Part shown: positions 1-37,791 of the stretch, one piece after another
Layout of the letters: each line of letters begins with the position of its first letter
Numbering within the stretch: the stretch's first letter is position 1
Made by a program: the position numbers and the translations under genes
Source: a bacterium
GTDB lineage: Bacteria; RBG-13-66-14
Assembly (NCBI GenBank): GCA_035528375.1
Contig: DATKYS010000106.1
Span: 1 to 37,791 of the forward strand
Length of the DNA: 37,791 nt
Reading direction: 5' to 3'
Notes under the pieces: generated by a model
What the model saw: only the letters and a program-made list of their open reading frames with translations
What the model was told of the DNA's origin: nothing
The model's database searches: none

Positions 1-7
1 AGGGTGA

Positions 8-236
8 TATAAACTCGACAGGCGTGTCCTTCCTCTTTGCCACATTCCTCCTGTTCTTTTGTGGCAGGGTCATAAACCTTGTGATGCCGTTTGTTAAAGC
101 CTTCTTCCGATTGGCGTGGTCCGGTTAGGAAATGTGATTCCAAAGACAGAGTACCGCTTACGGGTGTGTTTTCCCTCATATCCGAGGAATACACCACGAG
201 GCTCAGAAAGACCCCGCCTGCGGGCGGGGTTTTTTT
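8..236 (+). ncRNA. Candidate structured RNA of about 215 nt, unassigned
   Basis: A TATAAA hexamer at 8-13 could be a -10 box (its -35 would lie outside the window), and a strong terminator ends at 236. No convincing protein lies between. Bases 14-17, 24-27 and 30-35 are complementary to 197-200, 191-194 and 184-189, giving an interrupted closing helix. A separate perfect hairpin pairs 38-43 with 61-66 around a pyrimidine-rich loop. Bases 163-174 can also pair with 186-195, which competes with the closing helix. A rod-like RNA with a switchable 3' strand recalls 6S RNA, but I recognise no conserved 6S, tmRNA, SRP, RNase P or riboswitch core. It could instead be the 3' end of an upstream transcript. 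Confidence 0.35.
212..236 (+). terminator. Rho-independent terminator (first of a tandem pair)
   Basis: A 7-bp all-GC stem (212-218 with 223-229) closes a TGCG loop and is followed by seven T on the + strand (230-236). It ends whatever is transcribed rightward from the left edge. Confidence 0.85.
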
Positions 237-268
237 AGTCAACTCCCTGCCGGAACCTGGCGATTCAC

Positions 269-295
269 ACCCGCCCCGCACCAGGCGGGTTTTTT
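269..295 (+). terminator. Rho-independent terminator (second of a tandem pair)
   Basis: The stem ACCCGCC (269-275) pairs with GGCGGGT (284-290) across an 8-nt loop, and a T run follows (290-295). It sits 33 bp after the first terminator and insulates the oppositely oriented infB operon from rightward read-through. Confidence 0.8.
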
Positions 296-296
296 A

Positions 297-406
297 ACGA
301 TCGGACGGCGTCCGACACAGGTAGGGCGTGAAAATTGGTCGCCTCACTTCATCCGCGGCGGTATTCCCGCGGCCGCCGAACGGCACCCCCTGACCCGGGT
401 GGTGAT
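297..406. other. Spacer between facing terminators
   Basis: No coding signal is seen. A short GC palindrome lies at 301-315 (TCGGAC/GTCCGA arms). The rest is unremarkable GC-rich spacer between the + strand tandem terminators and the minus-strand infB terminator. Confidence 0.5.
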
Positions 407-430
407 AAAAAAAGCGGTTCAACGAACCGC
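407..430 (-). terminator. Rho-independent terminator of the rimP-nusA-infB operon
   Basis: Read on the minus strand, GCGGTTC (430-424) pairs with GAACCGC (420-414) across a 3-nt loop and is followed by seven T (413-407). It lies about 180 bp past the infB stop and is the first good terminator for that operon. Confidence 0.85.
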
Positions 431-502
431 ACCGTTAAACCGTACTCCCGAGATCGTGCCTAAGGTGCTCATGCGCCTGGTCTGGAAGGTTCAACGAACC
501 GC
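416..502. repeat. Twin 15-bp hairpin repeat downstream of infB
   Basis: The 15-mer GGTTCAACGAACCGC occurs at 416-430 (the infB terminator stem) and again exactly at 488-502. The second copy can form the same short hairpin but has no T run, so it looks like a duplicated or decayed terminator stem. Confidence 0.7.
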
Positions 503-612
503 CTACCAAGCAGGACCCGCGTTTAATGGAACCAAAACGACCCCTCTCCCCCATTCCTCCGCTCCCCCCACCTCGACCACCCCAACCGCCCCAAACCACT
601 CACCCGGCCGGG

Positions 613-3102
613 TTACACGAGCTCGCGCGCCTCCTCGACCAGCTCGTAAACATCGATCAGGTCGCCGACATGGATATCGTCGAAGCGTTCGAGGCCGATG
701 CCGCACTCGTAGCCCTCGGCGACCTCGCGCACGTCCTCCTTGAAACGCCGGAGGCTCGTAAGTCGGCCCTCGTAAACCAGCCGTCCGTCCCGGACCAGCC
801 GGGCCATGACGTTGCGCTTCACCTTGCCCGAGGTTACGTAGCAACCGGCGATGATGCCGACCTTGGGGATGCGGAACGTCTCCCGTACTTCCGCCTGCCC
901 CAGCCCCTGCTCGCGGATCTCCGGAGCGAGCATGCCGCTCACCGTGGCCTTTATCTCGTCCAGCAGCTCGTAAATTATCCGGAAGAGCTTTACCTGCACG
1001 TCCATTTTCTGGGCGAGGTTCACCGCCTTGGAATCGGGCACCACGTTGAAGCCGACGACGATCGCGCCGGTGGCCGCGGCCAACTGCACGTCCGCCTCGG
1101 TCACGCCCCCCACGGCGGAGTGGATGACCTCGATCTCCACCTCATCGGAGTTGAATCGGACGAGGGAATCCCGCACGGCTTCCACGGTGCCGTTCACGTC
1201 GCCCTTGATGATGAGGGGGAGCTTGTTCGCCTCCTCGACCCCGCCGGGTTTGAGGAAATCGGCCAGGGTCCTTCGCTTGGCGCTCTCGAGCTTCTCCTCT
1301 CGGCCGGCGGACTGGCGCAGGGAGGCGATGGCGCGGGCCGTCTTCTCGTCGGAAATGGAGATGAGGGAATCGCCCGCCTCGGGGAGGCCGTCAAAGCCCT
1401 GGATCTCGCCGGGTGTGCCGGGCGGTATGGACTCTATCTGCCTGCCCTTGTCGTCGGTCATCAGGCGGACCTTGCCGGCCTGGGTGCCGCAGACGAAGGC
1501 CTGGCCGATTTTCAGGGTGCCGTCGGTGATGATGACCGTTCCGATGCCGCCCCGACCGCGATCTATGCGGGTCTCGATCACGACACCCTGGGAGTTGGCG
1601 CTGGAGTCCGCCCTGAGCTCCAGCATCTCGCCGTGGAGGGCGAGGCTTTCCAGGAGCTGGTCCACGCCCTGGCCGGTGACTCCGGACACCTCGCAGAAAG
1701 TGGTCTGGCCGCCCCATTCCTCGGGGGCTAGGTTGTACTTGGAGAGCTGACGCCGCACCTTTTCCGCGTCGGCCTCGGGCTTGTCCATCTTGGTGATGGC
1801 CACGAGTATCTCGACGTCGGCGGCGCGGGCGTGGTTGATGGCCTCGACGGTCTGTGGCATGACGCCGTCTTCGGCGGCGACAACCAGGACGACGATGTCG
1901 GTCACCTCGGCGCCCCGGGCCCGCATCGCCGTAAAGGCCTCGTGACCGGGAGTGTCTATGAAGGTGATGGGGCCGTGCTTGGTCGAAACCTGGTAGGCGC
2001 CGATGTGCTGGGTGATGCCCCCCGCCTCTCCGGCGGCCACGTCGGTCTGGCGGATGTAGTCCAGAAGGGTGGTCTTGCCGTGATCCACGTGGCCGAGCAC
2101 GGCGATGATCGGCGGACGCGGCTTCAGTTTGCTCTCATCATCGAAGTCGGCGGGCAGAACAGCCTCGAAGCCCAACTCGTCCACCAGGGTGGCCACGGTG
2201 ACGACGTCCATCTCCTCGATGGCCCCGTACTCCTCACCCAGCTCGCCGAGTTTCGCCAAAACTTCGTCCACCGGGAGGTGGAGCAGATCGGCCAGCTCGA
2301 TGGGGGTGATGGGCCTCGAGATATGAACCCTTTTGGCCTCTTCCTTGGGCTTGGACCTCGTTTTGCGGCTGGTGCGGAGCTCGTGGATCATCACCGAGCT
2401 CGACTTCCGGCGACGACGGCGACGACGGCGGCGGACGGTCTTGGGCGGCTTCTTCTCCTGGGCGGTTAAACCCAGGTCCTCGGCGGCGACCGGCTTCTCG
2501 GGGCGGAAGAGCACCCGCGAACCACCGCGTTTGTCCTCGCCCTCCTCCTCGTGGGTGTCGAAATCGGGTCGCTTGATGTCGCGCCTGGAAGTTACCGGGG
2601 AAGTGACGGGCCCCGCCGCTTCCTCCGGGGCCACCTCGACGGGCGTCTCCGCTTCCTCCGCCGGGGCGGCTTTTTTCACCCTGGGCCTGGCTACGCCCTT
2701 GAGATGGACCTTGGGAGCGGTGACGATTTCGCCCTCAGCCTCTACACCGACCTCCCGCACCTCCGCGACCTCGCCTCCAGTCTGGACGACCTCCTCCTGG
2801 GGGTGGTGACGGACGCGGACCCGGGGTTTGCCGTCGGCGCGCTTCGTCCCCACGGACTCGGCCCGGGCGCGGGCCTTTTCCTCTGGTGTCACCGGTTTCC
2901 TCACCCGTCGGGTCTTGGGGAGCGGTTTATCGAAGGAGGCGTCGGCCTTCGCCGCGGCCTTGAACTTCGTGCGCAGCAGCTTCTCCTGCTCGGGGTTGAC
3001 CGACGACATGTGGCCGGACACCTCGATACCCAGGGAGCGCATCCTGGCTATCAGGAGCTTTGACGGGATGCCGAATTCTTTTGACAGCTCGTGGACCCTC
3101 AT
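613..3102 (-). CDS. infB: Translation initiation factor IF-2
   Basis: An 829-residue GTPase that delivers initiator tRNA to the ribosome. The N-terminal IF2_N helix region (about 1-50) is followed by a charged low-complexity linker (about 60-255) with a run of nine Arg (224-232), then a second IF2_N-like segment (about 262-315) and the G domain: G1 GHVDHGKT at 337-344 and G3 DTPGHE at 383-388. Domains II to IV follow to the C terminus. The G4 motif reads TKMD (437-440), where IF2 normally has NKxD; the codon is ACC at 1794-1792. Length is typical of bacterial IF2 with a long linker. The ATG start has an AGAAGG stretch just upstream. It is the last gene of rimP-nusA-infB, and the usual ylxR and ylxQ genes are absent between nusA and infB. 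Confidence 0.97.
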
Positions 3103-3187
3103 GACCTTCTAACAACCCTCTCGCACCCCGTGCTTCTTGGCGCACCACAGGATGCGGTCTTCCCGGGAAAACGTCTGGGACGGTGTT

Positions 3188-4462
3188 CTAGTAGCCCTCT
3201 TCCTCCAGGAGCTTCTTGGCGGCCTGGATGAGCTTCTCCGCCGTTTTCGGTCCGATGCCCTTGGCCTGGGACAGGTTCTCCACCGACGCCGCCGCCAAGG
3301 CCTCCACGCCGTCGAAACCGGCCGCGAAGAGGTTCATCGCCGTGGACTCACCGACCCCGGGCAGGCAGGTCAGGTCGGCGACGACCTCCTCCTGCTCCTC
3401 CTGGGCGGTGAGGGCGGTCTTCTCCTCCTCGTACTGCTCGGGGCTGCGCACGTCTATCCGGACCCCGACCAGTCGCGAGGCGAGCTTGATGTTCCGCCCT
3501 CCCTTGCCGATGGCCACCGACAGCTTCTCCTCGGGAACGACGACCAGAACCCGTTCGTTTAGCTCGTCGTATTCGGCCCGCAGGACCTCCACCGGGTTGA
3601 AAGAGTGTTTGGCGAACCGGAGCATGTCCCGGTCCCACAGGACGAGGTCCACCCGCTCCTGGTCCAGCTCGCGCACGATGGACTGGATGCGGTAGCCGCG
3701 CAGCCCCACGCAGGTGCCCACGGCGTCCACGTTGGAGTCGTTGGAGCGGACGGCAACCTTGGTGCGGAAACCGGCGTCGCGGGCGATGGCGGCTATCGCC
3801 ACCGTCCCGTCGGCCACTTCGGGAATCTCCTGGGCGAAGAGCTGCTCCACCAGGCCCGGGTGGCGCCGGGAGAGGATGATCTGGGGGCTGCGGTTGGTCT
3901 TGCGCACCTCGAGCACGTAGGCCTTGACACGGTCCCCCTTGCGGTACTGTTCGCGGGGGATGCGCTCGGAGTAGGGCATGATGCCGTCGGTGCGCCCCAG
4001 GTCTATGACGATGCCGCCGGCGGAGTCGCCCTGGACTATGCCGTTTATCAGGGTCCCCTCGCGGTGCTTGAACTCGTCGAAGATGGTGTCCCGCTCGGCC
4101 TCCCGGATGCGCTGCATGACGACCTGCTTGGCGGTCTGGGCGGCGGAGCGGCCGAACTCAGCCGTGTCCACCTCGATGTCCAGCTCGTCGCCGATGACCA
4201 CATCGTTGCCGGCCAGATACCGCGCGTCCTTCTGCGATATCTCCGTGATGTGGTCCTTGACCCTGCGCACGACCTTCTTGGTCAGCCAGACCAGGACCCG
4301 TCCCTCGTCCAGGTCCACCTGGGACGAGATGATGGCGTGCTCGCCGAACCGGCGCCGGCCGGCGGCCATGAGCCCGGCCTCCAGGGCTTCGTAGAGGATG
4401 TCCTGCTCGATGCCCTTGTTCCGGGCGATGGCTTCCAGGGCTTGAATGAAGTCGTAGTCCAT
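3188..4462 (-). CDS. nusA: Transcription termination/antitermination factor NusA
   Basis: A 424-residue RNA polymerase-binding elongation factor. In order: N-terminal RNAP-binding domain (about 1-125), S1 domain (about 130-200, with the GTLINGIV and DRVKAYVLEV strands), KH1 (about 230-275, CVGLRGYRI where many homologues have CVGMRGSRV), KH2 (about 300-345, AIGKGGRNIKLA), and a C-terminal tail with a helix-hairpin-helix pair (LPGVGESTAMNL and GIGPKTAEKL). It starts 12 nt after the rimP stop. The Shine-Dalgarno is weak, so translation is probably coupled to rimP. Order and orientation match the classical nusA operon. Confidence 0.97.
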   Translation of the reverse strand: MDYDFIQALEAIARNKGIEQDILYEALEAGLMAAGRRRFGEHAIISSQVDLDEGRVLVWLTKKVVRRVKDHITEISQKDARYLAGNDVVIGDELDIEVDTAEFGRSAAQTAKQVVMQRIREAERDTIFDEFKHREGTLINGIVQGDSAGGIVIDLGRTDGIMPYSERIPREQYRKGDRVKAYVLEVRKTNRSPQIILSRRHPGLVEQLFAQEIPEVADGTVAIAAIARDAGFRTKVAVRSNDSNVDAVGTCVGLRGYRIQSIVRELDQERVDLVLWDRDMLRFAKHSFNPVEVLRAEYDELNERVLVVVPEEKLSVAIGKGGRNIKLASRLVGVRIDVRSPEQYEEEKTALTAQEEQEEVVADLTCLPGVGESTAMNLFAAGFDGVEALAAASVENLSQAKGIGPKTAEKLIQAAKKLLEEEGY

Positions 4463-4474
4463 TCTCGAAGGGGC

Positions 4475-4987
4475 CTACCGTTTCCTGGCCCTCTTCCCCG
4501 ACGGCTCGGGAAAGGCAAAGTGCAACCGCAATGAGGCTATATCTTCCCGTTCGATCCGCGAAAAACCTTCCCCCGGAATCTCCAGGGTGACGCTCCCGGG
4601 GTCGAAGGCGCTCAGGCGCCCGACGAGCCTCTCTCCGCCGCGCCGGAAGCGCACCTCGACTTCTTTGCCGACGCCCCAGGCCAGTTCCAGCTCGCTCTGG
4701 AGCCTTCGGACGATGCCGGGGGAGCCCACGGTCAAGTTAAACTCGCCCAGCTCGGGCATCTCGGCCTCGAGCACGGTCGAGAGGTAGCGGGTCAGGCGGG
4801 CGTATTCGCCCACGGTAAGGCCATGCACGCCGTCCGCCGGCGCCCCGTCGCGGTCCACCGCCAGGTCCAGCTTCAGGGACCCCCGGCTGAGCGCGACCGT
4901 GCACTCGACCAGAATGAGCCCCTCGAGGACCAGAAGCGGTTGTACCAACCCGACGACGGCGTCGCGTATCTCGACGGCCCGGTTCAT
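4475..4987 (-). CDS. rimP: Ribosome maturation factor RimP
   Basis: About 170 residues, needed for 30S subunit maturation. It shows the RimP N-terminal alpha/beta domain (LEGLILVECTVALSRGSLKLDLAVDRDG) and the diagnostic VGSPGIVRRL stretch (family: SSPGxDRPL), then the SH3-like C-terminal domain (VEVRFRRGGERLVGRLSAFD). I prefer the ATG at 4987, preceded by GGGTGG; an in-frame GTG at 4996 has no ribosome binding site. It is the first gene of the nusA operon. A weak promoter may lie upstream (TTGACC at 5057-5052, TATGCG at 5036-5031), but its 15-bp spacing is short. Confidence 0.93.
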   Translation of the reverse strand: MNRAVEIRDAVVGLVQPLLVLEGLILVECTVALSRGSLKLDLAVDRDGAPADGVHGLTVGEYARLTRYLSTVLEAEMPELGEFNLTVGSPGIVRRLQSELELAWGVGKEVEVRFRRGGERLVGRLSAFDPGSVTLEIPGEGFSRIEREDIASLRLHFAFPEPSGKRARKR

Positions 4988-5069
4988 CCCGACCACCCGG
5001 GTCGAAGCGGGCGACCTTCACGCCGCCTCGCGCATAGTAACACAACCCCAAGGTCAAGTCCAGCGGGGA

Positions 5070-6494
5070 CTAGCCCCGGAGCCTCTCTGTCAAGGTTCTA
5101 TCGAAAAGCTCGACGTACCTCTCCGCCGAACGGGACCAGGGGTACCGGGAGGCGAAGGCCCGACGGACCAGCCCGTCCCAGGTTTCCCGGTCGGAAAAAG
5201 CCGCCAGGGAGCGCTTGGTTGCGTCGAAAAGGGCCGACGGTACGTAGTCCGTGAAAACGAAGCCGTTCTCCCCCTCCCGGATGGTGTCGGCCAGCCCCCC
5301 CGTGGCGCGGACCAAAGGCAGGGTCCCGTAAGCCAGAGCGATGAGCTGACCCAATCCACAGGGCTCGTAGCGGCTCGGCATGAGGAAGAGGTCGGACCCG
5401 GCGTAGATGCGCTGGGCCAGAGCCGCGTCGTAGGCCAGCCGCACGCCGCACTTTTCCGGATACCGCGCGGCCAGCTCGCCGAAGAGCGCGTGGTACTTCG
5501 GGTCGCCCGTCCCCAGGAGGACGAATTGCAACTCCTTGCTGAAGAAATCGTCGGCAACCTTCTCGAAGAGGTCCAGCCCCTTCTGGTCGGCCAGGCGGGA
5601 GACCATGCCGAAGAGCGGAACATCCGCCCGTTCGGGCAGGCCGTACTCCCGCTGAAGGTTGGCCTTGCACAGGGCTTTGCCGCCGGGGTTTTTTCCCGAG
5701 TAGTTGGCGACGAGGTCGGCGTCCGCGGCGGGATTCCAGATTTCGTAGTCTATCCCGTTTAGGACGCCGAAGAGGTCGGTGGAGCGGGACCGCAGAACCC
5801 CCTCCAGCCCGTAGCCGAACTCCGGCGTCTGAATCTCGCGGGCGTAGGTCTCGCTGACGGTGGTCAAGATTTCCGCGAAAACCAGTCCGGCCTTGAGGTA
5901 GTTGACCTTGCCGTAGTATTCGAGACCGCCCTCGGCGGTGAACACCCCGTCGCCCAGGCCGATCAAGGGCAGCGCCTCGCCGGGGGGGAAGTTGCCCATG
6001 TAGGCCAGGTTGTGGATGGTGAAGAGGGTACCGGAAGAGAACGGGCAGCCGCCCTTCTTTAAAAAGAGGGGGACGAGCGCGGTCTGCCAGTCGTGGCAGT
6101 GGATGACGTCGGGGGTGAAACCGACCGCCTCGGCCGCGGCCAGAATCGCCTTGGCGAAGAATGCGAAGCGGGCGGCATTGTCGGGATAATCGGCCCCGTC
6201 CTCGCCGTAGAGCCCCGGTCGGTCGAAAAATCGAGGGCAATCCACGAACCAGGCTTCGTAGCCCTGGCTCCTGTCGCGTAATAAATCGAAGGCCACGCGC
6301 TCCCCGGCCAGCTCTACGCCCAGGCCGGTCTTCACCGGCTCCAGCTCGTTCTTGACCTTGGCGTAGCGCGGCATGACGAGGCGCGCGTCGTGCCCCAATT
6401 TTGCGAACTCCCGGGGCAGGGCGCCGGCCACGTCGGCCAGGCCGCCGGTCTTGGCGTAGGGGACGACCTCGCTGGCGGCGATGAGTATCTTCAC
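5070..6494 (-). CDS. glgA: Glycogen/starch synthase, GT5 (ADP-glucose type)
   Basis: About 474 residues. It transfers glucose from ADP-glucose to the non-reducing end of alpha-1,4-glucan. The N terminus carries the nucleotide-sugar loop KTGGLADV. Also visible are DVIHCHDWQTALVPLFLK, the FTIHNLAYMG motif, GMVSRLADQKGLDL at the start of the second Rossmann domain, and PSRYEPCGLGQL, the EPCGL donor-binding signature. Length is normal. Upstream in-frame GTG (6503) and ATG (6500) exist, but the AAGGAG at 6508-6503 is ideally spaced (8 nt) from the GTG at 6494, which gives the family-typical start VKILIAASEVVPYAKTGG. That AAGGAG overlaps the stop codon of the upstream methyltransferase, so the two are probably translationally coupled. 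No other glycogen genes are in the window. Confidence 0.96.
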   Translation of the reverse strand: MKILIAASEVVPYAKTGGLADVAGALPREFAKLGHDARLVMPRYAKVKNELEPVKTGLGVELAGERVAFDLLRDRSQGYEAWFVDCPRFFDRPGLYGEDGADYPDNAARFAFFAKAILAAAEAVGFTPDVIHCHDWQTALVPLFLKKGGCPFSSGTLFTIHNLAYMGNFPPGEALPLIGLGDGVFTAEGGLEYYGKVNYLKAGLVFAEILTTVSETYAREIQTPEFGYGLEGVLRSRSTDLFGVLNGIDYEIWNPAADADLVANYSGKNPGGKALCKANLQREYGLPERADVPLFGMVSRLADQKGLDLFEKVADDFFSKELQFVLLGTGDPKYHALFGELAARYPEKCGVRLAYDAALAQRIYAGSDLFLMPSRYEPCGLGQLIALAYGTLPLVRATGGLADTIREGENGFVFTDYVPSALFDATKRSLAAFSDRETWDGLVRRAFASRYPWSRSAERYVELFDRTLTERLRG

Positions 6495-6506
6495 TGTCAT
6501 CACTCC

Positions 6507-7295
6507 TTATCTTGGCAACCGGGCCCGGATGATGAGGAACATGGGCGCGATCCGCGTGTCGTCTAGCTCGGGATAACGCGCCACGGCTTCGTCGGACGCC
6601 TGCGGTTCGCAGACCCGCTCCAGGACGAAACCGGCGTCCGCTAGACCGTTGAAGTAAAAGCTCAACGGGCGGTGGAAATCGGGAATCCTGAATTTGGGAA
6701 GTGTCTCCCGGAGCTCCGCCGGCGCGTGGCCGAAAATCCACTCGCAAATTTCGCCATCGAGCTCACGGAAGTAGCCTCCGCAGGCCAGGGCCACCCGCCG
6801 GCCCTCGTCGTCTTGAATCCATTTACGGTATGGGGTATCGGTGCAAGGGTGCGTGATGGAGAACTGGAAGAACCCGCCGGGCCTGAGTACCCGCCCGGCC
6901 TCGACGAAGGCCCCTTCCTGGTCCGGCATATCCATCAGGCTCATGAAGGCGGTGACGAAATCGAAGGAGTCGTCCGCGAAGGGAAGGCGGCAGCCGTCGG
7001 CGACTAGGTAGGTAATCCCCGGCGTCCCTTCCTCGACCATGTCTGCGGCCAGCTTGACGAAGGTCGGAGAAACGTCCAGGGCGGTCATCCGCGCCCCGCG
7101 ACGGGCCACGAGGCGCGTGTTGGCCCCCTCGCCGCAACCGATATCCAAACCGTTGAGCCCTTTAACGTCGGGAAGTATGCCGAGAAAGGCCGGCGTGTTG
7201 AACTGGTCGCGGAAGACGTCGGAGCCCATCCGCGCCAGCCGCGTCCACACCGGCGCGTTGGAGTCCCAGTAACGGCCGACTTCGTTCACGTCCAT
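6507..7295 (-). CDS. Class I SAM-dependent methyltransferase, substrate unknown
   Basis: About 262 residues. The Rossmann methyltransferase signature is clear: motif I LNGLDIGCGEGANTRLVARRG near residue 50, an acidic residue at the end of the second strand (ALDVSP), motif II-like CRLPFADDSFDFVTAFMSLMD and a post-motif LRPGGFFQFSITHPC. The small-molecule class (Methyltransf_11/25) fits, but no substrate can be read from the sequence. The ATG at 7295 matches the usual N terminus (short helix, then W-D). An in-frame ATG at 7316 would add seven residues and has no better ribosome binding site. It lies immediately upstream of glgA with only 12 nt between coding regions, which suggests co-transcription without proving a shared pathway. 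Confidence 0.85.
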   Translation of the reverse strand: MDVNEVGRYWDSNAPVWTRLARMGSDVFRDQFNTPAFLGILPDVKGLNGLDIGCGEGANTRLVARRGARMTALDVSPTFVKLAADMVEEGTPGITYLVADGCRLPFADDSFDFVTAFMSLMDMPDQEGAFVEAGRVLRPGGFFQFSITHPCTDTPYRKWIQDDEGRRVALACGGYFRELDGEICEWIFGHAPAELRETLPKFRIPDFHRPLSFYFNGLADAGFVLERVCEPQASDEAVARYPELDDTRIAPMFLIIRARLPR

Positions 7296-7394
7296 CGTAA
7301 TTCCACGAAGCCCCATGCAAGCCGTCAGGCGGGTGGTTCATCCTTTACCACCCGACCGACTACAGCCGCCGGGATTTCGCGCTCCTCAACCCTC

Positions 7395-7465
7395 TTAGAA
7401 AGAATGCGAATAGCATAATAATGAGCTATATGGATTTCACGTATATCACATTTACAATAATCCCG
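7395..7465 (-). promoter_or_regulatory. AT-rich promoter island upstream of the methyltransferase-glgA pair
   Basis: This stretch is strikingly AT-rich against its GC-rich surroundings and lies 100-170 bp upstream of the methyltransferase start. Several -10-like hexamers are present on the minus strand (TATGCT, CATATA), along with a TTGTAA, but no pair has clean 16-18 bp spacing. Confidence 0.35.
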
Positions 7466-7526
7466 CTCTGCGGCATACTAAATGGTCATCCGGAACTCAA
7501 GCCTTCCACGCGGCCTACTATCGCGT

Positions 7527-7557
7527 AAAACCGAGGGCGGCCCACGGAGGACCGCCC
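7527..7557 (-). terminator. Probable terminator after the guaB3-like gene
   Basis: On the minus strand GGGCGG (7557-7552) pairs with CCGCCC (7540-7535), and two more G-C pairs are possible inside. A short T tract follows after a CGG interruption. The hairpin is strong but the T tract is poor. It lies 27 bp past the stop of the IMP dehydrogenase-like gene. Confidence 0.5.
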
Positions 7558-7583
7558 CCGTCAGGGATTTTAAAGTACCCGGC

Positions 7584-8753
7584 CTACTTGGCCATGCCTA
7601 TCTTCTGCACCTTCTGCAGGAGCTTGCCCTCGGTCTGAATCGCGGGGGCGATGATTATCTCCGTGTTCTGCATCTCCTTGATGTTGTGCGCCCCCACGTT
7701 GCCCATGCTGGTCCGGAGCGCCCCGACCAGGTTCTGGCTCCCGTCGTCCAGCTCGGCGGGGCCGAAGAGTATGCGCTCCAGGGAGGCGTTCTGCCCCACG
7801 TGGACCCGCGTGCCGCGCGGGAGGTTGGCGTGGGGTGTGGCCATGCCCCAGTGGTATCCGCGCCCCGGAGCTTCGTGGGCCTTGGCGAAGGGCGAGCCGA
7901 TCATCACCGCGTCGGCGCCGGCGGCGAAGGCCTTGCAGATGTCGCCACCGACCCGCATCCCGCCGTCGGTGATGACGGGCACGTAGCGGCCGGTCATCTT
8001 GTAGAAGCGGTCCCGGGCGTAGGCACAGTCCACGGTGGTGGTTATCTGCGGCACGCCGATGCCCAGGACGCCGCGGGTGGTGCAGGCCGCTCCCGGCCCG
8101 ACCCCGCAGAAGATGCCGTCCGCGCCGGTCTTCATCAGCGCGTAGGTAACCTCGTAGGTGGTCGTGTTGCCGACCATGACGGGGATGCCCCGCTGGTGCA
8201 TGTCGGCGATGAATTTTGCGAAGTCCAGCGATTCGTAGCTCTTCGATTCGTGCTCCACGGTGGCCACGGTGGACTGGACGACGAAGACGTCGCATCCGGC
8301 CTCGGCGGCGAGGGGTCCGAACTCGGCGGCGCGCTGGGGGATGGCGCTCACCACGGCGGGCGCCCCGCCGGCTTTGATTTCCTCCACCCGCCGGCCGACG
8401 AGCTCCTTCTTGATGGGCTCTTCGTAAATCTTCTGGAGCAGGTGGGTGCTCTCGTCGGGTTTCGCGGCGCCGATACGGTCCAGCACCTCGCCGGGGTCCG
8501 CGAAGCGGGTCTGGACCCCCTCGAGGTTCAGCACGGCGAATCCGCCCAGCCGGCCGAACTCCACCGCGAACCTCACGTCAACCACGCCGTCCATGGCCGA
8601 GGCGACGATGGGGACTCCGAAGCGCTTCCCGGCAACCTCCCAGGAGATGTCCACGTCGTCGGGATTGATGGTCAAACTCCCCGGGACCAGCGCAACGTCG
8701 TCGAAGCCGAAGCACTGCCGGGCTTTGCGACCGATACCGATATACTTGCCCAT
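7584..8753 (-). CDS. IMP dehydrogenase-family protein without CBS domains (GuaB3 type)
   Basis: 389 residues, a single TIM-barrel of the IMPDH/GMP reductase family. The catalytic loop GPGAACTTR (about 219-227) supplies the nucleophilic Cys224. The phosphate-binding ITDGGMRVGGD segment and SMGNVGAHNIKEMQ near the C terminus are present. The paired CBS domains of canonical GuaB are missing, and the N terminus MGKYIGIGRKARQCFGFDDV is typical of the GuaB3 subgroup. The expected reaction is NAD-dependent oxidation of IMP to XMP; family membership supports this but GMP reductase activity cannot be excluded. The ATG at 8753 has GAGGGGTGAG upstream; a 21-residue in-frame upstream extension has no family support. 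The leader contains a GC hairpin (8800-8817) followed on the minus strand by a weak T-rich stretch. Confidence 0.9.
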   Translation of the reverse strand: MGKYIGIGRKARQCFGFDDVALVPGSLTINPDDVDISWEVAGKRFGVPIVASAMDGVVDVRFAVEFGRLGGFAVLNLEGVQTRFADPGEVLDRIGAAKPDESTHLLQKIYEEPIKKELVGRRVEEIKAGGAPAVVSAIPQRAAEFGPLAAEAGCDVFVVQSTVATVEHESKSYESLDFAKFIADMHQRGIPVMVGNTTTYEVTYALMKTGADGIFCGVGPGAACTTRGVLGIGVPQITTTVDCAYARDRFYKMTGRYVPVITDGGMRVGGDICKAFAAGADAVMIGSPFAKAHEAPGRGYHWGMATPHANLPRGTRVHVGQNASLERILFGPAELDDGSQNLVGALRTSMGNVGAHNIKEMQNTEIIIAPAIQTEGKLLQKVQKIGMAK

Positions 8754-8994
8754 AGGCTCACCCCTCAGTCGGTAAAATCCTGGCTCACCAATACAACAAG
8801 GCGGCCTAAAGGCCACCTCACAAGAAACGTCATCCGTTGGGCGATATAGTGAACCACGTCAATCCCTGCATCGAAATCGCTATTCACCTCGTCCGGGAGG
8901 GAATTTTCTTATACAACCGGGCGTCCCTACGGTTCATTCACGAGTCCCGTAAAACGCCATCCCCTTGAAAACGCCGAACTTCTTCCCGGTATAT

Positions 8995-9114
8995 AAAAAA
9001 CGCCCTTACGGGCCACCCTTCCCGTGGAGTGATTCTAACACACCTTGGACCAATCTGCTTACAAAAAATTCTGTAAAAAAACGCCCTCACGGGCCACGCT
9101 TCCCGTGGAGAGAT
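8995..9114. repeat. Twin 40-bp direct repeat with A-tract and hairpin potential
   Basis: Copies at 8995-9033 and 9075-9114 are 80 bp apart and differ at only a few positions. Each has a 6-7 A run, a CGCCC-NNAC-GGGC hairpin core and a CCGTGGAG tail. On the minus strand each copy reads as a short GCCC/GGGC stem with a GTAA or GTGA (GNRA) loop followed by a T run, so each looks like a small leftward terminator, but no minus-strand gene ends here. The bases between the copies are not repeated. Confidence 0.7.
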
Positions 9115-9183
9115 AATATCTCGCACAGGGTATTTTTTAGAAACCGGAAAATTCCGCCGACGACGCCCGGTAAAACCTACGGC

Positions 9184-9212
9184 TTGCCTACGCCGGCGCG
9201 CTCTGGTACGAT
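9184..9212 (+). promoter_or_regulatory. Sigma70-type promoter for the oxidoreductase gene
   Basis: TTGCCT (9184-9189), a 17-bp spacer and TACGAT (9207-9212). The predicted start is about 14 nt upstream of the GTG at 9233, which leaves room for the AGGAGG at 9223-9228 near the 5' end of the message. Confidence 0.5.
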
Positions 9213-9232
9213 TTGGCGACACAGGAGGCGCC

Positions 9233-10222
9233 GTGGAGATGGTTCGGCTCGTGATGGCCGGCGTGGGCCGGTGGGGGGGAAACGTCCTCAAGAGCCTGGT
9301 CGCCCTCGAGGGCTGCGTGGTGGAAAAAACCTTCGACCCGTCGGAAGAGGGCCGGGCCAGGGCCCGCGAGCTCGCCCCCCAAGCCGTCCACGCCGATTCC
9401 TTCGCCGCGCTGCTCACAGGGAGCCCCGACGGCGTCGTCATCGCCGCCCCGGCGGAGCTGCATCACCCCCTCGCCCTCGAGGCCCTGCAGAGAAACCTCA
9501 ACGTATTCGTGGAAAAGCCGCTGGCTCTGAACGTCGCCCAGGGCGAGGAGCTGGTCCGCCAGGCGGAGGAGAGGGGCGTCGTCCTCTTCGTCGGCCACGT
9601 CCTGCGCTACCACCCGGCGATGGACGCGATTCGCCGGGCAATCCACGATGGGAAAATCGGGAAGGTCCTCACCGCGCACACACGGCGCACCAACTTCGGC
9701 CGCGTCCGTTCCGCCGAGAACGTCGTCTGGAGCATCGCCCCCCACGACATCGTCAACCTCGCGGAAATTTTCGGGGAGTGGCCCGACCGGGTTTCCTGCT
9801 CCGGTCGGGCGGACATCCGTTCACAGATAACCGACTACGCCCTGCTCACCCTTGAATTTCCCTCGGGGCGGCTGGCTCTGGCGCACGTGAGCTGGCTCGA
9901 CCCGCAGAAGAAGCGGGAGCTCACGGTGGTGGGCGACCGGGGGATGCTCCTGTGGGAGGACGCCGCAGGGCGGCTGGAGTTTTTTCCGAACCGGGCGGAG
10001 CCCTCGCCGGACGGCTCGACGGCCCACCACACCGGCCCGGCCGAGAGACTCGAGATAACCGCCGGTGAGCCGCTGGCCCGGGAGCTGGCCCACTTCGTCG
10101 CATGCTGCCGGGGGGAGGAGAAACCGCTGTCGGACGGGCGGGAGGGTCTGGCGGTGCTCAGGGTGCTCGCCGCCGCCGACGAGAGCACCCGCCAAGGCGG
10201 CGCACCCGTCGAGGTGGAGTGA
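9233..10222 (+). CDS. Gfo/Idh/MocA-family NAD(P)-dependent sugar oxidoreductase
   Basis: 329 residues. The N-terminal Rossmann fold has the dinucleotide loop AGVGRWGGNVL (near residue 10), followed by PDGVVIAAPAELHHPLALEAL, the family hallmark EKP (VEKPLALN, about residue 98) and the C-terminal alpha/beta domain with VGHVLRYHPA and WSIAPHDIVNLAEIFG. AGGAGG lies 4 nt from the GTG at 9233 and 10 nt from an in-frame ATG at 9239; either could be the start. Members with this N terminus often sit beside, or are fused to, a WbpD-like acetyltransferase, as found next here. I infer oxidation of a UDP-activated sugar (the WbpB/WlbA step of diacetamido-uronate synthesis is the leading guess). It does not resemble the biochemically classical WlbA sequences as I remember them, so the exact substrate is open. 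Confidence 0.88.
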   Translation: MEMVRLVMAGVGRWGGNVLKSLVALEGCVVEKTFDPSEEGRARARELAPQAVHADSFAALLTGSPDGVVIAAPAELHHPLALEALQRNLNVFVEKPLALNVAQGEELVRQAEERGVVLFVGHVLRYHPAMDAIRRAIHDGKIGKVLTAHTRRTNFGRVRSAENVVWSIAPHDIVNLAEIFGEWPDRVSCSGRADIRSQITDYALLTLEFPSGRLALAHVSWLDPQKKRELTVVGDRGMLLWEDAAGRLEFFPNRAEPSPDGSTAHHTGPAERLEITAGEPLARELAHFVACCRGEEKPLSDGREGLAVLRVLAAADESTRQGGAPVEVE

Positions 10223-10237
10223 TGGAACGGCACCTGA

Positions 10238-10435
10238 TCGGTCGGTGCGACCTCTAATGCGGTACATTCACACATCTATCACGCCGAGCGGCTGAGAGCC
10301 CGGCTCCTCTCCGAGACCGGCGTCGTTGGCCGGCTGAAGCGCATGAATGAGCGTTACGGTCACCCCGCCTGCGGGGCCGAGTTGACCCCTACCGAAAATG
10401 ACCGCCCCAAGTGCGGAAACGAGGTGAGCCGTTGA
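10238..10435 (+). pseudogene. Short frame with a degenerate double zinc-ribbon, possible leader or gene remnant
   Basis: The frame is open from 10238 to a TGA at 10433-10435, with an ATG at 10343 giving a 30-residue product. The end reads HPACGAEL and then, after a short gap, RPKCGNEV, which looks like two C-P-x-C-G zinc knuckles that have each lost the first Cys (to His and to Arg). Its TGA overlaps the TTG start of the acetyltransferase (TTGA). It may be a decayed zinc-ribbon protein, a coupling leader peptide, or chance. Confidence 0.3.
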
Positions 10436-11040
10436 CGGATAAATTCTACGTCCACCCCACCAGCATCGTTGACCCGGACGTCGAAATCGGCGCGGGCACC
10501 AAAATATGGCACTTTTGCCACGTCTGTTCGAGGGCTCGCATCGGGCGGAATTGCAGCCTCGGCCAGAACTGCTACATCGGCGGCGACGTGGTCATCGGTG
10601 ATCGCTGCAAGCTGCAGAACAACGTCAGCGTCTACACCCGCGTGACCCTCGAGGAGGGCGTCTTCTGCGGCCCGAGCTGCGTCTTTACCAACGATCTTAC
10701 TCCGCGGTCCCTCTTCCCTAAGGCTGGCTCGGCGGATTGGGTCCCCACCCTCTGTCGGAGAGGCTCCACCATCGGGGCCAACGCCACCGTCATCTGCGGC
10801 GTCACCCTGGGCGAGCACTCGATGGTCGGCGCCGGGGCCATGGTCACACGGAACGTGCCGGACTTCGGCCTGGTCATCGGCGTACCGGCGCGGCTCGTCG
10901 GGTGGGTGTGCGCCTGCGGCCGGAGGCTCGGTCTGCCGCTGTGCTCGGGGGAAATACTCACCGAGGCCTGCGCCGCCTGCGGCCTCCGCTACGAGCTGAC
11001 GGAAAGCGGACTTGCCCGCCTGGACGCCATCGCCGACTAA
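10432..11040 (+). CDS. UDP-2-acetamido-3-amino-2,3-dideoxy-glucuronate N-acetyltransferase-like (WbpD/WlbB)
   Basis: 202 residues. A left-handed beta-helix acetyltransferase with repeated hexapeptides (IGAGTKIWHFCHV, IGRNCSLGQNCYIGGDVVIGDRCKLQNNVSVY, FCGPSCVFTND) and the catalytic-region pattern GVTLGEHSMVGAGAMVTRNVPDFGLVIGVPARLVGW. This matches WbpD/WlbB, which N-acetylate the 3-amino group of UDP-GlcNAc3NA. The C terminus carries two Cys pairs (CACGRRL and CAACGLRY), a zinc-ribbon tail seen in many family members. The start is the TTG at 10432, preceded by GAGGTGAG; the longer GTG start at 10411 has no ribosome binding site. It probably works with the preceding oxidoreductase and the aminotransferase at 15233-16324. 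Confidence 0.88.
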   Translation: MTDKFYVHPTSIVDPDVEIGAGTKIWHFCHVCSRARIGRNCSLGQNCYIGGDVVIGDRCKLQNNVSVYTRVTLEEGVFCGPSCVFTNDLTPRSLFPKAGSADWVPTLCRRGSTIGANATVICGVTLGEHSMVGAGAMVTRNVPDFGLVIGVPARLVGWVCACGRRLGLPLCSGEILTEACAACGLRYELTESGLARLDAIAD

Positions 11041-11044
11041 CCCC

Positions 11045-11073
11045 TTGACCATCACATAACTAGGTGGTACTCT
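11045..11073 (+). promoter_or_regulatory. Sigma70-type promoter for the HU-like gene
   Basis: TTGACC (11045-11050), a 17-bp spacer and TACTCT (11068-11073). It gives a leader of about 130 nt that contains an imperfect repeat and a perfect palindrome. Confidence 0.55.
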
Positions 11074-11101
11074 TAAAAAGCAGCCTGTCATTTAAATAGG
11101 A

Positions 11102-11205
11102 GTCCCACTTCCCTTGCCGGGGAGGGGAGGTGGCGGTGCAGATGGAGACAAGGGGTTTAAACCCCTTGCCCCGGCGTCCCACTTTCCTGGGCGGGGATGG
11201 GAGGT
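11102..11205 (+). repeat. Imperfect 30-bp direct repeat flanking a 20-bp palindrome in the HU leader
   Basis: Copies at 11102-11131 and 11176-11205 both begin GTCCCACTT and end in a GGGAGGT. The second copy supplies the ribosome binding site of the HU-like gene. Between them, 11149-11168 is a perfect 20-bp palindrome with a TTTAAA centre. Confidence 0.75.
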
Positions 11206-11209
11206 CAGG

Positions 11210-11494
11210 ATGACGAAGCGGGAGATTGCCATAACCGTGGCCAAGAAGCTGAACGTGACCCAGAAGGTCGCGGCTCAGGTTCTCGACGCCCTCATCGAGG
11301 AGATGCGTCAGACCCTCTCCCGGGGCGAACGGATCGAGATCCGGGACTTCGGCGTCTTCAGCGTCCGCAAGGCCAAGCAGAAGCTCGCCCGCAACCCGCG
11401 CACAAACCAGGAGGTCATCGTCCCCGCCCGCAAGAGGATAAAATTCGTCCCCGGCAAGCGGATGAAGGCGCTGTCCCTGGACCTGTCCGACTGA
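11210..11494 (+). CDS. HU/IHF-family DNA-binding protein
   Basis: 94 residues, typical length. The N-terminal dimerisation helices (MTKREIAITVAKKLNVTQKVAAQVLDA) precede the DNA-binding arm with IEIRDFGVFSVRKAKQKLARNPRTNQ, including the RNP tip that intercalates at DNA kinks, and the C-terminal ARKRIKFVPGKRMK. The ATG is preceded by a full GGGAGG at 11199-11204. Sequence alone does not separate HU from an IHF-like subunit. It has its own promoter and is followed by a terminator. Confidence 0.95.
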   Translation: MTKREIAITVAKKLNVTQKVAAQVLDALIEEMRQTLSRGERIEIRDFGVFSVRKAKQKLARNPRTNQEVIVPARKRIKFVPGKRMKALSLDLSD

Positions 11495-11555
11495 CGGCCG
11501 TAAAAACGGCCTACGAGGCGGCGCCGCAACGGGCGGCGTGGGGGAATAAAAAAGA

Positions 11556-11577
11556 GGCACCACGGGGTGCCATTTTT
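11556..11577. terminator. Bidirectional terminator between the HU-like gene and the ABC exporter operon
   Basis: GGCACC (11556-11561) pairs with GGTGCC (11566-11571) around ACGG. Five T follow on the + strand (11573-11577). An A-rich stretch just before the stem gives a TCTTTTTTATT tail on the minus strand. It can end the HU message rightward and the exporter message leftward. Confidence 0.8.
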
Positions 11578-11633
11578 AGTGCCGTCGGTTGAGGACCGGC
11601 TGGGCTTCTCACCCCGCCCCTTCCCAAAACGTA

Positions 11634-11700
11634 GGGCGGGGATTCCCATCCCCGCCGTTACTACCCCCCTCCCCGACCCTCCCCCCAGAGGGGAGAGGGG
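11634..11700. repeat. GC-rich palindromic intergenic elements
   Basis: Bases 11635-11643 (GGCGGGGAT) pair with 11648-11656 across a 4-nt loop. Next comes a C-run/G-run stretch (11662-11700) with complementary CCCTCCCC and GGGGAGAGGGGG blocks. No T tract follows. It looks like a dispersed REP-type intergenic repeat, but other copies cannot be checked here. Confidence 0.5.
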
Positions 11701-11782
11701 GCACTCGGCAAGCGACCCCCCCCCCGTCAGAAGCCGCACCCAGTCCCTAGCACTGAGCGAACCACGAACTGCGAAAGGCCCT

Positions 11783-12541
11783 CTACCACCGGGTGGCCAT
11801 GCGCCGGAAGCGGTAGATAGCCAGGGCGGTGATGATGACGGTCAGCCCCAGGAGCACGGTGAGGTCTATGAGGAAGGTGAACTCGTAGTGCCGCAGCATC
11901 AGGCCGCGGAAGAGGTCCACGGCGTAGGCGATGGGGTTGGCCCGGGCGACGAGGTAAGCCCAGCGCGGGAGGTTGTCCAGGGGGAACACGGCGCCCGAGG
12001 CTAAAAACATCGGCATGATGAGAAAATTCATCACCGAGCTGAAGCCCTCGTAGGTTTTCACCAGGCTGGCGATGATGACCCCCAGACCGGCGAGCATGAA
12101 CCCCACGATGAAGCTGACCAACAGAATCCAGGCGATGTTGTACCACAAAAGCTGCACGTGGGTGAGGAAGACCAGGAGGATGGCGATGAAGCCCTGGGCG
12201 GTGCAGATGGTGGCGCCGCCGAGCACCTTCCCGACGACGATGGAGCTGCGGCTGATGGGCGCGGAGAGCATCTCCTTCAACAGTCCGAAGTCGCGGTCCC
12301 AGATGATGGAAATCGCCGAAATCGTCGAGGTGAACAGGATGGTCATCACCACCATGCCGGGGAAGATGTACTCGATGTAGTTCAGGCCGGCCACCTGGGA
12401 AAAATTCGGCGAGATGCCGATGCCCAGGATGAAAAGCCAGACGACGGGTCGGGCGACGGAGGCGGCCACCCGCGGGACGTCCCGGAAGTACCGCTTGAAC
12501 TCCCGGAGCCAGATGGCGCTGACGGCGAACCCCTGAATCAT
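11783..12541 (-). CDS. ABC-2 type permease (DrrB-like exporter subunit)
   Basis: 252 residues. An ABC2_membrane protein with about six hydrophobic segments (for example VARPVVWLFILGIGI, YIFPGMVVMTILFTSTISAIS, FIAILLVFLTHVQLLWY, ILLVSFIVGFMLAGLGVIIAS, FLIMPMFLASGAVFPL and FLIDLTVLLGLTVIITALAIY). The FPLDNLPRWAYLVARANPIAYAVD loop is typical of the DrrB/NodJ class. The ATG at 12541 overlaps the stop of the ATPase gene (ATGA), so the two are coupled. The substrate is unknown; the class exports drugs, lipids or polysaccharides. Confidence 0.93.
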   Translation of the reverse strand: MIQGFAVSAIWLREFKRYFRDVPRVAASVARPVVWLFILGIGISPNFSQVAGLNYIEYIFPGMVVMTILFTSTISAISIIWDRDFGLLKEMLSAPISRSSIVVGKVLGGATICTAQGFIAILLVFLTHVQLLWYNIAWILLVSFIVGFMLAGLGVIIASLVKTYEGFSSVMNFLIMPMFLASGAVFPLDNLPRWAYLVARANPIAYAVDLFRGLMLRHYEFTFLIDLTVLLGLTVIITALAIYRFRRMATRW

Positions 12542-13524
12542 CGGACGTCCCTCCTGGCCGTGGCGGCGTGTGCAGTCCGCCAGGCACCCTGGCCCCGCTC
12601 CTCGTCGTCGCGCAGGGTGTGACCGGTGAGGGCGAGGAACACGTCCTCCAGGGTGGGCTCCTCGACCTGAATCTTCTCGACGGCGGCGCCGAAGAGCCGC
12701 ATGACCTCCGGCAGGAACTCGGCGGGGGAATCCACCACCACGACGACGGAGCCGTCCTCCAGCTTGGCCTCCAGCCCCGTGGTGGACATGATGGTCCGCG
12801 CCGCGCCTACCGGGTCCGCGCAGCGCAGACGGACCACGCTCCCCCCGAGGGAGGACTTCAGCTCGGCGGGGGTGCCGCACGCGACCAGCCTGCCCCGGTC
12901 AATAATTCCTACCCGGTGGCACCGCTCCGCCTCGTGGAGGTCGTGGGTGGTCAGAAAAACGGTGGTCGAATCCACGCGGGCGCCCTCGAGTAGGTAGTCC
13001 CAGATTTTCCGCCGGTTCTGCACGTCGAGGCCGAGGGTGGGCTCGTCCAGGAAGAGGACCCGGGGCCGGTGCAGCAGGGCCCGGGACACCTCCAACCTGC
13101 GCCGCATGCCGCCGGAGAGCCGCTCCACCAATTTATCGCCCCATTCGGAAAGTTCCATGAAGGCGAGCATCTCGGCCACACGCGCCTTCCGATCGTCCAC
13201 ACCGTAGATGCGGGCGTGGAAGTCCAGGTTCTCCCGGGCGGTGAGCTTGGTGTCCAGGGAGCTTTCCTGGAACACGATTCCGATCTCGCGCCGTACGCCG
13301 GCGGGGTTCTCCAGCACGTCGCACCCGGCGACGCTGGCCGACCCGGACGTGGGTTGCAGCAGCGTCGCCAGAATCGAAAGGGTGGTCGTCTTTCCGGCCC
13401 CGTTGGGACCCAGGAAGCCGAAGACCTCCCCCGCCCGCACCACGAAGCTCACGCCGTCCACGGCGACGAGGTCGTCGAAGCGTTTTACCAGACCCGAAAC
13501 CTCGATGACGTCGGTTACCCTCAA
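12538..13524 (-). CDS. ABC transporter ATP-binding protein (DrrA-like)
   Basis: 328 residues. Walker A GPNGAGKT (39-46), the Q-loop near IVFQESSLD, signature LSGGM (136-140), Walker B and catalytic Glu LFLDEPT (157-163), D-loop and the switch His in LTTHDLHEAERC. A C-terminal domain of about 100 residues (LKSSLGGSVVRLRC to VEEPTLEDVFLALTG) is the DrrA-type extension. It begins with TTG at 13524, with GGGGTG just upstream; no closer in-frame ATG exists. It forms a two-gene exporter with the permease and is divergent from padR, which is the probable regulator. Confidence 0.95.
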   Translation of the reverse strand: MRVTDVIEVSGLVKRFDDLVAVDGVSFVVRAGEVFGFLGPNGAGKTTTLSILATLLQPTSGSASVAGCDVLENPAGVRREIGIVFQESSLDTKLTARENLDFHARIYGVDDRKARVAEMLAFMELSEWGDKLVERLSGGMRRRLEVSRALLHRPRVLFLDEPTLGLDVQNRRKIWDYLLEGARVDSTTVFLTTHDLHEAERCHRVGIIDRGRLVACGTPAELKSSLGGSVVRLRCADPVGAARTIMSTTGLEAKLEDGSVVVVVDSPAEFLPEVMRLFGAAVEKIQVEEPTLEDVFLALTGHTLRDDEERGQGAWRTAHAATARRDVR

Positions 13525-13601
13525 GGTTTCACCCCGCCGATCCCGATCAGCCAGACCAGGGATACGCTACCGAAACGAATAACAACACTGATTATACACA
13601 T

Positions 13602-13629
13602 ATTATAAGTCATATTATTTTGAATCCAA
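13602..13629 (-). promoter_or_regulatory. Promoter for the ABC exporter operon
   Basis: On the minus strand TTGGAT (13629-13624), a 16-bp spacer and TATAAT (13607-13602). A second TATAAT lies at 13596-13591. The predicted leader is about 70 nt. The AT-rich block 13575-13625 stands out from the GC-rich surroundings. Confidence 0.6.
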
Positions 13630-13664
13630 CTAACCGCCGTAAACCCATTCCTCTGCCACTCACC

Positions 13665-13693
13665 TTGACAACAACTGTACAATTAACTATAAT
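13665..13693 (+). promoter_or_regulatory. Consensus sigma70 promoter for padR
   Basis: A perfect TTGACA (13665-13670), a 17-bp spacer and a perfect TATAAT (13688-13693), about 50 bp upstream of the padR GTG. It is the strongest promoter match in the window. Confidence 0.85.
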
Positions 13694-13701
13694 ACATATA
13701 G
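13687..13701. promoter_or_regulatory. Dyad overlapping the padR -10 box, candidate operator
   Basis: CTATA (13687-13691) and TATAG (13697-13701) form an inverted repeat with a 5-bp centre that covers the -10 box. PadR proteins commonly repress their own divergent promoter region, so this is a natural operator candidate. Confidence 0.4.
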
Positions 13702-13746
13702 AATTAGTAAATGGACGAAATGTAATTTATTCGGGAGGAGGCGACC

Positions 13747-14346
13747 GTGACCAAGGTGGATCTGATGGTTCTCGGCCTCTTGAGCGAGAAGCCGATGCAC
13801 GGCTATCAGCTCAAGCGCGTCCTCGATGAGAATCACGCCGACCTGTGGAGCGAGGTTTCCACCGGGCACCTCTACTACACGCTGAAAAAGCTGAAGCAAT
13901 CGAGATACGTGGACGAGAAGACGACCCGGAACGGAAACCGCCCTCCCCGCCACGTGTATGCCCTCACCGACGATGGGAAGAAGGCCCTCAAGACCGGGCT
14001 CGACGAGCTGGACGTCCACACCCAGCGCCTGTTCTTCTCCCTCGACATCGTCATCGCCTTCGCCCGTGCGCTCTTACTGCCTCCCGGTAAGCTGGAGCTT
14101 TTGATCGGGAAACGCAAGAGCGCCGTCGAGGAGGAGATGGAAGAAATCAAGGACGCGTGGCGGGACAAGATTGTCTCCGGCAACCTGAGCCTCTCCGAGT
14201 ACCTCATCTTCGAGCACCGGCAGAGCCTGCTGGCGGCCGAGCTCCGCTGGGCCAAATGGGCGATCAAGACCACGAAGGGGGTTGATCACAAAGCTTTGAA
14301 CGCAAAGGACTTCGAAGCGGACGGTCCGCACCCGCTCCCCCGATAA
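13747..14346 (+). CDS. PadR-family transcriptional regulator
   Basis: 199 residues. The N-terminal winged helix-turn-helix (VDLMVLGLLSEKPMHGYQLKRVLDE, then STGHLYYTLKKLKQSRYVDEK and the wing RPPRHVYALTDDGKKAL) is characteristic of PadR. A longer C-terminal helical region (about 95-185, with KSAVEEEMEEIKDAW) suits the dimerisation domain of the larger (Vir/AphA-like) PadR subgroup. The GTG start has GGGAGGAG upstream. It is divergent from the exporter genes across a 222-bp promoter region, and probably represses both itself and the exporter until an inducer binds. The inducer is not known. Confidence 0.92.
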   Translation: MTKVDLMVLGLLSEKPMHGYQLKRVLDENHADLWSEVSTGHLYYTLKKLKQSRYVDEKTTRNGNRPPRHVYALTDDGKKALKTGLDELDVHTQRLFFSLDIVIAFARALLLPPGKLELLIGKRKSAVEEEMEEIKDAWRDKIVSGNLSLSEYLIFEHRQSLLAAELRWAKWAIKTTKGVDHKALNAKDFEADGPHPLPR

Positions 14347-14360
14347 CCTCCGCTAAAACC

Positions 14361-15233
14361 TCACGAGCGGTCGAGGTGGGCCCGGAGGAGGCCGAGGCCC
14401 AGGGCCACCAGGATACCCACGTCCACGAGGAGACTGACCACCCCCGGATAGAAATCCCGGAGGTTTTTCTTATAGAAGGAGTGCATGGTCAGGTAGAACT
14501 GCCGCCTGGTCCACAGGAGGTTCTTCCGGCTGGATTGGCCGTGGAAGTGGACGAACCGGGCCGTGTGGACGTAGGAGACGCGCCAGCCCGCCCGGGCGAA
14601 TCGCAGGCACCAGTCCAGGTCCTCGGCGTACATGGGAAAACGCTCGTCCAGAAGCCCGACCCGCTCCAGAGCCTCCCGACGGACGACGATGCACGAGCCG
14701 GAGAGCGCCTCCACGTCGAAACTCGTTTCCCGGTCGGCGTATGTGTAGTTGTAACGCCCGAAGCGACGGCTCTTCGGGCACAGGCGGTCCAGCCCGCAGA
14801 AGTGGTAGAGCGCCGTCAGGGGGGTCGGGATGCTTCGAGTGAACTGCGGCTGCGGCCTGCCTCCGGGATCGAGGCCGTTCCCGCCGGCCACCCCGCAGTC
14901 GGGGTTCGCCTCCATGAAGCCCACCAACTCGGCCAGAGCGCCTTCCTGAACCACCATGTCCGGGTTGAGGAGCATCCGGTAGCGCCCGGAGGTCCGGCGG
15001 AGCCCCTGGTTGACCGCCCGGGCGAAGCCCCGGTTGTCCGGGTTGGCGATGACCGAGACGCCGGGGTATTTCCTCCGCAGCATCTCCACCGAGCCGTCCC
15101 CCGAGCCGTTGTCCACTACGACGACCTCGGGGTCGGCCACCCCTCCGCTCTCGAAGATGGAATCGAGACACCCCGCCAGGAACTCCCGGCTCCGGTAGCT
15201 CACCACGACCACGCTGAGTACCGGCGGTCCCAT
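14361..15233 (-). CDS. Family 2 glycosyltransferase (rhamnosyltransferase-like)
   Basis: 290 residues. GT-A fold: N-terminal [21 protein letters not shown]-type start, [27 protein letters not shown], the NPD motif (LLNPDMVV), [13 protein letters not shown] and the catalytic-region [14 protein letters not shown]. The pattern is that of the WbbL-like subgroup that adds rhamnose or similar residues to surface glycans. A hydrophobic C-terminal segment ([19 protein letters not shown]) suggests membrane association. The ATG overlaps the aminotransferase stop by one base (TGATG). It is the last gene of this minus-strand run, converging on padR with 14 bp between. Confidence 0.9.
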
Positions 15234-16324
15234 CAGTGGTAAAAACCCAGAACGGTCTCGATGACGTAGTCCTGGTCCGCCTCGGCGAGTTGGGGGTACA
15301 TGGGCAGGGCGATGACGCGAGAGCAGGCGGCCTCGGCCTCGGGGAAATCGCCCTCGCCGTAGCCCAGCCCGGAGAAGCAGGGTTGGAGGTGGAGCGGTTC
15401 GGGGTAATACACGGCGTTTCCCACGCCGTTCTTGCCCAAATACGCCGCCAGCTCGTCCCGCCGAGGCACGGAGACGACGAAGTAGTTGTACGAGTGCCGG
15501 TGGTCGGGCGGCGGACAGGGCAGCTCCGCGACCTCGGCCAGGGGGGCGTAGCGCTCCGCGATGAGGCGACGCCGCCGGATATCCTCCTCGATCCGCCGCA
15601 GCTTCACCCGCAGCATCGCGGCCTGCAGGGGATCCAGACGTGAATTGTAGCCGACGACGTGGTGGCGGTACTTCGGCCTGGCCCCGTGGGCACGCAGGAT
15701 GCGCACCCGGTCGGCCAACTCGGCATCGTCGGTGACCACCGCCCCGCCGTCCCCCGCGGCGCCCAGATTTTTCGCGGGGAAGAAGCTGAAGGCGGCCACG
15801 TCTGCCAGCGAGCCGGCCTTCCGCCCGCGCAGTTCCGAGCCGAAGCTCTGGGCCGCATCCTCGATGATCCGGACGTCGGGGCGTCCGACGGCCTCCCGCA
15901 GTGCGTCGTAGTCCAGTGGATCGCCGTAGAGGTCCACCCCGATGACCGCCCGCACCTCGGGGTCGGCGGCGGCCTCTCCCGTCCGCCCGACGTCCAGGTT
16001 GAAGCTGACCGGGTCAATGTCCACGAAAACCGGCCGGTGACCGAGCCGGACGATGCAGGACACCGTGGCGAAGAAGGTGAACGGTGTCGTGACCACCTTG
16101 GAAGCCGGGGGCAGGTCGAGCGCCTGCAGGGTCAGGAGCAGGGCGTCGGAGCCCGAGGCCACGCCCACGGCGTGCTCAACCCCCACGTATGCGGCCAGCT
16201 CCGCCTCGAAGGCGGCCACCTCGGGCCCCAGGATGTAGCGTCCCGAACGCAGCGCCCCGAGCGCCGCGTCCTCGAGGGCAGCGGCGTTCTCCCGGTGGGC
16301 GGCGGCCAAATCGGCCAGCGGCAC
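15233..16324 (-). CDS. DegT/DnrJ/EryC1/StrS sugar aminotransferase (WbpE-like)
   Basis: 363 residues. A PLP-dependent aminotransferase acting on nucleotide-linked ketosugars. Motifs: SGRYILGPEVAAFE, GVASGSDALLLTLQAL, TPFTFFATVSCIVRLG, VDIDPVSFNLD, IEDAAQSFGSELRGRKAG, FFPAKNLGAAGDGG with the PLP-binding Lys, and NSRLDPLQAAML. The overall pattern is closest to WbpE/WlbC, which aminate UDP-3-keto-GlcNAcA. The GTG at 16324 gives the usual VPLADL start and lies 9 nt after GGAGGAA; the frame is open further upstream without support. With the oxidoreductase (9233) and the acetyltransferase (10432) it would complete three successive steps of diacetamido-uronate synthesis, although the genes are about 5 kb apart. 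Confidence 0.93.
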   Translation of the reverse strand: MPLADLAAAHRENAAALEDAALGALRSGRYILGPEVAAFEAELAAYVGVEHAVGVASGSDALLLTLQALDLPPASKVVTTPFTFFATVSCIVRLGHRPVFVDIDPVSFNLDVGRTGEAAADPEVRAVIGVDLYGDPLDYDALREAVGRPDVRIIEDAAQSFGSELRGRKAGSLADVAAFSFFPAKNLGAAGDGGAVVTDDAELADRVRILRAHGARPKYRHHVVGYNSRLDPLQAAMLRVKLRRIEEDIRRRRLIAERYAPLAEVAELPCPPPDHRHSYNYFVVSVPRRDELAAYLGKNGVGNAVYYPEPLHLQPCFSGLGYGEGDFPEAEAACSRVIALPMYPQLAEADQDYVIETVLGFYH

Positions 16325-16361
16325 GTTCGACCGTTCCTCCAAGCAAGCCCCCTGTCGGTCG

Positions 16362-16988
16362 TCAGCGGTTGATGAGGCGGAAGGAGAGACCCTCCAGCTC
16401 GACGGCCAGGTCCACATTACGCAGCACGATGTGCGGTGAGACGTCCAGTTTGGCCGGGGCGAAATTCAAGAGAGCCCGCACCCCGGCCTCCACCAACATG
16501 TCGGCCACCTGCTGGGCGCTGTGCACGGGAACGGTTATGACGGCGACCTCCACATTCTCCGAAACGACGATTGTGCGGAGGTTGCGGATGTCACTGACCT
16601 CGAGACCGTTGACCCGCGTGCCTATTTTCGCCGGATCGTTGTCCAGGATGGCGACGAAGTGGAAGCTCTGTTTCTCAAAACCCGAGTAGCCCACCAGCGC
16701 CGCCCCGAGCCGTCCGGCTCCCACCACCACCACCCGCCACACCCGGTCCCCCACGCCGAGGATGTTCGCCAGCCGCTTGCGCAGAAAGCTCACCGGATAC
16801 CCCCGCCCGGGGATGCCGAAGCGGTCGAAAAAGCTCAGGTCCTTGCGGACCTGGGCCCCGTTCGTGCCCACGCCCTCCCCCAGTCTCTCGCTGGAGACGT
16901 AGTCCTCGCCCTGGATCTCCAGCTCACCCAGGTAGCGGGCGTAAAGCGAGAGGCGGTGGACGGTGGCCTGGGGAACCCGTTTCTTCAT
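16362..16988 (-). CDS. rex: Redox-sensing transcriptional repressor Rex
   Basis: 208 residues, typical. The N-terminal winged helix (about 1-80: TVHRLSLYARYLGELE, SSERLGEGVGTNGAQVRKDLSFF, FGIPGRGYPVSFL) binds DNA. The Rossmann domain with GAGRLG (90-95), an ILDNDPAKIG turn and the hallmark VPVHSAQQVADMLVEAGVRALLNFAP senses the NADH/NAD ratio. The start ATG overlaps the nifS stop (ATGA), an unusual coupling. Its target genes are not evident here; I found no clear Rex box in the nearby promoters. Confidence 0.96.
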   Translation of the reverse strand: MKKRVPQATVHRLSLYARYLGELEIQGEDYVSSERLGEGVGTNGAQVRKDLSFFDRFGIPGRGYPVSFLRKRLANILGVGDRVWRVVVVGAGRLGAALVGYSGFEKQSFHFVAILDNDPAKIGTRVNGLEVSDIRNLRTIVVSENVEVAVITVPVHSAQQVADMLVEAGVRALLNFAPAKLDVSPHIVLRNVDLAVELEGLSFRLINR

Positions 16989-18124
16989 AGGGCGGAAATG
17001 TTACGCAGGCGGTGGATGATGGGGGGGAGCTTTTCCAGCGTGTAGTCTATCTCCTCCTGGGTGGTGTAACGGGAGAGGGAGAAGCGGATGGACCCCTGGG
17101 CGTGGGCGTGGTCGTAGCCCAACGCCAGGATGACGTGGCTGGGCTCCAGGGAGCCCGAGGAGCAGGCCGATCCGGTGGAGACGGCGATTCCCTCGAAGTC
17201 CAGGCTCATCACGATGGACTCGCCCTCCAGGCGGTGGAAGAGCACGTTGGAGGTGTTCGGCAGCCGCTCCGCCTCCCGGGCGAGGATGGTGACCTCGGGG
17301 ATGTCGCCAATCCCCTCCTCCAGTTTTTCGCGGAGGCGGAGGATTTTCTCCCGGTGGTAATCCTCCTCGGACGCGAGCTGGACGGCCTTCCCGAAGCCGA
17401 CGATGCCCGGCACGTTCTCCGTGGACGCCCGGCGCCTTTTCTCGTGGTGGCCGCCGTGGATGAGGTTGAACGGCGCCTTCGACCCCCGGCGCAGATAGGC
17501 CAGGCCGACACCCTTGGGGCCGTGGAGCTTGTGGGCCGACGCGGAGAGGTAATCCACCGGAAGCTCGCGCAGATTTATCGGGAGCTTACCCACCGCCTGC
17601 ACGGCGTCGGTGTGAAAGGGGACGCCTGCCTCGCGGCAGACGGCGCCCAGGGCGGCCAGGTCCTGGACCGTCCCTATCTCGTTGTTGCCGTGCATGATGC
17701 TGACCAGGATGGTGTCTTTGCGGAGCGCCCCCCGGAGGTCGTCGGGGCTGACCACCCCTTGACCGTCCACGGGCAGCTCGGTGAGCTCGAAGCCGTTTTG
17801 CGCCAGAAAGCGTGCCGTGCGCAGAATCGCCGGGTGCTCGACGGCGCTCGCAATCAGATGTCCCCCGCCGGCGCGGGCCGCCACCCCCTTGAGGAAGTAG
17901 TTGTCCGACTCGGAGCCGGAGCCGGTGAAGACGATTTCGTCGGCCGTGACCCCCAGAAAATCGGCCACCTGCTGCCGGGCCGAGCCCATCCCCTTCGCCG
18001 ACAGCTGGCCGAACTGGTGGAAGCTCGAGGCGTTCCCGTAGATTTCCGTGAAGTAGGGGAGCATCGCCTCCACGACCTCGGGCGCGGTCCGGGTGGTGGC
18101 GTTGTTGTCCAGATAGACCTGCAT
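16985..18124 (-). CDS. Cysteine desulfurase, NifS/IscS family
   Basis: 379 residues. A class V PLP aminotransferase-fold enzyme that takes sulfur from cysteine for Fe-S clusters and other thio-cofactors. It shows YLDNNATTRT at the N terminus, SAVEHPAI (His97), DAVQAVGK, the PLP Lys in SAHKLHGPKG (K199) and the catalytic Cys in STGSACSSGS (C321). The loop around the Cys is the longer group I type, which fits NifS/IscS rather than SufS. The ATG at 18124 has GAGGA upstream; an in-frame ATG 19 codons earlier would add an unsupported extension. No iscU/nifU scaffold is adjacent; the next gene is rex, overlapping by 4 bases. Confidence 0.95.
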   Translation of the reverse strand: MQVYLDNNATTRTAPEVVEAMLPYFTEIYGNASSFHQFGQLSAKGMGSARQQVADFLGVTADEIVFTGSGSESDNYFLKGVAARAGGGHLIASAVEHPAILRTARFLAQNGFELTELPVDGQGVVSPDDLRGALRKDTILVSIMHGNNEIGTVQDLAALGAVCREAGVPFHTDAVQAVGKLPINLRELPVDYLSASAHKLHGPKGVGLAYLRRGSKAPFNLIHGGHHEKRRRASTENVPGIVGFGKAVQLASEEDYHREKILRLREKLEEGIGDIPEVTILAREAERLPNTSNVLFHRLEGESIVMSLDFEGIAVSTGSACSSGSLEPSHVILALGYDHAHAQGSIRFSLSRYTTQEEIDYTLEKLPPIIHRLRNISAL

Positions 18125-18258
18125 GGCTGTCCTCGGCTTCCTGGGAGAAATTTCTACGTTGAACCGGGTCGCCCCGATCAAACCGTGCGGCGGCTATTTT
18201 ATTTTAAAAAGGGGTGAAAGGGAACCTTGACGCGGGGCTCGGCGTCGGAACCGTTAGC

Positions 18259-19083
18259 TCACGGGTAGTAGGTGACCTCGGTGACCTCCCAGGGATCGCC
18301 GCCCACGTCGTCGGGTTGGAAGGTGTGCCGGTAGGGGCTTTGGGACAATTCGGCGCCGCGGACGTAAACGTGGACCTTGCAATTCACCGGGGAGTCGAGC
18401 CCGTTGCCGTCCGCGTACTCGACCAAAACCCGGTAGGTCGCCCGCCTGGTTTCGGTGGCGGTGATGTACTCGGGCCCGTACCCGTAGGAGTCGGGGACGT
18501 CCAGAATCATCCCGCCGATGTTGGGGTCGTCCTCGGAACAGTCGTTGCCCAGGTCGTCCGCCAGGTGGAGGTTGAGGTTGGCCAGGTCCGACCCGGGCCA
18601 CTCCACCGAGCACATGACCGGGTCGTGCCCCGCGCTCCATTCACCGGAGAGGCTCACGACGGGCGAGTACTCCAGGACCGTCCCCCCCGGAAAGGCGCGG
18701 ACGTAAATTTCAACGGTGTTCCAACTGTTGAAGAGCCGGACCCGCCGGAAGAACTCCCAACGCGCCGTACCCGCGCCCTCGTCGTCGAGGACCTGCTGCA
18801 TCTCCGGCTCCGAGAGAACGTAGGACTCGCTCTTGTTGCGCACTATCTCCACGTACCCGTCCCAGGTGTCCGGACTGTTCAGGGGGTCGGTGTCGGTCAC
18901 CGTGCCGTGGACGATGATCACCCGGTCCTCGTAGGGGATGGTGGAGCCGTCGGGGTAGAGCTGGCCCGAGGCGAACCCGGTTATCTCGATGTCGGCCATC
19001 GGGTTGGGCAGCGGCTCGGCGGGCTCGCAGCCGGTCAGGAGGACCGCCGCCGCGGAAATCGAGAGAACCGACAGGCGTCCCAT
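18259..19083 (-). CDS. Lipoprotein with a YfaP/DUF2135-like C-terminal domain
   Basis: 274 residues. A signal peptide with lipobox LLTGC (Cys19) predicts an outer-membrane or periplasmic lipoprotein. Residues about 30-130 look like a beta-rich domain (IIVHGTVTDTDPLNSPDTWDG). The C-terminal half shows the YfaP/DUF2135 pattern: NLNLHLADDLGNDC, the Pro/Asn-rich EDDPNIGG, GYGPEYI and a final beta pair YRVLVEYADGNG / KVHVYVRG. No enzymatic motif is visible. Its ATG follows the gmk stop codon directly (TAG then ATG), so it is co-transcribed with gmk. Confidence 0.82.
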   Translation of the reverse strand: MGRLSVLSISAAAVLLTGCEPAEPLPNPMADIEITGFASGQLYPDGSTIPYEDRVIIVHGTVTDTDPLNSPDTWDGYVEIVRNKSESYVLSEPEMQQVLDDEGAGTARWEFFRRVRLFNSWNTVEIYVRAFPGGTVLEYSPVVSLSGEWSAGHDPVMCSVEWPGSDLANLNLHLADDLGNDCSEDDPNIGGMILDVPDSYGYGPEYITATETRRATYRVLVEYADGNGLDSPVNCKVHVYVRGAELSQSPYRHTFQPDDVGGDPWEVTEVTYYP

Positions 19084-19710
19084 CTATCCCTCCCCCAGCT
19101 CGGGGAAGCGTTTTCGGAAAATTCCGGCCAGCCGGGCGCTGCGCAGGTGCTCGGCGGTGATGACGGCCTCCACCTCGTCCACCGCCCGGCGCAGGTCGTC
19201 GTTCACCACGGTGTAGTCGTAGTCCGGGGCGCGGCGGAGCTCGTCCAGGGCGTTCGCCATCCTCCTCTCGACGAGCGCCGGTTCCTCGGAGCGGCGTTGA
19301 ACCAACCGTTCCCGCAGCGTCGCCAGATTCGGGGGGACGATGAAAATCAGCAGAGCCTCGTCCCCGTAAATGCGGCGGATGGAGTCGCCCCCCTGGACGT
19401 CCACGTCGAGAACCACGTCCCTCCCGTCCCCCAGCGCCTTTTCCAGTGGTTCGCGCGGAGTGCCGTACCAGTAGCCGTGCACCCGGGCGGTCTCGATGAA
19501 ATCCCCGGCATCCCGCCGCCGCATGAACTCAGCCTCGTCGAGGAAGTGGTATTGGACGCCGTCCGCCTCGTTGGCCCGCCGGGGGCGCGTGGTGGCCGAG
19601 ACGGAGTAGAAGAACTCGGGGTGCCTTTTCGCCAACTCCACGTAGATGCTCGTCTTGCCGCCGCCGGAGGGCGATGAGATGACGATGGGGATGCCGCGGT
19701 GGTTTTCCAT
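19084..19710 (-). CDS. gmk: Guanylate kinase
   Basis: 208 residues, normal length. It phosphorylates GMP to GDP. P-loop SSPSGGGKTS at the N terminus, then the GMP-binding region SVSATTRPRRANEADGVQYHFLDEAEF, YWYGTPREPLEKAL, VLDVDVQGGDSIRR (VDVQG is diagnostic) and IFIVPPNLATLRERLVQRRSE. The ATG lies 8 nt after the yicC stop, with GAAGGA in front. The yicC-gmk order is widespread in bacteria; the rpoZ gene that often follows is replaced here by a lipoprotein gene. Confidence 0.97.
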   Translation of the reverse strand: MENHRGIPIVISSPSGGGKTSIYVELAKRHPEFFYSVSATTRPRRANEADGVQYHFLDEAEFMRRRDAGDFIETARVHGYWYGTPREPLEKALGDGRDVVLDVDVQGGDSIRRIYGDEALLIFIVPPNLATLRERLVQRRSEEPALVERRMANALDELRRAPDYDYTVVNDDLRRAVDEVEAVITAEHLRSARLAGIFRKRFPELGEG

Positions 19711-19718
19711 CGAATCCT

Positions 19719-20594
19719 TCAGGCGATGTTCGCCGCCTGCTCCCGAATCCGGTCCAGGGTGACCTTTGCCTCCAGCACGAGAGGTGTGATGTCGGTTCCG
19801 ACGGCCTTGCTGCCGCAGGTGTTGAGCTCGCGGAGCACCTCCTGGCAGAGGAAATCCAGCCGCCGTCCCTGGGATTCAGGGGAATCCAGGGCCGAACGGA
19901 ACGCCGCGAGGTGCCCCTCCAACCGGTCCAGTTCCTCGGTCACGTCGGCCCTGACGGCCAGGTAGGCCACCTCCTGTTCCAGCCGCTCGCGGTCCAGGAC
20001 GTTTCCGGCCAGCTCGGACACCCTCTCCCCAATCGTCACGCGGAGCCTTTCCGGAACCGCGGCGGCGAGGGACCGCAGGGATTTCAGACCCCCGGAGAGG
20101 TCGTCGAGCATCGCGCCGATTTTTTCGGAAAGTTCCCGCCCCTCCCGGCGGCGGGAATCCGCCAGACCGCATAGGGCTTCCCCGGCCGCCGCGTCCAGCG
20201 CCCGCTCCAGGCGCCCCGCGTCGAGGCGTCCCTCGGACTCGGCCACCACGCCGGGCAGGCGCAGCAGCTCGTAGGCCGTCAGGTCCCGGGATACCTCGGG
20301 GGGCAGGGAGGCGGCCGCTTCGATGTACCCACGCGCCAGATCGAGGTTCACCTTCGGTACGGCCCCGGCGTCGGCGAAGCCGGAAAATTCGAGACAGGTG
20401 AGGGTGACGCTGCCCCGACCGACGTTCTCCTTGACCAGATTTACGAGCCGCTGCTCAAAGGCGGACAAAGACGACGGCAGGCGGAGCTTGACCGAGAGGT
20501 GCTTGCCGTTGACGCTCCTGGCCTCGAGCACCAGAAGATCGTCACCCTCCGACCAGCGCCCCTCGGCGTAGCCGGTCATGCTCTGTGCGCCCAC
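19719..20594 (-). CDS. yicC: YicC-family endoribonuclease
   Basis: 291 residues, typical. It begins VGAQSMTGYAEGRW (SMTGY/F is the family signature), followed by LVLEARSVNGKHLSVKLRLP. The C-terminal DUF1732 part contains RADVTEELDRLEGHL and RRLDFLCQEVLRELNTCGSKA (diagnostic QE..RExNT..SK) and VTLDRIREQAANI. YicC proteins are RNA-cleaving enzymes in E. coli and Bacillus. The GTG at 20594 overlaps the stop of the TPR gene by one base and gives the usual few residues before SMTG; an internal ATG at 20579 is the alternative. Confidence 0.93.
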   Translation of the reverse strand: MGAQSMTGYAEGRWSEGDDLLVLEARSVNGKHLSVKLRLPSSLSAFEQRLVNLVKENVGRGSVTLTCLEFSGFADAGAVPKVNLDLARGYIEAAASLPPEVSRDLTAYELLRLPGVVAESEGRLDAGRLERALDAAAGEALCGLADSRRREGRELSEKIGAMLDDLSGGLKSLRSLAAAVPERLRVTIGERVSELAGNVLDRERLEQEVAYLAVRADVTEELDRLEGHLAAFRSALDSPESQGRRLDFLCQEVLRELNTCGSKAVGTDITPLVLEAKVTLDRIREQAANIA

Positions 20595-21847
20595 TACTCC
20601 AACTCCGTCTCGTGGCTGTAACCCAAGAGCGACGCCGTCCGCCACCACTCGTCGGCCATTCGCGTGTCCCCGGCCCGGTAGTAGGCGAAACCGAGGTCGT
20701 AGGCGTACTTGCCGTTCCTCGGGGCCAGGTCCGCCGAGGTCTGCAACTCGCGTATGGCATCCTCGAATCGTCCGTTGTAAATGTAGGTCCGGCCGAGGAG
20801 ATTGTGGTACTCGGCAATACCCTCGCCGAGGCTTCGCGCCCGCTCCAGGAGGTCCAGCGCCTCGGTGTACTCCCCCCGGCTCAACAGAATGACGGCCAGT
20901 CCGCGGTAGGCGTCGTAGAACCGGCTGTCCTTCACCAGGAGCTTGTCGTAAGACTTCTCGGCCAGGGTGTAGGACCCCTTCTCCTCCAGCGTCCAGGCCA
21001 GCTCCAGGTGCAGTCTCCACTCGCGCTCATCGGCCATCCCGGCCCGGCGGTAGATGCGTATGGCCTTGCCGCCCTCGCCCAGGGCGTCGAGGATGTCCCC
21101 ATAGTACTTGAGCGCCCAGTAATCGTCGGGTTCCTCGCGCAGGACGGTGAGTATCTCCTTCAGCGCGCGCGGCGTGTCACCGGACTGGAGGTAAGCCCGG
21201 GCCAGTTCCCGGCGCGCCGCCAGAAAACCCCGGTTGAGCTTGATCGCCTCGATGAGGTAATCGGCCTGCTGCGCCGGGTTGGCCACGGTGCTGACGGCCC
21301 GGCAGTACCACCGGTAGGCGACGGCGTCGTCGGTGATCAAGTTCTCCGCCTCTTTCGACTCCTCTTCCGTCAGGGGTTCGCCGATGGCCAGGCGGACCTC
21401 CTTGTAAATCTCCACCTCGATGGCGAAGAGATCCACGCCCGTGAAGCGGATGTTGAAGAGCTCCCGGTCGGCCGGGTAGGTCAGGCAGGCGACCTCCACC
21501 GAGTAGCGCACGTCGCCCAACGGGTTCTCAGGCTGTTCTATCAGGTAGGAACCCCGGAGGTAGTAGTCCGGCTTGAGGTACACCAGAATTCTGTCCAGAT
21601 CCCCCTCGCTGAAGTTTCGCTGGCGCCCCATCTGGAGCACCTGAAGCGCCTGGTGCATGGTGCGCCATTCGAGGCCCACGGCGGAGTTCGACTCGTTCAG
21701 CCGCCAGGCCAGAGACTCGGTCAGCCCCATGAGGTACCAGGCGTCCTGGGGCAGCCCCTCGTTCTCCAGGGGCAGCGCGACCACGCGCGGGGCACCGAGC
21801 ACCGCGCAGGTCATCATCGAGACGAGGAGCAGGGGAATTTTCCGCAT
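20594..21847 (-). CDS. Secreted TPR protein with a FlgO/TolB-N-like N-terminal region
   Basis: About 417 residues. A signal peptide (about 1-24, MRKIPLLLVSMMTCAVLGAP) is followed by LPLENEGLPQDAWYLMGLTESLAWRL and a YYLRGSYL strand; this resembles the FlgO/CsgG/TolB-N type domain often paired with TPRs. From about residue 195 there are at least six tetratricopeptide repeats (AYLQSGDTPRALKEIL, YYGDILDALGEGGKAIRIYRRA, YRGLAVILLSRGEYTEALDLLERA, YNGRFEDAIRELQTS, YDLGFAYYRAGDT). Probably a periplasmic scaffold. It starts 7 nt after the stop of the module-repeat protein and overlaps yicC by one base. Confidence 0.82.
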   Translation of the reverse strand: MRKIPLLLVSMMTCAVLGAPRVVALPLENEGLPQDAWYLMGLTESLAWRLNESNSAVGLEWRTMHQALQVLQMGRQRNFSEGDLDRILVYLKPDYYLRGSYLIEQPENPLGDVRYSVEVACLTYPADRELFNIRFTGVDLFAIEVEIYKEVRLAIGEPLTEEESKEAENLITDDAVAYRWYCRAVSTVANPAQQADYLIEAIKLNRGFLAARRELARAYLQSGDTPRALKEILTVLREEPDDYWALKYYGDILDALGEGGKAIRIYRRAGMADEREWRLHLELAWTLEEKGSYTLAEKSYDKLLVKDSRFYDAYRGLAVILLSRGEYTEALDLLERARSLGEGIAEYHNLLGRTYIYNGRFEDAIRELQTSADLAPRNGKYAYDLGFAYYRAGDTRMADEWWRTASLLGYSHETELE

Positions 21848-21854
21848 AGAATTT

Positions 21855-23564
21855 CTAGGGCGACGGCGTCGGTTCCGGAGTGGGCCCGGGCTCCGGCTCC
21901 GGCGGAGGCGCCGGGGTGTTGTCCACGCTGAAGCTCGTCTCTGACGGCTCGCCCGTGTCGTTGTCGGCGGGGATGACACGCAGCTTGCCGCTGGCCGCAA
22001 CGGCGCCGAGCTGACCCGGGGCGTCCCAAGTGACGGTGACGAGGCCGGTTATCCCGCCGAGACTCCCGGTGTAGCTCGCCGGCGTCCAGCCCGCTCCCGT
22101 GTCGTACTCCAGGTCGCAGTCCACCGGGTCGCCCTCGGGGTCCTTGGGCGTGACCGTTACCGCCACGGGGCCGGATATCGCGCCCGACGGAACGGACACC
22201 GCCGCCGTGGGCGGTTGATTGTTGTCCAGCGGGAATATACCCGTCTGACCCGAAGTCCCCTCGTCGTTGTCCGAGGGTGTGGCCCGGAGCATCGCCGCGT
22301 TCACGTCCACGCCGGGCGCGTCGGCATCGCTCCGCCAGGTCAGCTTGCCCTTGCCGGGCTTGATCCCGGTGGTCGCCTCGGTCACCGTTGCGGGCTTCCA
22401 GCTCGAACCGCCGTCCAGGCTGTACTCGACGATCAGGTTCACCGCGTCGCCCTCGCGGTCGGAGACGTTGTACCCGACGGACACCGCGCCGGTCTGCTCA
22501 CCGGACGGCGTGTCCAGGTCCATGAGCGGCGGCTCCGAGTTGTCCAACCGGAAGGGACCCGTCTGGGCCGACTCGCCCGTGTCGTTGTCCGACGGGGTGA
22601 TGCGGAAGTACGCCTTTTCGAGGTCCACGCGGTCCAGGTCGCCGGCCGAATTCCACGTGAGCTGCCCCCGGCCCGGCCGGACGCCCTCGGTCTGGCCGGT
22701 GACGTTCGCCGGTTTCCAGGTCGAACCGTCGGTGGAGAACTCTGCCTTCAGGCTGCACGGGTCGCCTTCCCGATCCTCGAGGTTGAAGGAAATCACCACC
22801 TCGGCGGTGAGCTCGCCGGTGACGGGGTTGAGCGATATCCGGGGCACGTCCGAATCGTCCACCTGGAACGCCGTGGTCTGGCCCGTCTCACCCGTGTCGT
22901 TGTCCGACGGGGTTATTCTGAACAGGTAGTTGCCGTCGAGCTGGTCCACGTCGCTCTTGGAGTTCCAGGTCAGTGAGCCGGAACCGGTCTTTACAGCTTC
23001 CACCGCGCCGCTCACCGTCGCGGCCTTCCATGTGGAGCCACCGTCCGCCGAGTACTCGGGAACCAGGCCGATAGGATCACCCTCCCGATCCGTCAAGTTG
23101 TAAGCAATCGTTACGTCGGCGGTCTGCTCGCCCGAGGGCGTTGTCAGTGTAATCGCGGGCACGTCCGAGTTGTCCACCTGGAAGTTGGCCGTGGCGTCCA
23201 GCTCGCCCACGTCGTTGTCACTGGGCGTCAGCCGGAACTGAACCTCGAACAGGTCCAGCATGTCCGTGTCGCTCTTCGAGTTCCAGGTGAGCGTCGAGTC
23301 GTAACCCGAAGATTGAATCGCCTCGGTCTGGCCCGTCACCGTAGCAGGCTCCCACGTGCCGCCCGAGTCGCGGCTGAACTCCGGTTTGATCGAGATCGGG
23401 TCGCCCTCGCGGTCCGATATCTGGTACGCAACCACGACGTCCGCCACCTGCTCCGTCGTGATGTCGGTGAGCACGATTTTCGGCGGTTCGTTGTTGTCCA
23501 CCCGAAAGGCCGACGCCCCCGACAACAGCAGGAGAATGACGATCAACAACAATCTGGCCTTCAT
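21855..23564 (-). CDS. Secreted protein of five ~108-residue modules, paralogous to the C-terminal half of the giant protein upstream
   Basis: 569 residues. A hydrophobic signal peptide (1-19) leads straight into a linker, FRVDNNEPP, and five modules (about 26-550) with the repeated features YxxxDREGDP, SxDGGxTW, LTWNSxSD and SDNDxGE. The fifth module is the most divergent. The protein ends in a Pro/Glu-rich tail (PPPEPEPGPTPEPTPSP) with no anchor or sorting signal. Modules 1 and 2 are nearly identical in parts to modules 11, 13 and 15 of the giant protein. GGGGAT precedes the ATG. It looks like the detached end of a once longer gene. Confidence 0.85.
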   Translation of the reverse strand: MKARLLLIVILLLLSGASAFRVDNNEPPKIVLTDITTEQVADVVVAYQISDREGDPISIKPEFSRDSGGTWEPATVTGQTEAIQSSGYDSTLTWNSKSDTDMLDLFEVQFRLTPSDNDVGELDATANFQVDNSDVPAITLTTPSGEQTADVTIAYNLTDREGDPIGLVPEYSADGGSTWKAATVSGAVEAVKTGSGSLTWNSKSDVDQLDGNYLFRITPSDNDTGETGQTTAFQVDDSDVPRISLNPVTGELTAEVVISFNLEDREGDPCSLKAEFSTDGSTWKPANVTGQTEGVRPGRGQLTWNSAGDLDRVDLEKAYFRITPSDNDTGESAQTGPFRLDNSEPPLMDLDTPSGEQTGAVSVGYNVSDREGDAVNLIVEYSLDGGSSWKPATVTEATTGIKPGKGKLTWRSDADAPGVDVNAAMLRATPSDNDEGTSGQTGIFPLDNNQPPTAAVSVPSGAISGPVAVTVTPKDPEGDPVDCDLEYDTGAGWTPASYTGSLGGITGLVTVTWDAPGQLGAVAASGKLRVIPADNDTGEPSETSFSVDNTPAPPPEPEPGPTPEPTPSP

Positions 23565-23610
23565 GGCATCCCCTTAAGAGGTGACAATAATTGCATGCCC
23601 GACGCTAACC

Positions 23611-23641
23611 GGCCGCCCCTGTCGGGGCCGGAGGGGCGGCC
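23611..23641. other. Strong intergenic hairpin between the two module-repeat genes
   Basis: GGCCGCCCCT (23611-23620) pairs with AGGGGCGGCC (23632-23641), a 10-bp stem around an 11-nt loop, in the 115-bp gap after the giant gene. No T run follows on either strand, so it is more likely a transcript-stabilising or attenuating hairpin than a complete terminator. Confidence 0.6.
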
Positions 23642-23679
23642 GTTTGGAATATAACACTGCGCTGCCCCCGGACCGCCGG

Positions 23680-26600
23680 TTACCTCACCGTGGCCGCTTC
23701 TCCCACGTCGTTATCCGACGGAGTGACGCGGAAAACGACGTCCTCGGCGTCCACGCCGAAGAGGTCCGTGAACGAATCCCACACCACGTCGCCGGAGTAA
23801 GCGGCACCGGTCAGTTTCTCCGTGGCGTTTTTCACTGTGGCGGCCCGCCAGGTGCTTCCCCCGTCAATGGAGAACTCGCAGAGAATGTCGAGCGGGTCGC
23901 CCTCGCGGTCGGAGAGGGTGTAGGGGATGATGATGTCGCCGAAGACCTCGGCCTCTACCGCGCCCAGGGCGACCGACGGCGGGTCGGAGTTGTCCACCTG
24001 GAAGTTGACCGTGGCGTCCAGCTCGCCCACGTCGTTGTCGGCGGGGGTGATGCGGAACTGCACCTGGAAGAGGTCGAGCTCGTCCACGTCGAGCGCCGAG
24101 TTCCAGACGATGGTCCCCGCGTACCCCGAGGACGCGATGGCGGTGGTCTGCCCGGTGACGGCGGCCGGTTTCCAGGTCGCTCCGCCGTCCGGGGAGTACT
24201 CGCAGGTCAGGCTTACGGGATCACCCTCGCGGTCGGCGATCTGATAGGCGATGGTGACGTCCTTGGTCTGCTCCGTGGTGATATCGGTGAGCTGGATACT
24301 CGGCGGATCGGAGTTGTCCACCTGGAAGGGCGCCGTCTGGTCGGGGGCGCCGGTGTCGTTGTCCGCCGGGGTCAGGCGGAAGACGACGGTGGTCGAGTCC
24401 AGGGTGTCCATGTTGGATTTGGAGTTCCACACAAGGCTGCCCGAGTAGGCGGTGGCCTGTATCTTGGTGATGGTGCCGATGACCACGGCCTCCTTCCAGG
24501 TCACGCCGCCGTCTATGGAGTACTCGGGCGTCAGGTTCACCGGATCGCCCTCGCGGTCCGAAATTTTATAGGCGATGGTGACGTCGGTCGTCTGTTCGGT
24601 GGTGATGTCGGTAAGGACGATGGAAGGCTCATCGGAGTTGTCCACCTGGAAGACGCCCGTGGAGATCGGCTCGCCTGTGTCGTTGTCCGAGGGCGTCAGA
24701 CGGAACTGCACCTCGAAGAGGTCCAGCATGTCCGTGTCGGTCTTGGAATTCCACACCAGGGACGACGAATAGTCGAGCGACGCGATGGCCTCGGTGCGGC
24801 CCGTCACCGTCGCCGGCTCCCAGGTCTTGCCGCGATCGCGGCTGAACTCGGGTTTCAGGGAGATCGGGTCGCCCTCGCGGTCCGAAATTCTATAGGCGAC
24901 GACGACATCGTTCGTCTGCTCGCCCTCGGGGGTCACCAGGGCGATGGTCGGCACGTCGGAGTTGTCCAGGCGGAAGGGTCCGGTCACCGACGGCTCGCCC
25001 ACGTCGTTGTCCGCGGGGGTGAGGCGGATGGTGACCGTTTCCAGATCCACCAGGTCGGTGTCGTGCTTGGAGTTCCACTCCAGGCTGCCCGCGTAACCGG
25101 CGGGCTGGATGCCGGCGGGCTGGCCGATGTCGGCCAAGGCGGTGATGGTGGCCTCGCGCCAGGTCTTCCCGCCGTCGGAGGACCACTCGGGAACGAGGGT
25201 GACGGGGTCGCCCTCGCGGTCGGAAATCCGGTACTCCACCTTCACGTAGCCGTTCTGCTCCGCGGTTATCGGTGTCAAGGCCACCATCGGGGCGTCGGAG
25301 TTGTCCACCTGGAAGGTCGAGGTGACGTAGGGCTCGCCCGTGTCGTTGTCCGAGGGCGTCAGCCTGAACTGCACCTCGAACAGGTCGAGTTGGTCCGTAT
25401 CGGACTTCGAGTTCCACACGAGGGATCCCGTGTAGCCGGACTGGGCGATGGCCTCCGTCTTCCCCGTCACCGTCGCCGGCTCCCACGTACCACCCGAGTC
25501 ACGGCTGAACTCCGGTTTGATCGAGATCGGGTCGCCCTCGCGGTCGGAAATCTGATACGCGATGGTCACGTCCTTGACCTGCTCGCCCGAGGGAGTGGTA
25601 ACGGTGACGGACGGCACGTCGGAGTTGTCCACCTGGAATGGGCCGATTTCGAAGGAGGTGCCCTCGTCGTTGTCGAAGGGGCGCAGACGGAAGTGGGTCT
25701 GGAAGTTGTCCACGCGGTCCATGTCCACCGCCGACTGCCAGGTGATGCGTCCCGCGTAGGCCGTCTGGGTGATGGCCTCCACGGCGCCGGTGACCATGGC
25801 CGGTTTCCAGGTCTTGCCGCCGTCGGGCGAGAATTCCGGAACGATGGACAGTGGGTCGCCCTCCACGTCGGCCAGGGTGTAGGAGACGACCACGTCGCCT
25901 GACTGCTCCTCGGTGATGGCCGCGATGGTCACGCTGGGCTCGGAGGAGTTGTCCACCTGGAAGGCCTTGTTCTGGCCGCTCTCGCCGACGTCGTTGTCCG
26001 ATGGGGTGACGCGCAGGACGACCTGGCTGGAATCCACTCCGCGGATATCGGACACCGAATTCCAGACGAGGCTCCCCTCGTAGGGGGTGGGGCCGACGCG
26101 CTCGGTCATGCCGGTGACGGTGGCCGGCTTGAAGGTGGCGCCGCCGTCCAGCGAGTACTCCACCTTCAGGTTCACGTAGTCGTTCTCCCGGTCGTTGACG
26201 TTGTAAACCACTTCCACGTCGCCCGTCTGCTCGCGCTCGTAATCGGCGACGTTGACCTTGGGCACGTGGTTGTCGTCCACCTGGAAGGCGGGCGTGACGC
26301 CCGGCTGGCCCGTGTCGTTGTCCTCGGGGGTAATGCGGAAGACCACCTGAGTGGAGTCCAGGCCGTCCATGTCCGCCACCGATTCCCAGACGAGCTCTCC
26401 GGTGTAGGCGGCGATGGTGAGGCCCTTGGTGGTGGCCTCCTTCCATGTGGAGCCGCCGTCGGCGGAGTACTCGGGCAGGATGGCCGAAATGTCGCCCTCG
26501 TCGTCGAAGAGGGAGTAGTGGATGACGACGTCGCCCTCCTGTTCGCCCTGGACGGGGTCGAGCTTGGCGCTGGGGACGGCGTTGTTGTCGAGGTGGAAGG

Positions 26601-28887
26601 GTCCGATCCTGGACTCCTCGCCCGGGTCGTTGTCCGCCGGGGTCAGCCGGAAGACCAGGGTGTTCAAGTCGGCGCCCAGAAGGTCGGTCTTCGAGTTCCA
26701 GACCACGCGGCCCCGGTAGAGCTCCGGCGTCAGCTTCGTCAGTTGGCCCGTGGTGGTGGCGGGCTCCCAGTAGTTGCCGCCGTCCTGGGAGTACTCGGCC
26801 ACCATGGAGAGCGTGTCGCCCTCCACGTCGGTCAGGGTGTAATCGAAGGCTATGTCGTCGGTCTGCTCGCCCTCGAGCACCGTGGCGATGGTGAGCGCGG
26901 GCTCGAAGCTGTTGTCCACCTGGAAGGCGCCGATGGAGCCGGTCGTGCCCTCGTCGTTGTCGAAGGGCCGGATGCGGAAGTGGATGTCGGTCTGGTCGGT
27001 GCCGCCCGTGTCGGAAGCCGAGTTCCACACGATGGTGCCCGCGTAGGCGGAGGATGAGATGCCCGTGGTCTGCCCGGTCACCGTCGCCGGCTTGTAGGTC
27101 GCACCAGCGTCGTCGGAGTACTCGCAGACGATGGACAGAGGGTCCCCCTCGCGGTCGGCGAGTTTGTAGCTGACGGGTATGTCGGAGGTCACCTCTTGGG
27201 TGATGGCGGTGAGCATGACCGACGGCGGCTCGGAGTTGTCCACCCAGAACGCGCCGGTCTGGGCGGTGTCGCCGATGTCGTTGTCGCTGACGGTGAGCCG
27301 GAAGACGATGTTCTTCTGGTCGCGGCCGTCGAAGTCTTTGATGGAGTTCCAGGTTATCTCGCCGCGGTACGCGTCGGGTCCTATCCCGGTGGTCTGACCG
27401 GTCACCGCGGCCGGCTTGAAGGTGACGCCGCCGTCGTCGGACCACTCGGCGTTAATCGCCAGCGTGTCGTGCTCGCGGTCGTCCAGGGAGTAGCTTATCG
27501 GGATGTCTCCTGTGGACTCCTCGATGATATTGTCCACCACGAGGCTCGCCGGGGCGTCGTTGTCCAGGCGGAAGGCCAGGGTGGTGGAGGGCGATTCGCT
27601 GACGTCGTTGTCCTGGGCGGTCAGGCGGAGCATCGTACCCGGGGAATCCACCTGGTCGGCGTCCGTGACCGAGAGCCAGGTGACGGTCAGGCTCGGCAGC
27701 GCCGAGTCGTAGCCGCGGACGAGGGACCTGTCCAGCGGCTCGATGGACTCCTTCGTCGTGGCCGGTTTCCAGGTGGAGCCGCCGTCCAGGGAATATTCGA
27801 GGACGATGTCGCAGATGTCGTCCTCGATGTCGTCTATGGAGAAGGTCAGCAGAACGTCTCCCGTCACCTCCTGGGTGATGTCCACCACCCGGGCCGACGG
27901 CGGGGCGTTGTTGTCCACCTGGAACGGGACGGTGTCGTCCTCCTCACCCTCGTCCAGATCGCTGGCGATGATGCGGAACTGGATGGCCGACTCGTCCAGC
28001 GCGGGCAGGTCCTTGTCGGAACGCCAGACCAGGACGCCCTTGGAGCCGTCCGGGGAAGAGGGGACGCCGGCGAGCTTGCCCTCCACCGTGGCCTCGTTCC
28101 AGGTCTGGCCGAAATCTTTGGAGAAATAACACACCAGGCTGCAGGAGTCGCCCTCCTCGTCCATAACCTCGAAGCTGATGTCCACGCCGCCGTACTGTTC
28201 GCCGGTGAGGTTCTCCACGTACATTGACGGCGGTTGGTTGTTGTCCAGGACGAAGGGGCCCAGGACTGTCCGCTCGCCGGAATCGCGGTCCGAGGGTGTA
28301 ACGGAGAAGATGCACTTGTCCACGTTCAGGTTGGGCAGGTCGGCCATGGAATCCCACCACAGCTGGTCGGTGTAGTGGGCCTTGTCTATGTAGTCGGTGT
28401 TGCCCTCGATCCAGGCCTCGTGCCAGGTGGCGCCGCCGTCAATGGAGTACTCGGCCACGAAGGAAAGCTCGTCCGCCTCGTCGTCCTCCAGCCTGTAGTC
28501 TATGAATACGTCCTCGGTCTGCTCGCCTTCCAGAGGCTCGAAAACCACCCGGGGCGGGTTGTTGTTGTCCAGGTGGATGATGGAGGACTCGATGGCGCGC
28601 CCCAGACCCGTCTGATCCTTGGGCATGAGCTTGATCTTGATATCGGTGTCCTCTACATGGTCCAGGTCTTCACGGCTGTGCCAGGTGAGGGTACCGTTGT
28701 ACTGGCTCTTGGACAATCCCTCCACCTGACCCGTGGTCGAGGCGTAGTGCCAGTAGAACCCCGAGTCGTCGGTGAACAGCACCTCGAGGTCCACCAGGTC
28801 GCTCTGGCGGTCCTCGATGTGGTAGTGAACCACGATGTCGCCGGTCTGTTCGCCCTCGATGGGGTCTATGGTGACATCGGGCACCTC
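23680..28887 (-). repeat. Array of 16 tandem ~324-bp coding repeats
   Basis: Sixteen in-frame units, period about 324 bp, inside the giant gene. Five further units continue in the next gene (about 21930-23490). N-terminal units 1-5 are diverged. Units 10-16 share long nearly identical stretches, mainly around the DREGDP and SDNDxGE codons, so the 3' part expanded or was homogenised more recently. Confidence 0.9.
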
Positions 28888-30225
28888 GCCGTGACCGAAG
28901 AGGGTGACGTGGGAGGGGTTGTTCAGGAACATGGGCCAGGGCTGGTTCGCCACCCTGTACGACCCGCTCCCCATCTCGAGGCACTCGATCTTCCCGGCGA
29001 AGTTCGTGCCGTAGACTATCTCGGTGGCGCCGTTGCCGTCCAGGTCGCCTATGGCGGGGGTGCTCCGTATGGGGAAGCCCTGCATCCCGGTCCAGGGGAA
29101 GCCGGAAACCTCGATGCCGGTGGTCTCCCAGGCGTAGATGACGCCGTCCTCGGCGCCGACGACGATGTCTATGTAGCCGTTGCCGTCTATGTCGCCGATG
29201 CTGGTCGAGCCCTTTATCGGGGAGGGAGAGCCGCCGTCCACCGTGGTAGCCTCGAGAGGGAAGCCGGGCACCAGGCGCCCGTCGTCCTTGAAGGCGTACA
29301 CCCGTCCGTCGCCCGAGGCGATGACCACCTCCACGCTGCCGTCGCCGTCCACGTCGGCGAAGGCGGGTGACGATTGGAAGATGCGGTACTCGGTGGTCAC
29401 CGGCCAGCCCGACATGAGCGTCCCGTCGGGCCTCCAGGCGTAAACCTTGAAGTCGTAACTGCCGACGACGATTTCCAGGTATCCGTCGGAGTCCAAGTCG
29501 CCCAGGGCCGGCGAGCTCTTCACGGAGAAATCGGTGTGCTGGGGCCAGCCCTCAAGGACGGTTCCGTCGTGGTTGAGGGCGTGGACCAGGCCGTTGTCGT
29601 CGCCGATAAGAATCTCCAGCCTGCCGTCGTCGTCAATGTCGCCCACGGTGGGGGAGCTCTCGCTGGGGGCGCCCAGGTTGTAGGGGAAACCGGGAAGAGC
29701 GTAGCCGCGGTAGTCCCAGCCGTAGAGGTAGCCGTCCTGGCTGGCGATGAGGACATCCGCGTAGCCGTTGTCGTCCAGGTCCGCGATGACCGCGGAGCCG
29801 CGGACGGAACCCCCGGTGGTCTTGGGCCACCCCGGAACGCTGGTCCCCGAGTTTTCGACGGCGTACACCTTGCCGTCCTCGGAGCCGAAGACTATCTCGG
29901 GTCGGCTGTCCCCGTCTATGTCTCCCGCCGCCGGCGAACTGAAGACGGGTCCGCCGGTCTGGACGAACCAGGAGATGAGGAAGGAGCCGCCGCTCGAGCG
30001 GTAGGCATAAACACGGCCGCCACCGGAACCGATGACGACCTCGGGGCGCCCGTCGTTGTCAAGATCCACGAGGCAGGGGCTGGACTCGACGACCCGATTG
30101 GCCTCAATGTCGGCGTCGGCCCGCGCCACCCACTTCGAGGATACGCCCAGGGCCGACGTCGTCAGGAGGAAGGTCAGGATGACAACCGCGGAGATACGGA
30201 GCGACGACCTGTTGGTAAAGTTCAT
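23680..30225 (-). CDS. Giant secreted protein: FG-GAP/VCBS propeller plus 16 repeat modules
   Basis: 2181 residues. Signal peptide (about 1-27, ISAVVILTFLLTTSALG). Residues about 45-430 hold eight FG-GAP/VCBS-type repeats, each with a calcium-loop-like DxDxDG (DLDNDGRPEVV, DIDGDSRPEIV, DLDDNGYADVL, DIDDDGRLEIL, DLDSDGYLEIV, DVDGDGSVEVV, DIDGNGYIDIV, DLDGNGATEIV), predicting a beta-propeller. From about 447 to the end run 16 modules of about 108 residues, each with D(R)EGD, an Asp-box-like SxDGGxTW, a WNS strand and a DNDxGE turn, joined by VDNSxPP linkers. The last module stops before its linker. No LPXTG, T9SS tail or membrane anchor is seen. Function unknown; a large calcium-bound adhesive or surface protein is likely. 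It has its own promoter. Confidence 0.9.
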   Translation of the reverse strand: MNFTNRSSLRISAVVILTFLLTTSALGVSSKWVARADADIEANRVVESSPCLVDLDNDGRPEVVIGSGGGRVYAYRSSGGSFLISWFVQTGGPVFSSPAAGDIDGDSRPEIVFGSEDGKVYAVENSGTSVPGWPKTTGGSVRGSAVIADLDDNGYADVLIASQDGYLYGWDYRGYALPGFPYNLGAPSESSPTVGDIDDDGRLEILIGDDNGLVHALNHDGTVLEGWPQHTDFSVKSSPALGDLDSDGYLEIVVGSYDFKVYAWRPDGTLMSGWPVTTEYRIFQSSPAFADVDGDGSVEVVIASGDGRVYAFKDDGRLVPGFPLEATTVDGGSPSPIKGSTSIGDIDGNGYIDIVVGAEDGVIYAWETTGIEVSGFPWTGMQGFPIRSTPAIGDLDGNGATEIVYGTNFAGKIECLEMGSGSYRVANQPWPMFLNNPSHVTLFGHGEVPDVTIDPIEGEQTGDIVVHYHIEDRQSDLVDLEVLFTDDSGFYWHYASTTGQVEGLSKSQYNGTLTWHSREDLDHVEDTDIKIKLMPKDQTGLGRAIESSIIHLDNNNPPRVVFEPLEGEQTEDVFIDYRLEDDEADELSFVAEYSIDGGATWHEAWIEGNTDYIDKAHYTDQLWWDSMADLPNLNVDKCIFSVTPSDRDSGERTVLGPFVLDNNQPPSMYVENLTGEQYGGVDISFEVMDEEGDSCSLVCYFSKDFGQTWNEATVEGKLAGVPSSPDGSKGVLVWRSDKDLPALDESAIQFRIIASDLDEGEEDDTVPFQVDNNAPPSARVVDITQEVTGDVLLTFSIDDIEDDICDIVLEYSLDGGSTWKPATTKESIEPLDRSLVRGYDSALPSLTVTWLSVTDADQVDSPGTMLRLTAQDNDVSESPSTTLAFRLDNDAPASLVVDNIIEESTGDIPISYSLDDREHDTLAINAEWSDDGGVTFKPAAVTGQTTGIGPDAYRGEITWNSIKDFDGRDQKNIVFRLTVSDNDIGDTAQTGAFWVDNSEPPSVMLTAITQEVTSDIPVSYKLADREGDPLSIVCEYSDDAGATYKPATVTGQTTGISSSAYAGTIVWNSASDTGGTDQTDIHFRIRPFDNDEGTTGSIGAFQVDNSFEPALTIATVLEGEQTDDIAFDYTLTDVEGDTLSMVAEYSQDGGNYWEPATTTGQLTKLTPELYRGRVVWNSKTDLLGADLNTLVFRLTPADNDPGEESRIGPFHLDNNAVPSAKLDPVQGEQEGDVVIHYSLFDDEGDISAILPEYSADGGSTWKEATTKGLTIAAYTGELVWESVADMDGLDSTQVVFRITPEDNDTGQPGVTPAFQVDDNHVPKVNVADYEREQTGDVEVVYNVNDRENDYVNLKVEYSLDGGATFKPATVTGMTERVGPTPYEGSLVWNSVSDIRGVDSSQVVLRVTPSDNDVGESGQNKAFQVDNSSEPSVTIAAITEEQSGDVVVSYTLADVEGDPLSIVPEFSPDGGKTWKPAMVTGAVEAITQTAYAGRITWQSAVDMDRVDNFQTHFRLRPFDNDEGTSFEIGPFQVDNSDVPSVTVTTPSGEQVKDVTIAYQISDREGDPISIKPEFSRDSGGTWEPATVTGKTEAIAQSGYTGSLVWNSKSDTDQLDLFEVQFRLTPSDNDTGEPYVTSTFQVDNSDAPMVALTPITAEQNGYVKVEYRISDREGDPVTLVPEWSSDGGKTWREATITALADIGQPAGIQPAGYAGSLEWNSKHDTDLVDLETVTIRLTPADNDVGEPSVTGPFRLDNSDVPTIALVTPEGEQTNDVVVAYRISDREGDPISLKPEFSRDRGKTWEPATVTGRTEAIASLDYSSSLVWNSKTDTDMLDLFEVQFRLTPSDNDTGEPISTGVFQVDNSDEPSIVLTDITTEQTTDVTIAYKISDREGDPVNLTPEYSIDGGVTWKEAVVIGTITKIQATAYSGSLVWNSKSNMDTLDSTTVVFRLTPADNDTGAPDQTAPFQVDNSDPPSIQLTDITTEQTKDVTIAYQIADREGDPVSLTCEYSPDGGATWKPAAVTGQTTAIASSGYAGTIVWNSALDVDELDLFQVQFRITPADNDVGELDATVNFQVDNSDPPSVALGAVEAEVFGDIIIPYTLSDREGDPLDILCEFSIDGGSTWRAATVKNATEKLTGAAYSGDVVWDSFTDLFGVDAEDVVFRVTPSDNDVGEAATVR

Positions 30226-30368
30226 AGATTGCCCGGTCGTTGAGAGAATCGAACCCCTACCGCACCCCCCTCCCCGAAGCCGGATCGGTCGTGGGAGGCC
30301 CTGGGCGGAAATGACCTTGAAAATCCCCCGGGGACCGGAAACGCAACTTGGGGATATACTTGGGGTTA

Positions 30369-30397
30369 AGCTAACACACCGCCCGGTTTAAAGTCAA
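30369..30397 (-). promoter_or_regulatory. Promoter for the giant secreted-protein gene
   Basis: On the minus strand TTGACT (30397-30392), a 17-bp spacer and TTAGCT (30374-30369). The predicted leader is about 135 nt. Confidence 0.5.
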
Positions 30398-30459
30398 CCG
30401 ATGAAGCCCTTGCACCCGACCCGGCAAAGGGAACCGTGGGACTCGTGATACCGTACACC

Positions 30460-30489
30460 TTGTTCTACCCGCGTGGAGCGTGGTACACT
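30460..30489 (+). promoter_or_regulatory. Promoter for secA
   Basis: TTGTTC (30460-30465), an 18-bp spacer and TACACT (30484-30489), preceded by TGG. It predicts a leader of about 160 nt before the secA ATG. Confidence 0.5.
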
Positions 30490-30553
30490 TTTTTACCGGG
30501 GGCACGACTCCGTTTTCTCGGGCAACCAAAATCACGGAGCGGGGGGTACTTCT

Positions 30554-30574
30554 CACCGTCCACGGGGTGTTTTT
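30554..30574 (+). promoter_or_regulatory. Terminator-like hairpin in the secA leader, possible attenuator
   Basis: CACC (30554-30557) pairs with GGTG (30566-30569), or alternatively CCGT with ACGG inside, and five T follow (30570-30574). It lies between the predicted promoter and the secA start, where secA genes in some bacteria are regulated by secretion status. Confidence 0.35.
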
Positions 30575-30658
30575 ACCCAATAAATTTAACCGGGACCGGC
30601 CCCGACAGGTAAAAAAACACGGACCGGTTCCTAAAAAATCAAGGCTAGGCGCCAACCC

Positions 30659-33985
<3,327 letters not shown>

Positions 33986-33989
33986 ACGA

Positions 33990-34586
33990 GTGGGAACCCC
34001 GTTGAACGACGAGCCCGTCTTCCAGTTGGTGGATTTCGTCGCCAGCCCCACCCAGGAGCCGATCAACCTGAGCCTGTCGGCCGGCGGCCTCGCCACACTC
34101 ACCCTGCTCCGGGGCGAGCGCCGGTCCCTCGTCCGGGCCGTCCTGACCGCCCGGCGCCACCGGGGGCGGATGCTCCTGCCCCCCGACGGTTGGGTGCCGG
34201 GCTCCGCGCCTCCCGTCACCCTCGTCGTCCGGAACACGCCGCCGCGGAACCGCGTCGCCGTCTGGCTCGGCGAACCGCCCTTCCCCTCCCTCACCCCCGC
34301 CGAGGCCCTGCTCCTGGCCGCACGCACGGGCGGGTCGAGACTCTACGATCCCCAACGGCTGCTCGCTCCGCTGGGCCTGTCGGAAGGCGACGGACCGTCT
34401 GGAAAGTTGAGCGGGCCGGACCGGGCCAAGCTGGGCCTGGCGACGGCCCTCGCCACCGAGCCGGTGGTGATTATCGCGGATAACCCCCTCGCCGGCCTGG
34501 ACGCCGGTATGCGGGAGAAAATTTTCGACTCCCTTCGCGCGCTTCTCGGGCCGTCCTCGTGCCTGTACCTGGACGGCGACCGATGA
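33990..34586 (+). CDS. Degenerate ABC ATPase homologue (predicted pseudo-ATPase)
   Basis: 198 residues. The architecture is that of an ABC ATP-binding domain, but the catalytic parts are eroded. Where Walker A should be it reads RGERRSLVRAV (42-47 core), with the glycine loop shortened and the Lys replaced by Arg. The signature is LSGPD (140-144) instead of LSGGQ. Walker B reads IIADNPLAGLD (161-171), with the catalytic Glu replaced by Asn. The helix after the signature (AKLGLATALATEP) is intact, which supports the assignment. The start is uncertain: GTG at 33990 or TTG at 34002, neither with a strong ribosome binding site. It overlaps the permease by ATGA. A non-hydrolysing partner of the permease is my inference. 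Confidence 0.75.
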   Translation: MGTPLNDEPVFQLVDFVASPTQEPINLSLSAGGLATLTLLRGERRSLVRAVLTARRHRGRMLLPPDGWVPGSAPPVTLVVRNTPPRNRVAVWLGEPPFPSLTPAEALLLAARTGGSRLYDPQRLLAPLGLSEGDGPSGKLSGPDRAKLGLATALATEPVVIIADNPLAGLDAGMREKIFDSLRALLGPSSCLYLDGDR

Positions 34587-35329
34587 TCGGTGTCTGGTTC
34601 ACCTACGGCGTCGTGGACGCCCTCCGGCGGCGGCGGCTCCTTCTGGCGTACCTGGTCGGGCTCGGCGCGCTCATCGTTTCCGGCCTGGCCCTGACGGGGC
34701 GCCTCATCGAGGCCCCCCTGGGCCAGCAGCTCGTCCTCCTCACCCGCAACCTCCAGTCGCTGGCCTACTTCCCCCTGAGCCTCGTCCTGGGGTTCTTCTT
34801 CGGCATGGACGCCGCCGGCGAGGCCACCGGAACGCCGTGGCTCTTCTTCGGCGCCACCCGGGCCTCGGGCCGCTTCACGTACCTCTTCGGGCGCCTCCTG
34901 GCCGCGCTGGTCCTGGCCCTCACCGCGCTCCTCTTCCTTTCACTGACGGCGGGGATCGTGCTCTGGGCCGCGACGGGCAGCTTTTACGCTTTAATCCTGG
35001 ACGCGGTGCTCCTCCTTTTCCCCGGTCTTTTATTCATGACGTCGCTGGGCTACTTCCTCCGGCTGCACCTGTCGGTTCCAACCGCGACCGGCGTAGGGCT
35101 CGTCGTGGTCGGGGTCTCCTTCGGGCTCCCCCTTTTGTGGGATCCGCTCTACTACGCGCTGCCGGCGCTCTTGCCCCTTTTCGCCGACCACACCGCGATG
35201 GCCGATTTCCACGCCGTCACCCGCTACCCCTTCGAGCTGGTCCAGCTCGCCGGCTGGAGCGCGGCCCTCGTCCTGTTCGCCCACTTCCGCCTGGGGCGGC
35301 TCTGGTTCGACGACCCCTTCGGGGGGTAA
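34583..35329 (+). CDS. ABC-2-like multi-pass membrane protein
   Basis: 248 residues with about six hydrophobic segments (LLLAYLVGLGALIVSGLAL, SLAYFPLSLVLGFFFG, LLAALVLALTALLFLSLTAGIVLW, LILDAVLLLFPGLLFMTSLGYFL, ATGVGLVVVGVSFGLPLLW, LAGWSAALVLFAHF). The topology and its position overlapping an ABC ATPase homologue (ATGA) indicate an ABC-2-type permease, although sequence motifs of that family are weak. No substrate can be inferred. Confidence 0.75.
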   Translation: MIGVWFTYGVVDALRRRRLLLAYLVGLGALIVSGLALTGRLIEAPLGQQLVLLTRNLQSLAYFPLSLVLGFFFGMDAAGEATGTPWLFFGATRASGRFTYLFGRLLAALVLALTALLFLSLTAGIVLWAATGSFYALILDAVLLLFPGLLFMTSLGYFLRLHLSVPTATGVGLVVVGVSFGLPLLWDPLYYALPALLPLFADHTAMADFHAVTRYPFELVQLAGWSAALVLFAHFRLGRLWFDDPFGG

Positions 35330-35333
35330 GCCC

Positions 35334-35362
35334 TTGCCCCCGGTCCCCGCATCGGGTAGACT
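35334..35362 (+). promoter_or_regulatory. Promoter placed for a near-leaderless message
   Basis: TTGCCC (35334-35339), a 17-bp spacer and TAGACT (35357-35362). The ATG at 35372 starts 10 nt after the -10 box, so the transcript would begin about 3 nt before the start codon, with no Shine-Dalgarno. Confidence 0.55.
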
Positions 35363-35371
35363 TACCACGCC

Positions 35372-35761
35372 ATGAGTGAGCCCCTGGACAAGTTCGACGA
35401 GGTCTTCGGCGACCTCGACCATAGTTACTCGCACCGGGCCTACCGCTTCGTCCTGGCCGCGGTGGGTCACCTCGTCGGCCGGCTTTCCGAGCCGCGGCAC
35501 ATCACGGGGCAGGAGCTCCTCGTCGGGCTGGTTGACCTGGGCCGCAACCACTTCGGGCCGCTCGCCGGCGAGGTTTTTGCCGAGTGGGGGGTCAAGAAGC
35601 CGCTGGATTTCGGCAAGATTGTCTTCGAGCTCGTCCGGGTGGGCCTCTTGGGCAAGACCGCCGAGGACGACCTGCACGATTTCGAGAAATTCCCGGGATT
35701 CTCCCGCATCGGGAAGGACTACGACTGGCTCGGTGAGGTACCGCCCGAGGACGAGCGATGA
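35372..35761 (+). CDS. Minf_1886-family conserved protein, function unknown
   Basis: 129 residues. The pattern AYRFVLAAVGHLV, then RHITGQELLVGLVDLGRNHFGPLA, WGVKKPLDFGKIVFELVRVGLLGKT and DFEKF matches the family I know as Minf_1886 (conserved in Planctomycetes, Verrucomicrobia and some candidate phyla). It is cytoplasmic and helical, with no catalytic motif visible. It stands alone between its own promoter and a terminator, and is probably translated from a near-leaderless message. Confidence 0.8.
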   Translation: MSEPLDKFDEVFGDLDHSYSHRAYRFVLAAVGHLVGRLSEPRHITGQELLVGLVDLGRNHFGPLAGEVFAEWGVKKPLDFGKIVFELVRVGLLGKTAEDDLHDFEKFPGFSRIGKDYDWLGEVPPEDER

Positions 35762-35785
35762 ACCGAACGTTTGTTCGGCGGGGGC

Positions 35786-35808
35786 GGCGGTCCGGACGGA
35801 CCGCCTTT
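35786..35808 (+). terminator. Terminator after the Minf_1886-family gene
   Basis: GGCGGTCC (35786-35793) pairs with GGACCGCC (35798-35805) across GGAC and is followed by TTT and a T-rich stretch. A second perfect hairpin lies just upstream (35763-35768 with 35773-35778). The T run is short, so termination may be partial. Confidence 0.6.
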
Positions 35809-35815
35809 GCATTGC

Positions 35816-35844
35816 TTTACAGAAACCCGCTTTGCCGCTATAAT
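35816..35844 (+). promoter_or_regulatory. Sigma70 promoter for the DUF362-SPOR gene pair
   Basis: TTTACA (35816-35821), a 17-bp spacer and a perfect TATAAT (35839-35844), about 20 bp upstream of the DUF362 ATG. Confidence 0.75.
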
Positions 35845-35864
35845 CGCGAAAAAGTGAGGTGAGG

Positions 35865-36980
35865 ATGGCCTCCCGGGTGCATCTGTTGTGCCTGACCGAG
35901 AGCCGCCGGAAAAGCTCCCTGACCCTCTTCGTCCCAATGCTGAGGACTGCCGGCCTGGCCGGCGTCATCGGCGAGGGCGACATCACCGCGATCAAGCTCC
36001 ACGTGGGCGAGCCGGGCAATCTGGCCTACATCCGCCCCCCCTACGCGGAGGCGGTGGTGGACCTGGTTCGGGAGCTCGGGGGTAAGCCGTTCCTGACCGA
36101 TTCGACTACACTCTACACCGGCCGGCGCCGCAACGGGCTGGACCTCATGCGCACGGCGGAGCGCCACGGTTTCGCCGGCGTGAACACCGGCGCGCCCTTC
36201 CTCCCGGCCGACGGCCTGAAAGGCGACGAGGCCGTAACGGTGCCGTCGCCCGTGGAGGGGAACCCGCCGGTGCACCTGGCCGCCGCCGTGGCCAAGGCCG
36301 ACACCCTGGTCTGCCTGAGCCACTTCAAGGGCCACGAGTTGACCGGTTTCGGCGGGGCGCTCAAGAACCTGGGCATGGGTTGCTCCACCAAGGCGGGCAA
36401 GTTCTACCTGCACAACCAATCCAAGCCCTTCGTGGACGCAAAGCGCTGCACGGGTTGCGGCCGGTGCCTGGAGTGGTGCGCCTCCGAGGCGATAAGAATC
36501 GAAGACGGGACCGCCGCAATCCTGGAAACGAGCTGCACCGGCTGCGCCCACTGCCTCATGTCCTGCCCGGAAAACGCCATCCGCTTCAAGTGGGACCGGG
36601 CGCCGGCCGAGGTGCAGCGGCGCATCGCCGAGTACGCCGCCGCCCTGGTGAAAACCGTCAGGGGCAAGGTTTTCTTCGTCAACTTCGTCACCGACGTGAG
36701 CCCGGCCTGCGACTGCTACCCTTTCAACGGGCCGCCCCTGGTGGCCGACCTGGGCATCCTGGCCGGCACCGACCCGGTGGCCGTGGACGCCGCGAGCTGG
36801 CGATTGGTCAACGAGGCCCCCGCCCTACCCGGCTCGGCGGCCGAGGGCGCGGAACCTGGAGAGGACAAATTCCGTCATATATACCGGGACGTGGACGCGG
36901 GGGTCCAGCTAGTCGAGGCTCAGAGGCTGGGACTCGGCACGACGGCGTTCGAGCTCGTTCAGGAGGTCGGCCGTGGGTAA
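35865..36980 (+). CDS. DUF362 protein with a two-cluster ferredoxin domain
   Basis: 371 residues. The DUF362 fold flanks an inserted ferredoxin: AIKLHVGEPGNLAYIRPPY near the N terminus, CLSHFKGHELTGFGGALKNLGMGC (about 150-175), then two 4Fe-4S motifs, CTGCGRCLEWC (about 195-205) and CTGCAHCLMSCP (about 224-235), and DLGILAGTDPVAVDAASW near the end. Members are soluble iron-sulfur proteins with mostly unknown redox roles. The ATG at 35865 follows GTGAGGTGAGG; the in-frame GTG at 35859 is less well placed. It overlaps the following SPOR gene by 8 bases. Confidence 0.92.
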   Translation: MASRVHLLCLTESRRKSSLTLFVPMLRTAGLAGVIGEGDITAIKLHVGEPGNLAYIRPPYAEAVVDLVRELGGKPFLTDSTTLYTGRRRNGLDLMRTAERHGFAGVNTGAPFLPADGLKGDEAVTVPSPVEGNPPVHLAAAVAKADTLVCLSHFKGHELTGFGGALKNLGMGCSTKAGKFYLHNQSKPFVDAKRCTGCGRCLEWCASEAIRIEDGTAAILETSCTGCAHCLMSCPENAIRFKWDRAPAEVQRRIAEYAAALVKTVRGKVFFVNFVTDVSPACDCYPFNGPPLVADLGILAGTDPVAVDAASWRLVNEAPALPGSAAEGAEPGEDKFRHIYRDVDAGVQLVEAQRLGLGTTAFELVQEVGRG

Positions 36981-37596
36981 TCTCCAGTACGGTGAACCGA
37001 TGCCGCCCGCGAGGAAAAAGGCCGGGATCGCCTTCACCGGGCTGATTCTGGCCCTGGTGATAATCGTCGCCGGCGGGACCTTCCTCCTCACCCAGACCTG
37101 TGAAAAGGCCACCGAGGAGGCCGAGGACGCCCAGGAGGTCCTCGTGGAGGCCCCCGACGTGAACCCCGACGGGGAAAACACCCGCGAGCTCGTCTTCTAC
37201 ACCAGTGAAGGGGAGCTCGTCGTCATGCCGAGCGAGGTGGCCGAGGGTGAGGCGCCCGAAGAGCAGCCCCTGGAGCTCCCGCCCGAGCTGGTCAAAATCA
37301 TGGAGGGCAACGGCCAGCACACCGTGGCGGGAAGCGGTTCTACCGATGGCAACGTGACCTACTCGGTCCAGGTGGGGGCCTTCGGCGAGGCGGAGAACGC
37401 CAGCAGCCTGGCGGATAAACTGGGCGCCGACGGGTATCGGGCCTACGTCGTCGAGCCCCTGGCCTCCGACGAAAAGCCGCTGTACCGCGTCCGGGTCGGG
37501 CCGTTCCACGACCCGGAGGAGGCCGCCGGGACCGCCGCCGAGCTGCAGGAGAAGTACGGGCTCTCCCCCTACATCCCCCATCAGCCGGCCCAGTGA
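36973..37596 (+). CDS. Single-pass membrane protein with a C-terminal SPOR domain
   Basis: 207 residues. A short cytoplasmic segment, one transmembrane helix (about 19-40, IAFTGLILALVIIVAGGTFLL), an acidic linker (about 42-125) and a SPOR domain (about 128-203: YSVQVGAFGEAENASSLADKL, YRVRVGPFHDPEEAAGTAAEL). SPOR domains bind septal, denuded-glycan peptidoglycan, so a role at the division site is likely. The GTG start has GGAGG 6 nt upstream, and the gene overlaps the DUF362 gene by 8 bases. Confidence 0.9.
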   Translation: MGNLQYGEPMPPARKKAGIAFTGLILALVIIVAGGTFLLTQTCEKATEEAEDAQEVLVEAPDVNPDGENTRELVFYTSEGELVVMPSEVAEGEAPEEQPLELPPELVKIMEGNGQHTVAGSGSTDGNVTYSVQVGAFGEAENASSLADKLGADGYRAYVVEPLASDEKPLYRVRVGPFHDPEEAAGTAAELQEKYGLSPYIPHQPAQ

Positions 37597-37627
37597 CGTC
37601 CTTCTCCGATTCACCCGTGGGTGGAAG

Positions 37628-37791
37628 ATGACCGACCGGCACGCCAGCACCGACTGCCGCTGGTATCTGGGCGACCGGCCCTGCCGGTTCAAGCGCCTTT
37701 GCCCGGACTGCCCGCACCACGCCCCACGCGGCGCGGAGATTTTAATCATCAAGCTGGGCGCCCTGGGCGACGTCCTGCGCACCACCGCCCT
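37628..37791 (+). CDS. Glycosyltransferase family 9 (heptosyltransferase-like), 3' truncated by the window end
   Basis: The first 54 residues are visible. A Cys-rich lead (CRWYLGDRPCRFKRLCPDCPHH) precedes ILIIKLGALGDVLRTTA, the N-terminal strand and loop characteristic of GT9 heptosyltransferases involved in LPS core or related glycans. The Cys-rich lead recurs in a subgroup of GT9 enzymes and may bind a metal. Only a weak ribosome binding site precedes the ATG at 37628. The rest lies outside the window. Confidence 0.8.
   Translation, partial: MTDRHASTDCRWYLGDRPCRFKRLCPDCPHHAPRGAEILIIKLGALGDVLRTTA

Follow-up and report, generated by a model that had tools for sequence, protein, structure and literature searches.

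What use can a bacterium have for an ABC ATPase homologue that has lost most of its ATPase motifs, and whose gene stands between secA and a permease gene that it overlaps? Degenerate NBDs are mainly known as one half of asymmetric transporters with one working ATP site. The window considered here, i.e., the whole stretch of 37,791 nucleotides that was analysed, corresponds to contig C106 in a genome of 2.63 Mb (G000), and the gene, hereafter psi1, occupies an open reading frame (33990-34586, plus strand) directly 3′ of secA. The comparison set comprised 14 Coatesbacteria genomes in five families, f1 to f5, with the window genome in f1. The features discussed below are collected in the table.

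Table. Features of the psi1 locus and of psi2; positions refer to the window unless a genome and contig or locus are named.
Feature	Position	Strand	Basis or remark
secA (1108 aa), first gene of the block	30659..33985	+	Pfam SecA_DEAD 1.5e-108, SecA_SW, P-loop_SecA, SEC-C
psi1, degenerate ABC NBD	34002..34586	+	ABC homology, fold, conservation, dN/dS
former Walker A position, LLRGERRS	34104..34127	+	alignments to intact ABCs and relatives
former signature position, LSGPD	34407..34421	+	LSWPD, LNELD, LTVSE in relatives
Walker B, VVIIADN	34464..34484	+	Asp retained, catalytic Glu -> Asn
permease (248 aa), putative remote ABC-2 relative	34583..35329	+	ATGA overlap with psi1; hhalign; hydropathy
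Minf_1886 family gene (129 aa)	35372..35761	+	TIGR04138, 90.6 bits vs cut-off 60; synteny
terminator-like hairpin, possible end of secA unit	35786..35805	+	consensus match only; 3 found vs 2.0 expected
sigma-70-like promoter, 11/12, 5′ of DUF362 gene	35816..35844	+	1 found vs 0.1 expected
DUF362 + 4Fe-4S protein, conserved neighbour	35859..36980	+	Pfam DUF362 1.9e-48
SPOR-domain membrane protein, conserved neighbour	36973..37596	+	Pfam SPOR 1.1e-18
psi2, second degenerate ABC NBD	G000:C55 (L077) 1655-2209	minus	
psi2	G010 L069 3451-4023	minus	between GT9 and PGA_cap genes
psi2	G012 L068 1850-2389	minus	between GT9 and PGA_cap genes

The reading frame of psi1 can be opened at GTG 33990, which would leave 4 nt after the secA stop and give 198 residues, or at TTG 34002, which leaves 16 nt and gives 194 residues; the latter is the start common to relatives (TTG in G010, ATG in G011). 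The permease start lies within the last psi1 codons, in the ATGA overlap that the first-pass annotation, made from the window sequence alone, had reported, and overlaps of 4-7 nt are present in all four complete pairs (G000, G010, G011 and G012). That annotation also spoke of a fusion in an operon, of which the overlapping genes stand, but not a fused protein. No frameshift or stop is present in any copy of the pair examined. Moreover, independent relatives carry the pair, including a close one in the public record Candidatus Coatesbacteria CSMAG_1439 (DAOVLG010000198.1), which rules out an assembly or frame artefact.

Profile searches and the predicted fold both show psi1 to be a true ABC NBD homologue. 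The protein matches ABC proteins of the PDB (3e-9 by phmmer, 5e-11 by profile search), ABC families of NCBIfam (4e-7) and, over residues 20-183, the intact ABC proteins of the phylum (hhalign P 97.8%, E 1e-12), and it falls short of the Pfam ABC_tran gathering score (16.6 bits vs 25, E 0.012). An AlphaFold2 model built from four sequences is of modest confidence (mean pLDDT 62.6, pTM 0.66); all of its 50 top Foldseek matches are ABC NBDs or transporters (best E 1.9e-7), with moderate TM-scores of about 0.5, so that the model supports the fold class only. An ABC fold is thus predicted, in keeping with the architecture claimed at first pass. A search for defence systems with PADLOC gave mad3 as the sole match, which covers psi1 residues 134-187, a generic ABC part, and was rejected.

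The loss of Walker A, signature and catalytic glutamate, on which the first-pass reading was built, is read directly in the alignments. The P-loop GxxGxGK[ST] has become LLRGERRS in the window, where one glycine and the serine of the octet remain, and its Gly-Lys is replaced by Arg-Arg in all five copies (including the G013 fragment). The LSGGQ signature is likewise gone in every variant listed in the table, and the catalytic glutamate is replaced by asparagine in the window and by asparagine or aspartate in relatives. A second correction to the earlier description concerns the Walker B aspartate, which is kept in three of four copies, that of the window among them. The H-loop histidine is absent, the protein ending in SCLYLDGDR. 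Invariant residues are concentrated in the Q-loop/coupling region (11/26) and in the helix that follows the signature (6/12), and are few in the signature (1/7) and D-loop (1/6). The conservation pattern of active NBDs is the opposite of this one.

The permease matches no Pfam family and does not reach the ABC2_membrane gathering score. Profile comparison relates it, through a weak match, to one ABC-2 family in Coatesbacteria (hhalign E 2.1e-5, P 77%, 113 columns), and the phylum's other membrane proteins, including another ABC-2 type, stay above E 0.08; the permease is a putative remote ABC-2 relative. A search for permease homologues found none in 276 genomes outside the phylum, and beyond the pairs described below its only match was a distant ABC-2 permease in G001, paired with an intact NBD. 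The six helices of the earlier description are found by hydropathy in G010, G011 and G012, but the same cut-off gives only four in the window copy. The AlphaFold model of the permease was unusable (pLDDT 45.5) and was left out of the fold search.

The first-pass reading would have failed if relatives carried a normal ATPase and psi1 evolved neutrally, or if no ABC fold were predicted; neither outcome was observed. The pair sits 3′ of secA in G000, G010, G011 and G012, four complete pairs in two genera, each with the same pseudo-ATPase followed by a permease, and the motif loss is common to three genera. In G000, G011 and G012 the pair is flanked by secA and the Minf_1886 gene, and in G010 it stands at a contig edge with the end of secA just upstream. 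In G013 the start of psi1 is seen after secA, and then the contig ends; the DUF362 gene of that genome is truncated by the end of a different contig, and the absence of the permease is thus probably an assembly gap. The pair was not found in the 70% complete G008, where an unrelated gene follows secA and Minf_1886 lies elsewhere; the 75% complete G009 assembly is without secA. In families f2 to f5 secA occurs without the pair beside it, and the psi1 pair was not detected in any of their seven genomes. Selection was assessed by pairwise codon maximum likelihood, with 2dlnL taken against w = 1. For psi1, w is 0.147, 0.124 and 0.091 (2dlnL 51, 75 and 95), and each half of the gene by itself is far below 1; for the permease it is 0.100, 0.058 and 0.049. 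In the wider comparisons dS is high, which makes the w values there approximate. For comparison, secA gave 0.061, Minf_1886 0.058-0.073, an intact ABC control 0.087, GT9 0.114 and PGA_cap 0.137, so that psi1 is constrained like a working protein. A recent pseudogene is ruled out by conservation and dN/dS, and the earlier remark that the intact frame speaks against simple decay holds.

The genes around the pair are conserved as well. In G010 and G012 the order is psi1, permease, Minf_1886, DUF362, SPOR, GT9, psi2 and PGA_cap, and in G012 one additional small ORF separates SPOR from GT9. In the window genome, the hairpin after Minf_1886 and the promoter-like site before the DUF362 gene suggest that secA, psi1, the permease gene and Minf_1886 may form one transcript. 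Upstream, on the minus strand (23680-30225), the window encodes a protein of 2181 aa whose N-terminus carries FG-GAP/VCBS-like repeats and which contains many repeats of about 100 aa (EGEQTGDV...). The P-loop domain of SecA contains a Cys-rich insert (CCIRCRR...CSTCPK; window 32678-32848) that is matched in f1 relatives, and the matches of f2 to f5 SecA break at this stretch.

A search for partners of psi1 revealed psi2, an ABC protein of 180-190 aa encoded by the window genome on its contig C55. Its place in the block is read in relatives, as the window contig ends after SPOR: psi2 lies within the psi1 block in G010 and G012 and beside block genes in G013 and G008. In G000, G010 and G012 the psi2 gene stands between those for GT9 and PGA_cap and overlaps its neighbours. 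Unlike psi1, psi2 passes the Pfam ABC_tran cut-off. In four genomes it carries GxxGSGR[TS], with the Walker A lysine replaced by arginine, and LDQ, with glutamine in place of the glutamate; G008 has one conservative variant at the residue after the arginine, and G013 lacks the P-loop and has arginine in place of the glutamate. The glycine loop and an SxGE-type signature are retained in most copies, and w is 0.24 between G000 and G010. A sister relationship of psi1 and psi2 is unsupported (P 32%). The retention of psi2 in a genome without a detected psi1 (G008) suggests that they can act separately.

Judged from its sequences, the pair is a real and conserved ABC pair, predicted to be ATP-dead, in one family of Coatesbacteria. 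Given the selection, the overlap with the permease gene and the retained packing surfaces, psi1 most likely serves as a fixed subunit with a structural or regulatory role. We consider it probable that psi1 is a non-hydrolysing subunit of this kind for its permease, the two being the repurposed remains of an ABC transporter kept for a new use. Psi1 would retain its NBD fold, together with the faces used for packing against a membrane partner, ATP binding and hydrolysis having presumably been lost. The overlapping genes would allow both proteins to be produced together, and psi1 would most likely be bound to the cytoplasmic face of the permease, in a complex that works without an ATP-driven stroke of psi1, be it as a scaffold, a passive gate or a regulated membrane protein, in the setting of an envelope-related gene block. 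What the data demonstrate is homology, motif loss, common descent within one family, purifying selection and the gene overlap; complex formation, the loss of ATP binding and the function of psi1 are what we infer. Of the regulator of membrane traffic envisaged at first pass, what stands is an ABC homologue that is intact, under selection and probably non-hydrolysing, and that is coupled to a permease.

The first-pass annotation had also proposed a link to Sec function, in which the pair would regulate or assist the SecA/SecYEG translocase. Position is what speaks for it, as the pair follows secA directly in G000, G010 and G011 and is also next after secA in G012 and G013. However, the gap between the two is 16, 21, 84 or 279 nt in different genomes, the two largest outside the genus of the window, the secA of G008 has a different neighbour, and f2 to f5 have secA and no detected pair, all of which argues against a specific Sec role. 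The block moreover continues with the Minf_1886, DUF362, SPOR, GT9 and PGA_cap genes, and since the genes beyond the pair are likewise conserved, its proximity to secA seems to reflect no more than a shared place in a conserved block; a Sec accessory is accordingly most improbable. (The 279-nt gap, in L006 of G012, contains a long inverted repeat, CCGCCGGACCTGGCACGGTTTTTGC, perhaps a mobile or terminator-like element.) A former transporter pair in slow decay, with no present function, would explain the extreme motif loss, the branch length of 2.25 changes per column in the NBD tree, the apparent absence from G008 and a w slightly higher than that of the neighbouring genes. Against such a relic stand the intact frames, the retained overlaps, the persistence across three genera and the low w of either half of psi1, far below 1, and we regard it as very unlikely.

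A possible, if doubtful, alternative to a fixed subunit is that psi1 forms an asymmetric transporter with psi2 or with an intact NBD encoded elsewhere, the partner supplying ATP binding. Candidate partners exist: 29 ABC_tran matches are spread over many contigs of the genome, and psi2, with its glycine loop and SxGE-type signature in most copies, belongs to the same block. In known asymmetric transporters one composite site stays canonical, formed by the P-loop of one NBD and the opposing signature of its partner, and degenerate sites with a substituted Walker A lysine are known from ABCG5/G8, where it is Arg, and from Pdr5, where it is Cys and the Glu is Asn (PMC7756269). In psi1, though, P-loop and signature are both gone, and it would therefore complete neither composite ATP site with any partner. 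As for psi2, it is itself degenerate (Lys to Arg, Glu to Gln, and no P-loop in G013), it occurs in G008, where psi1 and the permease were not found, and it is not especially close to psi1. An NBD encoded at another locus could nevertheless supply the permease with energy. It is also conceivable, though unlikely, that psi1 and psi2 have both given up ATP hydrolysis and form a nucleotide-independent cytoplasmic frame for the permease, as an envelope pseudo-transporter.

A fixed, non-hydrolysing subunit remains the reading that we favour, and in that case a short, separate NBD without either half-site, under selection and coupled to a permease, would provide a natural test of what NBDs do beyond using ATP, a question sharpened by the second degenerate NBD in the same block. 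No matching bacterial ABC pair with a pseudo-ATPase or ATP-dead NBD was found in the open-access literature. As to origin, an intact ABC-2 family (alignment A3) is present in all seven f2 to f5 genomes and gives only weak generic matches in f1; its NBDs are complete where read. This complementary distribution suggested that psi1 descends from the intact pair, but the AU test rejects the grouping of the NBDs (p-AU 0.013), psi1 standing on its very long branch with weak placement.

Among known systems, the pair is comparable to ABC-2 pairs (a DrrA-like NBD with ABC2_membrane), in which an NBD gene is likewise followed by that of a permease of about 250-270 aa with six helices, the number that hydropathy gives in G010, G011 and G012. 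The likeness extends to the weak profile match of its permease to the ABC-2 family whose NBDs are intact in other Coatesbacteria; the pair differs in the lost NBD motifs, in a permease that reaches no Pfam family and in a tree that keeps psi1 apart from the NBDs of that family. With the intact pair of f2 to f5 it shares a putative remote permease homology, and that pair occurs where the psi1 pair was undetected, but the intact pair has a complete NBD (GRNGAGKTT and LDEP) and lies away from secA where both positions are known. Psi1 resembles ABCG5/G8 in its substituted Walker A lysine and Pdr5 in its Glu to Asn exchange (PMC7756269). On the other hand, TM287/288, TmrAB, ABCG5/G8 and Pdr5 all retain one canonical composite site, whereas psi1, having neither P-loop nor signature, would complete neither.
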